Source: an uncultured Pelagibacteraceae bacterium (lineage in GTDB: Bacteria; Pseudomonadota; Alphaproteobacteria; Pelagibacterales; Pelagibacteraceae). Taken from it: a stretch of DNA of 64,000 bases. The position numbers and the translations under genes were made by a program. The stretch lies in assembly GCA_902519945.1 (NCBI GenBank), contig CABYLY010000003.1, positions 1-64,000 on the forward strand. Reading direction: 5' to 3'. The notes below the pieces were generated by a model. It saw only the letters and a list, made by a program, of their open reading frames with translations, did not search any database and was not told the DNA's origin. Below, piece after piece: positions 1-64,000 of this stretch; the stretch's first letter is position 1; every line of letters starts with the position of its first letter.

Positions 1-2
1 GC

Positions 3-854
3 AATAAAGTAAACTTAAACATAAAGCCTTCTGAACCAAATACAGGAATTTATTTTAAGAGAGTAGATTTAGGTTCCAATAACATAATCTTTCCAAATTT
101 TTCTAATGTTTCAAACACCGACTTAAACACAACTATCTCAAATGAATTCGGGGTAAAAGTCTCTACAATAGAACATTTAATGGGAGCCCTATTTGGTTTG
201 GGTATAGATAACGCCCTTATAGAAATTGATAACGATGAAGTTCCTATTTTAGATGGTTCAGCTAAAGATTTTATTGATGAAATAATTAAATCTGGACTTC
301 AAACAAGCAATGCACCAATTAAGATTATTAAAATTAATAAAAAAATAAATTTTGAAGACGGTGAAAGGTATATTTCTATAGAACCTTCCAAACTTAGTTT
401 AGATATAGATTTTCAAATTAAATATTCTAACGAGTTAATTGGTAATCAAAGAAATAAGATTAATGTTTATGAAGATGATTTGAATGATATTTTTAATTCA
501 AGAACATTTTGTTTATATGAAGATATTGAAAAGATCAAATCATTAGGTTTGGCTAAAGGTGGAAGTTTAGATAACGCTGTAGTAGTTAAAGGAAAAAAAA
601 TCTTAAATGAAACCGGGCTAAGAAATTCCAAAGAGTTTGTAAATCATAAAATTTTAGATTGTATCGGTGATCTTTATACAAGTGGTTACAGAGTGATTGG
701 CAGTGTAATTTGTTCTCAAGGTGGACATTTTTTAACTAATAAATTGTTAAAAAAAGTATTCGAAAATAAAGCAAATTTCTCAATAGTTGAAATACAAGAA
801 AGAAATCTACCACACAACATTATAAATAGAAGTTTGTTAAGATCTATAGCTTAA
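3..854 (+). CDS. lpxC: UDP-3-O-acyl-N-acetylglucosamine deacetylase (5' truncated by window edge)
   Basis: Frame is open from nt 3; protein contains EHLMGALFGLGIDNALIEIDNDEVPILDGSA, typical of LpxC. Confidence 0.93.
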   Translation, partial: NKVNLNIKPSEPNTGIYFKRVDLGSNNIIFPNFSNVSNTDLNTTISNEFGVKVSTIEHLMGALFGLGIDNALIEIDNDEVPILDGSAKDFIDEIIKSGLQTSNAPIKIIKINKKINFEDGERYISIEPSKLSLDIDFQIKYSNELIGNQRNKINVYEDDLNDIFNSRTFCLYEDIEKIKSLGLAKGGSLDNAVVVKGKKILNETGLRNSKEFVNHKILDCIGDLYTSGYRVIGSVICSQGGHFLTNKLLKKVFENKANFSIVEIQERNLPHNIINRSLLRSIA

Positions 855-905
855 GCTTAATTATATAAATCTTTTAAATTCGTGTTTTAATTTGTATAAA
901 TCTTT

Positions 906-5459
<4,554 letters not shown>

Positions 5460-5463
<4 letters not shown>

Positions 5464-7496
5464 TTCAATTTTTTTTGATATCTAATCCAACCTGGGCTTC
5501 TTATTTTGTTATCATCAAAATCTATATCCTGATTAAATTCAAAATCCTCTATTTCATCTTTATCTTCTGCAAAAAAAGAATTCTTTTCTAAAGATTTTTC
5601 TGGAAGTTCATCTATAAATCTTGAAGCCATACTATCTATCCAATCTCCTTGATAAAATCTATTCATTGAAAAAGATATAAAAGCATCTTTCTTTGCACGG
5701 GTTATGCCGACATAGGCCAGTCTTCTTTCTTCCTCTAAACCACTCTGACCTTTTTCCTCGATTGATTTTTGATGTGGAAACAGACCTTCTTCCCAACCTG
5801 GTAAAAAAACTGTATCAAATTCTAAACCTTTAGATGCATGCATTGTCATCATATTTACTTTTTCTCCATCCCATTCTTGATCAACTGAAGTGGCTAAAGA
5901 CACATGTTCTAAAAAACTTTCAAGGTTATCAAATTCTTTCATAGCACTCAAAAGTTCTTTAATATTTTCTAATCTATTTTCATTTTCTAAATCTTTTTTA
6001 TTTTTCAACATGGCAGAGTAGCCAGACTCATCTAAAATAATTTGTAGAAGTTTAACATGGTTTATTTTTTTTTTATTTAGGTCATTTCTCCATTTATTCA
6101 TTAACCCTAAAAATAAATTTAAACCTATCTTAGTCTTTGGTTTCACCAAATTTTCCTGGATCAATTTTCTAGATGCGTTCTCTAAACAAAGATTATTTTT
6201 TTTTGCGTATTCATGTATCATTTTAATTGAACTATCACCTATTGATCTCTTTGGATTATTAACAATTCTTTCAAAAGCAAGGTCATCTTTTTCTTGATAG
6301 ATAAGTCTAAGGTAAGCAACACAATCTTTAATTTCAGCTCTTTCATAAAATTTAGTTCCACCTAAAATTCTATAAGGTACACCAATTTTAAGAAATCTTT
6401 CTTCAAACTCTCTTGTTTGAAAAATTGCTCTTACAAGAATTGCAATATTGTTAAAAGAAACTTTGTGCTTAAGGTTCTCTATTTCATCTGAAACACCAAT
6501 AGCTTCATCTTTTCCGTTTTTGAAGCAATTCAATTTAACTAAATTACCTTCATCCTTTGTTGCTTTTAAAGTTTTTCCAATTCTATTTTCATTATTTGCA
6601 ATTAAATTAGACGCAACATTCAAAATATTTTGAGAAGATCTATAATTTTCCTCTAGCCTAATTATTTTTGTATTTTTATAAACCTTGTCGAATTCCAAAA
6701 AATTTCTGATTTCTGCACCCCTCCAACTATAAATAGATTGATCATCATCTCCAACACAGCAAATATTCTTATTTTTTTCAGAAAGTAAATTTAACCATTT
6801 ACTTTGGATGATGTTTGTGTCCTGATATTCGTCTACAAGAATATATTTAAAATTTTTTGAATAGATATTTCTAATATCTTGATCTTTTTCAAAAATTTTT
6901 ACAACATGTAGAATCAAATCTCCAAAATCACACGAATTTAAATCGATAAGTTTTTGTTGGTAAATCTTATAAATTGGTAAAATATTTTTTTCGAAAATGT
7001 CTTTTTTGTTGATAATAACCTCATTAGGATAATATCCTTTATTTTTCCAACGATCTATTATCGCTAAGATATATCTTGGAGCTAACTGTTTGATGTCAAT
7101 ATTTTCAGCTTTACATATATTCTTAATAAGTCTTAATTGATCATCTGTATCAATTATAGTGAAATTTGAATTGAGATTTACTGCAGAGGCGTGTTTTCTC
7201 AAAAGCTTTGCACAGATGGAGTGAAAAGTACCGAGCCAAGATAGTCCAACTGCACCTGAGCCCAGTAACTTACTAACTCTTGTTTGCATTTCTTTTGCAG
7301 CTTTATTAGTAAAGGTGACTGATAAAATTTGGTTTGGATAAGCTTTTTTTTCTTTGATTATGTGTGCAATCCTAGAGGTCAAAACCTTGGTTTTCCCTGA
7401 TCCAGCCCCTGCAACAATCAACAATGGGCCATCTAAATAAATTGTCGCCTCTTTTTGGGCTTTATTTAAATTTTGTAAATAATCGGAGTTTACCAT
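5460..7496 (-). CDS. uvrD: ATP-dependent DNA helicase UvrD/PcrA
   Basis: SF1 motifs GPLLIVAGAGSGKTKVLT, VDEYQDTN, GDDDQSIYSWRGA, TMHASKGLEFD, VGITRAKK. Confidence 0.95.
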
Positions 7497-7530
7497 TTCA
7501 AATAATTAATTATAAGTGATCAAAATCATT

Positions 7531-9021
7531 ATGAGTAGACATAATTTATTAAATAAAAAGATAAAGAAGCAAATTTTATCTATAAACGAATTATTAGAAA
7601 ATAATTTTAATAAATTAAAGTATTTTAAGTCCAATTATAAAAAAATCCTTTTAAATAAGAACAATAGAGTTTTTTTGTTCGTAGGAATACTTGTTATTTT
7701 GACACTATCTTATTTAAGTTTACCTTCTTTTTATAATAAAGAAACAGTTCGATCTGAAATTATGAATCAACTACTTAAAAATTATAATATTGGATTAAAA
7801 TTGGAGGAAGAAATTAATTATAGTTTTTTCCCAACCCCTCATTTCTTTATAAGAAATCCCTTAATTATTCGTGAAAAAAAAGAAATAGGTAAAACAAAAA
7901 ATTTAAGGGTCTTCATTGATGGAGCAAAACTTCTAAAAATTAATGAAATCAATATTAGGAAATTAGTTTTTGAAAAAACTGACTTCAACATTTATTTAGA
8001 AGATTTTGTTTTTTTTGAAAACCTTTTAAAGACCGAACCCAATGATAATATTATTTCATTTAAAAAAAGTAATATTTTTTTTAAAAATAAAGATGACGAG
8101 ATACTTTTTATAAATAAGACGTTAAATAGTAGTTTCTATTATGATTCTAAAAATTTACAAAATGTTTTAGACTCACAAAATGAAGTTTTTAATGTACCAT
8201 TTAAAATAACTTTAAGAAACGATAAATTTAATAAAGAATTTTCAGCGAAATTTGACTCAAATAAAATAAGATTAAATATTGAAAATAAAATAAATTACGA
8301 AAATAAATTAAAAAAGGGATTGTTGGATATCTTATTTATTAATAAAGCAACTACTTTGAAATATGAATTAAATCAAAATTCGTTAAATTTTTTATCTTTT
8401 AATAATAAAAATTCGTATAAAGGAACAATTGACTTTAAACCTTTTTACTTTGCTGCTGAATTTAATTATGAAGGTTTAAGTACAAAAAATTTATTTGATG
8501 AAAATTTCATATTTATTGATTTGATTAATTCGGAACTATTAAATAATAAAAATTTTAGCGCTAACCTCAATGTAAATATTAAGAACATTACAAATGTAAA
8601 TGAATTAAATGATTTACAATTAAAAATTTTTATTGAAGATGGTAATATTAATTTTTCAAATTCAAAAATAAAATGGAAAGACAATCTAGAAATTATTCTC
8701 GATGAAAGTGTATTATTAATTGATAATGACGGTGCGAATTTAGTTGGAACAACAATATTTAATTTTGATGATGTAAATACTTTTTACACTTCTTTTCAAA
8801 TATTGAAAAAAAATAGAAAAAAAATAAAACAAATGCAATTAGATTATATCTATAATTTCAATACCAAAAGTATTACTTTTGAAAATCCCCGAATCGATGG
8901 TAAACAAAATCAAAAACTAGATGAGTTTTTAAATATATTTAATTCAGAGCAAGATAGAATTTTTAATAAAATTACTTTTAAGAACTTTATGAATAATTTT
9001 TTTAATGCTTACGCTGGATAA
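7531..9021 (+). CDS. AsmA-like membrane-anchored protein
   Basis: Single N-terminal TM followed by AsmA-type layout (IGLKLEEEINYSFFPTPHFFIRNPLI); ATG 7531 preferred over GTG 7516. Confidence 0.55.
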   Translation: MSRHNLLNKKIKKQILSINELLENNFNKLKYFKSNYKKILLNKNNRVFLFVGILVILTLSYLSLPSFYNKETVRSEIMNQLLKNYNIGLKLEEEINYSFFPTPHFFIRNPLIIREKKEIGKTKNLRVFIDGAKLLKINEINIRKLVFEKTDFNIYLEDFVFFENLLKTEPNDNIISFKKSNIFFKNKDDEILFINKTLNSSFYYDSKNLQNVLDSQNEVFNVPFKITLRNDKFNKEFSAKFDSNKIRLNIENKINYENKLKKGLLDILFINKATTLKYELNQNSLNFLSFNNKNSYKGTIDFKPFYFAAEFNYEGLSTKNLFDENFIFIDLINSELLNNKNFSANLNVNIKNITNVNELNDLQLKIFIEDGNINFSNSKIKWKDNLEIILDESVLLIDNDGANLVGTTIFNFDDVNTFYTSFQILKKNRKKIKQMQLDYIYNFNTKSITFENPRIDGKQNQKLDEFLNIFNSEQDRIFNKITFKNFMNNFFNAYAG

Positions 9022-10397
9022 ATCATTTTTTTTGGATTAACAATTTTTTCATAATCTTTTTCATTTATTAATCCAGTTTTAAGAGCTTCAGTTTTAAGTG
9101 TAGTTTTATTCTTTAACGCAGATTTAGCAATTTTTGCAGCATTATCATAACCAATCTTAGGAGCTAATGCTGTAACTAACATTAAAGAATTTTCTAAATA
9201 AAAATTTATTTTTTCTTTATCTGCTTTTAAGCCCTTAATACAATACAAAGCAAAATTCTTAGAACTATCAGCCAATAAATCTATTGATTGCAATATGTTA
9301 TGAGCAATTAAAGGCTTAAATACATTTAGTTCAAAATGACCATGAGATCCTGCCATAGTAATCCCATTATGATTTCCTATTACTTTTACACAAACCATAG
9401 TGACAGCTTCTGATTGAGTTGGATTCACTTTACCAGGCATTATCGAAGAACCCGGTTCATTTGCTGGTAAAATTAATTCACCATAACCCGCTCTTGGACC
9501 AGATCCTAAAAATCTAATATCATTAGCCACTTTCATTAAACAAACTGCTGTCGTATTTAAAGTTCCAGAAAAATTCACAATTTCATCATGAGCCGCGAGT
9601 GCAGCAAATTTATTTTTAGTAGGCTTAAAAGGAATTTTAGTTATTTTTCTTATCTCATTTATAATTTTTTTGTCAAAACCTTTTTTACTATTTATTCCTG
9701 TTCCTACGGCAGTACCACCTTGTGCTAGCAAATAAATTTCACTCAATGCATTTTTAATTCTTGTGATACAATCTTCTAATTGAGATTGATAACCAGAAAA
9801 TTCTTGACCTAAAGATAATGGCGTCGCATCTTGTAAATGAGTTCTGCCAACTTTTACTATCTTTTTAAATTGAGATACTTTTTTTTTAAGTTCTTTATTT
9901 AATAGTTCTAAAGCTGGTAAAAGTTTATTCCTTGTCTCAATAGCAATTGCTATGTGCATTGCAGTTGGGAATACATCATTTGTTGATTGAGATTTATTGA
10001 CGTGATCATTAGGATGTACAGGTTTTTTAGAACCTTTTTTACCCCCTAAAATTTCAATTGCTCTATTAGCGATAACCTCATTAACGTTCATATTAGTTTG
10101 TGTTCCAGATCCAGTTTGCCAAACTTTAAGAGGAAAGTGCTCATCTAGTTTGCCTGAAATTACCTCATTTGAAGCTTTTATAATTGCTTTTGCAATGTTT
10201 GGAGCGATTTGTTTTTCCCTTGAATGAACTATTGCAGCTGCTTTTTTTATTATTGCAATAGATTTAATAAGTATTGGCCTTACTAAAAATTCCCCTATAT
10301 CAAAATACTTCTTAGATCTTTGAGTTGATGCACCCCAATATTTATCGTTTGGAACACTTATTTTTCCAATGCTATCAAATTCTTTTCTTAATTTCAC
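9009..10397 (-). CDS. fumC: Class II fumarate hydratase
   Basis: GSSIMPGKVNPTQSEA signature, TGSGTQTNMNVNEVIANRA. Confidence 0.97.
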   Translation of the reverse strand: MKLRKEFDSIGKISVPNDKYWGASTQRSKKYFDIGEFLVRPILIKSIAIIKKAAAIVHSREKQIAPNIAKAIIKASNEVISGKLDEHFPLKVWQTGSGTQTNMNVNEVIANRAIEILGGKKGSKKPVHPNDHVNKSQSTNDVFPTAMHIAIAIETRNKLLPALELLNKELKKKVSQFKKIVKVGRTHLQDATPLSLGQEFSGYQSQLEDCITRIKNALSEIYLLAQGGTAVGTGINSKKGFDKKIINEIRKITKIPFKPTKNKFAALAAHDEIVNFSGTLNTTAVCLMKVANDIRFLGSGPRAGYGELILPANEPGSSIMPGKVNPTQSEAVTMVCVKVIGNHNGITMAGSHGHFELNVFKPLIAHNILQSIDLLADSSKNFALYCIKGLKADKEKINFYLENSLMLVTALAPKIGYDNAAKIAKSALKNKTTLKTEALKTGLINEKDYEKIVNPKKMIYPA

Positions 10398-10464
10398 GAA
10401 TATTATTTTTTAAGTATATACATAATATATATATATTAATTTTATTTAAACTTATAGGAGCAAA

Positions 10465-10836
10465 ATGACAAATTTCAATAAAGTAGGAACTTTCATGAAA
10501 ACTTTTGGTCAAGAAGTCAAAACAAAACCCTCATTTAGCACAGACAAAATTAACAAACTAAGGCTTGATTTAATCAAGGAAGAACTTAGTGAGCTTACAG
10601 AAGCAATGAACAACAAAGACTTATTAGAAGTTGCTGATGCTTTAACAGATATTCTTTATGTTACTTATGGAGCAGGACATGCATTTGGTATTAATTTAGA
10701 TAAATGTTTTGAGGAGGTTCAAAATTCTAATATGAGTAAATTAGATGAAAATGGTAAACCTATTTATAACGAGCATGGCAAAGTTATGAAGGGACCAAAT
10801 TATTTTAAGCCGGATTTATCTAAATTTGTAAATTAA
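10465..10836 (+). CDS. MazG-like / phosphoribosyl-ATP pyrophosphohydrolase-like protein
   Basis: LIKEELSELTEAMNNKDLLEVADALTDILYVTYGAG (E-E-x-x-E ... D-A-x-x-D pattern). Confidence 0.85.
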   Translation: MTNFNKVGTFMKTFGQEVKTKPSFSTDKINKLRLDLIKEELSELTEAMNNKDLLEVADALTDILYVTYGAGHAFGINLDKCFEEVQNSNMSKLDENGKPIYNEHGKVMKGPNYFKPDLSKFVN

Positions 10837-11666
10837 ATTTCCAATTTTAAGTCTACTGCTGGAACACTATGTGTAATGCTGCCAACCGAGACTCTGTTCA
10901 CTCCAGTTTTTGCGACTGATTTTATATTTTTTAAACTTATATTTCCAGATGCTTCAGTTTCATAATATTTTTTTGCAATTTTGACACCTTCTTTTAAATT
11001 TTTAATGCTCATGTTATCAAATAATACAGTATTGAATTTAAAACCCATTATTTCATCAAGTTGTTTTAGATTATCCACCTCAACTGTAATTTTTTTTCCT
11101 TTTTTATTCTTAATAGCTGATAAAATTAGTTTTTTAATATTTTGATTAGCAATGTGATTGTCTTTGATTAAGAATTCATCACTTAAATTGAATCTATGAT
11201 TAGTACCTCCCCCAACTTTAACAGCATATTTTTGAATTACCCTATAGTTTGGTAATGTTTTTCTAGTGCAACAAATTTTACACTTTTTTCCTGCAAGTTT
11301 AACAAACTGGTTAGTTTTTGTAGCAATGCCTGAAATATGAGATAAAAAATTTAAAGCTACTCTTTCAGCAATTAATATTGAATTCGCCTTTCCTTTTACT
11401 AATGCAATAATGGAATTTTTTTTCACTAATGAACCATCTCTTTTTTTTATGATAAATTTGGTTTTTTTGTCCACTTTTTTAAATGCATGTTTTGCGAATA
11501 GTAAACCTGCAATAATTGCTTTCTGATTAGATATTAATCTTGCAGTAATAACTTTATTTTTTTTTAACAAGTTAGAAGTTATATCTCCATAAGGATATAG
11601 ATCTTCTGCTAGAGCAAGTTTAATTCTGTCTTTGACAAAATTTTCAGTTAACTTAACGTTTGACAC
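10833..11666 (-). CDS. nadC: Quinolinate phosphoribosyltransferase
   Basis: EDLYPYGDITS, CTRKTLPNYRVIQKYAVKVGGGTNHRFNLSDEFLIKDNHI. Confidence 0.96.
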   Translation of the reverse strand: MSNVKLTENFVKDRIKLALAEDLYPYGDITSNLLKKNKVITARLISNQKAIIAGLLFAKHAFKKVDKKTKFIIKKRDGSLVKKNSIIALVKGKANSILIAERVALNFLSHISGIATKTNQFVKLAGKKCKICCTRKTLPNYRVIQKYAVKVGGGTNHRFNLSDEFLIKDNHIANQNIKKLILSAIKNKKGKKITVEVDNLKQLDEIMGFKFNTVLFDNMSIKNLKEGVKIAKKYYETEASGNISLKNIKSVAKTGVNRVSVGSITHSVPAVDLKLEI

Positions 11667-11672
11667 AAAGTC

Positions 11673-12677
11673 TTATCTACCAATAGCAACCATTTTTTCT
11701 ACAGACAATCTAGCTTTATTGATCGTCTCTTGGTCCATGATTATTTCACCTGTTTCTTTTTCTAAGCAATCTAAAATTTTAGGCAAAGTAATTTTTTTCA
11801 TATGAGGACAAAGGTTACATGGTCTAATAAATTCAACATTAGGATTTTCTACTTGAATGTTATCACTCATAGAACATTCAGTAACCATCATAACTTTTTT
11901 AGGTTGATTATCTTTTACATAATTTATCATCCCAGAAGTTGAGCCAGCAAAGTCACTTGCTTTTATTACTTCAGGTGGACACTCTGGGTGTGCAATAATT
12001 TTAATCCCAGGATTTTTTTCTCTAATATCGTTTATTTGTTTTTCATTGAATTGATCATGAACAATGCAGATCCCTTTCCAGGAAATAATTTCTACATCTG
12101 TTTGTGAAGCAACATATTTTGCAAGATAATCATCAGGTAGAAAAATAACTTTTTTAACTCCAAGTGATTTTACAATCTTAACTGCATTTGCTGATGTACA
12201 ACAAACATCAGTTTCAGCTTTTACATCAGCTGAAGTATTTACATAAGAAACAACAGGAACCCCAGGATATTTTTCTTTGAGCAATCTCACATCTTTACCC
12301 GTAATTGAAGATGAAAGAGAACATCCAGCTTTCATATCTGGTAACAAAACTTTTTTATTTGGACTCATTAATTTTGCTGTCTCTGCCATAAAGTGTACTC
12401 CAGCCATTACAATTATGTCTGCTGAAGTTTTTGAAGCTTCAACTGCAAGAGCTAATGAGTCTGCTGAAAAATCCGCTATGCCATGATAAATTTCAGGTGT
12501 TTGATAGTTATGAGCAAGAATGACTGCGTTCTTCTCTTTTTTGAGTTTATTAATTTTATGTATATAAGGAGCATGCACTGACCATTCAATCTCAGGCATA
12601 ACCTTTGATATTTTTTTGTAAATCGGGTCAGTTGCTAGTTTTACTTCTTGGTTAAATTCCATACCAAAATTTATCAA
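11673..12677 (-). CDS. nadA: Quinolinate synthase
   Basis: AHNYQTPEIYHGIADFSADSLALA, MAETAKLMSPNKKVLLPD, AHPECPPEV, FIRPCNLCPHMKKI. Confidence 0.96.
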   Translation of the reverse strand: MINFGMEFNQEVKLATDPIYKKISKVMPEIEWSVHAPYIHKINKLKKEKNAVILAHNYQTPEIYHGIADFSADSLALAVEASKTSADIIVMAGVHFMAETAKLMSPNKKVLLPDMKAGCSLSSSITGKDVRLLKEKYPGVPVVSYVNTSADVKAETDVCCTSANAVKIVKSLGVKKVIFLPDDYLAKYVASQTDVEIISWKGICIVHDQFNEKQINDIREKNPGIKIIAHPECPPEVIKASDFAGSTSGMINYVKDNQPKKVMMVTECSMSDNIQVENPNVEFIRPCNLCPHMKKITLPKILDCLEKETGEIIMDQETINKARLSVEKMVAIGR

Positions 12678-12718
12678 TTTGAAACCTACTTGTCATTGAT
12701 TTATTGTGGGTCATATTT

Positions 12719-12804
12719 GCGGCCATGCTGAAATTGGTAGACAGGCACGGTTGAGGGCCGTGTGGACCTAGTCCATGAGAGTTCGAGTCTCTCTGGCCGC
12801 ACCA
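12719..12804 (+). tRNA. tRNA-Leu (anticodon GAG), CCA encoded
   Basis: Acceptor GCGGCCA/TGGCCGC, anticodon stem CACGG-TTGAGGG-CCGTG, class II variable arm, TTCGAGT T-loop, ACCA 3' end. Confidence 0.95.
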
Positions 12805-12821
12805 AAACGAAATTTTTATGG

Positions 12822-12843
12822 GAATTTTTTAGTCAAAAAATTC
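12822..12843. terminator. Possible bidirectional AT-rich hairpin between tRNA-Leu and ygfZ
   Basis: GAATTTTTT-agtc-AAAAAATTC perfect 9-bp stem lying at the ygfZ stop codon. Confidence 0.4.
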
Positions 12844-13729
12844 AAATTTTAAGCCAATTAGGAATTAAGATTTTAAAGGATCCATTTTTGCTTTTGTATA
12901 TTTGATCTTTGTTAAAATTTTTATCTAAGTATTTTATTAGTGCATAAGGATATTCTTGATTTATCAAAACTTTACCAATTTCAACATCATTGTTATAAAT
13001 TTTTTCATCTTCATCAAGTTGACCGTCAATAATTTCTATCGGTAGCAATCTTTTTGAAAGTTTATCTTTTAATTTTATTCTTGCAGTATTTTCTTGACCA
13101 ACATAACACCCTTTTTTAAAGTCAATTCCATTAAGCTCTTCAAAGTTACACTCAATACCAAATAATTTGTTTTTTAATTTATTAAGATTTTTTGGCACAA
13201 TCCCTAACTTATGACTGAGCTCATAATAATTATTTATATTATTGTCTTTCAGCTCGAGTTTTTTCAAAGATAAATAAAGCTTTTCTAAATTGATAATTAA
13301 TCTTGCACCTAAATTTTTATTTCGTGGATCTAAAACAATGGGATCTTCTCTAAATTTTAGAGTGAAACCTTCTACATCCTTTGCACCCTTAATTGATAAA
13401 AATTTTTCGTAACTTAGATTAGCTACAACAAATTCATTGCTTAAATTTAATATTTCAACTTTTGATCGAATTTTATACAGATTTAATTGATTAAAAAAAT
13501 CCTCAGATTGGGATTTTTCACAATCGATTAAATAACCTGTTTTGTGTTTTAATAAAATGAATTCATAAAGAAATTTCCCCTGTGGGGTTAGTAAAGAGGC
13601 AAAACAACTTGAATTTTCTGTAACTTTTTCAATATCGTTGCTAACTAAATTTTGTAAAAAACCTTTTGCTTCTTCACCATTTATGTAAAGAACTGCTCTA
13701 TCTTCTAAAATGTGTACATTGTTGTTCAT
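12842..13729 (-). CDS. ygfZ: Folate-binding protein YgfZ (GcvT-like, Fe-S cluster maintenance)
   Basis: FKKGCYVGQENTARI matches the KGCYxGQE motif; YINGEEAKGFLQNLVSNDI N-terminus. Confidence 0.9.
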   Translation of the reverse strand: MNNNVHILEDRAVLYINGEEAKGFLQNLVSNDIEKVTENSSCFASLLTPQGKFLYEFILLKHKTGYLIDCEKSQSEDFFNQLNLYKIRSKVEILNLSNEFVVANLSYEKFLSIKGAKDVEGFTLKFREDPIVLDPRNKNLGARLIINLEKLYLSLKKLELKDNNINNYYELSHKLGIVPKNLNKLKNKLFGIECNFEELNGIDFKKGCYVGQENTARIKLKDKLSKRLLPIEIIDGQLDEDEKIYNNDVEIGKVLINQEYPYALIKYLDKNFNKDQIYKSKNGSFKILIPNWLKI

Positions 13730-13772
13730 ATTTGCTAGATAACTATTTTTAATATAATAACTTTTTCAATAA

Positions 13773-15080
13773 ATGTTAGATCTAATTATAAAAAATGGAA
13801 AGTGTTACATAGATGGCAAGTTAGAGGAAAAAGATATTGCTATTAAAGACGGTAAAATTTTAAAAATCGGTAAAATTTCTGAAGAATGTAAAGATATATA
13901 CGATGCTAAGGACAAAACGGTTTTACCAGGGTGTATAGACACGCAAACCCATTTTAGAGAACCAGGATCAACCGATACAGAAGATCTTCACTCTGGAAGT
14001 AGAGCAGCGATTGTAGGGGGTATCACAGCGGTATTTGAAATGCCAAATACAAATCCTCCAACTGCTACTAAAAAAGAATTTCAAAGAAAATTAGATTTAG
14101 CAAAAAATAGAATGTACTGTAACTATGCTTTTTACTTTGGAGCAACAGCTGATAACGCAAATGAATTAGCAGAATTAAAAAATTTAGAAGGATGTTGTGG
14201 TATAAAACTTTTTGCAGGCTCTTCGACTGGGAATCTTTTAGTTGCTGAGGAAAAAGATATAGATAAAGTTTTTCAAAATAGTTCAAAGGTTGTTGCAGTG
14301 CATTCTGAGGATGAGGAAATTCTTAATCAGAATAAAAAATTAATTAAAAAAGGCGACGTGCATACACATCCAGTTTGGAGAAGTGAAGAATGTGCAATGT
14401 CTTCTACAAGAAGAATAGTTAGGCTTGCAGAACGTTACAATAAAAAAGCACATGTGCTACATATTACAACAAAACAAGAAATTGATTTTCTATCACAACA
14501 TAAGGGCAATATTACTTTTGAAATTACTCCACAACACTTAACTATCTACGCACCAGATTGTTACGATAAGCTAGGTACTTATGCTCAGATGAATCCACCT
14601 ATAAGGGATAAATCTCACTACGATAGATTGTGGTACGCAGTTAAAAATAACTTAAATGATACTATTGGATCTGACCACGCCCCACATTTAAAAGTTAATA
14701 AGGATAAAGAGTATCCAAACTCTCCATCTGGGATGCCAGGTGTGCAAACATTAATGCCTGTAATGCTAAACCATGTGAATGATGGGAAATTAACTTTGAA
14801 TCAATTAATTAATCTTGTTTGTGAAAATCCAATTAAAATTTTTGGAATAAAAAATAAAGGATTTATTAAAGAAGGCTTTGATGCTGATTTTACAATTGTC
14901 GACATGAATAAAAAAATAATTATTAAAAATGAAAACATAGAGAGTAAGTGTGGTTGGTCACCATTTAACGAAACTGAATTTAAAGGAACACCTGTTGCAA
15001 CAATAATTTCTGGGAAGATTAAAATGAGGGATGGAAAAATTTTGGGTGAACCAGAGGGAAAACCTCTGTTATTTGATTAA
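13773..15080 (+). CDS. pyrC: Dihydroorotase / amidohydrolase
   Basis: LPGCIDTQTHFREPGSTDTEDLHSGSRAA, GSDHAPH, SGMPGVQTLMPVML. Confidence 0.88.
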   Translation: MLDLIIKNGKCYIDGKLEEKDIAIKDGKILKIGKISEECKDIYDAKDKTVLPGCIDTQTHFREPGSTDTEDLHSGSRAAIVGGITAVFEMPNTNPPTATKKEFQRKLDLAKNRMYCNYAFYFGATADNANELAELKNLEGCCGIKLFAGSSTGNLLVAEEKDIDKVFQNSSKVVAVHSEDEEILNQNKKLIKKGDVHTHPVWRSEECAMSSTRRIVRLAERYNKKAHVLHITTKQEIDFLSQHKGNITFEITPQHLTIYAPDCYDKLGTYAQMNPPIRDKSHYDRLWYAVKNNLNDTIGSDHAPHLKVNKDKEYPNSPSGMPGVQTLMPVMLNHVNDGKLTLNQLINLVCENPIKIFGIKNKGFIKEGFDADFTIVDMNKKIIIKNENIESKCGWSPFNETEFKGTPVATIISGKIKMRDGKILGEPEGKPLLFD

Positions 15081-15083
15081 AGT

Positions 15084-15968
15084 TTATTTTAAAAAAATTA
15101 AATCAATATTTTTTCCTTTAGTTTTTTTTGATAATTCCATTACCTGATCTTTGCTATAGATATTGCCGTTAAAATCTGTAAATTTTTTATATAAATTTAG
15201 GTTTTCTCTATATTTTGAAAAATTTATTTTTTTCTCATTAATGGGAGTGATTTCAATTATTAAAATTTGATTTTTTTTAAGCACACTTTTAGGAATTTCT
15301 TGAAATATTATCTCATCATATCCTTGGGTATCAATTTTAATAATATTTTTTTTTAATTTTATGCTTTTAAAAAATTTTTGAGTACTCTCACATTTTATTA
15401 TTTCATAGTTATCAGGACTATTCATAAATCCTAATTTGTCTCTTTCTACCATTTCATAATAAAAACTTAAATTACCCATATTATTTTTATCTATAAATAA
15501 TTTTTTATCCTCTTTTTTGGCACTTAAAGCAAAATTAAAAAATTTTATATTTTTGTAATCTTTGAGGTTATTCTTTAAACAAAAATAATTTTCCTGATTA
15601 GGCTCAACACAATAAGTATTGGATAATTTTATCTTATTATTTAACAAACATTTTGACATTATCCCAATATTGGCACCGATATCGACAAAATCATATTTTA
15701 TCTTTTTATTAATTATAGACTTAATCTTTTTAATAAACTCATTTTGATAATTTTGATCATTTATAATATTCCAACTTTGAAAACTATCATTAACAAGATA
15801 CATTTTTTCATTTTTTTTTCCTAAAATTGTATTTTTTGAAAATTTAACTATTGAAATTGAAGGTGGACAAACCTCATTTGCAAATAAATTATTTTTAATT
15901 GTCCAAATGAGTTTTTTTCTATTTTTAAAAAACTTTAAGAAAAAGTTGTATTTAAAATTCTCAAACAT
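15084..15968 (-). CDS. FkbM-family methyltransferase
   Basis: DFVDIGANIGIMSK...YCVEPNQENYFCLKNNL...IKIDTQGYDEII. Confidence 0.85.
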   Translation of the reverse strand: MFENFKYNFFLKFFKNRKKLIWTIKNNLFANEVCPPSISIVKFSKNTILGKKNEKMYLVNDSFQSWNIINDQNYQNEFIKKIKSIINKKIKYDFVDIGANIGIMSKCLLNNKIKLSNTYCVEPNQENYFCLKNNLKDYKNIKFFNFALSAKKEDKKLFIDKNNMGNLSFYYEMVERDKLGFMNSPDNYEIIKCESTQKFFKSIKLKKNIIKIDTQGYDEIIFQEIPKSVLKKNQILIIEITPINEKKINFSKYRENLNLYKKFTDFNGNIYSKDQVMELSKKTKGKNIDLIFLK

Positions 15969-15974
15969 GAATAA

Positions 15975-16310
15975 TTAATTTATCTTGGTAACATTAAAAC
16001 TATTAACCAAAACAACACCAATGACTATAAGAAATAAACCTAATACAGCTTGCCAAGTTAAGCTTTGTTTAAAAAATATATAACCCAAAATAGCAATTGT
16101 AAAAATCCCAAGTCCGCTCCAAGTAGCATAAACAATTGCAATTGGCAGTTTATTTACGACAAAAGTTAATAAATAAAAGGCAGTCAAATAGAATACAGCA
16201 AGAAATGTTGTAGGAATTAGTTTGGTAAAATTTTGAGAGACTGGCAATAACATTGTTCCTGCGACTTCACAAAAGATTGCGCCAATAAGAAATAGATAAG
16301 TTTTAAGCAC
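15975..16310 (-). CDS. Small multidrug resistance (SMR/EmrE-like) transporter
   Basis: LFLIGAIFCEVAGTMLLPVSQNFTKLIP, AIVYATWSGLGIF, four TM segments. Confidence 0.88.
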   Translation of the reverse strand: MLKTYLFLIGAIFCEVAGTMLLPVSQNFTKLIPTTFLAVFYLTAFYLLTFVVNKLPIAIVYATWSGLGIFTIAILGYIFFKQSLTWQAVLGLFLIVIGVVLVNSFNVTKIN

Positions 16311-18204
16311 TTTTTAAAATATTATTTTTGATTAAATCTTCTTTTATCTCATCTAAAATTGCAGGATCATCAATCGTTGGTGGCATTTTATATTCTACAT
16401 TATCTGCAATTTTTCTTATTGTTCCTCTTAAAATTTTGCCAGATCTTGTTTTAGGTAACCTTTTGATAATAATTGCAACTTTAAATGCTGCGACTGGACC
16501 TATCTTATCTCTGACCATTTGAACACATTCTTTTGTTATTGTTTCATTATCTTTTGCAACACCCGCTTTTAATACGATTAAACCTATCGGTAGTTGACCT
16601 TTTAATTTATCTGCGATACCGAGCACTGCACACTCAGCTACAGATTGATGTTCAGACAAAACTTCCTCAATCGCTCCAGTTGATAATCTGTGGCCAGCAA
16701 CATTAATTATGTCATCTGTTCTTGACATAATCCAAATATAACCATCTTCATCAATGTGGCCTGCATCATAGGTTTGATAAAAACCCTCATAGTTTGACAT
16801 ATAATTTTCTTTATATCTTTGATCTGCGTTCCATAAAGTTGGAAACGTTCCAGGAGGCAAGGGTAGTTTAACAACTATGTCCCCCATCTCATTTGGTTTA
16901 GCTAAAGTTTGATCGGATTTAATTATTTTAACATCATAGCCAGGAACTGCTTTACAAGCTGAACCATACTTAGTTTTCATCATTTCAATTCCAGTGCAAT
17001 TTGAACTTATTGCCCAACTAGTTTCGGTTTGCCACCAATGATCGATAACTGGAACTTTTAATAAATTTTCAGCCCATTTAATTGTATCAGGGTCGGCTCT
17101 TTCTCCTGCAAGAAAAAGGCTTTCAAATTTTGATAAATCATATTTTGAAAAGAATTTACCTTCAGGATCTTCTTTCTTAATTGCTCTGAAAGCAGTGGGA
17201 GCAGTAAAAAGAGATTTAACTTTATAGTCTGAAATAATTTTCCAGAAAGCTCCAGCATCAGGAGTACCTACAGGTTTACCTTCAAACAATACCGTTGTAC
17301 ATCCTTTAAACAATGGAGCATAAACAATGTAAGAATGACCAACAATCCAACCGATGTCACTTGCTGACCACCAAATATCATCTTCATCAATATTATAAAT
17401 ATTTTTCATTGTCCACTTCAAAGCTACGATGTGGCCACCAATATCTCTAACAATTCCTTTTGGGGTTCCTGTTGTTCCTGAGGTATAAAGTATGTAGGCA
17501 AATTCATTTGAATTCATCTCAACACAATCAGTATCTTTAGCATTTGCGTGAGCTTCGTCCCAACTTATTTCCATTGGTGCATTTAATTTAACCTCATGAC
17601 CTTTCCTTTGAAACAGGATCATCTTACTAATTTTGTGTTGAGCTTGTTTTACAGCTTCATCAACAAGAGGCTTGTATTCAACAGTCCTACCAGGTTCAAA
17701 ACCACATGAAGCAGTAACCAAAAGCTTTGCTTTACTATCATCAATCCTACTTGCAAGTTCATTTGATGCGAAACCACCGAAAACAACAGAGTGTATTGCT
17801 CCTATTCTTGCGCATGCTAACATTGCTACAACGGCTTCTGGTATCATTGGCATGTAAATTATAACCCTGTCACCTTTGTTGATACCTTGGTCTTTAAGTG
17901 CACCTGCAAATTTTGATACTTTAGATTTTAATTCTTTGTAACTAAAATTACTTTTGTTACCAGTGATAGGACTATCGTAGATTAAAGCAGTTTTATCTCC
18001 TTTTCCATGATCGATGTGGATATCTAATGCGTTATAACATGTGTTTGTTACACCATCTTCGTACCATTTGTAGAAAGGTGGGTTAGACTTATTTAAAATT
18101 TTAGTAGGTTTTTTAAACCAGAAGACATCCTCTGATGCATTTTTCCAAAATTCCTCAGGATTGTTTATTGATTTTTGGTAAATTTCATTAAACTTGTCAG
18201 ACAT
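16303..18204 (-). CDS. prpE: Propionyl-/acetyl-CoA synthetase (AMP-forming)
   Basis: ILYTSGTTGTPKGIVRD, WWQTETSWAI, RLPKTRSGKILRGTIRKIAD. Confidence 0.85.
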   Translation of the reverse strand: MSDKFNEIYQKSINNPEEFWKNASEDVFWFKKPTKILNKSNPPFYKWYEDGVTNTCYNALDIHIDHGKGDKTALIYDSPITGNKSNFSYKELKSKVSKFAGALKDQGINKGDRVIIYMPMIPEAVVAMLACARIGAIHSVVFGGFASNELASRIDDSKAKLLVTASCGFEPGRTVEYKPLVDEAVKQAQHKISKMILFQRKGHEVKLNAPMEISWDEAHANAKDTDCVEMNSNEFAYILYTSGTTGTPKGIVRDIGGHIVALKWTMKNIYNIDEDDIWWSASDIGWIVGHSYIVYAPLFKGCTTVLFEGKPVGTPDAGAFWKIISDYKVKSLFTAPTAFRAIKKEDPEGKFFSKYDLSKFESLFLAGERADPDTIKWAENLLKVPVIDHWWQTETSWAISSNCTGIEMMKTKYGSACKAVPGYDVKIIKSDQTLAKPNEMGDIVVKLPLPPGTFPTLWNADQRYKENYMSNYEGFYQTYDAGHIDEDGYIWIMSRTDDIINVAGHRLSTGAIEEVLSEHQSVAECAVLGIADKLKGQLPIGLIVLKAGVAKDNETITKECVQMVRDKIGPVAAFKVAIIIKRLPKTRSGKILRGTIRKIADNVEYKMPPTIDDPAILDEIKEDLIKNNILKSA

Positions 18205-18352
18205 ATGAGTTTTTGATTCGATACTGCCTTTTTTTTAGATTTTTAAATTATAAATTGTATTTAATTTTAAAAAGTAAGTAAAATCAATGTAAATTAATGA
18301 CAATTAAGTCTTCTATAATCTCTCTATATTTGCTATTTAACGCACAACTTTT

Positions 18353-18388
18353 GCTTAGGGAAGCCTAAGCTTAGTTTATATAAACTAA
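18353..18388 (+). promoter_or_regulatory. Structured leader upstream of proteorhodopsin: hairpin plus perfect palindrome
   Basis: GCTTAGG-gaag-CCTAAGC (18353-18370) followed directly by the 18-nt palindrome TTAGTTTATATAAACTAA (18371-18388). Confidence 0.6.
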
Positions 18389-18416
18389 TAAAAACTAACT
18401 AAAGAGGGAGTTTTTT

Positions 18417-19190
18417 ATGAAAAAACTTAAACTGTTTGCTCTTACTGTTGCGGCATTGATTGGTGTAACTGGTATAGCAAACGCAGCTTCTGCTACGATG
18501 TTAGCTCAAGATGACTTCGTTGGAATATCTTTCTGGATAATTTCAATGGGTATGTTGGCTGCTACAGCGTTTTTCTTTATGGAGAGAAATACTGTTGCAC
18601 CTGGCTGGAAAACGTCAGTAACTGTTGCAGGGCTAGTAACTGGTATTGCATTCATCCACTACATGTACATGAGAGAAGTATGGGTGATGACTGGCGATTC
18701 ACCAACAGTATATAGATATATTGACTGGTTAATTACTGTGCCACTACAGATGATAGAATTTTACTTAATTCTAGTAGCTGTAAGAAAAGCAAATTCTGGA
18801 ATTTTCTGGAGATTGTTAATCGGTTCATTAGTAATGTTAATCGGTGGATATTTAGGAGAAGCAGGATACATCAATGCTACACTTGGTTTTGTAATCGGTA
18901 TGGCTGGATGGATCTACATTCTTTATGAAATATTCTCAGGTGAAGCTGGAAAAGCTGCTGCTAAGAGCGGAAACAAAGCTCTAGTAACTGCGTTCGGTGC
19001 AATGAGAATGATTGTAACTGTAGGTTGGGCTATTTACCCATTAGGTTATGTATTTGGTTACCTAACTGGTGGAGTAGATGCTAACTCATTAAACGTAGTA
19101 TATAACTTAGCTGACTTTATAAATAAAATTGCATTTGGTCTAGTAATCTGGGCTGCTGCAGTAAGTTCAGCTGGTGCAAGAGCAAGATAA
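18417..19190 (+). CDS. Proteorhodopsin (Gln at tuning site, predicted blue-absorbing)
   Basis: YRYIDWLITVPLQMIEFYLIL with acceptor Asp, donor Glu and Gln at the 105-equivalent; retinal Lys in NLADFINKIAFGLVIW; signal peptide; SD GAGGGAG. Confidence 0.98.
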   Translation: MKKLKLFALTVAALIGVTGIANAASATMLAQDDFVGISFWIISMGMLAATAFFFMERNTVAPGWKTSVTVAGLVTGIAFIHYMYMREVWVMTGDSPTVYRYIDWLITVPLQMIEFYLILVAVRKANSGIFWRLLIGSLVMLIGGYLGEAGYINATLGFVIGMAGWIYILYEIFSGEAGKAAAKSGNKALVTAFGAMRMIVTVGWAIYPLGYVFGYLTGGVDANSLNVVYNLADFINKIAFGLVIWAAAVSSAGARAR

Positions 19191-19210
19191 TTACGCTTTA
19201 AATTAATTTA

Positions 19211-19251
19211 ATAGGGCGAGTATGTTTTACATACTTGCCCTATTTTTTTTT
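19211..19251 (+). terminator. Intrinsic terminator after proteorhodopsin
   Basis: ATAGGGCGAGTATG-tttta-CATACTTGCCCTAT (one G.U pair) followed by a T-tract. Confidence 0.88.
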
Positions 19252-19269
19252 ACACCTATATATAATCCA

Positions 19270-19590
19270 ATGGCTAAAATCACTTACATAACTCATGACA
19301 ATCAAAAACATATAATTGAAGTTCAAAATGGACTTACTGTTATGGAAGGAGCCGTACAAAATGATATTCCAGGAATTGACGCTGATTGTGGTGGTGGAAT
19401 GGCTTGTGCTACTTGCCATGTTTATGTCAAAGAAGACTGGTTTAATAAACTTCCTAAAAAAGAAGATGGTGAAGAGGATATGTTAGATATGGCATTTGAA
19501 CCAAAAACAAATAGTAGACTTAGTTGTCAAATAATAGTCTCGGATGAGATTGATGGTCTTGAAGTAAGTATTCCATCCAAACAAGCATAA
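19270..19590 (+). CDS. 2Fe-2S ferredoxin
   Basis: [17 protein letters not shown] ... RLSCQI cluster motif; ORF-track start at 19222 lies inside the terminator. Confidence 0.92.
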
Positions 19591-20610
19591 ATGATTAAAA
19601 CGGATGCATTAATTATTGGAGCAGGACCAACAGGTTTATTTACCGCTCATCAATTAAAATTAATTGGTCTTAGTTGTGAGGTGGTGGACAATTTAGATAA
19701 AATTGGCGGCCAATGTATTGAGCTGTATCCAGATAAACCAATTTATGACATTCCTGCAGTACCTGAATGCACTGGTGAAGAATTGACAAATAACTTAATC
19801 AACCAGTTAAAACCATTTGATATTAAATTTCATTTAAATGAAAGAGTAGAGGAAGTTAAAAAAGAAAATAATGTTTGGTTAGTCAAAACCAATAAAGGCA
19901 CCGCTTTTTCTACACCCAATGTTATTATTGCTGGGGGAGTTGGCTCATTTGAACCTAGGAAATTTTCGCCAAAAGAATGTGAAAAATTTGAGGATAAATC
20001 ATTATTTTATTCAGTAAAAGATAAAAACATATTTAAGAAAAAAGTTGTATCAATATTTGGTGGTGGAGATAGTGCATTAGATTGGGCTGTTGAATTATCC
20101 AAAGATTGCAATGTTAATTTAATACATAGAAGAGACGAATTTAGAGGGGCACAAGCAACAATAGATAAGGTACACAGTCTTGTAAAAGCAGGTAAAATAA
20201 ATTTATTTACTAAATATCAACTAGCTACAGTCACAGGAGATCAACAAATAGAAAGCATTGATATCAAACATGACTCTAATGAAGTGAAATCTTTAAAAAC
20301 TGATTACGTTTTAGGTTTTTTTGGTTTGATTATGCAATTAGGACCAATTGCTAATTGGGGGCTTAATATTGATAAAAAAACTATTGAGGTTGATACTGAA
20401 AAGTTTGAGACCAATCAAAAAGGAATTTATGCAGTGGGAGATATTTGTAATTATCCTGGAAAATTAAAGCTGATTTTATCTGGTTTTCATGAAGGCGCTT
20501 TAGCAGCAAGAGCTTGTTTTAAATTAGCAAGACCCAATGAAAAATATAGATTTGAATTTACCACATCGTCAAAAACAATCAAAGAGCGTCTTGGTGTAAA
20601 AAGTGATTGA
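19591..20610 (+). CDS. Ferredoxin/flavodoxin-NADP+ reductase, thioredoxin-reductase-like
   Basis: ALIIGAGPTGLFTAHQLKLIGL, SIFGGGDSALDWA, GIYAVGDICNYPGKLKLILSGFHEGALAA; lacks a CxxC redox pair. Confidence 0.9.
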   Translation: MIKTDALIIGAGPTGLFTAHQLKLIGLSCEVVDNLDKIGGQCIELYPDKPIYDIPAVPECTGEELTNNLINQLKPFDIKFHLNERVEEVKKENNVWLVKTNKGTAFSTPNVIIAGGVGSFEPRKFSPKECEKFEDKSLFYSVKDKNIFKKKVVSIFGGGDSALDWAVELSKDCNVNLIHRRDEFRGAQATIDKVHSLVKAGKINLFTKYQLATVTGDQQIESIDIKHDSNEVKSLKTDYVLGFFGLIMQLGPIANWGLNIDKKTIEVDTEKFETNQKGIYAVGDICNYPGKLKLILSGFHEGALAARACFKLARPNEKYRFEFTTSSKTIKERLGVKSD

Positions 20611-21229
20611 ACTTTTTTCTGCTAACACTCCAAACGGAAAAAAAATAAGCATTATGCTTGAGGAGATTGGTTATGAGTACGAGGTTAAAAAAGTTGATCT
20701 TGATAAAGGTGAACAGTTTAATTCAGAATTTAAGAAAATAAGTCCTTTTAGTAAAATTCCAGTAATAATAGATCACAAAACTAATCAAACTGTTTTTGAG
20801 TCTGGGGCTATTCTTATTTATTTAGCTGAGCAAAGTGGAAAGTTTTATCAGGAAAAAAATCGTTTAGAGATAAATCAATGGTTAATGGCGCAAATGGGTT
20901 ATGTTGGTCCAATGCTGGGGCAACACCATCAATTTCATCACTATAACCCAGGTAAAAGTCAATTTGGTGAAGAAAGATATTTTAAGATTTCAAAGCGTAT
21001 ATACTCTGAACTAGACGAAAGATTATCTAACCACAGATTTTTATCAGGAGATGATTATACAATTGCTGATATTGGAACATTTCCTTGGATAGCAAGACAT
21101 GAGTGGCACGATATTGGTCTTAAAAATTTTAAAAATCTAACCAGATGGTATGAGGATATATCCAAAAGAGATGCAGTTAAGAAGGGCTTTGCGTTTATGG
21201 ATAAAAATGAATTGCCGCCAAAACCTTAA
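20603..21229 (+). CDS. Glutathione S-transferase family protein
   Basis: ELFSANTPNGKKISIMLEEIGYEYEV, KISPFSKIPVI, FESGAILIYLAEQSG, YTIADIGTFPW. Confidence 0.9.
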   Translation: MIELFSANTPNGKKISIMLEEIGYEYEVKKVDLDKGEQFNSEFKKISPFSKIPVIIDHKTNQTVFESGAILIYLAEQSGKFYQEKNRLEINQWLMAQMGYVGPMLGQHHQFHHYNPGKSQFGEERYFKISKRIYSELDERLSNHRFLSGDDYTIADIGTFPWIARHEWHDIGLKNFKNLTRWYEDISKRDAVKKGFAFMDKNELPPKP

Positions 21230-21334
21230 TTAATTCATTGAACTTAACAATCTAAATAGTGATGCAAAAATTCCATGTCCTGAAAGTTCAATAGCAACTA
21301 TTGCTAAAATTATTAATACAAACTTTTTGTTCAT
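21230..21334 (-). CDS. Small single-TM/signal-like protein, 34 aa (not on ORF track)
   Basis: MNKKFVLIILAIVAIELSGHGIFASLFRLLSSMN; ATG overlaps upstream sORF stop as ATGA; stop abuts the GST stop as TAATTA. Confidence 0.6.
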   Translation of the reverse strand: MNKKFVLIILAIVAIELSGHGIFASLFRLLSSMN

Positions 21335-21459
21335 CTAGTAAATACAAATAATAGTAAAAGTATCCAAAAAAAGGCGTAATAAAAATAAATGTATTTTTTA
21401 GTAAAATTATATGTGATTGGATTGTGAACAGTTTTATTCTTTCTTTTTTTTCTAGTCAT
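21331..21459 (-). CDS. Small basic membrane protein, 42 aa (not on ORF track)
   Basis: MTRKKRKNKTVHNPITYNFTKKYIYFYYAFFWILLLLFVFTR; ATG overlaps the dksA stop (ATGACTAG); its TGA overlaps the next ATG. Confidence 0.6.
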   Translation of the reverse strand: MTRKKRKNKTVHNPITYNFTKKYIYFYYAFFWILLLLFVFTR

Positions 21460-21982
21460 CGGCGTGGACTTTTTCATCTTTTTCATGCTTTTCTTGAGCA
21501 GCAATAGTATACTTAGCTACTGGTCTGGCCATTAGTCTTTTTAACCCAATTGGTTCCGCAGTGTCTAAACAATAACCATAAGTATCCTCTCTTATTCTTG
21601 CAAGCGCCTTATCAATTTCAGAAATTAACTTTATTTGTCGATTAATTGCTTTCATTTCCACATTTTTATCTGTGTATGAATTAGCCTGATCAACAATATC
21701 AGCAGAAATACTATTATCATCCATACTACCGTTATATAAAGCTTCATTATTTGATTTGACCAACTCTTTCTTCCATTCTTGAAGTTTAATCCTAAAAAAT
21801 ACTTTATGTTTTTCACACATGTATTTTTCAGTGTCTTTTGGAATATAGGTTTTCGAAATTTTTATAGGTGATTTAGTAGCCTCTTTTATTTTGGGCTTAC
21901 TAGAGACTTTAGTTTTTGGTTTACTAACAACTTTCGTTTTAGTTTTAGCCCCTTTTTTTTTTGCTTTACTAGTTTTAGGCAT
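21452..21982 (-). CDS. dksA: DksA/TraR-family protein lacking most zinc-finger cysteines, with Lys-rich N-terminal extension
   Basis: DIVDQANSYTD coiled-coil tip, DTYGYCLDTAEPIGLKRLMARPVAKYTIAAQEKHE. Confidence 0.88.
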   Translation of the reverse strand: MPKTSKAKKKGAKTKTKVVSKPKTKVSSKPKIKEATKSPIKISKTYIPKDTEKYMCEKHKVFFRIKLQEWKKELVKSNNEALYNGSMDDNSISADIVDQANSYTDKNVEMKAINRQIKLISEIDKALARIREDTYGYCLDTAEPIGLKRLMARPVAKYTIAAQEKHEKDEKVHADD

Positions 21983-22061
21983 GTTTTAAAATTAAATGCG
22001 AGGCAGTATATTCAGCAAAATAGGGGTGTCAAGTAACCTTAATTATTGTAAATATTTACTT

Positions 22062-23384
22062 ATGAACGTAACAAACAAAAATATAAATAATATTTTTTTT
22101 ATTTTTGTTATATCACATTTAATTATTTGGACGTTGACTCCATCATTAACAAATAAAAATTTACCTCTGGACACAATTGAAGCTTTAGCTTGGGGAAGTA
22201 ATTTAGATTGGGGTTTTAATAAACATCCACCCATGAGTGCTTTTTTTACTGAAGTTCTTTTTCAAATCTTTGGTTCTCAAGATTGGGTTTATTATTTATT
22301 AAGTCAAATATTTGTGATAATCGCTTTTTATTACGTATTTAAATTTGCTTTTGAAATTTTTAGAGATTTAAAATTAAGTTTAATTTCTGTTTTATTATTA
22401 GTTTCTATCTATTTCTATAATTTCACCACTCCCGAATTTAATGTAAATGTTTGCCAATTACCATTTTGGTCATTAGTTGTTTATTATTCATGGAAAATTT
22501 ATTCGTCTCAGGAAATAAAATTTTCAGATTGTTTTCTAGTTGGCTTATTTAGTGCTATTGGCTTTTTATCTAAATACTTGTTTCTCTACCTTTTGGTATC
22601 AATAGATTTATTGTTCATTTATTTAATTTTTTTTAAAAAAACAAAAAAATTTGATTTTAAATATTTGATAACAATTGAAGTCTTTATAGTTTTACTGGTT
22701 CCCCATTTAATCTGGCTCTTTAACAATGATTTTATAACTATAACGTATGGGCTAAATCGAACAGGGTTAGAAAGTTCAAGTATTTTAGATCACATTAGTA
22801 ATTCAGTATTATTTTTATCAAAACAAATTGGAATACTGATTCCCTTCTTCTTTTTGATTTGGTTACTCGTTAAAAAGATAAAATTTAAACTCAATATAAA
22901 AGATAAAAAATTGATGTTTTTACTGTTTATTAATTTTATGCCTATCATTTTAATGTTTTTGACATCATTGATTACTGGTTCAAAAATTAGAACGATGTGG
23001 ATGACGCCTTTTTATTTATTTTTTGGAGTGTTATTTTTATATCTTCTAAAATCACAAATTAATTTAAAAAAAATTAATTCATTTCTTTATGGATTTCTTT
23101 TTCTATTTTTTTTATCACCTGTTCTTTATTCTTATATCTCATTATCACAGACGGATAAAAGAACCGATTATCCAGGAAAAGAAATTTCAATCAAAATTCA
23201 ATACGTTTGGGATCAAGATTTTGATAAAGAAATTCAATTTGTAACTGGTGATGAATGGAAAGCAGGAAACCTTTCATATCACTTAAAATCTAGACCAAAG
23301 TGGGAGGGGTTGAATAATAAAGAGATGCTAAATAACTCATCGCAGTTCATTTGTGTAGGCGATGTTTGTTTGGGAAGATATTGA
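22062..23384 (+). CDS. Glycosyltransferase family 39-type (ArnT/PMT-like) membrane protein
   Basis: ALAWGSNLDWGFNKHPPMSAFFTEVLFQIFG (GT39/PMT_2 motif), multiple TM segments; internal ATG 22062 preferred over 21996. Confidence 0.82.
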   Translation: MNVTNKNINNIFFIFVISHLIIWTLTPSLTNKNLPLDTIEALAWGSNLDWGFNKHPPMSAFFTEVLFQIFGSQDWVYYLLSQIFVIIAFYYVFKFAFEIFRDLKLSLISVLLLVSIYFYNFTTPEFNVNVCQLPFWSLVVYYSWKIYSSQEIKFSDCFLVGLFSAIGFLSKYLFLYLLVSIDLLFIYLIFFKKTKKFDFKYLITIEVFIVLLVPHLIWLFNNDFITITYGLNRTGLESSSILDHISNSVLFLSKQIGILIPFFFLIWLLVKKIKFKLNIKDKKLMFLLFINFMPIILMFLTSLITGSKIRTMWMTPFYLFFGVLFLYLLKSQINLKKINSFLYGFLFLFFLSPVLYSYISLSQTDKRTDYPGKEISIKIQYVWDQDFDKEIQFVTGDEWKAGNLSYHLKSRPKWEGLNNKEMLNNSSQFICVGDVCLGRY

Positions 23385-23392
23385 TATTTTGA

Positions 23393-24262
23393 ATGAAAAT
23401 TAAAATTTTAATACCTGTTTATAACGACTGGCAATCTGCTTCTAAATTGCTGGACGAAATTGATAATAATATTTCGGATTTGAACCACGAAATTTCTGTG
23501 ATTATTATCAATGACTGCTCAACACACGATCGTCAAGAGGAGCAAAAAGATTTTAACAATCTACATTCAATTAAAATTCTAAACATGAAAATTAATCAAG
23601 GTCACGCTCGATGTATTGCAACTGGACTGAAATATATCTTTGAAAAAGAAGACTTTAATTATGTAATTCCAATGGATGGAGATGGAGAGGACAGACCAGA
23701 GGAAATTAAAGAATTTATCAATCAAATTGATAATTCAAATAATAATCCAATAGTCGGCGAAAGAGTGAAAAGATCTGAAAAATTAATTTTTAAAATTTGC
23801 TATCAATTACATAAATTAATCACACTAACTTTTACTGGTAAATCAATAAAATTTGGAAACTATACATGCCTACCAAAAAGCACAGTTGAAAAAATGATCA
23901 AAGAAAAAGCTACGTGGAATAGTTTTTCTGGATCTCTTAAAAAAATTGAAAACAATTTATTGCCAATACCATCTATAAGAGGCAGTAGATATTTTGGTCC
24001 ATCGAAAATGAGTTTTTTCAATCTGATAAGGCATTCGCTTTCAATCATGAGTGTTTTTAGAAAAACGTTTTTAATTCGTTCAGGTTTGTTTATCATCTTA
24101 TATATCTTATTTATTAAGAGTAATGCCTCAGTAGTGGCAGCGTTGCCTTTGGTATTTTTATTAATAGCCGTTTACTCAATTTCGAATTTATCTTTAAGAG
24201 AAAATATGGATGAGTTTGATAAAGCTTTATCTAATATAAACGATATAGAAAATATTAAATAA
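23393..24262 (+). CDS. Glycosyltransferase family 2
   Basis: KILIPVYNDWQSASKLLDEID ... VIPMDGDGEDRPEEI, C-terminal TM segments. Confidence 0.9.
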   Translation: MKIKILIPVYNDWQSASKLLDEIDNNISDLNHEISVIIINDCSTHDRQEEQKDFNNLHSIKILNMKINQGHARCIATGLKYIFEKEDFNYVIPMDGDGEDRPEEIKEFINQIDNSNNNPIVGERVKRSEKLIFKICYQLHKLITLTFTGKSIKFGNYTCLPKSTVEKMIKEKATWNSFSGSLKKIENNLLPIPSIRGSRYFGPSKMSFFNLIRHSLSIMSVFRKTFLIRSGLFIILYILFIKSNASVVAALPLVFLLIAVYSISNLSLRENMDEFDKALSNINDIENIK

Positions 24263-24267
24263 GTTTT

Positions 24268-25098
24268 ATGAAAAAAATTTTTGTTACAATTTTTATAAGT
24301 ATAATTTTTTTAGGATCATCGATTTTTCTAAACAGTGTTGATGCAAAAGAAATTACAAATCTTCAATGGAAAAAAAGTGTAGCAAAAGGTAAGAAGCTTA
24401 CTAAGTTTAGAGAAACTGTTACTTCTCCAGCTTTAGGTGAAAAAGCTTGGAAGATAACATTATTACCTAGAGACTGTGGCAGAGATCAAGAAGGCGATTA
24501 TTCCGATTGTACAAATAATGGTAGAGATGCTGTTGTTGGACATGGTGGAGGAGATCGAGCAAGAAGTGAGTATTCTGCAAAACCTAGATATACGGGTGAG
24601 AAGTGGATTTCAGTAAGTATTTTTATTCCAAAAGATTTCAAAACAGTCGAGCCTGTTAGTACTTCTCTTTTTCAGATATATGAATGGGGAAACACCAATC
24701 AACAAAGACATCCTAGGATGATGCTTAGAGTTAAAAGAGGTAATTTAGAGCCCAGATATTTTGCTGTAAATGGAATGGACTCTCAAGGATTGATTTACAA
24801 GCATTTAAAGATTGATGACATGAGGGGTAAGTGGACAACTATTATATTTCATACCAAAATGTCTAAAGATCCAGACAAAGGATTTATCAAGATGTATGTC
24901 GATGACGTCCTTTACAACGATTATAAAGGCAGGACAGGTTATGGCGGCAAATTTTTCAATAAATTTGGAATTTATCATAGTTGGATTAGTAGATGGAAAG
25001 ATGAAGTACATGGAGAATACCCAACACAAGTTGTTTACTATGACAATCTTTTTAGAACTAGCAGTAAAGAAAAGCTTTTAAAATTAATTCAAAATTAA
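24268..25098 (+). CDS. Secreted protein resembling the polysaccharide-lyase-like family (heparin lyase I-like fold)
   Basis: Signal peptide; RSEYSAKPRYTGEKWISVSIFIPKDF...LFQIYEWGN...WTTIIFHTKMS...GFIKMYVDDVLYNDYKGRTGYGG...FGIYHSW. Confidence 0.65.
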   Translation: MKKIFVTIFISIIFLGSSIFLNSVDAKEITNLQWKKSVAKGKKLTKFRETVTSPALGEKAWKITLLPRDCGRDQEGDYSDCTNNGRDAVVGHGGGDRARSEYSAKPRYTGEKWISVSIFIPKDFKTVEPVSTSLFQIYEWGNTNQQRHPRMMLRVKRGNLEPRYFAVNGMDSQGLIYKHLKIDDMRGKWTTIIFHTKMSKDPDKGFIKMYVDDVLYNDYKGRTGYGGKFFNKFGIYHSWISRWKDEVHGEYPTQVVYYDNLFRTSSKEKLLKLIQN

Positions 25099-25102
25099 TT
25101 TT

Positions 25103-26380
25103 TTAAGCCCTTATCGTTGGCAGACAATAAAAATCAGCTGTATCTATTTTAGAAGAATATTGCCTTCTCATATTCCATTTTTTATGAACCCCAGCACTTG
25201 CAAGACTTAAAGTTGATCTTCCATACCTATAGTTCGTATTATCAATTGATTGCATTAAGCTTTTTATCTTTTCATCTTTCTCTGATGAAAATAAATTTTT
25301 CCTACCATCATCGTTACGCAATCCTGTAAGCATTACACCTGCTTTTTGATAACGGTAACCATTTCTAAATATACTCTCAAGTATTGAAACTGCAGTTTTA
25401 ACAGTTTCAAGGCTACTGTTTGTTGCAATAGGAAAATCAATAGTTTTTGAGTTTGAATAATAACCATAATCTCTTTGAAAAGGACTCGTTCGAACAAAAA
25501 CTGTAATCGCTTTTGCAACTAAAGACTCTGATCTAATTTTTTCAGATGCATTTAAACAGTAGTTTGCAACTGCTTCCTTCAGTTCTTGAAATTTTTCAAT
25601 TCTTTTACCAAATGATCTTGAGACTACACAGCTTTTTCTTTTGGTTTGTGTAGTTTCCAAATCGATACAAGGTATTCCTCTGAGTTCCATTGCAGTCCTA
25701 GAACTTAAAACATTAGAACATTTTTTAATCCAAGTATTAGATTTATTCTTTAGTTGCTTAGCATTATAAATACCGTTTTTTTGATAAAATTTTGTTAACT
25801 GTCTGCCAACACCCCATATATCATTTATTTCAACTTTTTCTAAAATAGGGTCTAAATTTTCTATTCCAATTAAACTTGTTACCCCTGATTGCTTTTTTTT
25901 TGCGATGTGATTTGCAACTTTACTTAAAGTTTTAGTTTTAGCAATTCCGATACTGGTTGGAATACCTGTCCACTGTAAAACTGTTTTTCTAATTTCTCTA
26001 CCGACTTTTTCAACTTCAGAATCTGGAAAATTGGATAAATCTATAAATGCTTCATCAATAGAATATACCTCTATTTCAGCATTAAACCTCTTAAGCGTTC
26101 TCATTACTCTTCTAGATAAATCTCCATATAAAGAATAATTTGATGAAAAAACTTCAACTTTATTTTTAACAATAATATCTTTTGCTTTGAAATAAGGTTC
26201 TCCCATTTTAATACCTAAAGCTTTTGCTTCATTGGATCTAGAAATAATACAACCATCATTATTTGACAGCACAACTACAGGTTTTTTTCTTATTCTTGGA
26301 TTGAATAATCTTTCACATGAAACATAGAAAGAGTTACAATCAACTAAGCCTATTTTTTTAGTACGTTGAATGGATGACAT
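25103..26380 (-). CDS. umuC: DNA polymerase V catalytic subunit UmuC (Y-family)
   Basis: LVDCNSFYVSCERLFNP, VVVLSNNDGCIISRSNEAKALGIKMGEP, VYSIDEAFIDL. Confidence 0.95.
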   Translation of the reverse strand: MSSIQRTKKIGLVDCNSFYVSCERLFNPRIRKKPVVVLSNNDGCIISRSNEAKALGIKMGEPYFKAKDIIVKNKVEVFSSNYSLYGDLSRRVMRTLKRFNAEIEVYSIDEAFIDLSNFPDSEVEKVGREIRKTVLQWTGIPTSIGIAKTKTLSKVANHIAKKKQSGVTSLIGIENLDPILEKVEINDIWGVGRQLTKFYQKNGIYNAKQLKNKSNTWIKKCSNVLSSRTAMELRGIPCIDLETTQTKRKSCVVSRSFGKRIEKFQELKEAVANYCLNASEKIRSESLVAKAITVFVRTSPFQRDYGYYSNSKTIDFPIATNSSLETVKTAVSILESIFRNGYRYQKAGVMLTGLRNDDGRKNLFSSEKDEKIKSLMQSIDNTNYRYGRSTLSLASAGVHKKWNMRRQYSSKIDTADFYCLPTIRA

Positions 26381-26753
26381 AAGTCACAACCCCCCAAATA
26401 AAGACATCTTCTTCTTCATTGATTAAAATTCTATTAGAAAAATCTTTAGAGCCTGAGGATAGAAATTTTTTATCTCTTTCTTGAACTAGAGTTTTAACCA
26501 CAAGCTCGTCATGAACATTTGCGATAACAGTTGAGAAGTTTTTTGGCTTTAAACTTTTGTCGACAACTAATAAATCCCCATCATTAATCCCAACATCAAC
26601 CATAGATTTTCCCTGTACTCGGATGATGAAAGTGGCAGGAACATTTTTGATTAAATGCATGTTTAGATCGATATCTTCTTCGATATAATCAGTGGCAGGC
26701 GATGGGAAACCAGCACCAGCTTTATGCAGATAATAAGGAATAGTCAGTTTCAT
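26358..26753 (-). CDS. umuD: UmuD-type LexA-like autoprotease
   Basis: AGAGFPSPATDYIEEDIDLN (Ala-Gly cleavage site), VQGKSMVDVGINDGDLLVVD (Ser), DELVVKTL (Lys). Confidence 0.94.
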   Translation of the reverse strand: MKLTIPYYLHKAGAGFPSPATDYIEEDIDLNMHLIKNVPATFIIRVQGKSMVDVGINDGDLLVVDKSLKPKNFSTVIANVHDELVVKTLVQERDKKFLSSGSKDFSNRILINEEEDVFIWGVVTYVIHSTY

Positions 26754-26768
26754 GTTCTTGTTTTGTTC
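26754..26768 (-). promoter_or_regulatory. Candidate alphaproteobacterial LexA/SOS box upstream of umuDC
   Basis: Plus strand GTTC-TTGTTTT-GTTC = exact GTTC-N7-GTTC, immediately 5' of the umuD ATG. Confidence 0.78.
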
Positions 26769-26913
26769 TTATTTGTAGCGCAGTTATACAATGCAGTCAA
26801 TAGGTTGTATTTTGAGTCCGTAATTGAATCAAAACTGAATCAAAACGTGAACATCGAAACTATATTTTGTATGCTTGTGGATAACTTCAACCAAGGATAG
26901 TTTAAAACATCAA

Positions 26914-27276
26914 ATGAAAAAACTAATTTGTCATTGCGGAGCGGTTGAAGCAGAAATTAATTTAGATGGAGATTTAGCTAAAGTAATAAAATGTAATTGT
27001 TCTATTTGTAAAAGAAAAGGAGCAATCATGTCGATGGTAAAAAATGAGGATTTTAAAATTGTTAAAGGCAAAGATAAATTAAAACTTTATCAATTTCACT
27101 CTAAAGTGGCTAAACATTATTTTTGCTCTGAATGTGGAATTTACACACATCATAACCCAAGGATCAATCCAGCAATGACAGGGTTTAATGTTGGTTGTAT
27201 TGATGAAATAAATACTTTCGATATGAAAGAAATTCCAGTAAACGATGGTCAAAATCATCCATTGGATAAAAAATAA
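26914..27276 (+). CDS. GFA/CENP-V-family zinc protein
   Basis: LICHCGAVEAEINLDG, KCNCSICKRKGA, YFCSECGIYTHH. Confidence 0.88.
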   Translation: MKKLICHCGAVEAEINLDGDLAKVIKCNCSICKRKGAIMSMVKNEDFKIVKGKDKLKLYQFHSKVAKHYFCSECGIYTHHNPRINPAMTGFNVGCIDEINTFDMKEIPVNDGQNHPLDKK

Positions 27277-27281
27277 TTTTC

Positions 27282-28211
27282 ATGCAACAATTCAGCTTAT
27301 GCTTCGGTAAGGTAAAAAAAGATTGTTTAAAGTTCATTAAGTCACAAGAGACAAAAGCCGATAAATTTAAGAACAAAGAGAAAATGATTAAGTCTTTTTT
27401 GGTTCCTCTATGTTTTTGGATAAATAAAAAAGCTGTTAAAAAAAGGCCCTATTTTGTAGGTTTAGCAGGTGGTCAGGGAACAGGCAAAACAACAATAAGT
27501 TCTTTGATAAGGATTATTTTGACTAAATATTTTAAATTAAATGTCTTTAGAATTTCAATAGATGACTTTTATAAAACTAGAAAAGAGCGAATAAGTTTAT
27601 CAAAAAAAGTTCACCCCATGCTTTTAACAAGAGGAGTTCCAGGAACGCATGATATAAATATGATATTAAGTTTTTTTAAAAAGGCGAAAAGTAAAAAATT
27701 TAAAAGATTGAAATTACCTACATTTAACAAAGCTGTAGATGATAGATTTAGTAAAAAAAAATGGTATGATTTGAAAAAAAGACCAGATGTGATTATCTTT
27801 GAGGGATGGTGCGTTGGTGCTAAATCAGAGAACAATATAACTTTAAAAAAAACAATCAATTCAATGGAAAAAGCTAAAGATCAAAAACACATTTGGAGAA
27901 AGCATGTTAACGATCAATTGAAGTCAAAGTATAAAACCTTATATTCCCAGTTAAATTGTTTGATTTATCTAAGGGCTAAAAATTTTAGTTTGCTTCAAAA
28001 GTGGAGATTAAAACAAGAGAGAAAGCTTTGGATTAAAAGTAAAATTAAATCAAACTTAAAAATAATGAGCAGAGGGGATGTGATCAATTTTATGCAAACG
28101 TATCAAAGAATTACACAAAATATGTTTAAATACATGCCCAAGTATGCATCAATAATTTTCAATTTAAATAGTAACCATCAGATTAAATCTGCAGTATATA
28201 AAAAGAAATGA
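27282..28211 (+). CDS. D-glycerate 3-kinase-like P-loop kinase
   Basis: YFVGLAGGQGTGKTTISSLI, ISIDDFYKTRKER, HPMLLTRGVPGTHD, VIIFEGWCVGA. Confidence 0.85.
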   Translation: MQQFSLCFGKVKKDCLKFIKSQETKADKFKNKEKMIKSFLVPLCFWINKKAVKKRPYFVGLAGGQGTGKTTISSLIRIILTKYFKLNVFRISIDDFYKTRKERISLSKKVHPMLLTRGVPGTHDINMILSFFKKAKSKKFKRLKLPTFNKAVDDRFSKKKWYDLKKRPDVIIFEGWCVGAKSENNITLKKTINSMEKAKDQKHIWRKHVNDQLKSKYKTLYSQLNCLIYLRAKNFSLLQKWRLKQERKLWIKSKIKSNLKIMSRGDVINFMQTYQRITQNMFKYMPKYASIIFNLNSNHQIKSAVYKKK

Positions 28212-29503
28212 AATTATTTCTAAAAATTTTTTTGATTATTAATTTTTTTACTCTGTCTGTTTTTGCGGAGACTTTAAATTCAGCTTTGAAAAGAGCCTAT
28301 ATTACTAATCCAGAGCTAAATGCAGAGAGAGAAAGTTTGAATATCTCTGAACAAGAGCTTAAAGTTTCAAAAAGTTCCTATCTTCCAACAGTCACTTTAG
28401 AGGGAAGTAGAAGTCAAGAAGATACTGATAAACTCACCAATAGAGATGGTTCAGATGCAACCATCAGTGACGTCGATCCAAAAACAAAATCAGTTACTAT
28501 AACGCAAACTTTAATAGATTTTGGAAGAGGAGCAGAGCTAGCAAAAAGTAAAATCGGGATTGACTTAGCAAAAGCGAAACTTTTAAAAAAAGAACAAGAA
28601 ATTTTGTATAAAGCTGCAGATGCTTATACTGGGTTGATTTCTGCAAGAGAGAAATTTTCTATAAATAGCTCAAATGTTGATTTATTAGAAAGACAAGTAG
28701 AAACAGATAAAATTAGATTAGAAAGAGGAAACATATCTTTATCAGATGTTGCGCAATCAGAGTCATCTTTAGCTGGCGCCAGAGCAAATTTAATTCAAGC
28801 ACAAAATGACCTGTTAACAAGTAAACTGAATTACGAGAATGTGATAGGTCAAATAAATGATATTGAAAGCTTAAATAAAAGTTCAGTTAAAGATTTAAAT
28901 TTACCAAATCAATTAAATGAGGCTATCGAATTATCAAAAAAAAATAATCCTGACTTGATAATTGCAAAACTTGAATATGAACAATCAAAAAAAGATACTA
29001 TTAGTGCTAGATCAGATTTAGCTCCAACTGCTAAATTATCTTTCGACAGATCTAAAACAGAGGATTTAAGTTCATCATTTGATGAGAGGGAAAAAGATGT
29101 ATTAAAAGCCACTGTTACTTGGCCATTTTATTCTGGTGGAAAGAATTATGCAAATTTGAACAAAAATAAAAGTGCAGAATTACAAAAAAGTTTACTTTTT
29201 GAAAATTCTATAAAAAAAAATCAAACAGATGTTGCTAGTGCATGGTCATCTTACCAATCAAACCAAAGCTTATTGAAATCTGTTCAAGCACAAGTTGATG
29301 CAGCGGAAATAGCAAACGAGGGTATTGTTGCAGAATATAATAGTGGTTCAGATAGAACGACTTTAGAGGTGATTCAATCTAACTCCCTACTATTGAATGC
29401 TCAGATTTCTTTAGCTGATTCTGAAAAAAATTATATTTTATCGCAATTCAACCTTTTAAAATCTATTGGATTATTAAACAGCCAATATTTAAAAATTGAG
29501 TAA
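28208..29503 (+). CDS. tolC: TolC-family outer membrane protein
   Basis: Signal peptide, ALKRAYITNPELNAERESLNISEQELKVSKSSYLPTV, repeated coiled-coil architecture. Confidence 0.88.
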   Translation: MKLFLKIFLIINFFTLSVFAETLNSALKRAYITNPELNAERESLNISEQELKVSKSSYLPTVTLEGSRSQEDTDKLTNRDGSDATISDVDPKTKSVTITQTLIDFGRGAELAKSKIGIDLAKAKLLKKEQEILYKAADAYTGLISAREKFSINSSNVDLLERQVETDKIRLERGNISLSDVAQSESSLAGARANLIQAQNDLLTSKLNYENVIGQINDIESLNKSSVKDLNLPNQLNEAIELSKKNNPDLIIAKLEYEQSKKDTISARSDLAPTAKLSFDRSKTEDLSSSFDEREKDVLKATVTWPFYSGGKNYANLNKNKSAELQKSLLFENSIKKNQTDVASAWSSYQSNQSLLKSVQAQVDAAEIANEGIVAEYNSGSDRTTLEVIQSNSLLLNAQISLADSEKNYILSQFNLLKSIGLLNSQYLKIE

Positions 29504-29546
29504 TTATTAGGTTTTTTCATCAATTTAAATTTAATCTTGCCAATGA

Positions 29547-29561
29547 GAACAAAATGTGTAC
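29547..29561 (+). promoter_or_regulatory. Candidate degenerate LexA/SOS box upstream of recA
   Basis: GAAC-AAAATGT-GTAC, 7 of 8 core bases of GAAC-N7-GAAC; shares GAACAAAA with the umuD box. Confidence 0.45.
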
Positions 29562-29610
29562 ATTTAATTTATGATTCGAGTGTTAAAAAAATTAAAAAAA
29601 GAGGCTAAAA

Positions 29611-30759
29611 ATGACGAAAAATAACCTAAAAGTAGTTAAATCTACAAAAGATCAAGAATTGGACATTAAAGAAAAGAATAAAGCACTAGATGCTGCAATC
29701 AGCCAGATAACTGACAACTTTGGAAAAGGTTCGGTCATGAAATTGGGTGAAAAAAGAGCAATGGATATCGAGTCGATATCTACAGGTTCTTTAAGTTTGG
29801 ATCTAGCTTTAGGCATAGGTGGTTTACCTAAAGGAAGAATTATTGAAGTGTATGGACCAGAGTCATCTGGAAAAACAACATTAGCATTACAAGTTGTTGC
29901 TGAAGCTCAAAAAGCAGGTGGAATTTGTGCATTTGTTGATGCAGAACATGCTTTAGATCCAGTTTATGCAAAAAAATTAGGAGTTAATACAGAAGAGCTT
30001 TTAATTTCTCAACCGGATGCTGGTGAGCAGGCTTTAGAAATCGCCGATACGCTAGTAAAATCAGGCTCTATTTCAGTTATCGTAATCGACTCTGTTGCAG
30101 CTTTAACTCCAAAAGCTGAAATTGAAGGTGAGATGGGCGATCATCATGTTGGCCTTCAATCAAGATTAATGAGTCAAGCTCTAAGAAAATTAACTGGTTC
30201 AATTTCAAATACAAACACAATGATGATTTTCATTAACCAAATTAGAATGAAGATTGGAGTTATGTTTGGAAGCCCTGAAACAACATCAGGCGGAAATGCA
30301 CTTAAATTTTATTCATCTGTAAGAATGGATATTAGAAGAATTGGTGCCATCAAAGATAAGGATGAAATTATTGGTAACACTACAAGAGTAAAAGTAGTTA
30401 AGAATAAAGTTGCACCACCATTTAAAGTTGTTGAGTTTGACTTAATGTATGGCAGAGGAATTAGTAAAATGGGTGAGTTAGTTGACCTAGGTGCTAAAGC
30501 CGACATTATAGAAAAATCAGGAGCATGGTACGCTTATAAGGGTGAAAAAATAGGTCAAGGAAGAGAAAATGCAAAAACTTACCTTGCTCAAAACCCTAAA
30601 GTAGCTGCGGAAATAGAAATGGCAATTAGAGAAAAAGCAGGTGTGATTTCAAAGAAAATTGAAGGAAATCCATTAAGTCCTGAAAAAATTGAAAAAGAGA
30701 AGAAAGTAGCTGAAAAAGAAGAGGCTGCAAAAGAAGCTACTCCTTCCAAAAAGAACTAA
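29611..30759 (+). CDS. recA: Recombinase RecA
   Basis: [58 protein letters not shown]. Confidence 0.98.
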
Positions 30760-30785
30760 AATTAAAGGTCATCTTTAAATTATAA

Positions 30786-30818
30786 AAGGCGCTTGTTATA
30801 AGCGCCTTCCCCCCCTTT
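30786..30818 (+). terminator. Putative terminator after recA with a C-run in place of a clean T-tract
   Basis: AAGGCGCTT-gttat-AAGCGCCTT followed by CCCCCCCTTT. Confidence 0.65.
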
Positions 30819-30860
30819 ATCCCTAACTAGACATAGAATAAAAAAGCTGTATTTTAAAGT

Positions 30861-33527
30861 ATGGCGGATAAATCATTAAATGAAATAAGAAGTACGTTCT
30901 TAAAATATTTTGAAAGGAATGATCATAAGATTGTTGAGTCGAGTAATTTAGTTCCAAATAATGATCCGACATTAATGTTTGCCAATTCTGGAATGGTTCA
31001 ATTTAAGAATGTATTTACTGGTTTAGAAAAAAGAGATTATCAAAGAGCAACTACATCTCAAAAATGTGTCAGAGCAGGGGGTAAGCATAATGATTTAGAA
31101 AATGTTGGTTACACTCCAAGACATCATACTTTTTTTGAAATGTTGGGCAATTTTTCTTTCGGGGACTATTTTAAAGAAAGAGGAATTGAATTAGCATGGA
31201 ATTTAATCACTAAAGATTTTGGTTTAGATAAAAATAGGCTTTATGTAACGGTTTTTAATGAAGATGATGAAGCTTTTAATTTTTGGAAGAAAATAGCAGG
31301 CTTTAACGATGATAAAATAATTAGAATTTCCACTTCAGATAATTTTTGGTCAATGGGTGAAGCAGGCCCTTGTGGTCCTTGCTCAGAAATATTTTATGAT
31401 CATGGTGATCATTTAAAAGGTGGTTTACCAGGAACGAAAGATCAAGATGGAGATCGTTTTATTGAAATTTGGAATTTAGTATTTATGCAATACGAACAAG
31501 TTTCAAAAGATAAAAGAATAGATCTACCCAAGCCATCTGTAGATACAGGAATGGGATTAGAGAGAATAGCAGCACTTTTACAAGGAACTCATGATAATTA
31601 TCAAACTGACCATTTTAAGAAACTAATAAACTCAATATCAGATGTAACCAAAGTGAAGCAAGCTGATAGCAATATATCGAGTTTTAGAGTAATTGCTGAC
31701 CATTTAAGAGCAAGCTCGTTTCTTTTGGCAGAGGGTGTTCTGCCATCTAACGAAGGTCGTGGGTATGTCCTTAGAAGAATTATGAGAAGAGGAATGAGAC
31801 ATTCTCATTTACTAGGATCAAAAGAACCAATTTTTTATAAAATTTTTGAGTCTTTGAAGAATGAAATGTCTGGAAATTATCCAGAATTAGAGAGATCAGA
31901 GTCTTTGATTACAGAAACATTAAAAATGGAGGAAGAAAAATTTTTAGTTTTATTGGATAGAGGTATCAAAATTTTGAATGATGAAATTTATAAAATTGAT
32001 AAAGTTTTATCTGGTGAGGTAGCATTTAAGTTATACGATACTTACGGTTTTCCATTAGATCTCACAGAAGATATTTTGAAAAATAAATCGTTAAAAGTTG
32101 ACCATCAAAAATTTGATGAGTTAATGAAAAAAAGTAAAGAGCTTGCAAAAAAAAATTGGAAAGGATCTGGGGACAGCTCAGAGGAGGCAATTTGGTTTTC
32201 AATAAAGGATAAAATCGGGCCCACAGAATTTTTGGGTTACGAGTCTAATTATTCTGAAGGAGTAGTGTTAAATTTAATCAAAAATAATCAAGAAGCTAAA
32301 TCACTAGCTACGGGAGAGGAGGGAATGATAATAACTAATCAAACTCCTTTTTATGGTGAATCAGGAGGACAACTTGGTGACAAAGGTACAATAGTATCTG
32401 GAAATTCTGTTTTTGAAGTTGAGGATACACAAAAAAAACTTGGAGATTTATTTGTTCATTATGGATCAGTAAAAACTGGTGAAATCAAAATTAATAATGT
32501 AGTCGAAATGAAAATTGATGTTGAAAGAAGAGATAATCTAAAAGCATATCATTCAGCAACTCATTTACTGCATGAATCTTTAAGAAGAACTTTAGGTAAG
32601 CATGTGATGCAAAAAGGATCATTAGTTGCGCCGGATCGATTAAGATTTGACTTCAGTCATATGAAACCAATTACTAATGAGGAACTAGAGACAATAGATA
32701 AAATAGTTAATGAGTATGTGAAAAATAGTTCAGAGGTTACTACAAGAATTATGACTCCCAAGGCAGCAATAGAAAAAGGAGCATTAGCTTTCTTTGGTGA
32801 AAAATACGGTGAAGAAGTTCGTGTTGTCTCAATGGGTAAGGAAAAAGATGCTTATTTTTCAACAGAATTATGTGGTGGAACACATGTGAAAAATACCGGA
32901 GATATTGGAAAATTTAAAACAATTAGCCAATCGTCTATTGCAGCAGGTGTTAGAAGAGTTGAGGCTTTGAGAGACAAACAGTTAGAAGATTTTATTAAGA
33001 ATAAAGAAAAACTTTCAACCTTGTCTGCTCAAAAAGATGAAGAAAATATAAAAGAGCTATCATCCCAAATAATAAAACTTGGTGGAAAACCTAAACTTGA
33101 TAGTAAAGATTTAAAAGAAATAATAAAAAATCTTTCAAAACAACTTGAACAATTAAATATAAGTTCAGTTCTGCAAGACAAAACAAAAAACATTATTAAT
33201 GATCAAAAAATTAATGATATAAAAGTTAGATTTCAAAAAGTCCAAGATTTACCTCCTAAAGATTTAAGAAAATTAGTTGATAATGGAAAAAAAGAATTAG
33301 GTGATGGAATTGTAATTGTTTTCGCAAGTAGCGAAGGCAAAGTTGGTTTAGGAGTTGGTGTTACGGATAAGCTAGTTGACAAATATGATGCTGTAAAATT
33401 TGCAAAATTAGGTTCTGAAATTATTGGTGGTAAAGGAGGTGGTGGTAGAAAAGATTTTGCTCAAGCAGGGGGACAAGATACCAATAAAATTGACGAAGCT
33501 TTTGAAAAAATTAAGTCTTTAATTTAG
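30861..33527 (+). CDS. alaS: Alanyl-tRNA synthetase
   Basis: [71 protein letters not shown]. Confidence 0.98.
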
Positions 33528-34733
33528 TTTCTTTTTTAGATTATTATCAATCACATCTAAAAACTGATTGGTTGTTAGATATTTGCTTGAGGGTCCAACC
33601 AATATCGCAAGATCTTTTGTCATTGACCCATTTTCAACGCTTTCAATACAAACTTTTTCTATAGTATTGGCGAATTTTATAAGCTCATTATTAGCATCGA
33701 GTTTACCTCTGTGTGCCAATCCCCTCGTCCAGGCAAAAATTGATGCAATTGGATTAGTAGATGTTTCTTTTCCTTGTTGATGCATTCTGTAGTGTCTGGT
33801 TACTGTTCCATGTGCAGCTTCTGCTTCCATTATTTTTCCATCAGGTGTAAGTAATGTACTAGTCATCAAACCTAATGAACCATATCCCTGAGCCATGGTA
33901 TCAGATTGAACATCGCCATCATAATTTTTACATGCCCATATATATTTTCCACTCCATTTCATCGCACAAGCAACCATGTCATCAATCAATCTATGCTCAT
34001 ATGTAATATTTATTTTTTCAAATTTATCTTTAAATTCTTTTTTATAAATTTCCTCAAATATATCTTTAAATCTTCCATCATATTTTTTAAGAATTGTATT
34101 TTTTGTAGATAAATAAACAGGCCAATTTTTTATTAACCCATAGCTGAAACAAGCTCTTGCAAAATCTTCAATTGATTTGTCTAAATTATACATGGATAGC
34201 GCAACTCCTGGACCTGTAAAATTGAACACTTCATATTTGATTTCATCTTTTCCATCCTCTGAGGTCCATTTGACTTCCATTTTACCCTTACCTGGTACTT
34301 TAAAATCGGTGGCTCTATATTGATCTCCAAAAGCATGTCTTCCAATCACCACTGGATCAGACCATGATGGAACTAGTTTAGGAATATTAGAACAAATTAT
34401 TGGTTCCCTAAATACCGTACCACCAATAATGTTTCTTATAGTTCCGTTCGGAGATCTCCACATTTTTTTTAATTTAAATTCTTCTACCCGAGCTTCATCA
34501 GGGGTAATTGTTGCACATTTAATACCTACACCAAATTTTTTTATTGCATTTGCTGAGTCAATAGTGATTTGATCATCAGAGTCATCTCTACTTTTCATTC
34601 CTAAATCATAATACTCAATGCCAAGATCAAGATATGGAAGTATCAATTTTTTTTTAATAAAATCCCAGATAATTCTGGTCATTTCATCACCATCTAACTC
34701 GACTATAGGGTTTTTAACGCTAATTTTGCTCAC
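33519..34733 (-). CDS. icd: NADP-dependent isocitrate dehydrogenase
   Basis: [79 protein letters not shown]. Confidence 0.97.
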
Positions 34734-34808
34734 TTAAATTTTTAATCTTATTAATTGAATTTCGCGTTTTTATATACATATTAATGAAAAATTATCAAAT
34801 AGAAGAAT

Positions 34809-35456
34809 ATGTTTAGTAAAATATTTCCAAAAATTCACGCTGAAGGCTATAAATTTTTAGTTATAGCTGGAATAATCACAATAGTATTTTATGTTTTTAG
34901 TGATTTCCTAGGTCTTATTGGTTTGTTACTAACGATTTGGGTTTATTATTTTTTTAGAGACCCTGAGAGAGTAATCATTGAGAATGATGATTACCTTGTA
35001 AGTCCTGCTGATGGAGAGGTAATTAAAGTTGAAGAAGTTGATGGTCCAAAAGAATTAGGACTAGAAAGTAAAAAATTTAAAAAAATAAGTATCTTCATGA
35101 ATGTTTTTGACTGCCATGTAAACAGAACCCCATGTGCTGGAAAGGTAGAGGAAATCTTATATAAACCTGGTAAATTTGTTAATGCATCTCTTGATAAGGC
35201 AAGTGAGGATAATGAAAGAAATTATTTTAAAATAAAGGATAATCATAACAACGATATAATTATCGTCCAAATAGCAGGCTTGGTTGCACGAAGAATCGTT
35301 TGTGAAACAAACAAAGATCAAGAGTTAAGACAGGGTGAAAGAATTGGAATGATAAGGTTCGGAAGTAGAGCTGATGTTTATTATGAAAATTATGAGCCAT
35401 TGGTTAAAGTTGGACAAAGAGCTATTTCTGGTGAGACATTACTAGCCAAAAAATAA
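34809..35456 (+). CDS. psd: Phosphatidylserine decarboxylase proenzyme
   Basis: YFFRDPERVI, VSPADGEV, NVFDCHVNRTPCAGKV, MIRFGSRADVY processing motif. Confidence 0.94.
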   Translation: MFSKIFPKIHAEGYKFLVIAGIITIVFYVFSDFLGLIGLLLTIWVYYFFRDPERVIIENDDYLVSPADGEVIKVEEVDGPKELGLESKKFKKISIFMNVFDCHVNRTPCAGKVEEILYKPGKFVNASLDKASEDNERNYFKIKDNHNNDIIIVQIAGLVARRIVCETNKDQELRQGERIGMIRFGSRADVYYENYEPLVKVGQRAISGETLLAKK

Positions 35457-35457
35457 A

Positions 35458-36264
35458 ATGGAACAAAGAAAAAGTAATTTAAAAATAGTACCTGATAAGA
35501 AGAGTGCCAGGATGATATTGCCTAATATGCTCACTTTAATTGGAGTTTGTATTGGTTTAACCTCTATAAGATTTGCTTTAGATGAAAGATATGAAATTGC
35601 AATAATTGCAATTTTATTTGCTGCACTGATCGATGGTCTTGATGGAAGAATTGCAAGATTAATAAAAGGAACCTCTAAAGTAGGAAAAGAACTAGATTCA
35701 TTAACAGACATGATAAGTTTTGGAGTAGCACCAGCGTTTATAATGTATTTTTGGAAATTAAATACTCTTGGAAAATTTGGCTGGTTACTCTGTTTAATAT
35801 TTGTGGTTTGTGTAGCATTAAGATTGGCTAGGTTTAATATAAATTCAAATCAAGAGCCTTCTTGGAGAGATAATTTTTTTGAGGGTGTGCCCTCACCAGC
35901 AGGTGGTATTTTAGTTTTAACGCCTTTAATCATAAGTCTAAGTGGATTTGATTTTATAAATTTGAATTATGAAATAGTTGTCCCAGCTTTTTTCATAGCA
36001 ACCTCTATTTTATTAATAAGTAAATTTCCAACATATTCATTTAAAAAAATAGTGATACCAAGAAAAACAACAATATTTTTACTTTTTGGTATTGTTTTAT
36101 TTTTTGGTCTTTTACTTGTTTATACTTTTAATGTAATAGCAATAAGTGCAATTGTATATTTGCTTTTAATACCAATTAGTTTTTTACATTACTCTAGAAA
36201 AAAAACACGACTGGAAAATGAAAAAAATCAAGACGATGAAGATGATCTTGAAGATGTATTATAA
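35458..36264 (+). CDS. pssA: CDP-diacylglycerol-serine O-phosphatidyltransferase
   Basis: ALIDGLDGRIARLIKGTSKVGKELDSLTDMISFGVAPA (CDP-alcohol phosphatidyltransferase motif). Confidence 0.95.
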   Translation: MEQRKSNLKIVPDKKSARMILPNMLTLIGVCIGLTSIRFALDERYEIAIIAILFAALIDGLDGRIARLIKGTSKVGKELDSLTDMISFGVAPAFIMYFWKLNTLGKFGWLLCLIFVVCVALRLARFNINSNQEPSWRDNFFEGVPSPAGGILVLTPLIISLSGFDFINLNYEIVVPAFFIATSILLISKFPTYSFKKIVIPRKTTIFLLFGIVLFFGLLLVYTFNVIAISAIVYLLLIPISFLHYSRKKTRLENEKNQDDEDDLEDVL

Positions 36265-37163
36265 TGAAGAAAAATGTCATTATCTCTTTAGCTGATGCAA
36301 ATTATTTTTTACTTTTAAATGAATTAATAGACTCAATAAAAAGATTCAAGGAAAGCGAACAGATTGCGATTTGTATTCTTGATGCAGGTCTAACAGATGA
36401 ACAAAAGAAAGATCTATCAAATAAAGTTGACTCAATCAAAATTGCTGATTGGGATATAGAAGTTCCAGACTCAAAAGTTAAAGGAAAAGAATGGCTTAAA
36501 AGTCAAGTTTCAAGGGCTTTCTTACCTAGATACTTTCCAGGTTATGAAAAATATCTTTGGATAGATGCAGATGCATGGGTAAATTCTTGGTATCCAATCG
36601 AATTATTCTTAAAAGGATGTGAAAATGGTAAACTCTCAATTGCCTCCTCAGCAGATCGTGCTTACGGAAGAGTTTTGAGAGCAGAGTGGTTTTTAGGAAG
36701 TTTCGCCAGAATAAAATCACAAAATTATAAACATGCTAAATCCTCTGGTTTTTCAGAAAAAATTGCAAGACAAGTTGCCTTAAAACCTCATTTAAATATT
36801 GGTGTCTTTGCCCTAGAGGCTAATGCTCCACATTGGGAAGTATGGCAAAAAAATCTTAAAAAGGCATTATCAGGTGGAAAAATTTGGGGCTCTGAACAAA
36901 TAGCAATGAATATAACTATTTATTATGATGGTTTGAATGTAGAAATATTGCCCGCTTATTGTAATTGGACTTTAATTGAGGCTTTAAAGTTTGATACTAA
37001 AAAAAATACTTTAGTTGAACCCTACTTACCAAATCATGAAATAGGAATAGTGCATTTTGCTGGAAAAAATAATGATCAAATAAGAAAAGATAAAAATTTT
37101 ATCTCTAAAATTGAAACTTTGGATGGCGAAGTAATAGATAAAAAACTTAGATTTAATAATTGA
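36264..37163 (+). CDS. GT-A fold glycosyltransferase-like protein
   Basis: IISLADANYFLLLNELIDSI ... YEKYLWIDADAWVN (DxD-like), HFAGKN near C-terminus. Confidence 0.7.
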   Translation: MKKNVIISLADANYFLLLNELIDSIKRFKESEQIAICILDAGLTDEQKKDLSNKVDSIKIADWDIEVPDSKVKGKEWLKSQVSRAFLPRYFPGYEKYLWIDADAWVNSWYPIELFLKGCENGKLSIASSADRAYGRVLRAEWFLGSFARIKSQNYKHAKSSGFSEKIARQVALKPHLNIGVFALEANAPHWEVWQKNLKKALSGGKIWGSEQIAMNITIYYDGLNVEILPAYCNWTLIEALKFDTKKNTLVEPYLPNHEIGIVHFAGKNNDQIRKDKNFISKIETLDGEVIDKKLRFNN

Positions 37164-37778
37164 TTGAAAAAAAATAAAATTTCAAAAAACTGGGTAAATA
37201 GACAAAAAAGAGATATTTTTGTTCGTAAATCTAAAATTGAGGGATTTCGAGCAAGATCTGCTTACAAATTAATTGAAATAAATGAAAAATTTAAAATTTT
37301 AAAAGGAGGAATGATAGTTGTTGATATTGGTGCTGCACCAGGTAGTTGGTCACAATATGCCTCAAGGATTGTTAAAAATAGCGGTCATGTAATTTCAATA
37401 GATTTAAAAAAAATGGATGAGATTAAGAATACGACGCAGATAATTGGAGATTTTACTGAACCAGATATTCAAGAAATTATAAAAACTAATTTAGTTAAAG
37501 AGGCAGATCTTGTAATGTCAGATATGGCTATAAATACCACAGGAATAAAAAATATAGACTCTATTCAAACAGGTGAATTATGTAAGGAGGCTATGATTTT
37601 TTCTAAAGAAATTATTAATAAAAATGGTTCATTTGTTTCTAAAATATTTATGGGATCATCATTTAATGAAATTGTCGCACTAGGTAAAAAACTTTTTAGA
37701 GAAGTTAGGGTTTTTAAACCTCAATCAAGTCGCAAAGATTCCAAAGAAAGTTTTATTATTTGTAAAAAAATTAGATAG
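37164..37778 (+). CDS. rlmE: 23S rRNA (uridine-2'-O-) methyltransferase
   Basis: RSAYKLIEINEKFKILKGGMIVVDIGAAPGSWSQYAS, VMSDMAINTTG, SRKDSKESFII; TTG start. Confidence 0.93.
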   Translation: MKKNKISKNWVNRQKRDIFVRKSKIEGFRARSAYKLIEINEKFKILKGGMIVVDIGAAPGSWSQYASRIVKNSGHVISIDLKKMDEIKNTTQIIGDFTEPDIQEIIKTNLVKEADLVMSDMAINTTGIKNIDSIQTGELCKEAMIFSKEIINKNGSFVSKIFMGSSFNEIVALGKKLFREVRVFKPQSSRKDSKESFIICKKIR

Positions 37779-37815
37779 TCTCTTTTAATTTTATAGGAAT
37801 CATATATAAATCATT

Positions 37816-38892
37816 ATGGATCCTATAAAAGAAGCACTCACCTTTGATGATGTTACCCTTGTTCCGAAGTATTCTGAAATACTGCCAGCAGAAGTTGACA
37901 CAAGTATTAAATTAACACCAAGTTTAAAACTTAAGATACCACTTTTATCATCAGCGATGGATACTGTAACGGAAAGTAAAATGGCCATCGCAATGGCAAA
38001 ATCTGGTGGAATTGGGATTATTCATAGAAATTTAGACATAAAGAATCAAATTAAAGAAATTAAAAAAGTAAAAAAACACAACTTACTTGTTGGCGCTGCT
38101 GTTGGAGCTGGTCCAGATGAATTTAAAAGAGCCAAAGCAATTCTCAAAGAAAATTTGGATATGGTTGTTGTTGATACAGCCCATGGTCATACCAAAAAAG
38201 TTTCTGAAATTATCAAATTAATTAAAAAGATAAAAAATAAAAAAACTGCATTATGTGCTGGTAATATTGCAACAACAGACGCAGCAAAATTTCTTGTAAA
38301 ATTAGGTGTAGATATCATAAAAGTTGGGATAGGACCTGGCTCAATTTGTACTACGAGATTAGTTGCTGGTATTGGGGTACCTCAATTAAGTGCAATATTA
38401 AACGTGAGAAAAGGAGTTAAAAATAAAAATATTAAAATAATTTCTGATGGAGGTATAAAATACTCCGGGGATCTTGCTAAAGCTTTTGCAGCTGGAGCAG
38501 ATGCGGTAATGATTGGTTCTTTATTTGCTGGCACTGATGAAACACCTGGGAAATTGATAAAGAGAAATGGAAAATTTTTTAAAAGTTTTAGAGGCATGGG
38601 TTCTGTAGGAGCTATGAACAAAGGATCAGCTGATAGATACTTTCAATCTAAACAAAAAGATTTGTCTAAATATGTACCTGAAGGTGTTGAAGGTTTGGCA
38701 AAATATAAAGGCAATGTAGATAAAATAATTTTTAAATTAGTTGGTGGATTAAGATCCTCAATGGGATATCTTGGATCCAAACAAATTAAAAACTTAAGAT
38801 CTAAACCGCAATTTGTAAAAATAACAAAAGCAGGATTTTATGAAAGTATGGTTCATAACGTTGATGTAGTTAAAAACGACAATAAATATTAA
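37816..38892 (+). CDS. guaB: IMP dehydrogenase lacking CBS domains
   Basis: [50 protein letters not shown]; only 358 aa. Confidence 0.95.
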
Positions 38893-39332
38893 TGATCAGA
38901 TTATCTAATTATACCCTCGTATTTTTCATTATTATAAATTTTCTAAACTCCAGTTTGGGAAATGAAAAATTTTTTAAGGAAGGTTTAGATTTCTATAATG
39001 CAAAAAAATATGAAGATGCAAGATTTATGTTTGAGAGAACTATTGTTTTTAATCCAAAAGACTCTAATGCGTACCTATATTTAGCAAAAATTTATAATTT
39101 AGAGGAAGATCAAGAAAACGAAAAAAAAAATTTAGAGGCAACACTTTTAATAGAACCCAATAATGAAGAAGCGATTTTAATGTCTATGAAAATAGCCTTA
39201 AAACAATCAAATTATTCTGAAGTAAAAGATTTATCTGATACATTTAGTAAAGTTTGTAAAAAACTTTGTGATGAAAATAAAAATATTTTAGAAACTCTGT
39301 CTAATATTGAGCCAAAAAATAATGAGTCCTGA
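38892..39332 (+). CDS. TPR-repeat secreted/periplasmic protein
   Basis: Signal-like N-terminus, [38 protein letters not shown]. Confidence 0.75.
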
Positions 39333-40884
39333 TCAAAGTCTTAAAAAGATTTTAATTATAGATTTTGGTTCACAATTTACCCAATTAATAGCAAGAAGAA
39401 TAAGAGAGCTTGGAGTTTTTTCTGAAATTGTAAGTCATAAAAAAATAAGAAACAAAAATATTGATGTTTCTATCAAGGGTATAATTTTATCTGGTGGCCC
39501 ACTAAACGTTTATGACATTAAAAGATATTCCTTTGATAAAAATATCATTGAAAACAATATACCAGTTCTTGGAATTTGTTTTGGGCATCAAATTTTATCA
39601 AAATTAAATGGAGGCCGGGTAAAACAATCAAAACATAGAGAATTTGGGTTAGCAAATATTTACATGAAAAAAAATAGCCCTCTCACTAAAAATTTTTTTA
39701 GGAAAAATAAAACAATAAAAGTATGGATGAGCCATGCTGATCAAGTCTCAAAACTACCTAAAAATTTCAGAGTCATTGCCTCAAGTCAAAATTCAAAATT
39801 TGCCATGGTAGAAAATCAATCAAAGAATTTCTATGGAGTTCAATTTCATCCTGAAGTTACACATACTGAAAATGGTAAAAAACTTTTAAGTAATTTCATC
39901 TTTTTAATTTGTAAAATTAAAAGAAATTGGTCCTCTAGGGATCAAAAGAAAAAATTGATAAGAGATATTAGAAAACAAGTAGGCAAAAGTAGAGTGATTT
40001 GTGCTTTATCAGGCGGGGTAGATAGCAGCGTTGTTGCTCAATTACTGAATAAAGCAATTGGAAAAAATCTCTATTGTATATTTGTTAATACAGGTCTTCT
40101 TAGAAAAAATGAGGAAAAACAAGTTGTAGAAACATTCAAAAAAAAGTTAAGAATAAATTTAATTTATGTCAATGCTGAGAATGAATTTATTAGAAAATTA
40201 AAGAATATTATAGACCCAGAAAAAAAAAGAAAAATTATAGGTAATTTATTTATTAAAATTTTTGAACGTTATGCAAAAAAAATTAAAAGAGTAAAATATT
40301 TAGCACAAGGGACCCTTTACCCTGACTTAATTGAGAGTAAATCTGTTACTGGTAGCAAAACCTCTAAAATTAAATCGCATCATAATGTAGGAGGATTACC
40401 AAAAAAAATGAAACTTAGTCTTGTTGAGCCATTAAAGTTTTTATTTAAAGATGAGGTAAGAAAATTAGGATTAGAGCTTAACTTAAGTAAAGAAATAATA
40501 TCTAGGCATCCTTTTCCAGGCCCTGGTTTAGCTATAAGAATGCCAGGTATGATAACTAGAGAAAAAATAAAAATTTTGAAGGAAGCAGATTATTATTTCA
40601 TTAAGGGTTTAAAAGATCACAAATTATATGACAAAATTTGGCAAGCTTATGCAGCATTACTTCCAGTAAAAACAGTCGGTGTAATGGGGGATAATAGAAC
40701 ATATGAATATCTGTGTTTGCTCAGGGCTATAACTTCCGAAGATGGTATGACAGCTGATTTTTTTCAATTTAAAAAAACATTTATCCAAGAAATTTCAAAT
40801 AAAATCGTTAATAGCATTAGAGGTATTAATAGAGTAGTTTATGACGTAACTTCTAAGCCACCAAGCACAATTGAACTAGAATGA
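39322..40884 (+). CDS. guaA: GMP synthase (glutamine-hydrolysing)
   Basis: [67 protein letters not shown]. Confidence 0.97.
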
Positions 40885-41657
40885 TAAAAAAAATAAAAAA
40901 AATTTTAAATAAAAAAAACAGAGCAAAAATAGTTTGTCTTACTGCTTATTCAAAAAATGTTGCAGAAGAAATTGATAAGTACGTTGATATTGTTTTAGTA
41001 GGGGATTCACTTGGTTCAGTTTTGTACAATTACAAAACTACAAGAAGTGTCAGTTTAACTGAAATGATAAATCACTCAAAAAGTGTAAGGCTCGGTGTTC
41101 AAAAAAGTTTAATGGTTGTAGATATGCCATACAAAACTTACGATACAAGTGTCTCAGCTTTGAAAAATTCTAAAAAAATAATGAAAGAGACAAAATGTGA
41201 TGCTGTAAAATTAGAAGGGGGAAAGAAAATTATAAAACAAATTAGGGCTCTAACAAAAAATAATATTCCCGTTATGGGTCATCTTGGATTATTACCTCAA
41301 TCTGCAAAAGGAAAATTTAAATCTAAAGGAAAAACCACTAAAGAAATTAATCAATTAATTAATGATGCTTTGTTACTCCAGAAAAATGGGGTTTTTGCAA
41401 TTGTACTAGAGTGTATTAAAACACCAATAGCTAAACAAATAACTAAAAGTTTAAAAATTCCAACTATTGGAATTGGGTCCTCTGTTTATTGTGATGGTCA
41501 AGTCCTAGTAACTGATGATTTGATTGGTTTAAATCAAACTAATATTAAATTTGTAAAAAAGTTTCTAAATGTAAAAAGATATATTAATTCAGGATTAAGA
41601 AAATTTGCTTATGAAGTAAGAACTAGTAAATACCCAACCAAAAAACATTCATATTAA
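40881..41657 (+). CDS. panB: 3-methyl-2-oxobutanoate hydroxymethyltransferase
   Basis: [66 protein letters not shown]. Confidence 0.95.
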
Positions 41658-42265
41658 AAATATTTTTTGAATTGTTCATTGATAGATAAAATTTCTAAAT
41701 CTACAAGTCCCCCAATAACTAACTGAATTGCTACAAGTAGAATAAAACCTAAGCCAACATAAGCAATCCATAAATGTTTCTGAATATAACTCGCAAGGTA
41801 TGTTGCCATAGCACCAGTCAGAATTACTGATAAAACTAGGCCAAAAATCATAAAACCAAAATTCCCTTTAGCCGCTCCAACAACACCTATGACGTTATCA
41901 AAACTAATTGTAATATCTGCAAACAAGACTTTGTAAACACTCTGAATATATGATGGTTCTTTTGATTTTTTCGTCGGTGATTTTACTTTCTTAATTTCAA
42001 AAAGATCTTTTCTTAAATCATTTACAATCCAAATTAAAAGCAAGCCACCTAAGATTTTGATAAAGTAAAATTTAAATAAGTAAGTTGCAAATAAAGCAAA
42101 AACTACCTTAAATATTAATGCTCCTGCAACGCCCCACAAAATAATTTGTCTTCTATGTTTTGGTGCAAAGTTTGCAGCAATTAAGCCAATGATAATTGCA
42201 TTATCTGCTGCTAAGATTATATCTATAAAAATAATCTGAACTAATATGAGTGCTTCTTCTAACAA
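41654..42265 (-). CDS. TerC-family membrane protein (YjbE-like)
   Basis: IIFIDIILAADNAIIIGLIAANF, VLFADITISFDNVIGVVGAA. Confidence 0.88.
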   Translation of the reverse strand: MLEEALILVQIIFIDIILAADNAIIIGLIAANFAPKHRRQIILWGVAGALIFKVVFALFATYLFKFYFIKILGGLLLIWIVNDLRKDLFEIKKVKSPTKKSKEPSYIQSVYKVLFADITISFDNVIGVVGAAKGNFGFMIFGLVLSVILTGAMATYLASYIQKHLWIAYVGLGFILLVAIQLVIGGLVDLEILSINEQFKKYF

Positions 42266-42378
42266 AATGAGCTTATAGTATTAAATATTTAAAATAATTC
42301 AATTAAAAGTAGTATTATTTTTTTATTGAAAATTATTTTAATACATAATGAAATACTTTTAATAAAAATGGAGGACAA

Positions 42379-43350
42379 ATGAAATTCTTAAAATATTTAT
42401 CAACTATTTTAGTTTCATTAATTTTGTCAATTAATCTAGCAATTGCAGAGAAATGGGACATGGCTCTAGCTTATGGAGCAGGGAACTTTCATTCTGCAAA
42501 TGCAGCTGAATTCGCAAAAAATGTAACTGAAAAAAGTGGCGGCAAATTAACAATTGTAACTCACCCAGGTGGTTCTTTGTTCAAAGGTGGAGAAATTTTT
42601 AGAGCAGTAAGAACAGGTCAAGCTCAGATTGGTGAGAGATTTATGTCAGCTCTTGGAAAAGAAGATCCACTTTTAGAGGTTGACTCTCAACCATTCCTAG
42701 CAACTTCATACTCTGATGCAATGAAGCTATATAAAGCTTCTAAAGATGAAATTGTTAAAGGATTAGACGAGAAAGGCTTAGTGTTTCTTTACGCTGTGCC
42801 GTGGCCAGCCCAAGGCTTATACAGTAAAAAAGAAATTAATTCTGTGGAAGATTTAAAAGGTCTAAAATTTAGAGCTTATAATTCAGCAACAATAAGAATC
42901 GCTGAGCTAACAGGAATGGCTCCTACAAAAATAGAGGCAGCCGAAATTAGCCAAGCCTTTTCTACCGGAGCAGTAGAAAGCATGATCACATCACCAACTA
43001 CTGGTAAAAATTCAAAAATTTGGGAAAATGGTGTGAAATATTTCTATGATATTGCAGCTTGGTTTCCAAAAAATATGATAATTGTAAATAAAGATGCATG
43101 GAATAAATTAGATCAAGCGACCAAAGATCTAGTTATGAATCAAGCAGCCTTAGCTGAAAGAAAAGGTTGGCAGTTATCAAAACAAGGAAACGTGGGTGAC
43201 AAAAAAGCTTTAGCTGACGCTGGTATGGTTGTTGGCAAAGTGAATGCACCTTTGCAAGCTCACTTTGAAAAAGTTGGACAGACTATGGCTAAGGAATGGT
43301 CTGAAAAAGCTGGTTCAAGAGGAGCTGCGGTCCTATCAAGTTATAGATAA
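42379..43350 (+). CDS. dctP: TRAP transporter substrate-binding protein (DctP family)
   Basis: Signal peptide; AEFAKNVTEKSGGKLTIVTHPGGSLFKGGEIFRAVRTGQAQIGE; SD GGAGGA. Confidence 0.92.
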   Translation: MKFLKYLSTILVSLILSINLAIAEKWDMALAYGAGNFHSANAAEFAKNVTEKSGGKLTIVTHPGGSLFKGGEIFRAVRTGQAQIGERFMSALGKEDPLLEVDSQPFLATSYSDAMKLYKASKDEIVKGLDEKGLVFLYAVPWPAQGLYSKKEINSVEDLKGLKFRAYNSATIRIAELTGMAPTKIEAAEISQAFSTGAVESMITSPTTGKNSKIWENGVKYFYDIAAWFPKNMIIVNKDAWNKLDQATKDLVMNQAALAERKGWQLSKQGNVGDKKALADAGMVVGKVNAPLQAHFEKVGQTMAKEWSEKAGSRGAAVLSSYR

Positions 43351-43364
43351 TTCAAATCTTAAAA

Positions 43365-43395
43365 TTAAGGCCACTTATAATTTGAGTGGCCTTAA
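43365..43395 (+). repeat. Intra-operon hairpin between dctP and dctQ
   Basis: TTAAGGCCACT-tataatttg-AGTGGCCTTAA, perfect 11-bp stem with no following T-tract, 6 nt before the dctQ ATG. Confidence 0.8.
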
Positions 43396-43401
43396 ATTGT
43401 T

Positions 43402-43884
43402 ATGCTAAAATCTTTAGATAAAAATTTAAATAAACTTTATAAATTCTCAGGATATATTGCCGCTTTTTTTTTAATTCTAGTAGCAGTTTTTATACTGATT
43501 GGTATCTCATCAAGAATATTCAGTTTTTATATAAGAGGTCTTGCAGAATACTCAGGTTATTGCATGGCCGCTGCTTCCTTTTTCGCATTAGCTTACACAT
43601 TTGTAGAGGGCGGACATATTAGGATTACGCTTTTCTTGGAAAAATTATCAGGTACCAAAAAAAAATTTATTGAGATTTGGTGCTTAAGTATAGCAAGCTT
43701 TTTTTCAGGATATTTAGCTTTTTATTTTATAAAAATGTTAATTATTTCATATAAATTTCAAGAACGTAGCGAGGGAGCAGATGAAATTTTGATTTGGATT
43801 CCTCAAACAAGTGTAGCTATTGGATCAACAATTTTTTTTATAAGCGTTTTTCATCAATTTATTTTAACAATTAAAAAGCATTAG
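43402..43884 (+). CDS. dctQ: TRAP transporter small permease (DctQ family)
   Basis: Four TM segments, GLAEYSGYCMAAASFFALAYTFVEGGHIRITLF. Confidence 0.9.
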   Translation: MLKSLDKNLNKLYKFSGYIAAFFLILVAVFILIGISSRIFSFYIRGLAEYSGYCMAAASFFALAYTFVEGGHIRITLFLEKLSGTKKKFIEIWCLSIASFFSGYLAFYFIKMLIISYKFQERSEGADEILIWIPQTSVAIGSTIFFISVFHQFILTIKKH

Positions 43885-45195
43885 ATGACTGAAATATTTT
43901 TAACAATTTTCTTTATCAGTGTTTTATTATTTTTTTTAGGATCTGGAATTTGGGTTGCTTTAAGTATGATTGGTGTGTCGGCTATTGGTATGATGTTATT
44001 TACTTCAAGACCAGTTGGCGATGCAATGGCTACAACAATATGGGGGACATCATCTTCTTGGACACTTACTGCATTACCACTATTCGTCTGGATGGGTGAG
44101 ATTTTGTTTAGGACAAAGCTTTCTGAAAATTTATTCAAAGGATTATCTCCTTGGATGCAAAAACTACCAGGAGGTTTAATCCATGTTAATGTTGTTGGGT
44201 GTGCATTATTTGCAGCAATTTCCGGCTCTTCAGCTGCAACTGTTGCAACAGTTGGAAAGATGTCTATTCCCGAATTAAGAAAAAGAAATTATCCAGAAAA
44301 AATCTTACTAGGCAGCTTAGCAGGTTCAGGAACACTGGGTCTGCTTATACCACCATCAATTATATTGATTATTTATGGAGTTGCTGTTCAAGAGTCTATA
44401 GCAAAATTATTTATTGCCGGAATTATTCCTGGAATAATGATCGCGCTAATATTTATGTCTTACGTAATTATCTGGTCGTTGATTAATAAAAAATTTATGC
44501 CTAAAATTATTGAGGAGTACTCATTTTTAGAAAAAATAAAAAGATCAAAACAACTTTTACCAGTGATTATTTTAATATTAGCTGTTATTGGATCGATATA
44601 TACAGGAATAGCAACGGCTACTGAGGCAGCTTCACTAGGAGTTGTTGGAGCATTAATATTGTCTTACTTTCAAAAGAGTTTGACATTAAAGACTTTTAAG
44701 TCTTCTTTGCTTGGAGCAACTAAAACTTCCTGTATGATTGCTTTTATTTTAGCAGGCTCAACATTTTTATCTTTAGCAATGGGATTTACTGGGTTACCGA
44801 GAAATCTAGCTCTCTGGATCCAAAACATGGAACTATCTCCATATGTTTTGATTTTTGTTCTGATGATATTTTATATAATTTTAGGAATGTTTCTTGATGG
44901 TATTTCAGCTGTAGTTTTAACTATGGCAATCATTGAACCAATGATTAGGCAAGCAGGTTTTGATATGATTTGGTTTGGAATTTTTTTAGTAATTGTTGTT
45001 GAGATGGCACAAATCACTCCACCCGTTGGTTTTAATTTATTTGTTCTTCAAGGGATGGCAAAAAAAGATATGGGATATATTGCGAGAAGTGCATTTCCAT
45101 TATTTTTACTAATGGTTCTTGCAGTTATATTAGTAGTAATTTTTCCAGAAATAGCTTTATGGATGCCTGAACAAATGATTAAAAATATAAATTAA
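43885..45195 (+). CDS. dctM: TRAP transporter large permease (DctM family)
   Basis: FAAISGSSAATVATVGKMSIPELRKRNY, GSGTLGLLIPPSIILIIYGV, MAQITPPVGFNLFVLQGM. Confidence 0.95.
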   Translation: MTEIFLTIFFISVLLFFLGSGIWVALSMIGVSAIGMMLFTSRPVGDAMATTIWGTSSSWTLTALPLFVWMGEILFRTKLSENLFKGLSPWMQKLPGGLIHVNVVGCALFAAISGSSAATVATVGKMSIPELRKRNYPEKILLGSLAGSGTLGLLIPPSIILIIYGVAVQESIAKLFIAGIIPGIMIALIFMSYVIIWSLINKKFMPKIIEEYSFLEKIKRSKQLLPVIILILAVIGSIYTGIATATEAASLGVVGALILSYFQKSLTLKTFKSSLLGATKTSCMIAFILAGSTFLSLAMGFTGLPRNLALWIQNMELSPYVLIFVLMIFYIILGMFLDGISAVVLTMAIIEPMIRQAGFDMIWFGIFLVIVVEMAQITPPVGFNLFVLQGMAKKDMGYIARSAFPLFLLMVLAVILVVIFPEIALWMPEQMIKNIN

Positions 45196-45671
45196 TATTT
45201 CGATTTTTCACCAGCTATTACAGCTTTGAGCTGATCATATTCCTCACAATTGCAACCTTTTAAAACCTCAAGCCTTTCAACTGCAAGATTATGTCTGTTA
45301 GTTGCAACATACAATTCGCCAAGATATTCATTAATACCTTTATGTTTTGGATCAATAGCTAAACCTTGAAGATAATATTTCTCCCCATTTTCAAAATCCC
45401 CAAGCTTTCTAGTCGTGAAACCTAAATAATTAAGAGTATCAGCTTTACCAGGTTTTTCCTTATTAGATTTCAATAAAAGTTTTTGAGCTTTTTCATATTG
45501 AGAGTTAGCTTTTTCTTTTTTACCTTTTTTCTCATTCTTTTTTGCAAAATTAATCACTTTTACAGCTTTGTCGTAATTAGACTCTGTATCTGAAGAAGCA
45601 CTACCTGCTGCTAAAACATAGTTACTTGATAGTAAAAAAGTTGCACCGATTAACAAAATTATTTTTTTCAT
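45192..45671 (-). CDS. TPR-repeat periplasmic protein
   Basis: Signal peptide MKKIILLIGATFLLSSNYVLA; DTLNYLGFTTRKLGDFENGEKYYLQGLAIDPKHKGINEYLGELY. Confidence 0.78.
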   Translation of the reverse strand: MKKIILLIGATFLLSSNYVLAAGSASSDTESNYDKAVKVINFAKKNEKKGKKEKANSQYEKAQKLLLKSNKEKPGKADTLNYLGFTTRKLGDFENGEKYYLQGLAIDPKHKGINEYLGELYVATNRHNLAVERLEVLKGCNCEEYDQLKAVIAGEKSKY

Positions 45672-46445
45672 TTATTTAAATTTTTTCATTTTATTTAAAG
45701 TTTTAAGTTCTAATCCATTTTTTACTAAATTTAATCTTATTGATTTAGCAGTAGCTAAAGAACTTAAGTTGTCCCCGTGTATACAAACAGAATCGATTTC
45801 ACAAGGTATTTGCTTTCCACTGTGACAATTAAGCGCCTGAGATTGTACCATTTTTAAAACATGTTTTTTTGCTTCCTCAGGGTTTGTAATCAAAGCATGT
45901 GATTTTTTTCTAGAAACAAGATTTCCATCATCCTCGTAATTTCTGTCAGCAAATATTTCGCAAGCAAATTTCATATTTAATTTTTTTGCTGCCTCTTGCA
46001 TCTTAGACCCGGTAGGCACTAAATAAATTAAGTCTTTATTAATTGTCTTAATAGTCTTGGCTAATATTGTTGCCAATTCAATATCTTCACAAGCCATATT
46101 ATTTAATGCTCCATGAGGTTTCACATGAGTTACATTTTCTCCGTGTGTTAACGCTATTTTTTGTAAAATTTCATATTGATCAACTATAAGCTTTTTTATT
46201 TCTCTTTCTGATAGATTTAATCTTTCTCTTCCAAAATTTTCTGGATCATTAAAAGAGGGGTGCGCGCCAATACTTACACCATTTTTTTTCGAAATTTGCA
46301 CTACTTGATTCATAGTTTCTTCATCTCCAGCATGATAACCACAAGCAACATTTGCTGAATTGACGATTTCTAATAAATCTGGATCATATTTATTTGAGTG
46401 ATGTTTTGATTTTTCACCTAAATCACAATTTATATTAATTTCCAT
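45672..46445 (-). CDS. pxpA: 5-oxoprolinase subunit A (LamB/YcsF family)
   Basis: MEININCDLGEKSKHHSNKYDPDLLEIVNSANVACGYHAGDE, IGAHPSFND, VKPHGALNN; start trimmed from 46469. Confidence 0.92.
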   Translation of the reverse strand: MEININCDLGEKSKHHSNKYDPDLLEIVNSANVACGYHAGDEETMNQVVQISKKNGVSIGAHPSFNDPENFGRERLNLSEREIKKLIVDQYEILQKIALTHGENVTHVKPHGALNNMACEDIELATILAKTIKTINKDLIYLVPTGSKMQEAAKKLNMKFACEIFADRNYEDDGNLVSRKKSHALITNPEEAKKHVLKMVQSQALNCHSGKQIPCEIDSVCIHGDNLSSLATAKSIRLNLVKNGLELKTLNKMKKFK

Positions 46446-46472
46446 AGTCATATTTTGTAAGTATAACATGGC

Positions 46473-47147
46473 ATGATAAAAAATATATCAAATCTTGGTG
46501 ACGCAGCTTTGTATTGTGATTTTGGGACTGAGGTGAATAAAGAGATAAATACTAAAGTAATACAATATTTCAAAAGTATTCAACAAGAAAATATTGACGG
46601 TATAAATAATTTAACTCCATCTTATAATAAATTAATTATTTCATTCGACCTTCGAAAAAAAAATTTTAAAACTTTAAAAAAATTGATCGAAAATTTAGAA
46701 GTCATTAATCAAGACAAATTAGTAAGTAATAAGATTAAAATACCTGTTTGTTGCCATGAAAAATTTGCATTGGATATTAAAAGATTAGAAGAAAAGTTAA
46801 AAATAAGTCGTGATAAGATTTATGAAAAATTCTTCAGTAAAGAATTTTTTTGTTATATGACTGGCTTCATTGCAGGTATGCCCTTTTTGGGTGATTTAGA
46901 TCATGAACTACGCGTAAAACGTTTAGAGACTCCAAGAGTTAAAGTACCCAAAGGTTCAGTTGGATTAACAGAACAGTTCGCTAATGTTTATACTTTTGAA
47001 AGTCCTGGAGGATGGAATATCATTGGAAACACACCACGTATTATTTTCGATAATTCAAAAGAGAGTGAACCAAATTTAATTAATCCAGGTGATACAATCA
47101 TTTTTGAACAAATGACACAAGATCAATATAAAGATTATAATGAGTAA
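46473..47147 (+). CDS. pxpB: 5-oxoprolinase subunit B (KipI-like)
   Basis: NLGDAALYCDFG, FFCYMTGFIAGMPFLGDLDHELRVKRLETPRVKVPKGSVGL, SPGGWNIIGNTP. Confidence 0.92.
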   Translation: MIKNISNLGDAALYCDFGTEVNKEINTKVIQYFKSIQQENIDGINNLTPSYNKLIISFDLRKKNFKTLKKLIENLEVINQDKLVSNKIKIPVCCHEKFALDIKRLEEKLKISRDKIYEKFFSKEFFCYMTGFIAGMPFLGDLDHELRVKRLETPRVKVPKGSVGLTEQFANVYTFESPGGWNIIGNTPRIIFDNSKESEPNLINPGDTIIFEQMTQDQYKDYNE

Positions 47148-48084
47148 AAATTATTTTGAAATAAAAAGAGCTGGAATAAACACTACATTTCAGGACCAAG
47201 GCAGAAACAATCTTTATCATATTGGGATTCCATTTAGTGGAGCTATGGATAATAGAAATTTTCAAATTTCTAACAAACTTGTTGGTAATGATTTGAATTC
47301 ACCAACAATCGAATTTGCTTATCAGGGTCCATTATTAAAGTATTTTGGAGATAATATAAATTTTGCGATTTCGGGAGATGTTAAATTTATGGTTCAGAAA
47401 AAAAATAAAGTTATAGAGGGAAATTGTTATCAATCTTTCACATTAGAAAATGGTGATGAAATAGATATTGTTACAACGAACAAATCTGTTTATGGATATT
47501 TAGCAGTTAGTGGCCAACTTGATCTAAATTATCAATGGTCAAGTTGCTCTATTAATACAAAAGCAAATATCGGTGCTAATAATGGAAAAAAAATAGAAGA
47601 TGGAAAAAAAATATATATTTCAAAGATCAATAAAAATTTAAATGATAAAAAATTAAATTACATTAATACAAAAATCGAAAATATAAGAGTTATTCAAGGT
47701 ACAAATTTTGATTATTTTTCTGATGAGGGCAAAAATATCTTTTTCGAAAGAGAATTTACTGTCTCTAAATTAACAGATCGAATGGGGATGAGATTAGAAG
47801 GACCAAAAATAGAAAATATTGTAGATACAAATATAAAATCAGAAGGTTTAATAAAAGGTGTAATTCAAGTACCAGCAGACGGAAATCCAATTATTATGCT
47901 TTCAGACCACGGAACTATTGGGGGTTATCCTAAAATAGGAGTTGTTATTAGCGCTGATTATGACAAATTAGTTCAACTAACCCCTGGTTCAAAAATAAAA
48001 TTTAAAAAAGTTGAATTAGCTGATGCAGAAGTATTATTTAAATTATATGACCTGGAGACGCAAAATTTAATTTCACAAATTTAA
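47140..48084 (+). CDS. pxpC: 5-oxoprolinase subunit C (KipA-like)
   Basis: GINTTFQDQGRNNLYHIGIPFSGAMDNRNFQISNKLVGN, FTVSKLTDRMGMRLEGP, GNPIIMLSDHGTIGGYPKIGVV. Confidence 0.93.
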   Translation: MSKNYFEIKRAGINTTFQDQGRNNLYHIGIPFSGAMDNRNFQISNKLVGNDLNSPTIEFAYQGPLLKYFGDNINFAISGDVKFMVQKKNKVIEGNCYQSFTLENGDEIDIVTTNKSVYGYLAVSGQLDLNYQWSSCSINTKANIGANNGKKIEDGKKIYISKINKNLNDKKLNYINTKIENIRVIQGTNFDYFSDEGKNIFFEREFTVSKLTDRMGMRLEGPKIENIVDTNIKSEGLIKGVIQVPADGNPIIMLSDHGTIGGYPKIGVVISADYDKLVQLTPGSKIKFKKVELADAEVLFKLYDLETQNLISQI

Positions 48085-48962
48085 TGACTTTTATCAGAAA
48101 CTTACCTGGTCCATTATTAATTTTTTTAGGTGCGTTAAGTTTAAGTTTTGGAGGATTAATTGTAAAATCTTTTGAGGGTGCAACATTGTGGCAAATTTTA
48201 TTTTGGAGATCTTTATTTTTTTCTTTAACAGTTTTAGCTTTTCTAATCATTAGTTATAAAACAAAAATAGTAGCGTCCTTTTATAATTCTGGATTACCAG
48301 GTTTTGTTGGAGGAGTTATTTTATCTTTTGGTTTTTGTGGTTATGTTTTTGCTATGTACAATACTACTGTTGCAAACACTAATTTTATTATCTCACTTCA
48401 AATATTATTTCTTGCAATATTTGGGTACTTTTTTCTCAAGGAAAAAATTAATTTAACTACTTTATTTTCTATCTGTCTAGCCATGACAGGTGTTTTAATA
48501 ATGGTTGGAAATTCATTATCACCAGGAGAATTATCTGGAAACTTAGCAGCTTTTACGATGCCTATTACTTTTGCTGTTCTAATAATGATAGTGAGAAAAT
48601 TTCCCACTGTAGACATGGTGCCAGCTCAGTTTGTTGCTGGTGTCAGTTCATGTTTAATTGGCTTTTTGTTATCTCCAAAAATAATGATTTCTCCGAATGA
48701 TATTTTTTTAGGTTTTCTGGCAGGGTTTTTTCAAGTTGGTTTTGGTTTTATATTTATAACTATTGGTGCAAGAACAACACCGTCTGCAATGGTGGGAATC
48801 ATAATGTTATCCGAATCTGTTTTAGGACCTTTATGGGCATTCCTTTTTGTCAGTGAAAGACCTTCTATATTTGGATTAATAGGGGGTGCAATCGTACTTT
48901 TTGCAGTTTTATTACAATTTTACTCGCTTTTGAGTAAACAAAAAAAAATTGTTTCTGATTGA
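48084..48962 (+). CDS. EamA/DMT-family transporter
   Basis: Ten TM-like segments, paired EamA pattern (LWQILFWRSLFF; RTTPSAMVGIIMLSESVLGPLWAFLFVSERPS). Confidence 0.88.
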   Translation: MTFIRNLPGPLLIFLGALSLSFGGLIVKSFEGATLWQILFWRSLFFSLTVLAFLIISYKTKIVASFYNSGLPGFVGGVILSFGFCGYVFAMYNTTVANTNFIISLQILFLAIFGYFFLKEKINLTTLFSICLAMTGVLIMVGNSLSPGELSGNLAAFTMPITFAVLIMIVRKFPTVDMVPAQFVAGVSSCLIGFLLSPKIMISPNDIFLGFLAGFFQVGFGFIFITIGARTTPSAMVGIIMLSESVLGPLWAFLFVSERPSIFGLIGGAIVLFAVLLQFYSLLSKQKKIVSD

Positions 48963-48992
48963 CTTTTTTCTATACATATAAGATTATTTAGC

Positions 48993-49152
48993 CACGGGAG
49001 AGACTACAGATTATCGTAGCGCCGAAGGAGCAACCACCCAGGAATCTCTCAGGCAAAAAGGACCGTAACATATTAACTCTGGAAAGAGATTTAATTCTCG
49101 CCGAAGGAGCAAAACTCTCAGGCAAATATACAGATGGGTACAAAGAGTTAAT
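48993..49152 (+). ncRNA. Tandem glycine riboswitch upstream of gcvT
   Basis: GGGAGAGAC...GCGCCGAAGGAGCAA...TCTCTCAGGCAAAAAGGACCG then CTCTGGAAAGAGA...CTCGCCGAAGGAGCAAAACTCTCAGGCAAATATACAGATGGG...AGAG. Confidence 0.95.
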
Positions 49153-50256
49153 ATGGAAACAAAAAAAACATCGCTGTACCAATTACACCAAGATTGTAAT
49201 GCAAAATTTGTTGAATTTGCAGGCTATCAAATGCCGATACAATATTCAGAAGGTATTATAGAAGAGCATAAATTCACAAGAAATCACTCAGGTATCTTTG
49301 ATGTTTCCCACATGGGTCAGCTATTTATTTATGGTGGTGAAGACTTAATTAAAGATTTAGAAAAAATTTTTCCTTTAAATCTAAAAAATTTAAAATTAAA
49401 TCATTCAAAATACAGCTTCTTAATGGATAAAGATGCTGGGATACATGACGATTTGATTATTACAAAAACAAATGAGGGTTTTTTAATAATTCTTAATGCA
49501 GCATGCAAAGATAATGACTTCAAAATTTTAAAAGAACTTCTTAAAGAGAAGTACAAAATGGTTTTGAATGAAAATAGATCTCTAATTGCCATTCAGGGTC
49601 CTAAATCATCAGAAATTCTTAATGATGTTATTAATGGTGTGAAAGATCTTAATTTTATGTCAGGAAACTGGTTTAAATTTGAAAATCAAAAAGTTTATAT
49701 TACGCGATCTGGTTATACAGGCGAAGATGGTTTTGAGATATCTATTGCTAACGATTTTGTAGACAAACTAACCAGAGAATTAATTAACAAAGGGTCTAAA
49801 TTGATAGGTCTTGGAGCAAGAGATACATTAAGACTGGAAGCTGGTTTATGTCTTTATGGTCATGATCTTGATAAAGACAAAACTCCAGTGGAAGCAAATT
49901 TAAAGTGGGCTATTTCAAAAGAAAGAATTTCTAAAGGAGATTTTATTGGCTCTGATATAATTATTAAACAATTAAATGATGGTGTTAGCAAAATAAGAGT
50001 TGGAATTAAACCTGAGGGAAGAATTATTGCTAGAGAAAAAACAAAAATATTTAATCAATCAGATGTTCATATTGGAGAAATCACAAGTGGTACATTTGGA
50101 CCAAGTGTTAATGGGCCTGTTGCAATGGGTTATGTGGGAAATGAATTTTCGAAAAAAAATACTAAGGTATTTTTAGAAGTAAGAGGTAAAAAACATCCTG
50201 CAAGTATTTGCAGCTTACCATTTTATAAAAAAAGTTATGTTAAAGGAGTAAATTAA
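49153..50256 (+). CDS. gcvT: Glycine cleavage system T protein (aminomethyltransferase)
   Basis: [56 protein letters not shown]. Confidence 0.97.
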
Positions 50257-50636
50257 TGAGTGAAGTAAAATATTCAAAAGAACATGAGTGGATTAAGCTA
50301 GATGGAGATGTTGCAACAATAGGTATTACACAACATGCAACAGAAATGTTGGGTGATATAGTTTTTGCAGAACTTCCAGAAAAAGGTGCTAACGTAGAGA
50401 AAGATGGTACAGCTGGTGTTGTAGAGTCAACCAAAGCCGCTAGTGATGTATATACACCTGTGAGTGGCGAAGTGGTTGATACAAATCAAGCTATAGTAGA
50501 TGATCCATCAAAAATTAATCAAGATCCAGAAGACTCGGCTTGGTTTTTTAAACTTAAAATAAAAGATCCATCAGAAATGGATACTTTAATGAATAAAGAT
50601 GATTACGACAAATTTGCAAAGGAGACTTCAGCATAA
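50256..50636 (+). CDS. gcvH: Glycine cleavage system H protein
   Basis: [59 protein letters not shown] lipoyl site. Confidence 0.98.
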
Positions 50637-53506
50637 TGTTACCAAATTCAGAAAAAGATTTTTTAAAAAGACATATTGGTCCTTCTAAAGAAGACCAATC
50701 AAAAATGTTAAAAGAATTAAATTATCAATCACTAGATGATTTGATTGACAATACTGTTCCAGAAAAAATAAAGTTTAAAGGTGAACTTAATATTGGCGAT
50801 TCAAACTCGGAGTACGAGGCGTTAAGAAAGTTACGAGCAATTTCGAAAAAAAATCAAGTTTACTCAAATTTTATCGGTATGGGTTACTATGGAACATATA
50901 CACCCTACGTAATTTTGAGAAATTTATTAGAAAATCCAGGTTGGTATACTTCATATACACCTTATCAGCCTGAGGTAGCTCAAGGAAGACTCGAGATGTT
51001 ATTGAACTTTCAACAAATGATTGTTGACTTTACGGGAATGGATATTGCCAATGCTTCTTTATTAGATGAAGGCACAGCAGCAGCAGAGGCTATGGGTCTA
51101 AGCCATAGATTGAATAAAAAAGATAGTAATTTAGTTTTTGTTTCTGAAGATTGTCATCCTCAAACAATAAATGTAATTCAGACAAGAGCTGAACCAATGG
51201 GTTTAAAGGTTTTAGTTGGAAAAGAGGATGAAGTTTTAGACCAGCTAAAAGAGGATTTAGTTTGTGGAATTTTACAATATCCTGGAACTTTAGGAGACAT
51301 TAAAGACCCAAGTGAAGCAATTAGCAAAATTCACAAAAAAAACGGTAAGGCTGTATTAGCTTGTGATCTGTTAGCCCTAGCAAAATTAAAAACGCCAAGA
51401 GAACTTGGCGCCGACATTGCAGTTGGAAGCTCTCAAAGATTTGGTATTCCAATGGGATATGGAGGTCCGCATGCAGCTTTTTTTGCTACAAAAGATGAGT
51501 TTAAAAGATCAATGCCCGGAAGGATTGTCGGTGTATCAGTTGATAGACACGGTAATAAGGCATATAGATTATCATTACAAACTAGAGAGCAACATATCAG
51601 AAGAGATAAGGCAACAAGTAATATTTGTACTGCCCAAGCTTTATTAGCAATTGTGTCAGCAGCATATGCTATTTATCATGGTCCGGATGGAATTAAAAAT
51701 ATTTCAGAAAGAGTGTCTCAATTGGCAAAAAGTTTTGCTGATAAAATAAAACAATCAGGATACGAGCTTTATTCGAATAATTTTTTTGACACAGTTACTA
51801 TTATTACTAAAGAAAAGACTGATCAAATTTATAAGAATGCTCTGAACCAGAGAGTTAATATTCGAAAAGTAAATTCTGAAATGCTTGCTGTTTCATTTGA
51901 TGAAAGAAAAAATGTATATAGAGTAAATCAACTATTAAAAATTTTTAATGCAGCAGAATCTATCAAAAAAGAAGATCCATCAGTAAGTTTACCTAATCTT
52001 CCAAAAAACTTATTAAGAACTTCAAAATATTTGGAGCACCCAGTTTTCAACTCATATCACTCTGAAACTGAAATGCTTAGATATTTAAAAAGATTAGAAG
52101 ATAAAGATATAGCATTGAATAGAACTATGATTGCACTCGGCTCATGCACAATGAAGTTAAACGCTGCTGCCGAAATGATCCCAATATCATGGAAAGAATT
52201 TGCAGAACCTCATCCGTTTGTTCCAGTTGAACAAATGGAAGGTTTTAGAGATTTATTTACTGATCTAAAAAATTGGTTGCGTTCAATAACTGGTTTTTCA
52301 GGTGTTTCTTTGCAACCTAATGCAGGAGCTCAAGGTGAGTATGCGGGTTTAATGGTTATCAGAAAGTATCATTTAGATAGAGGCGAAGCTAATCGAAATA
52401 TATGTTTAATTCCAAGTTCAGCACATGGCACTAACCCTGCAAGTGCACAAATGGTTGGAATGAAGGTGGTAGTTGTTAATTGTGATAAAGAAGGAAATGT
52501 TGATTTTGATGATTTAAAGAAAAAAGCTGAACAACATTCTGAAAATCTTGGGGCACTAATGGTAACTTATCCATCTACCCATGGAGTATTTGAGGAAAAA
52601 ATAACTGATATCTGTGAGTTAGTTCATAAACATGGAGGTCAGGTTTACATGGATGGAGCAAATCTAAATGCCTTAGTAGGTGTTGCAAAGCCTGGAAATT
52701 TTGGTCCAGATGTTTGTCATATTAATTTGCATAAAACATTTTGTATCCCACACGGTGGGGGAGGACCTGGTATGGGACCAATCGCTTGTAAAAGACATTT
52801 GCAAGTTTATTTACCCAATCACCCAGTGATTAAAGATTGTGGACCAACATCTGGTATTGGAGCAGTGTCGGCAGCTCCTTGGGGTAGTTCAAGTATTTTA
52901 TCAATCTCTTGGATGTATATTAAAATGATGGGATCAGCTGGATTAAAACTTGCTACTGAAGTGGCAATATTAAATGCAAATTATATTGCTCATAGACTAA
53001 AAGATCATTTTCCAATTTTATATAAAGGATCAAATGGAAATGTTGCTCATGAATGTATTATTGATATTAGAAATATTAAATCAGAGACAGGAGTGACAGA
53101 AGAAGATATTGCAAAAAGATTAATAGATTATGGATTTCATGCACCAACCATGTCATGGCCTGTAGCTGGTACAATGATGATAGAGCCAACCGAAAGTGAA
53201 GGTTTGTCAGAACTTGATAGATTTTGTGACACTTTAATTAAGATTAAAGAAGAAATTGAAAAAATTAAATCAGGTGAATTTGATAAAATAGACAATCCAA
53301 TAAAAAATGCTCCTCACACAGACAGTGAATTAGCTTCTGATGATTGGACACATAAATACTCAAGAGCAGAAGCTGCTTATCCAGCAAAATTCTTAAGATC
53401 AAATAAATTTTGGCCTCCAGTTGCAAGAGTGGACAATGTTTATGGTGACAAGAATATATTTTGTACTTGTCCAAGCATAGATGAATTTAAAGAAGATGCA
53501 GCTTAA
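50636..53506 (+). CDS. gcvP: Glycine dehydrogenase (decarboxylating), single polypeptide P protein
   Basis: FIGMGYYGTYTPYVILRNLLENPGWYTSYTPYQPEVAQGRLE, HINLHKTFCIPHGGGGPGMGPI. Confidence 0.98.
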   Translation: MLPNSEKDFLKRHIGPSKEDQSKMLKELNYQSLDDLIDNTVPEKIKFKGELNIGDSNSEYEALRKLRAISKKNQVYSNFIGMGYYGTYTPYVILRNLLENPGWYTSYTPYQPEVAQGRLEMLLNFQQMIVDFTGMDIANASLLDEGTAAAEAMGLSHRLNKKDSNLVFVSEDCHPQTINVIQTRAEPMGLKVLVGKEDEVLDQLKEDLVCGILQYPGTLGDIKDPSEAISKIHKKNGKAVLACDLLALAKLKTPRELGADIAVGSSQRFGIPMGYGGPHAAFFATKDEFKRSMPGRIVGVSVDRHGNKAYRLSLQTREQHIRRDKATSNICTAQALLAIVSAAYAIYHGPDGIKNISERVSQLAKSFADKIKQSGYELYSNNFFDTVTIITKEKTDQIYKNALNQRVNIRKVNSEMLAVSFDERKNVYRVNQLLKIFNAAESIKKEDPSVSLPNLPKNLLRTSKYLEHPVFNSYHSETEMLRYLKRLEDKDIALNRTMIALGSCTMKLNAAAEMIPISWKEFAEPHPFVPVEQMEGFRDLFTDLKNWLRSITGFSGVSLQPNAGAQGEYAGLMVIRKYHLDRGEANRNICLIPSSAHGTNPASAQMVGMKVVVVNCDKEGNVDFDDLKKKAEQHSENLGALMVTYPSTHGVFEEKITDICELVHKHGGQVYMDGANLNALVGVAKPGNFGPDVCHINLHKTFCIPHGGGGPGMGPIACKRHLQVYLPNHPVIKDCGPTSGIGAVSAAPWGSSSILSISWMYIKMMGSAGLKLATEVAILNANYIAHRLKDHFPILYKGSNGNVAHECIIDIRNIKSETGVTEEDIAKRLIDYGFHAPTMSWPVAGTMMIEPTESEGLSELDRFCDTLIKIKEEIEKIKSGEFDKIDNPIKNAPHTDSELASDDWTHKYSRAEAAYPAKFLRSNKFWPPVARVDNVYGDKNIFCTCPSIDEFKEDAA

Positions 53507-53512
53507 AAATTA

Positions 53513-54751
53513 ATGAAGATTGCTGTTGTCGGTTCAGGCATATCAGGATTAAGCGCTGCATATTACTTATCTAAAAAACATCATGTAGATCTTTTCGAGA
53601 AGGAAGATCGTTTCGGTGGTCACTCTCATACTATTGATTTATCTTTTGGTACAAAAAAAGTTCCAGTTGATATAGGTTTTATTGTATTCAACTATGCAAC
53701 CTATCCACATTTAATAAATTTTTTTGAGGAGAATAATATTGCAATTGAAAAAAGCGATATGTCTTTTTCTGTGTCAGTTGAAAAATCTTCGTTTGAATAT
53801 TGCGGTAGAGGATTAAGCGGAATTTTTTCGAATAAGAGTAATCTGTTTAATTTAAGATTCCTCAAAATGTTTTATGATATAATTCAGTTTTACAAAAAAT
53901 GTGATAATATAAAAAAAATTGATCAAGAAACTACACTTGGTGATTATTTGAGTAAGGAAAATCTTTCAAAAGAGTTTATCAATTATCATTTGATACCGAT
54001 GGTCTCAGCTATATGGTCAATGCCACCAAGTGCTGCTAGTCAAATGCCATTAAGATTTTTTTTAAAGTTTTTCCAAAATCATGGTTTGTTTAAATTAAAA
54101 AATAGACCTCAGTGGTACACAGTCTCAAATCGAAGTAGATCCTATGTTCAAAATATTGTTTCAAAAATCAGTGGTGAACATTTTAAAAATTATCCAATCA
54201 AAAAAATTAAATCAAAAACAACAGGGATAGATTTATATTATGGCGGAGAAAGTGAATATTTTGGTTATGATAAAGTTGTAATTGCAACGCATGCTGATGA
54301 AGCTTTATCAATAATTGATAATCCAACTGATCAGGAAAAAAACATCCTATCAAATTATAAGTATAAAGAGAACACTGCATATATTCATATAGATGAACAA
54401 GTTATGCCAAAAAATAAAAAAGCCTGGTGCTCATGGAATTCTTCAATTAAAAAAAACGAAATAGAAAAAAATTCAATTACTTATTGGTTAAATTTATTAC
54501 AAAATCTTAAATGTGAAGAAAATATTTTTCTTACTTTAAATCCTTATTTTGCAATCGATGAGAAAAAAGTTTTAAAAAAAGTTAAATTTACACATCCTTA
54601 TTTTGATCAATCGGCATTAAATTTTCAAAACCAGCTTATAAATTTACAAAATAAAAGAAATATGCTTTTTTGTGGTAGTTATTTTGGTTACGGTTTTCAT
54701 GAAGATGGAATAAAGTCATCTATTGAAATGCTTAAAAACCTTAATGACTAG
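53513..54751 (+). CDS. NAD/FAD-dependent amine-oxidase-like oxidoreductase
   Basis: IAVVGSGISGLSAAYYLSKKHHVDLFEKEDRFGGHSHTIDL; precedes DUF1365 and Cfa-like genes. Confidence 0.88.
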   Translation: MKIAVVGSGISGLSAAYYLSKKHHVDLFEKEDRFGGHSHTIDLSFGTKKVPVDIGFIVFNYATYPHLINFFEENNIAIEKSDMSFSVSVEKSSFEYCGRGLSGIFSNKSNLFNLRFLKMFYDIIQFYKKCDNIKKIDQETTLGDYLSKENLSKEFINYHLIPMVSAIWSMPPSAASQMPLRFFLKFFQNHGLFKLKNRPQWYTVSNRSRSYVQNIVSKISGEHFKNYPIKKIKSKTTGIDLYYGGESEYFGYDKVVIATHADEALSIIDNPTDQEKNILSNYKYKENTAYIHIDEQVMPKNKKAWCSWNSSIKKNEIEKNSITYWLNLLQNLKCEENIFLTLNPYFAIDEKKVLKKVKFTHPYFDQSALNFQNQLINLQNKRNMLFCGSYFGYGFHEDGIKSSIEMLKNLND

Positions 54752-55502
54752 TTGTATTTATAACGGCACTGTTATTCATAAAAGATTTAAACCAAAAATA
54801 CATTTTTTTAAATATAAAGTATTTTCACTTTTAATTGACCTTTCCGAATTAGAAAAATTGGATAAAACAATCAGTCTCTTTTCATATAATAAATTTAATT
54901 TAGTTAGTTTTTTTGATAAAGACCATGGTGAAAGAGATGGCTCATCTTTAATAAATTGGGTAAAAAAAAATCTTAAACAAAATAATATTAATTGTGAAAA
55001 TATAACAATTAAACTCTTGTGTTACCCAAGAATATTTGGATATGTTTTTAATCCTCTAAGCGTTTTTTATGTATACAACGATCACAACGATTTAATATCT
55101 ATACTTTATGAGGTAAAAAATACTTTTGGAGAGCAACACACATATGTTTTTAAAGTAAGTAATAATAATATGATACAGCATAATTGTGAGAAAAAATTTC
55201 ATGTTTCACCATTTATTGAAATGAATTGTAATTATTTTTTTAGAATTTTAAAACCTGCAGATAAAATTTCAGTAATCATTGATCAATATCAATTAGATGA
55301 AAAAATATTGTATGCTTCTCAAGATGGTAAAAGAACAGATTTTACAACTTCAGAGTTAATCAAATCTTATTTAAAACACCCATTAATGACCTTTAAGATT
55401 ATTACAGCGATACATTTTGAAGCGTTTAAATTATGGACCAAAGGAATAAAGTTTGTACAGAAAAAATTAAAAATAAGAAACAATATATCTTTTGAAAATT
55501 AA
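54723..55502 (+). CDS. DUF1365 family protein
   Basis: IYNGTVIHKRFKPKIHFFKYKVFSLLIDLSE, LLCYPRIFGYVFNPLSVFYVY, FHVSPFIEMNCNYFFR. Confidence 0.9.
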   Translation: MKCLKTLMTSCIYNGTVIHKRFKPKIHFFKYKVFSLLIDLSELEKLDKTISLFSYNKFNLVSFFDKDHGERDGSSLINWVKKNLKQNNINCENITIKLLCYPRIFGYVFNPLSVFYVYNDHNDLISILYEVKNTFGEQHTYVFKVSNNNMIQHNCEKKFHVSPFIEMNCNYFFRILKPADKISVIIDQYQLDEKILYASQDGKRTDFTTSELIKSYLKHPLMTFKIITAIHFEAFKLWTKGIKFVQKKLKIRNNISFEN

Positions 55503-56680
55503 TGGCTTTAAATAAATTTTCAGACAAAATAGTTTTTAGTATATTATCCAAAATTAATGTTGGGTATTTAGAAATTACTAACTATCAAGGTAAAGTTTTT
55601 AGATTTGGAAATCCTCAAGATGATTTAAAAGCTCAATTGAAAATAAAAAATCCAAATTTTTCTTTTAACCTTATAAAAAGTGGCAGTATTGGGTTTGCTG
55701 AGTCTTACATGAGAGGAGAATTTGAAACTGATAATTTGTCTAATTTAATTGAAATAACTGCTAGAAATATCAAAATTATCTATAAGTTTTCTGGTTTACT
55801 TGATTTCCCTATCGTTAATTTTTTTAAGAATATGTTTATAAAAAATACAAAAAATAGAAGTAAAGAAAATATTGCAAAACATTATGATCTGGGAAATGAT
55901 TTTTTTTCATTATGGCTCGATGACACTTTAACTTATTCAAGTGGAATTTTTAGTGAGACCGCTAAAGATCTTTCAGATGCACAAAATAATAAATATCAAA
56001 AAATGATAGATTTAATCAAACCCAGCAACGGTGATAGAGTATTAGAGATTGGATGTGGTTGGGGCGGTTTTGCTGAATATTTAGGTAAAAAATATGATGT
56101 GAAACTTGATTGTATTACAATTTCAAAAAAACAATTTGAATATGCAAAACAGAGAATTCATAATTGTGGTTTAAATGAAAAAGTAAATATTGAAATAAAA
56201 GATTATAGAGATTTAAAGAATAAATATAATTCAATAGCGTCCATAGAAATGATTGAGGCAGTAGGGCAAAATTATTTGGAAAGTTATTTTAAAACTATTA
56301 AGAAAAACCTTTCTACAGATGGCAGGGCAGCCATTCAAGCAATTACGATCGATGATAATTTATTTGATAGATATAAAACTAAACAAGATTTTATTCAGAA
56401 ATATATTTTTCCAGGTGGATTTCTTCCAAGCAAAAGCAGTTTGAATAGATATGTTTCAGACAATGGCTTAACAATAAAGTCTTACGACTCTTATGCTGAT
56501 CATTATGCAAATACATTAGCTATCTGGAAAAATGAATTTAATAGAAAATGGGATTTAATTAAAAAACAAGGATTTGATATGACTTTTAAGAGAATGTGGG
56601 AATTTTATCTTTCTTATTGCGAAGCTGGATTTAAATCGAAAAATATCGATTTGATACAATTTTCAATTCAAAATAAATAA
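55502..56680 (+). CDS. Cyclopropane-fatty-acyl-phospholipid synthase-like SAM methyltransferase
   Basis: NIAKHYDLGNDFFSLWLDDTLTYSSGIF, VLEIGCGWGGFAEYL, SIEMIEAVGQNYLESYF, KYIFPGGFLPS. Confidence 0.93.
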   Translation: MALNKFSDKIVFSILSKINVGYLEITNYQGKVFRFGNPQDDLKAQLKIKNPNFSFNLIKSGSIGFAESYMRGEFETDNLSNLIEITARNIKIIYKFSGLLDFPIVNFFKNMFIKNTKNRSKENIAKHYDLGNDFFSLWLDDTLTYSSGIFSETAKDLSDAQNNKYQKMIDLIKPSNGDRVLEIGCGWGGFAEYLGKKYDVKLDCITISKKQFEYAKQRIHNCGLNEKVNIEIKDYRDLKNKYNSIASIEMIEAVGQNYLESYFKTIKKNLSTDGRAAIQAITIDDNLFDRYKTKQDFIQKYIFPGGFLPSKSSLNRYVSDNGLTIKSYDSYADHYANTLAIWKNEFNRKWDLIKKQGFDMTFKRMWEFYLSYCEAGFKSKNIDLIQFSIQNK

Positions 56681-56694
56681 AAAACAGGAGGATT

Positions 56695-57243
56695 GTGATT
56701 AAAATAGGAAACATAAAATCAATTTTATTGATAATTTTTTTATTCTTAATTACAAACTGCTCAAAAAATAGTGATATGAAACCAGAAGATTTCAAAGGAA
56801 AAGAACCAAGACTGATAATAGAAAATTACTTATCAGGAAATGTAAAAGCTTGGGGAATTCTTCAAAATAGATCTGGAAAAGTCACAAGACAGTTTTCAGC
56901 AGATTTAGATGGCAAGTGGGATGGTAAACAGTTAATCCTTGATGAAAAATTTAATTGGGATGATGGTGAAGTACAAACCAGACAATGGCAAATCACTAAA
57001 ATTGATGAAAATAATTATGAAGGTACCGCTGGAGATGTAGTTGGTAAAGCCAGAGGTTACTCATATGGTCCAGCTTTTAAGTTTGAGTATGTTTTGTTAG
57101 TCCCAGTAAAAGGTAAAGAAATCAAAATAACTTTTGATGACTGGATTTTTAAACAGGATGATCGAGTAGCTATTAATAGAGCCACGATGACAAAGTTTGG
57201 TATCAAAGTAGCAGAACTAACGGTCGTGTTTGTAAAAGATTAA
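56695..57243 (+). CDS. DUF3833-family lipoprotein
   Basis: GTG start after SD CAGGAGG; lipobox LITNCSK; IIENYLSGNVKAWGILQNRSGKVTRQFSADLDGKWDG. Confidence 0.85.
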   Translation: MIKIGNIKSILLIIFLFLITNCSKNSDMKPEDFKGKEPRLIIENYLSGNVKAWGILQNRSGKVTRQFSADLDGKWDGKQLILDEKFNWDDGEVQTRQWQITKIDENNYEGTAGDVVGKARGYSYGPAFKFEYVLLVPVKGKEIKITFDDWIFKQDDRVAINRATMTKFGIKVAELTVVFVKD

Positions 57244-58001
57244 TTCTTTTTCTGATATTTTGTCATTTTTCCAACTAAAGCAAAATAAATTTTACTTGGA
57301 AGAAAACTTAAGATTTTAAGAGTGATAGTTAATGATTTTGGAAAATGAATTTCAAAAGCTTTTTTGTTAATTAAACCGTCATATATTTTATCAGCAGCAT
57401 ATTCTGTAGTTTTTAAAAAAGGCATTTTAAAATCATTTTTGTCTGTCATAGGAGTTTTGATAAAACCTGGTGATACCAAACATACTCGGACATTCGATCG
57501 TCCAAAATCAAAATATAAACTTTCAGCTAAATTATTTAGCGCAGATTTTGAGGGACCATATCCTGTTGAATTTGGTAAACCTCTATAGCCTGCAATTGAG
57601 GAAACAATAGTTATAGTTCCACTTTTTTTATTTTTAAAATATTCTTCGACTGCTTTAATACTATTTAATGTTCCAAAAAAATTAATTTTGAATACTTCCT
57701 CAATTTGCTCTACATCAATATCCTTTTCTTTTTTTGGATCCCATGTGCCAGTTGAAAAAAAACAAATATCTATATTTTCAAATTTATTTTTAATTTTTTC
57801 AAAAACCTCTTTACATTTTGATTTGTCAGTCACATCTAAAGGGAAAGAACTTATATTTTCATGATTATCTGAAATTTCATTTAAAAGGTTTTCACGTCTT
57901 GCTGAAACAGCAACATTCCACCCTTCGTTAGCAAATTTTATTGCCAAAGCTTTACCAATACCAGTGCTTCCACCAGTGATCCAAATTGTTTTTTTATTCA
58001 T
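57240..58001 (-). CDS. Short-chain dehydrogenase/reductase
   Basis: TIWITGGSTGIGKALAIKFA, IVSSIAGYRGLPNSTGYGPSKSALNNLAESL. Confidence 0.93.
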   Translation of the reverse strand: MNKKTIWITGGSTGIGKALAIKFANEGWNVAVSARRENLLNEISDNHENISSFPLDVTDKSKCKEVFEKIKNKFENIDICFFSTGTWDPKKEKDIDVEQIEEVFKINFFGTLNSIKAVEEYFKNKKSGTITIVSSIAGYRGLPNSTGYGPSKSALNNLAESLYFDFGRSNVRVCLVSPGFIKTPMTDKNDFKMPFLKTTEYAADKIYDGLINKKAFEIHFPKSLTITLKILSFLPSKIYFALVGKMTKYQKKN

Positions 58002-58024
58002 TATTTAAGATGTATAATACCAAT

Positions 58025-58492
58025 ATGTTAAAAAATAAATTTTTATCATTATTACTTTTTTTTATCATTACATTTTCAGCCTCATTTATTGGTAGTTTAG
58101 TGACAATTAGCCTTAAAGAGCCGTGGTATTCACAATTAATAAAATCAAAATTTAATCCACCAGAGTGGATATTTGCCCCTGTTTGGACAACACTTTATTT
58201 AATGATGACATTAGCCATATGGTTTTTTTGGCATAGTAAAAATAGGGATATGAATACGATTTATATTTATTTTATCCATATTATTTTTAATACAACTTGG
58301 AGTATCGTTTTTTTTGGATTGCACCAAATATTTTTAGCTTTAATTGTTTTAATAATTTTAATTGGTTTAATAATTACTTTGATAATAAGATATAAACGTG
58401 TCAATTTTGTAAGTTATTACCTTATGATTCCCTATTTACTTTGGTGTTGCTATGCATTATTTCTGAATATTAACTTACTAATTTTAAATTAA
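58025..58492 (+). CDS. tspO: TspO/MBR-family membrane protein
   Basis: SLKEPWYSQLIKSKFNPPEWIFAPVWTTLYLMMTLAIWFFW, five TM segments. Confidence 0.9.
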   Translation: MLKNKFLSLLLFFIITFSASFIGSLVTISLKEPWYSQLIKSKFNPPEWIFAPVWTTLYLMMTLAIWFFWHSKNRDMNTIYIYFIHIIFNTTWSIVFFGLHQIFLALIVLIILIGLIITLIIRYKRVNFVSYYLMIPYLLWCCYALFLNINLLILN

Positions 58493-59595
58493 TGGATGAT
58501 GTTGTAATAGTTGGTGGTGGGATAATAGGAGCCGCAACTGCTTACTTTTTGTCAAAAGAGGGCAGAAAAGTTAAAGTTATAGAAAAAGATCCAACTTATA
58601 AAACAGCTTCTTTTCCCTTGTCTTTAGGTGGATTTAGAAGACAATTTTTTCAAAAAGAAAATATTTTACTAGGAAAATTTGCTAGAGAATTTATTTTTCA
58701 AATTCCTGATTTATTAAAAACTGAAAAAAATCCTAATCCAACTGCTAGTATGGTCACTAATGGGTATCTATTAATGTTTGGACCTGAGCACGCAGAGGAA
58801 CAATATAAAGCATTAGAAAATCATAAAGCGTGCGATGCAGGAACAAAAAATATCAAAGGTTCTGAGTTAAATAAATTTTTTCCTTATATTAATTGTGAGG
58901 GTATTGAAACAGCTACGTTTACTGATAATCAAAGTGAGGGATGGATTGATCCTTTTATGTTTCATAGTGCATTAAAAAGTAAAGCTATTGATCTTGGTGC
59001 AGAGTTTGTAAAAGGTGAGGTGAAATCACTTTCTGAAATAAGTGCCAAAACAATTATTTCAGCTGCTGGTTGCTGGACTAAAGAACTTTTGGAAGATATT
59101 CCTGTTGAACCTCAAAAACACACTGTCTTTAGAGTTAAATGTCCAAAACATATTCCAGAAATGCCATTAACTGGAGATTTGACCACTGGAGTTTATTGGA
59201 GACCTGAAGGTAAAGAATATTTAGCAGGTTCACCAAAATCAATTTTTGATGCTGAAGACCTTGAGCCGGCATGGGATGATTTTGAGGAACTTGTTTGGCC
59301 AGCATTAGCTAAAAGAATACCTGCAATGGAAGAATTAAAATTAACTGGAGGTTGGGCAGGATATTATGATTGTAATCGACTAGATAATAATGCGGTTGTT
59401 GGAAAACATCCGAAATTTGAAAATGTTTATTTGGCAACAGGTTTTACTGGAAGAGGGCTAATGCAAGCCCCAGGCATTGGTAGAGCATTAACAGAATTGA
59501 TTACAACTGGAGCTTATCAATCAATTGATATCTCGAACATGGCTGTTGAAAGAGTTTTGGGAAAACAAGCCAGACACGAACCATATGTCCTTTAA
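58492..59595 (+). CDS. FAD-dependent oxidoreductase (DAO family)
   Basis: VVIVGGGIIGAATAYFLSKEGRKVKVIEKD, WAGYYDCNRLDNNAVVGKHPKFENVYLATGFTGRGLMQAPGIGRALTELI. Confidence 0.88.
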   Translation: MDDVVIVGGGIIGAATAYFLSKEGRKVKVIEKDPTYKTASFPLSLGGFRRQFFQKENILLGKFAREFIFQIPDLLKTEKNPNPTASMVTNGYLLMFGPEHAEEQYKALENHKACDAGTKNIKGSELNKFFPYINCEGIETATFTDNQSEGWIDPFMFHSALKSKAIDLGAEFVKGEVKSLSEISAKTIISAAGCWTKELLEDIPVEPQKHTVFRVKCPKHIPEMPLTGDLTTGVYWRPEGKEYLAGSPKSIFDAEDLEPAWDDFEELVWPALAKRIPAMEELKLTGGWAGYYDCNRLDNNAVVGKHPKFENVYLATGFTGRGLMQAPGIGRALTELITTGAYQSIDISNMAVERVLGKQARHEPYVL

Positions 59596-61047
59596 TTAGG
59601 TTCCACAAAAAGTTTGATAATTTTCATCTGATTGAGAGGGTATTTGATATTCAGTGATATGTTTTTGATCAGTATAAGGACTACTTAAAATTTTTAAAAA
59701 ATTATTTATTGGTTCGAAATTCCCTTGATTTGCTTTTTTTAAGGCATCTTCGACAATGTGATTTCTTGGAATTACAAGAGGGTTAACACTTCTCATTAAG
59801 TTTATGTATTTTTCTGAAGAACTATTTTGACTTAATCTTTCCTGCCATCTTTTTTTCCAGTTACTAAATTCATTATTCTCGTAAACAATATCGTTTTGGG
59901 TTTGAAAATTCATTAAATGGCAAAATGTATTTGTATAATCAACTTTATTCTTGTGCATCCAAGTAAGTAAGTCTAAAATTAAAAACTTATCTTTCTCATC
60001 CTCATCAGCTAAGCCTATCTTATTTCTCATCATGCCCAACCATTTTTCCTCATATTTTTTTTCAAAAGTATCAATTACTTCAGTTGCTAATTTAATAGCT
60101 TTATCTTGATCTCCATTTATCAAGGGTATCAAACACTCAGCAAACCTTGAAAGATTCCATTTTGTTATGATTGGCTGATTACAATAAGCATATCTTCCCA
60201 ACTTATCAATCGAGCTAAATACTGTTTTTGGATCATAAATATCCATAAATGCACATGGCCCGTAATCAATAGTCTCTCCAGCAATACTCATATTATCAGT
60301 ATTCATTACGCCATGAATAAAACCAACCCTCATCCAGTTTACAACTAGTTCAATTTGTTTATTTAAAACAACATTTAAAAGATCTAAGGCTTGATTTTTT
60401 GAACTTTCAATCTCTGGATAATGTCTTTTGATTACATATTCAAATAACATCTCTAACTCACCTTTTTTATTTCTTGCAGCAATATACTGAAAAGTTCCAA
60501 CTCTAATATGGCTTGATGCTACTCTCGTGAGTATGGCACCTTCTAATTGGGTCTCTCTAATCACTTTTTCACCAGTTTTTGCAACTGCTAAACTTCTTGT
60601 CGTTGGTATGTTTAAGAAATGCATCGACTCACTAATTATATATTCCCTCAACATGGGTCCTAAAGCTGCTCTTCCGTCCCCGTTTCTTGAAAAAGCAGTT
60701 TTTCCTGAGCCTTTAAATTGAATATCATATCTGTGATTACTTTTAGATATGTGTTCTCCAATTAGAACTGCTCTTCCATCACCAAGCATTGTAAAATGTC
60801 CAAATTGATGACCTGCATAAGCTTGAGCTATTGACCTAGAATTATTTGGTAATTCATTACCAGAAAATAGAGCTGATAATTTAGCTTGATCCAAACCTGA
60901 AAAGTCCAAATTAAGATCTTCAGCTAAGGATTTATTAAGCATAACTAGTTCAGGATTTTTAACTTTTACTGGATTAATTTTTTCTCTAAATGGGTCTGGC
61001 AATCTGGAATAAGTATTATCAAAATTCCAATTAATATTATTCTTCAT
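59596..61047 (-). CDS. selO: SelO/YdiU-family pseudokinase (protein adenylyltransferase)
   Basis: QAYAGHQFGHFTMLGDGRAVLIGEHI, RNGDGRAALGPMLREYIISESMHFLNIPTTRSLAV, HGVMNTDNMSIAGETIDYGPCAFMD. Confidence 0.94.
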   Translation of the reverse strand: MKNNINWNFDNTYSRLPDPFREKINPVKVKNPELVMLNKSLAEDLNLDFSGLDQAKLSALFSGNELPNNSRSIAQAYAGHQFGHFTMLGDGRAVLIGEHISKSNHRYDIQFKGSGKTAFSRNGDGRAALGPMLREYIISESMHFLNIPTTRSLAVAKTGEKVIRETQLEGAILTRVASSHIRVGTFQYIAARNKKGELEMLFEYVIKRHYPEIESSKNQALDLLNVVLNKQIELVVNWMRVGFIHGVMNTDNMSIAGETIDYGPCAFMDIYDPKTVFSSIDKLGRYAYCNQPIITKWNLSRFAECLIPLINGDQDKAIKLATEVIDTFEKKYEEKWLGMMRNKIGLADEDEKDKFLILDLLTWMHKNKVDYTNTFCHLMNFQTQNDIVYENNEFSNWKKRWQERLSQNSSSEKYINLMRSVNPLVIPRNHIVEDALKKANQGNFEPINNFLKILSSPYTDQKHITEYQIPSQSDENYQTFCGT

Positions 61048-61053
61048 TAAATC

Positions 61054-61635
61054 CTACATTTTCCAAATTCTGTTTAAAACTTCTTCCCTTCGACAAGCTT
61101 TTTTATATTTTAAATAATTTAACAAATATTCTTTATAGTAGTTTTGATGACGATTCTCTGCAATATAAAATTTTTCAAATTTTCTTACATAGGTAACAAT
61201 TTTTTTATTAAATTGTTTTTCTAATTTTTTAATGTCTTTTTCAATTAAGTCTTTTTCCTTCTCGTTTGTGAAAAATGCTACAGATCTATAGCTATAACCC
61301 TTGTCACAGAATTGTCCGAAAGAGTCAAATGGATCTATATTTTTCCAAAAATTTTCTAGTAACTTCTCAAAAGATATTAAATTTTTATCATAAATCACTT
61401 CTATAACTTCAAAATGACCAGTGTTACCATAAGTAACTTCCTTATATGTTGGATTTTCAGTTTTTCCACCTGAGTATCCTGAAATCACTTCTTCAACACC
61501 ACTCAGTTTTTCAAAAGACTCCTCCATGCACCAAAAACATCCACCTGCAAAATATGCTTTATTCTTTTCTGTTGCCAATACAGAGCTAGAAATTATTAAA
61601 CTTAATAATATAAATATGAAAGATCTCATTATCAT
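61054..61635 (-). CDS. msrA: Peptide methionine sulfoxide reductase MsrA with signal peptide
   Basis: KAYFAGGCFWCMEESFEKLSGVEEVISGYSGGKTENPTYKEV. Confidence 0.95.
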   Translation of the reverse strand: MIMRSFIFILLSLIISSSVLATEKNKAYFAGGCFWCMEESFEKLSGVEEVISGYSGGKTENPTYKEVTYGNTGHFEVIEVIYDKNLISFEKLLENFWKNIDPFDSFGQFCDKGYSYRSVAFFTNEKEKDLIEKDIKKLEKQFNKKIVTYVRKFEKFYIAENRHQNYYKEYLLNYLKYKKACRREEVLNRIWKM

Positions 61636-61671
61636 GAGACTTATACAAAAAAGACAGATTGAGTCTATATC

Positions 61672-61707
61672 ATTAAAGGTAGCTACTTAAAGTAGCTTAC
61701 CTTTAAT
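61672..61707 (-). terminator. Hairpin between formate dehydrogenase gene and msrA
   Basis: ATTAAAGGTA-GCTACT-taa-AGTAGC-t-TACCTTTAAT, 16 bp with one bulge, no T-tract on the minus side. Confidence 0.55.
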
Positions 61708-61721
61708 AATTTAAGAATTTT

Positions 61722-62921
61722 TTATTTTTTCTTATATTTAGCTGCTTCCTCAGAACCACCAGTAGCAGATCCTTTACTGTAAGAGTGAGCACCCATTCCA
61801 GCTAATTGTCCATCTTTTACAATTAAATACTGGTTTCTTATTTCTTTACCTTCAAAAAAACACTCCAAAATTTCTCTTACACCATCTGCATATCTTGCTT
61901 GAGCAGATAAAGATGTTCCTGATGTATGTGGTGTCATCCCGTGATTAGGCATACTTCTCCAGATGTGATCATTCGGAGCTGGCTGAGGAAACCAAACATC
62001 ACCGGCATAACCACTTAGTTGTCCACTTTTTAATGCTTTTGCAATTGCTTCACGATTGCAAATTTTTCCTCTTGCTGTGTTAACAATGTATGCACCTTTT
62101 TTCATTTTACTAATCATTGCATCATCAAATAAATTTTCAGTTTCTGGATGAAGTGGACAATTTATTGTCACTACATCACAAACTTTAACCATTGACTCTA
62201 CAGATTCATGAAATGTAAGATTAAGTTCTTTTTCAACAGCATCAGGTAATTTGTGTCTGTCAAAGTAATGTAAATGAACGTCAAAAGGTTTCATTTTTCT
62301 TAACGCATCAAGTCCAATTCGACCTGCAGCTACTGTTCCTATATGCATACCTTCTACATCATATGATCTTTGCACTGCATCTGCGATATTCCAACCACCC
62401 TCATTAACAATTCTATGTTGGTTATGGTAATCTCTTACCATAGAAACAATCATCATCACTATATGTTCAGCAACAGATCTTGAGTTACAGAATGTTACCT
62501 CTACAACATCAATTTTATTATCCATTGCAGCTTGTAAATCGACATGGTCTGATCCTATCCCTGCTGTAATTGCCATTTTCAAATTTTTAGCTTTAGCTAT
62601 TCTCTCTTTTGTTAAATAATATGGGAAAAATGGTTGTGAAATCACAATATCAGCATCTACAATATGTTTATCAGCTTCACATCCGTCACCATCTTTACTA
62701 TTTGTAACAACAAATTCATGGCCATTACTCTCTAAGAATTTTCTTAATCCCAATCCTCCTGAAACACAGCCTAGTAACTCACCAGGCGTGAAGTCTCTAC
62801 CTTTAGGTGAAGGTAATGTCATTCCATCAGGATACTTATCTAATTTTGGTAAATCTCCCAAAGGATATGATTTTGGCATACCTCCTTTAGGGTCATCGTA
62901 TAATACACACAATATCTTCAT
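61722..62921 (-). CDS. fdh: NAD-dependent formate dehydrogenase (D-2-hydroxyacid dehydrogenase family)
   Basis: ISQPFFPYYLTKERIAKAKNLKMAITAGIGSDHVDLQAA, EVTFCNSRSVAEHIVMMIL-like, GDVWFPQPAPNDHIWRSMPNHGMTPHTSGTSLSAQARYA. Confidence 0.94.
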   Translation of the reverse strand: MKILCVLYDDPKGGMPKSYPLGDLPKLDKYPDGMTLPSPKGRDFTPGELLGCVSGGLGLRKFLESNGHEFVVTNSKDGDGCEADKHIVDADIVISQPFFPYYLTKERIAKAKNLKMAITAGIGSDHVDLQAAMDNKIDVVEVTFCNSRSVAEHIVMMIVSMVRDYHNQHRIVNEGGWNIADAVQRSYDVEGMHIGTVAAGRIGLDALRKMKPFDVHLHYFDRHKLPDAVEKELNLTFHESVESMVKVCDVVTINCPLHPETENLFDDAMISKMKKGAYIVNTARGKICNREAIAKALKSGQLSGYAGDVWFPQPAPNDHIWRSMPNHGMTPHTSGTSLSAQARYADGVREILECFFEGKEIRNQYLIVKDGQLAGMGAHSYSKGSATGGSEEAAKYKKK

Positions 62922-62995
62922 TTACTCTCCTATGTAATTAAAAGTGTTAATTTTAAAACGCATCTAACATTATTTTTAAGGCTCAAGCAAATAAA

Positions 62996-63460
62996 TTATT
63001 TCTTAGCAGGATACGTTTTTTTGAGAATAAATCGATTAATTGCAATAGCAGAAATAATAATTATTAAAGACCCGCTTATAACAGGACTCAATAAGTAATC
63101 AAAAGAGACGCTACCAATTATGACTATAATGGGATTTCCACCTGCAGGAGGATGGGTTACATTTAATAAAATCATAAAACCAACACCAAACCCAACTGCT
63201 AAAGGAATAATAATATAAATTGGAAATGGAACAAAATTTAAAAAGATTAACCCGATAGTGGTTGTTATGAAATGACCAAAAAAAACGTTCTTTGGTTGAG
63301 CGAAAGGACTCTCAGGATATCCATAAAGAAGAACCATTGATGAGCCAAAAGAAGCTAATAAAAATACACCATACACAGTTTTATAAGTTAACAAAGTTAA
63401 TATACTGATAGTAATAAACGAAAATAAACCAGCTAAAAAAGACTTCTTCAAATTTGTCAT
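62996..63460 (-). CDS. HPP-family membrane protein
   Basis: ASFGSSMVLLYGYPESPFAQPKNVFFGHFITTTIGLIFL, NVTHPPAGGNPIIVI. Confidence 0.9.
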   Translation of the reverse strand: MTNLKKSFLAGLFSFITISILTLLTYKTVYGVFLLASFGSSMVLLYGYPESPFAQPKNVFFGHFITTTIGLIFLNFVPFPIYIIIPLAVGFGVGFMILLNVTHPPAGGNPIIVIIGSVSFDYLLSPVISGSLIIIISAIAINRFILKKTYPAKK

Positions 63461-63865
63461 TTAAATTTTACTCACTAGTATCTTCTTTAAAGCTCTAAAT
63501 GGAAGTAATATACAGTCTTTTCTCGAAAGGTTTTTTTGTTTGAATAGTTTTTTGAAAGACGAGCACTTATTTTTAGAATTTTTATTATTTCCTTTAAGAT
63601 ATAATTCTACCTCATCACAAAGTTTATTAATTTTCATTTTTTTTTGATTAATTGACATTTTAGAAAGTAAACTTGCAGATGCTTGACAATAAATACAAGC
63701 ATTTCCTTGATAACCAAAATCAACAATTTTATCTTTTTTTATTATTAATTTAATCTGTATTTCATCCCCACACATTGAATTTTTTAGCTTTGAAAAGTGG
63801 GTATGATTTGTAATATTTTTATTATTTTCAGTGAAAGATGCAATTTTTAGTATTTCTAAGTCCAT
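63461..63865 (-). CDS. sufU: SufU/NifU-like Fe-S scaffold protein
   Basis: MCGDEIQIKLIIKKDKIVDFGYQGNACIYCQASASLLSKM, SRKDCILLPFRALKKIL. Confidence 0.85.
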   Translation of the reverse strand: MDLEILKIASFTENNKNITNHTHFSKLKNSMCGDEIQIKLIIKKDKIVDFGYQGNACIYCQASASLLSKMSINQKKMKINKLCDEVELYLKGNNKNSKNKCSSFKKLFKQKNLSRKDCILLPFRALKKILVSKI

Positions 63866-64000
63866 TAAAATCTTTAATTAATCTAATTAACTTACAACCT
63901 ATCATACAACTGAAGAGAGTAAAATATATTCTATTTTATCTGATCAAAAATATGGATCATACCTCAAGTTTTTTTTCAAATTTAACTGAATAATTTATTT

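Follow-up and report, generated by a model that had tools for sequence, protein, structure and literature searches.

Two conserved families of small predicted membrane proteins in Pelagibacteraceae (SAR11), often encoded as a tightly spaced gene pair and not tied to dksA

Several small membrane proteins have been described with which the two short genes treated here can be compared. TatA consists in outline of a short membrane helix and another helix joined to it by a Gly hinge, and the gene for AcrZ is not encoded together with acrB. AcrZ itself binds the transmembrane part of the AcrB pump (PMC7267776), and CydX, a protein of about 37 amino acids, is a subunit of the cytochrome bd oxidase (PMC4325964). 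Additionally, COX4_pro_2 (PF07835), subunit IV of the bacterial aa3 oxidase, is a single-helix alphaproteobacterial family of similar size.

The DNA analysed here (the window) is a stretch of 64,000 nucleotides from an uncultured Pelagibacteraceae bacterium, with genes for proteorhodopsin, a ferredoxin, a pyridine-nucleotide oxidoreductase, a GST, DksA, a PMT_2 glycosyltransferase and a GT2 protein. Its relatives that carry a name in the genome collection belong to Pelagibacteraceae or Pelagibacterales (SAR11). On its minus strand, dksA (21452-21982; Pfam DksA_N and zf-dskA_traR) is followed by ORF1 (21331-21459; 42 amino acids, MTRKKRKNKTVHNPITYNFTKKYIYFYYAFFWILLLLFVFTR) and then by ORF2 (21230-21334; 34 amino acids, MNKKFVLIILAIVAIELSGHGIFASLFRLLSSMN), after which comes the convergent GST gene (20603-21229, plus strand; Pfam GST_N and GST_C), a neighbour only. 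Both peptides had been quoted, exactly as the DNA encodes them, in a sequence-only reading of the window, and the interlock claimed there for the 42- and 34-residue ORFs is borne out: the TGA of ORF1 (21333-21331) and the ATG of ORF2 (21334-21332) share a common ATGA (21331-21334, minus strand). The start of ORF1, which had been placed inside the dksA stop, is actually found within the last two dksA sense codons (GAT GAC TAG), with its ATG at 21459-21457 and an overlap of 8 nt between the two genes (21452-21459, minus strand), a -8 spacing that occurs in 77 loci. At the other end of the pair, the TAA of ORF2 (21232-21230) stands directly against the TAA of the GST gene (21227-21229), forming TAATTA; the second copy pointed out at 59593-59598 is also present, but with 62 copies in a window as AT-rich as this one, the hexamer carries no information as a signal.

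The neighbouring DksA homologue has peculiarities of its own. It carries a Lys/Pro-rich N-terminal extension (about 38 residues) that lies outside the match in many relatives. Its zinc-finger region contains a single Cys (YGYCLDTAEPIG...AKYTIAAQEK) and distinct SAR11 homologues contain 2-3 Cys overall, so that the four-Cys finger looks degenerate.

Both short proteins have positively charged N-termini and are predicted to form a hydrophobic membrane helix (maximum Kyte-Doolittle means over a 19-residue span of 1.97 and 2.27 for the two ORFs). The AlphaFold model of ORF1 (mean pLDDT 78) shows a low-confidence basic tail and one long helix (residues 14-41), predicted to lie in the membrane, while that of ORF2 (mean pLDDT 90) consists of two helices (residues 3-17 and 22-33) broken at an invariant SGxG. 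The basic N-termini suggest an N-in topology for both. The sequence-only reading had spoken of signal-like sequences, but a cleaved signal is not indicated for ORF2, whose modelled structure is that of two helices, the first short and hydrophobic, joined by a hinge. When compared with Pfam, NCBIfam, PHROGs, PADLOC and PDB, the two proteins returned only chance-level E-values, and our literature search found no paper on them (one peptide catalogue mentions Pelagibacter, in total counts only). Judged by their sequences, ORF1 and ORF2 are two families of predicted small membrane proteins for which the searched libraries have no model.

As with CydX, ORF1 and ORF2 would be single-helix micro-proteins of the inner membrane, easily overlooked by annotation; unlike CydX, they have no steady adjoining partner gene, and their sequences do not match it. 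Like AcrZ, each would be a small membrane protein that works on a larger complex, but here there are two coupled families, neither of which matches AcrZ in sequence; searches of Pfam, NCBIfam and PDB gave no sequence match to a CydX- or AcrZ-type accessory subunit. The modelled outline of ORF2 recalls that of TatA, a resemblance of predicted shape without any sequence match. ORF1 has a faint likeness by eye to COX4_pro_2, but it fails that model, and its identity as oxidase subunit IV is excluded because the genome of the window has a separate PF07835 gene. This short gene (G000:C1:24955-25059) is one that annotation of small ORFs may miss.

For both ORFs we gathered homologues from several hundred genomes. 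In the ORF2 alignment, residues I15, E16, S18, G19 and G21 are invariant and S25 and R28 nearly so (conserved families A1 and A3), whereas ORF1 (conserved families A2, A4 and A5) retains a motif of approximately F[AT]xKYIxxYYxFFW together with its basic tail. From observed versus expected nonsynonymous changes between pairs of distinct sequences, omega is about 0.21 for ORF2 in the claimed frame and about 0.27 for the ORF1 core (the region outside the dksA overlap), against 1.3-3.9 when the same DNA is read in either of its other two frames; these values are summary ratios, since the sequence pairs share ancestry and are not independent counts. The dN/dS comparison that had been proposed as a check thus indicates that the amino-acid sequence is under purifying selection, and this solely in the claimed frame. 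Additionally, at one locus (L009) ORF1 lies in a different frame relative to dksA and still retains its protein sequence. Given this frame-specific selection and the protein kept through a change of frame, the homologues do not show the decay (frameshifts or stops, relaxed amino-acid sequence) that the sequence-only reading had named as speaking against its proposal.

Where the two ORFs are adjacent, they are packed more tightly than chance. Among 114 distinct adjacent pairs, the spacing from the ORF1 stop to the ORF2 start is -4 in 74, 0 in 23, -1 in 16 and -16 in one, so that 113 of the 114 fall at -4, -1 or 0. Most of these pairs follow dksA, and tightly spaced ones are found at other sites too, which argues that co-translation is a trait of the pair and not of the dksA locus. 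The earlier proposal of real small membrane proteins with ATGA-type coupling is accordingly strengthened by their conservation as a pair, by selection and by spacing.

Within the samples searched, both families are limited to Pelagibacteraceae (SAR11), mostly with one copy of each per genome. At a loose cut-off, ORF2 is present in 297 of 399 genomes of the genus of the window and ORF1 in 98 of 151. Among 49 mostly near-complete genomes of this genus, 39 have both, seven have neither and three have ORF2 only (Fisher p 1.4e-6, with a strict cut-off for ORF1; the p value ignores relatedness and some absences may reflect incomplete assemblies), and in some of those with both the two genes occupy separate loci. 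In a second genus, ORF1 (counted with a profile widened by divergent ORF1 variants) was found in 41 and ORF2 in 39 of the sampled genomes, 34 being common to both, with the genes about 5 kb apart. At one site in a second SAR11 genus, an ORF1 homologue lies directly between proteorhodopsin and ferredoxin (L315:6340-6492 and L316:6354-6503).

In the family sample, ORF2 occurs in seven of 14 genera and ORF1 (wider profile) also in seven of 14; in the order sample, ORF2 is confined to two genera, both Pelagibacteraceae, and in the class sample ORF1 was found in none of 172 other genomes. A search of viral contigs found no ORF2, and thus no carriage by phages was seen. In some genera only one of the families was seen (g2 has ORF1-type matches without ORF2, g7 and g9 have ORF2 without ORF1), which means either that the pairing is not absolute or that the other partner has diverged too far to be seen. 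The weak ORF1 matches at L306, L307, L311 and L312 were left out after inspection, as they probably arose by chance. A diverged ORF1-like type (SWKKxMPFYY...; L213, L214, L215, L218, L223, L308 and L313), found either downstream of a gene for an aldehyde dehydrogenase or at the position by speB that ordinary ORF1 occupies in other genomes, may be a separate paralogous family.

The position of the pair had led to the proposal of a dksA-linked module, in which the peptides would work with, or be regulated for, a transcription factor of the DksA family. The pair is indeed behind dksA in most of the lineage of the window, and in a sample in which loci with the pair were enriched, 93 of the 131 distinct DksA sequences are followed by it. 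However, dksA persists in genomes that lack both ORFs (G017, G026, G063 and G078; G035 carries the pair), and coupled pairs stand behind unrelated genes: they adjoin carB (L118, L124-L126 and L130, some loci having a 149-residue ORF in between), or follow a phytanoyl-CoA-dioxygenase-like gene (L132 and L146) or a gene for a TPR protein (L131), several of these neighbour names being readings of the sequence by eye and not results of a family search. The ORF of about 1078 residues and its partner of about 397 residues beside some pairs, considered as an RND pump that would make an analogue of AcrZ, proved to be carB and carA. Elsewhere the two genes are split, with ORF1 alone located before speB, after genes for an SDR protein or an aldehyde dehydrogenase, or with a thiolase gene on one side and a dehydrogenase E2 gene on the other, and ORF2 alone, in other genera, beside a nadA-like gene or after genes for an rpoH-like sigma factor, a TRAP transporter, a glutathione-peroxidase-like protein or a peptidase. 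In a tree of the 131 DksA sequences, location behind dksA is clustered, and well supported branches force at least four changes (the tree has long branches and unsettled bootstrap values, and L315 and L316 are mislabelled as PMT2_GT2, since their ORF2 is found on the opposite side at a distance of about 7 kb). Because relatives keep both ORFs but have them at numerous other genomic positions, nothing in the pair is specific to dksA; position largely refutes the proposed module, which we regard as very improbable, and dksA is a neighbour with no functional part in the pair. Nor do the neighbours read across loci include a constant gene that would point to a partner complex. Another explanation would make ORF2 an accessory protein of the adjacent PMT_2 and GT2 membrane glycosyltransferases (22062-24262, plus strand): ORF2 stands alone between these two genes in one set of sister lineages and, in the window, lies across dksA from them. 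Both glycosyltransferase genes nevertheless occur in genomes without ORF2 (L070-L073), ORF2 is located elsewhere in other genera and ORF1 was never between PMT_2 and GT2 in the loci read, and we consider such a role unlikely.

The features of the proteins themselves weigh on two further explanations. Being short, set in AT-rich DNA and without a library match, ORF1 and ORF2 could be taken for chance ORFs, or for sequence retained merely as RNA or spacer, but this is contradicted by the frame-specific selection, by the coupling retained at several loci and by the ORF1 of L009, which shifts frame with respect to dksA and still encodes the same protein; we give this explanation almost no credence. 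Short, basic at the N-terminus and with a single hydrophobic helix, they would also suit small hydrophobic peptides that act as toxins (type I toxin-like) or in stress, or peptides that depolarise the membrane, an identity that we judge improbable, though somewhat less so than a role with the glycosyltransferases: the genes are mostly single-copy, strong purifying selection has maintained them across divergence at the level of the family, two different families are retained together, and neither PADLOC nor PHROGs gave a match.

We consider it probable that ORF1 and ORF2 are genuine SAR11 inner-membrane families that act together, mostly translationally coupled in the lineage of the window, with accessory or regulatory roles like those of CydX or AcrZ. 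In the mechanism that we propose, dksA, where it lies upstream, would only lend its transcript; ribosomes ending ORF1 would re-initiate on ORF2, yielding both peptides in fixed proportion, and both would insert with the basic N-terminus inside. The peptides would then associate with each other, with a single larger complex of the inner membrane whose genes lie elsewhere, or with both, and would serve as accessory subunits or regulators. The pair has repeatedly moved to another host operon, and its two genes can be separated.

The function of the pair cannot be read from its neighbours, because the coupled pair follows unrelated genes in different lineages, and the case shows that adjacency can mislead. 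A coupled micro-protein pair that repeatedly takes a new genomic host, and whose members can come apart but mostly stay in the same genome, is of more interest than the link to dksA. Few free-living cells have genomes as streamlined as those of SAR11, and since these genomes keep both ORFs under selection, the two proteins probably matter. Most near-complete genomes in the genus of the window carry both, and the two are a concrete target for work on small proteins of marine bacteria. More tentatively, they may constitute a two-part, SAR11-specific micro-protein system, whose genes move jointly or separately with both being retained, and which forms or regulates a membrane complex; if this is true, a group of bacteria that ranks among the most abundant in the sea would have a membrane complex that has so far gone unrecognised.
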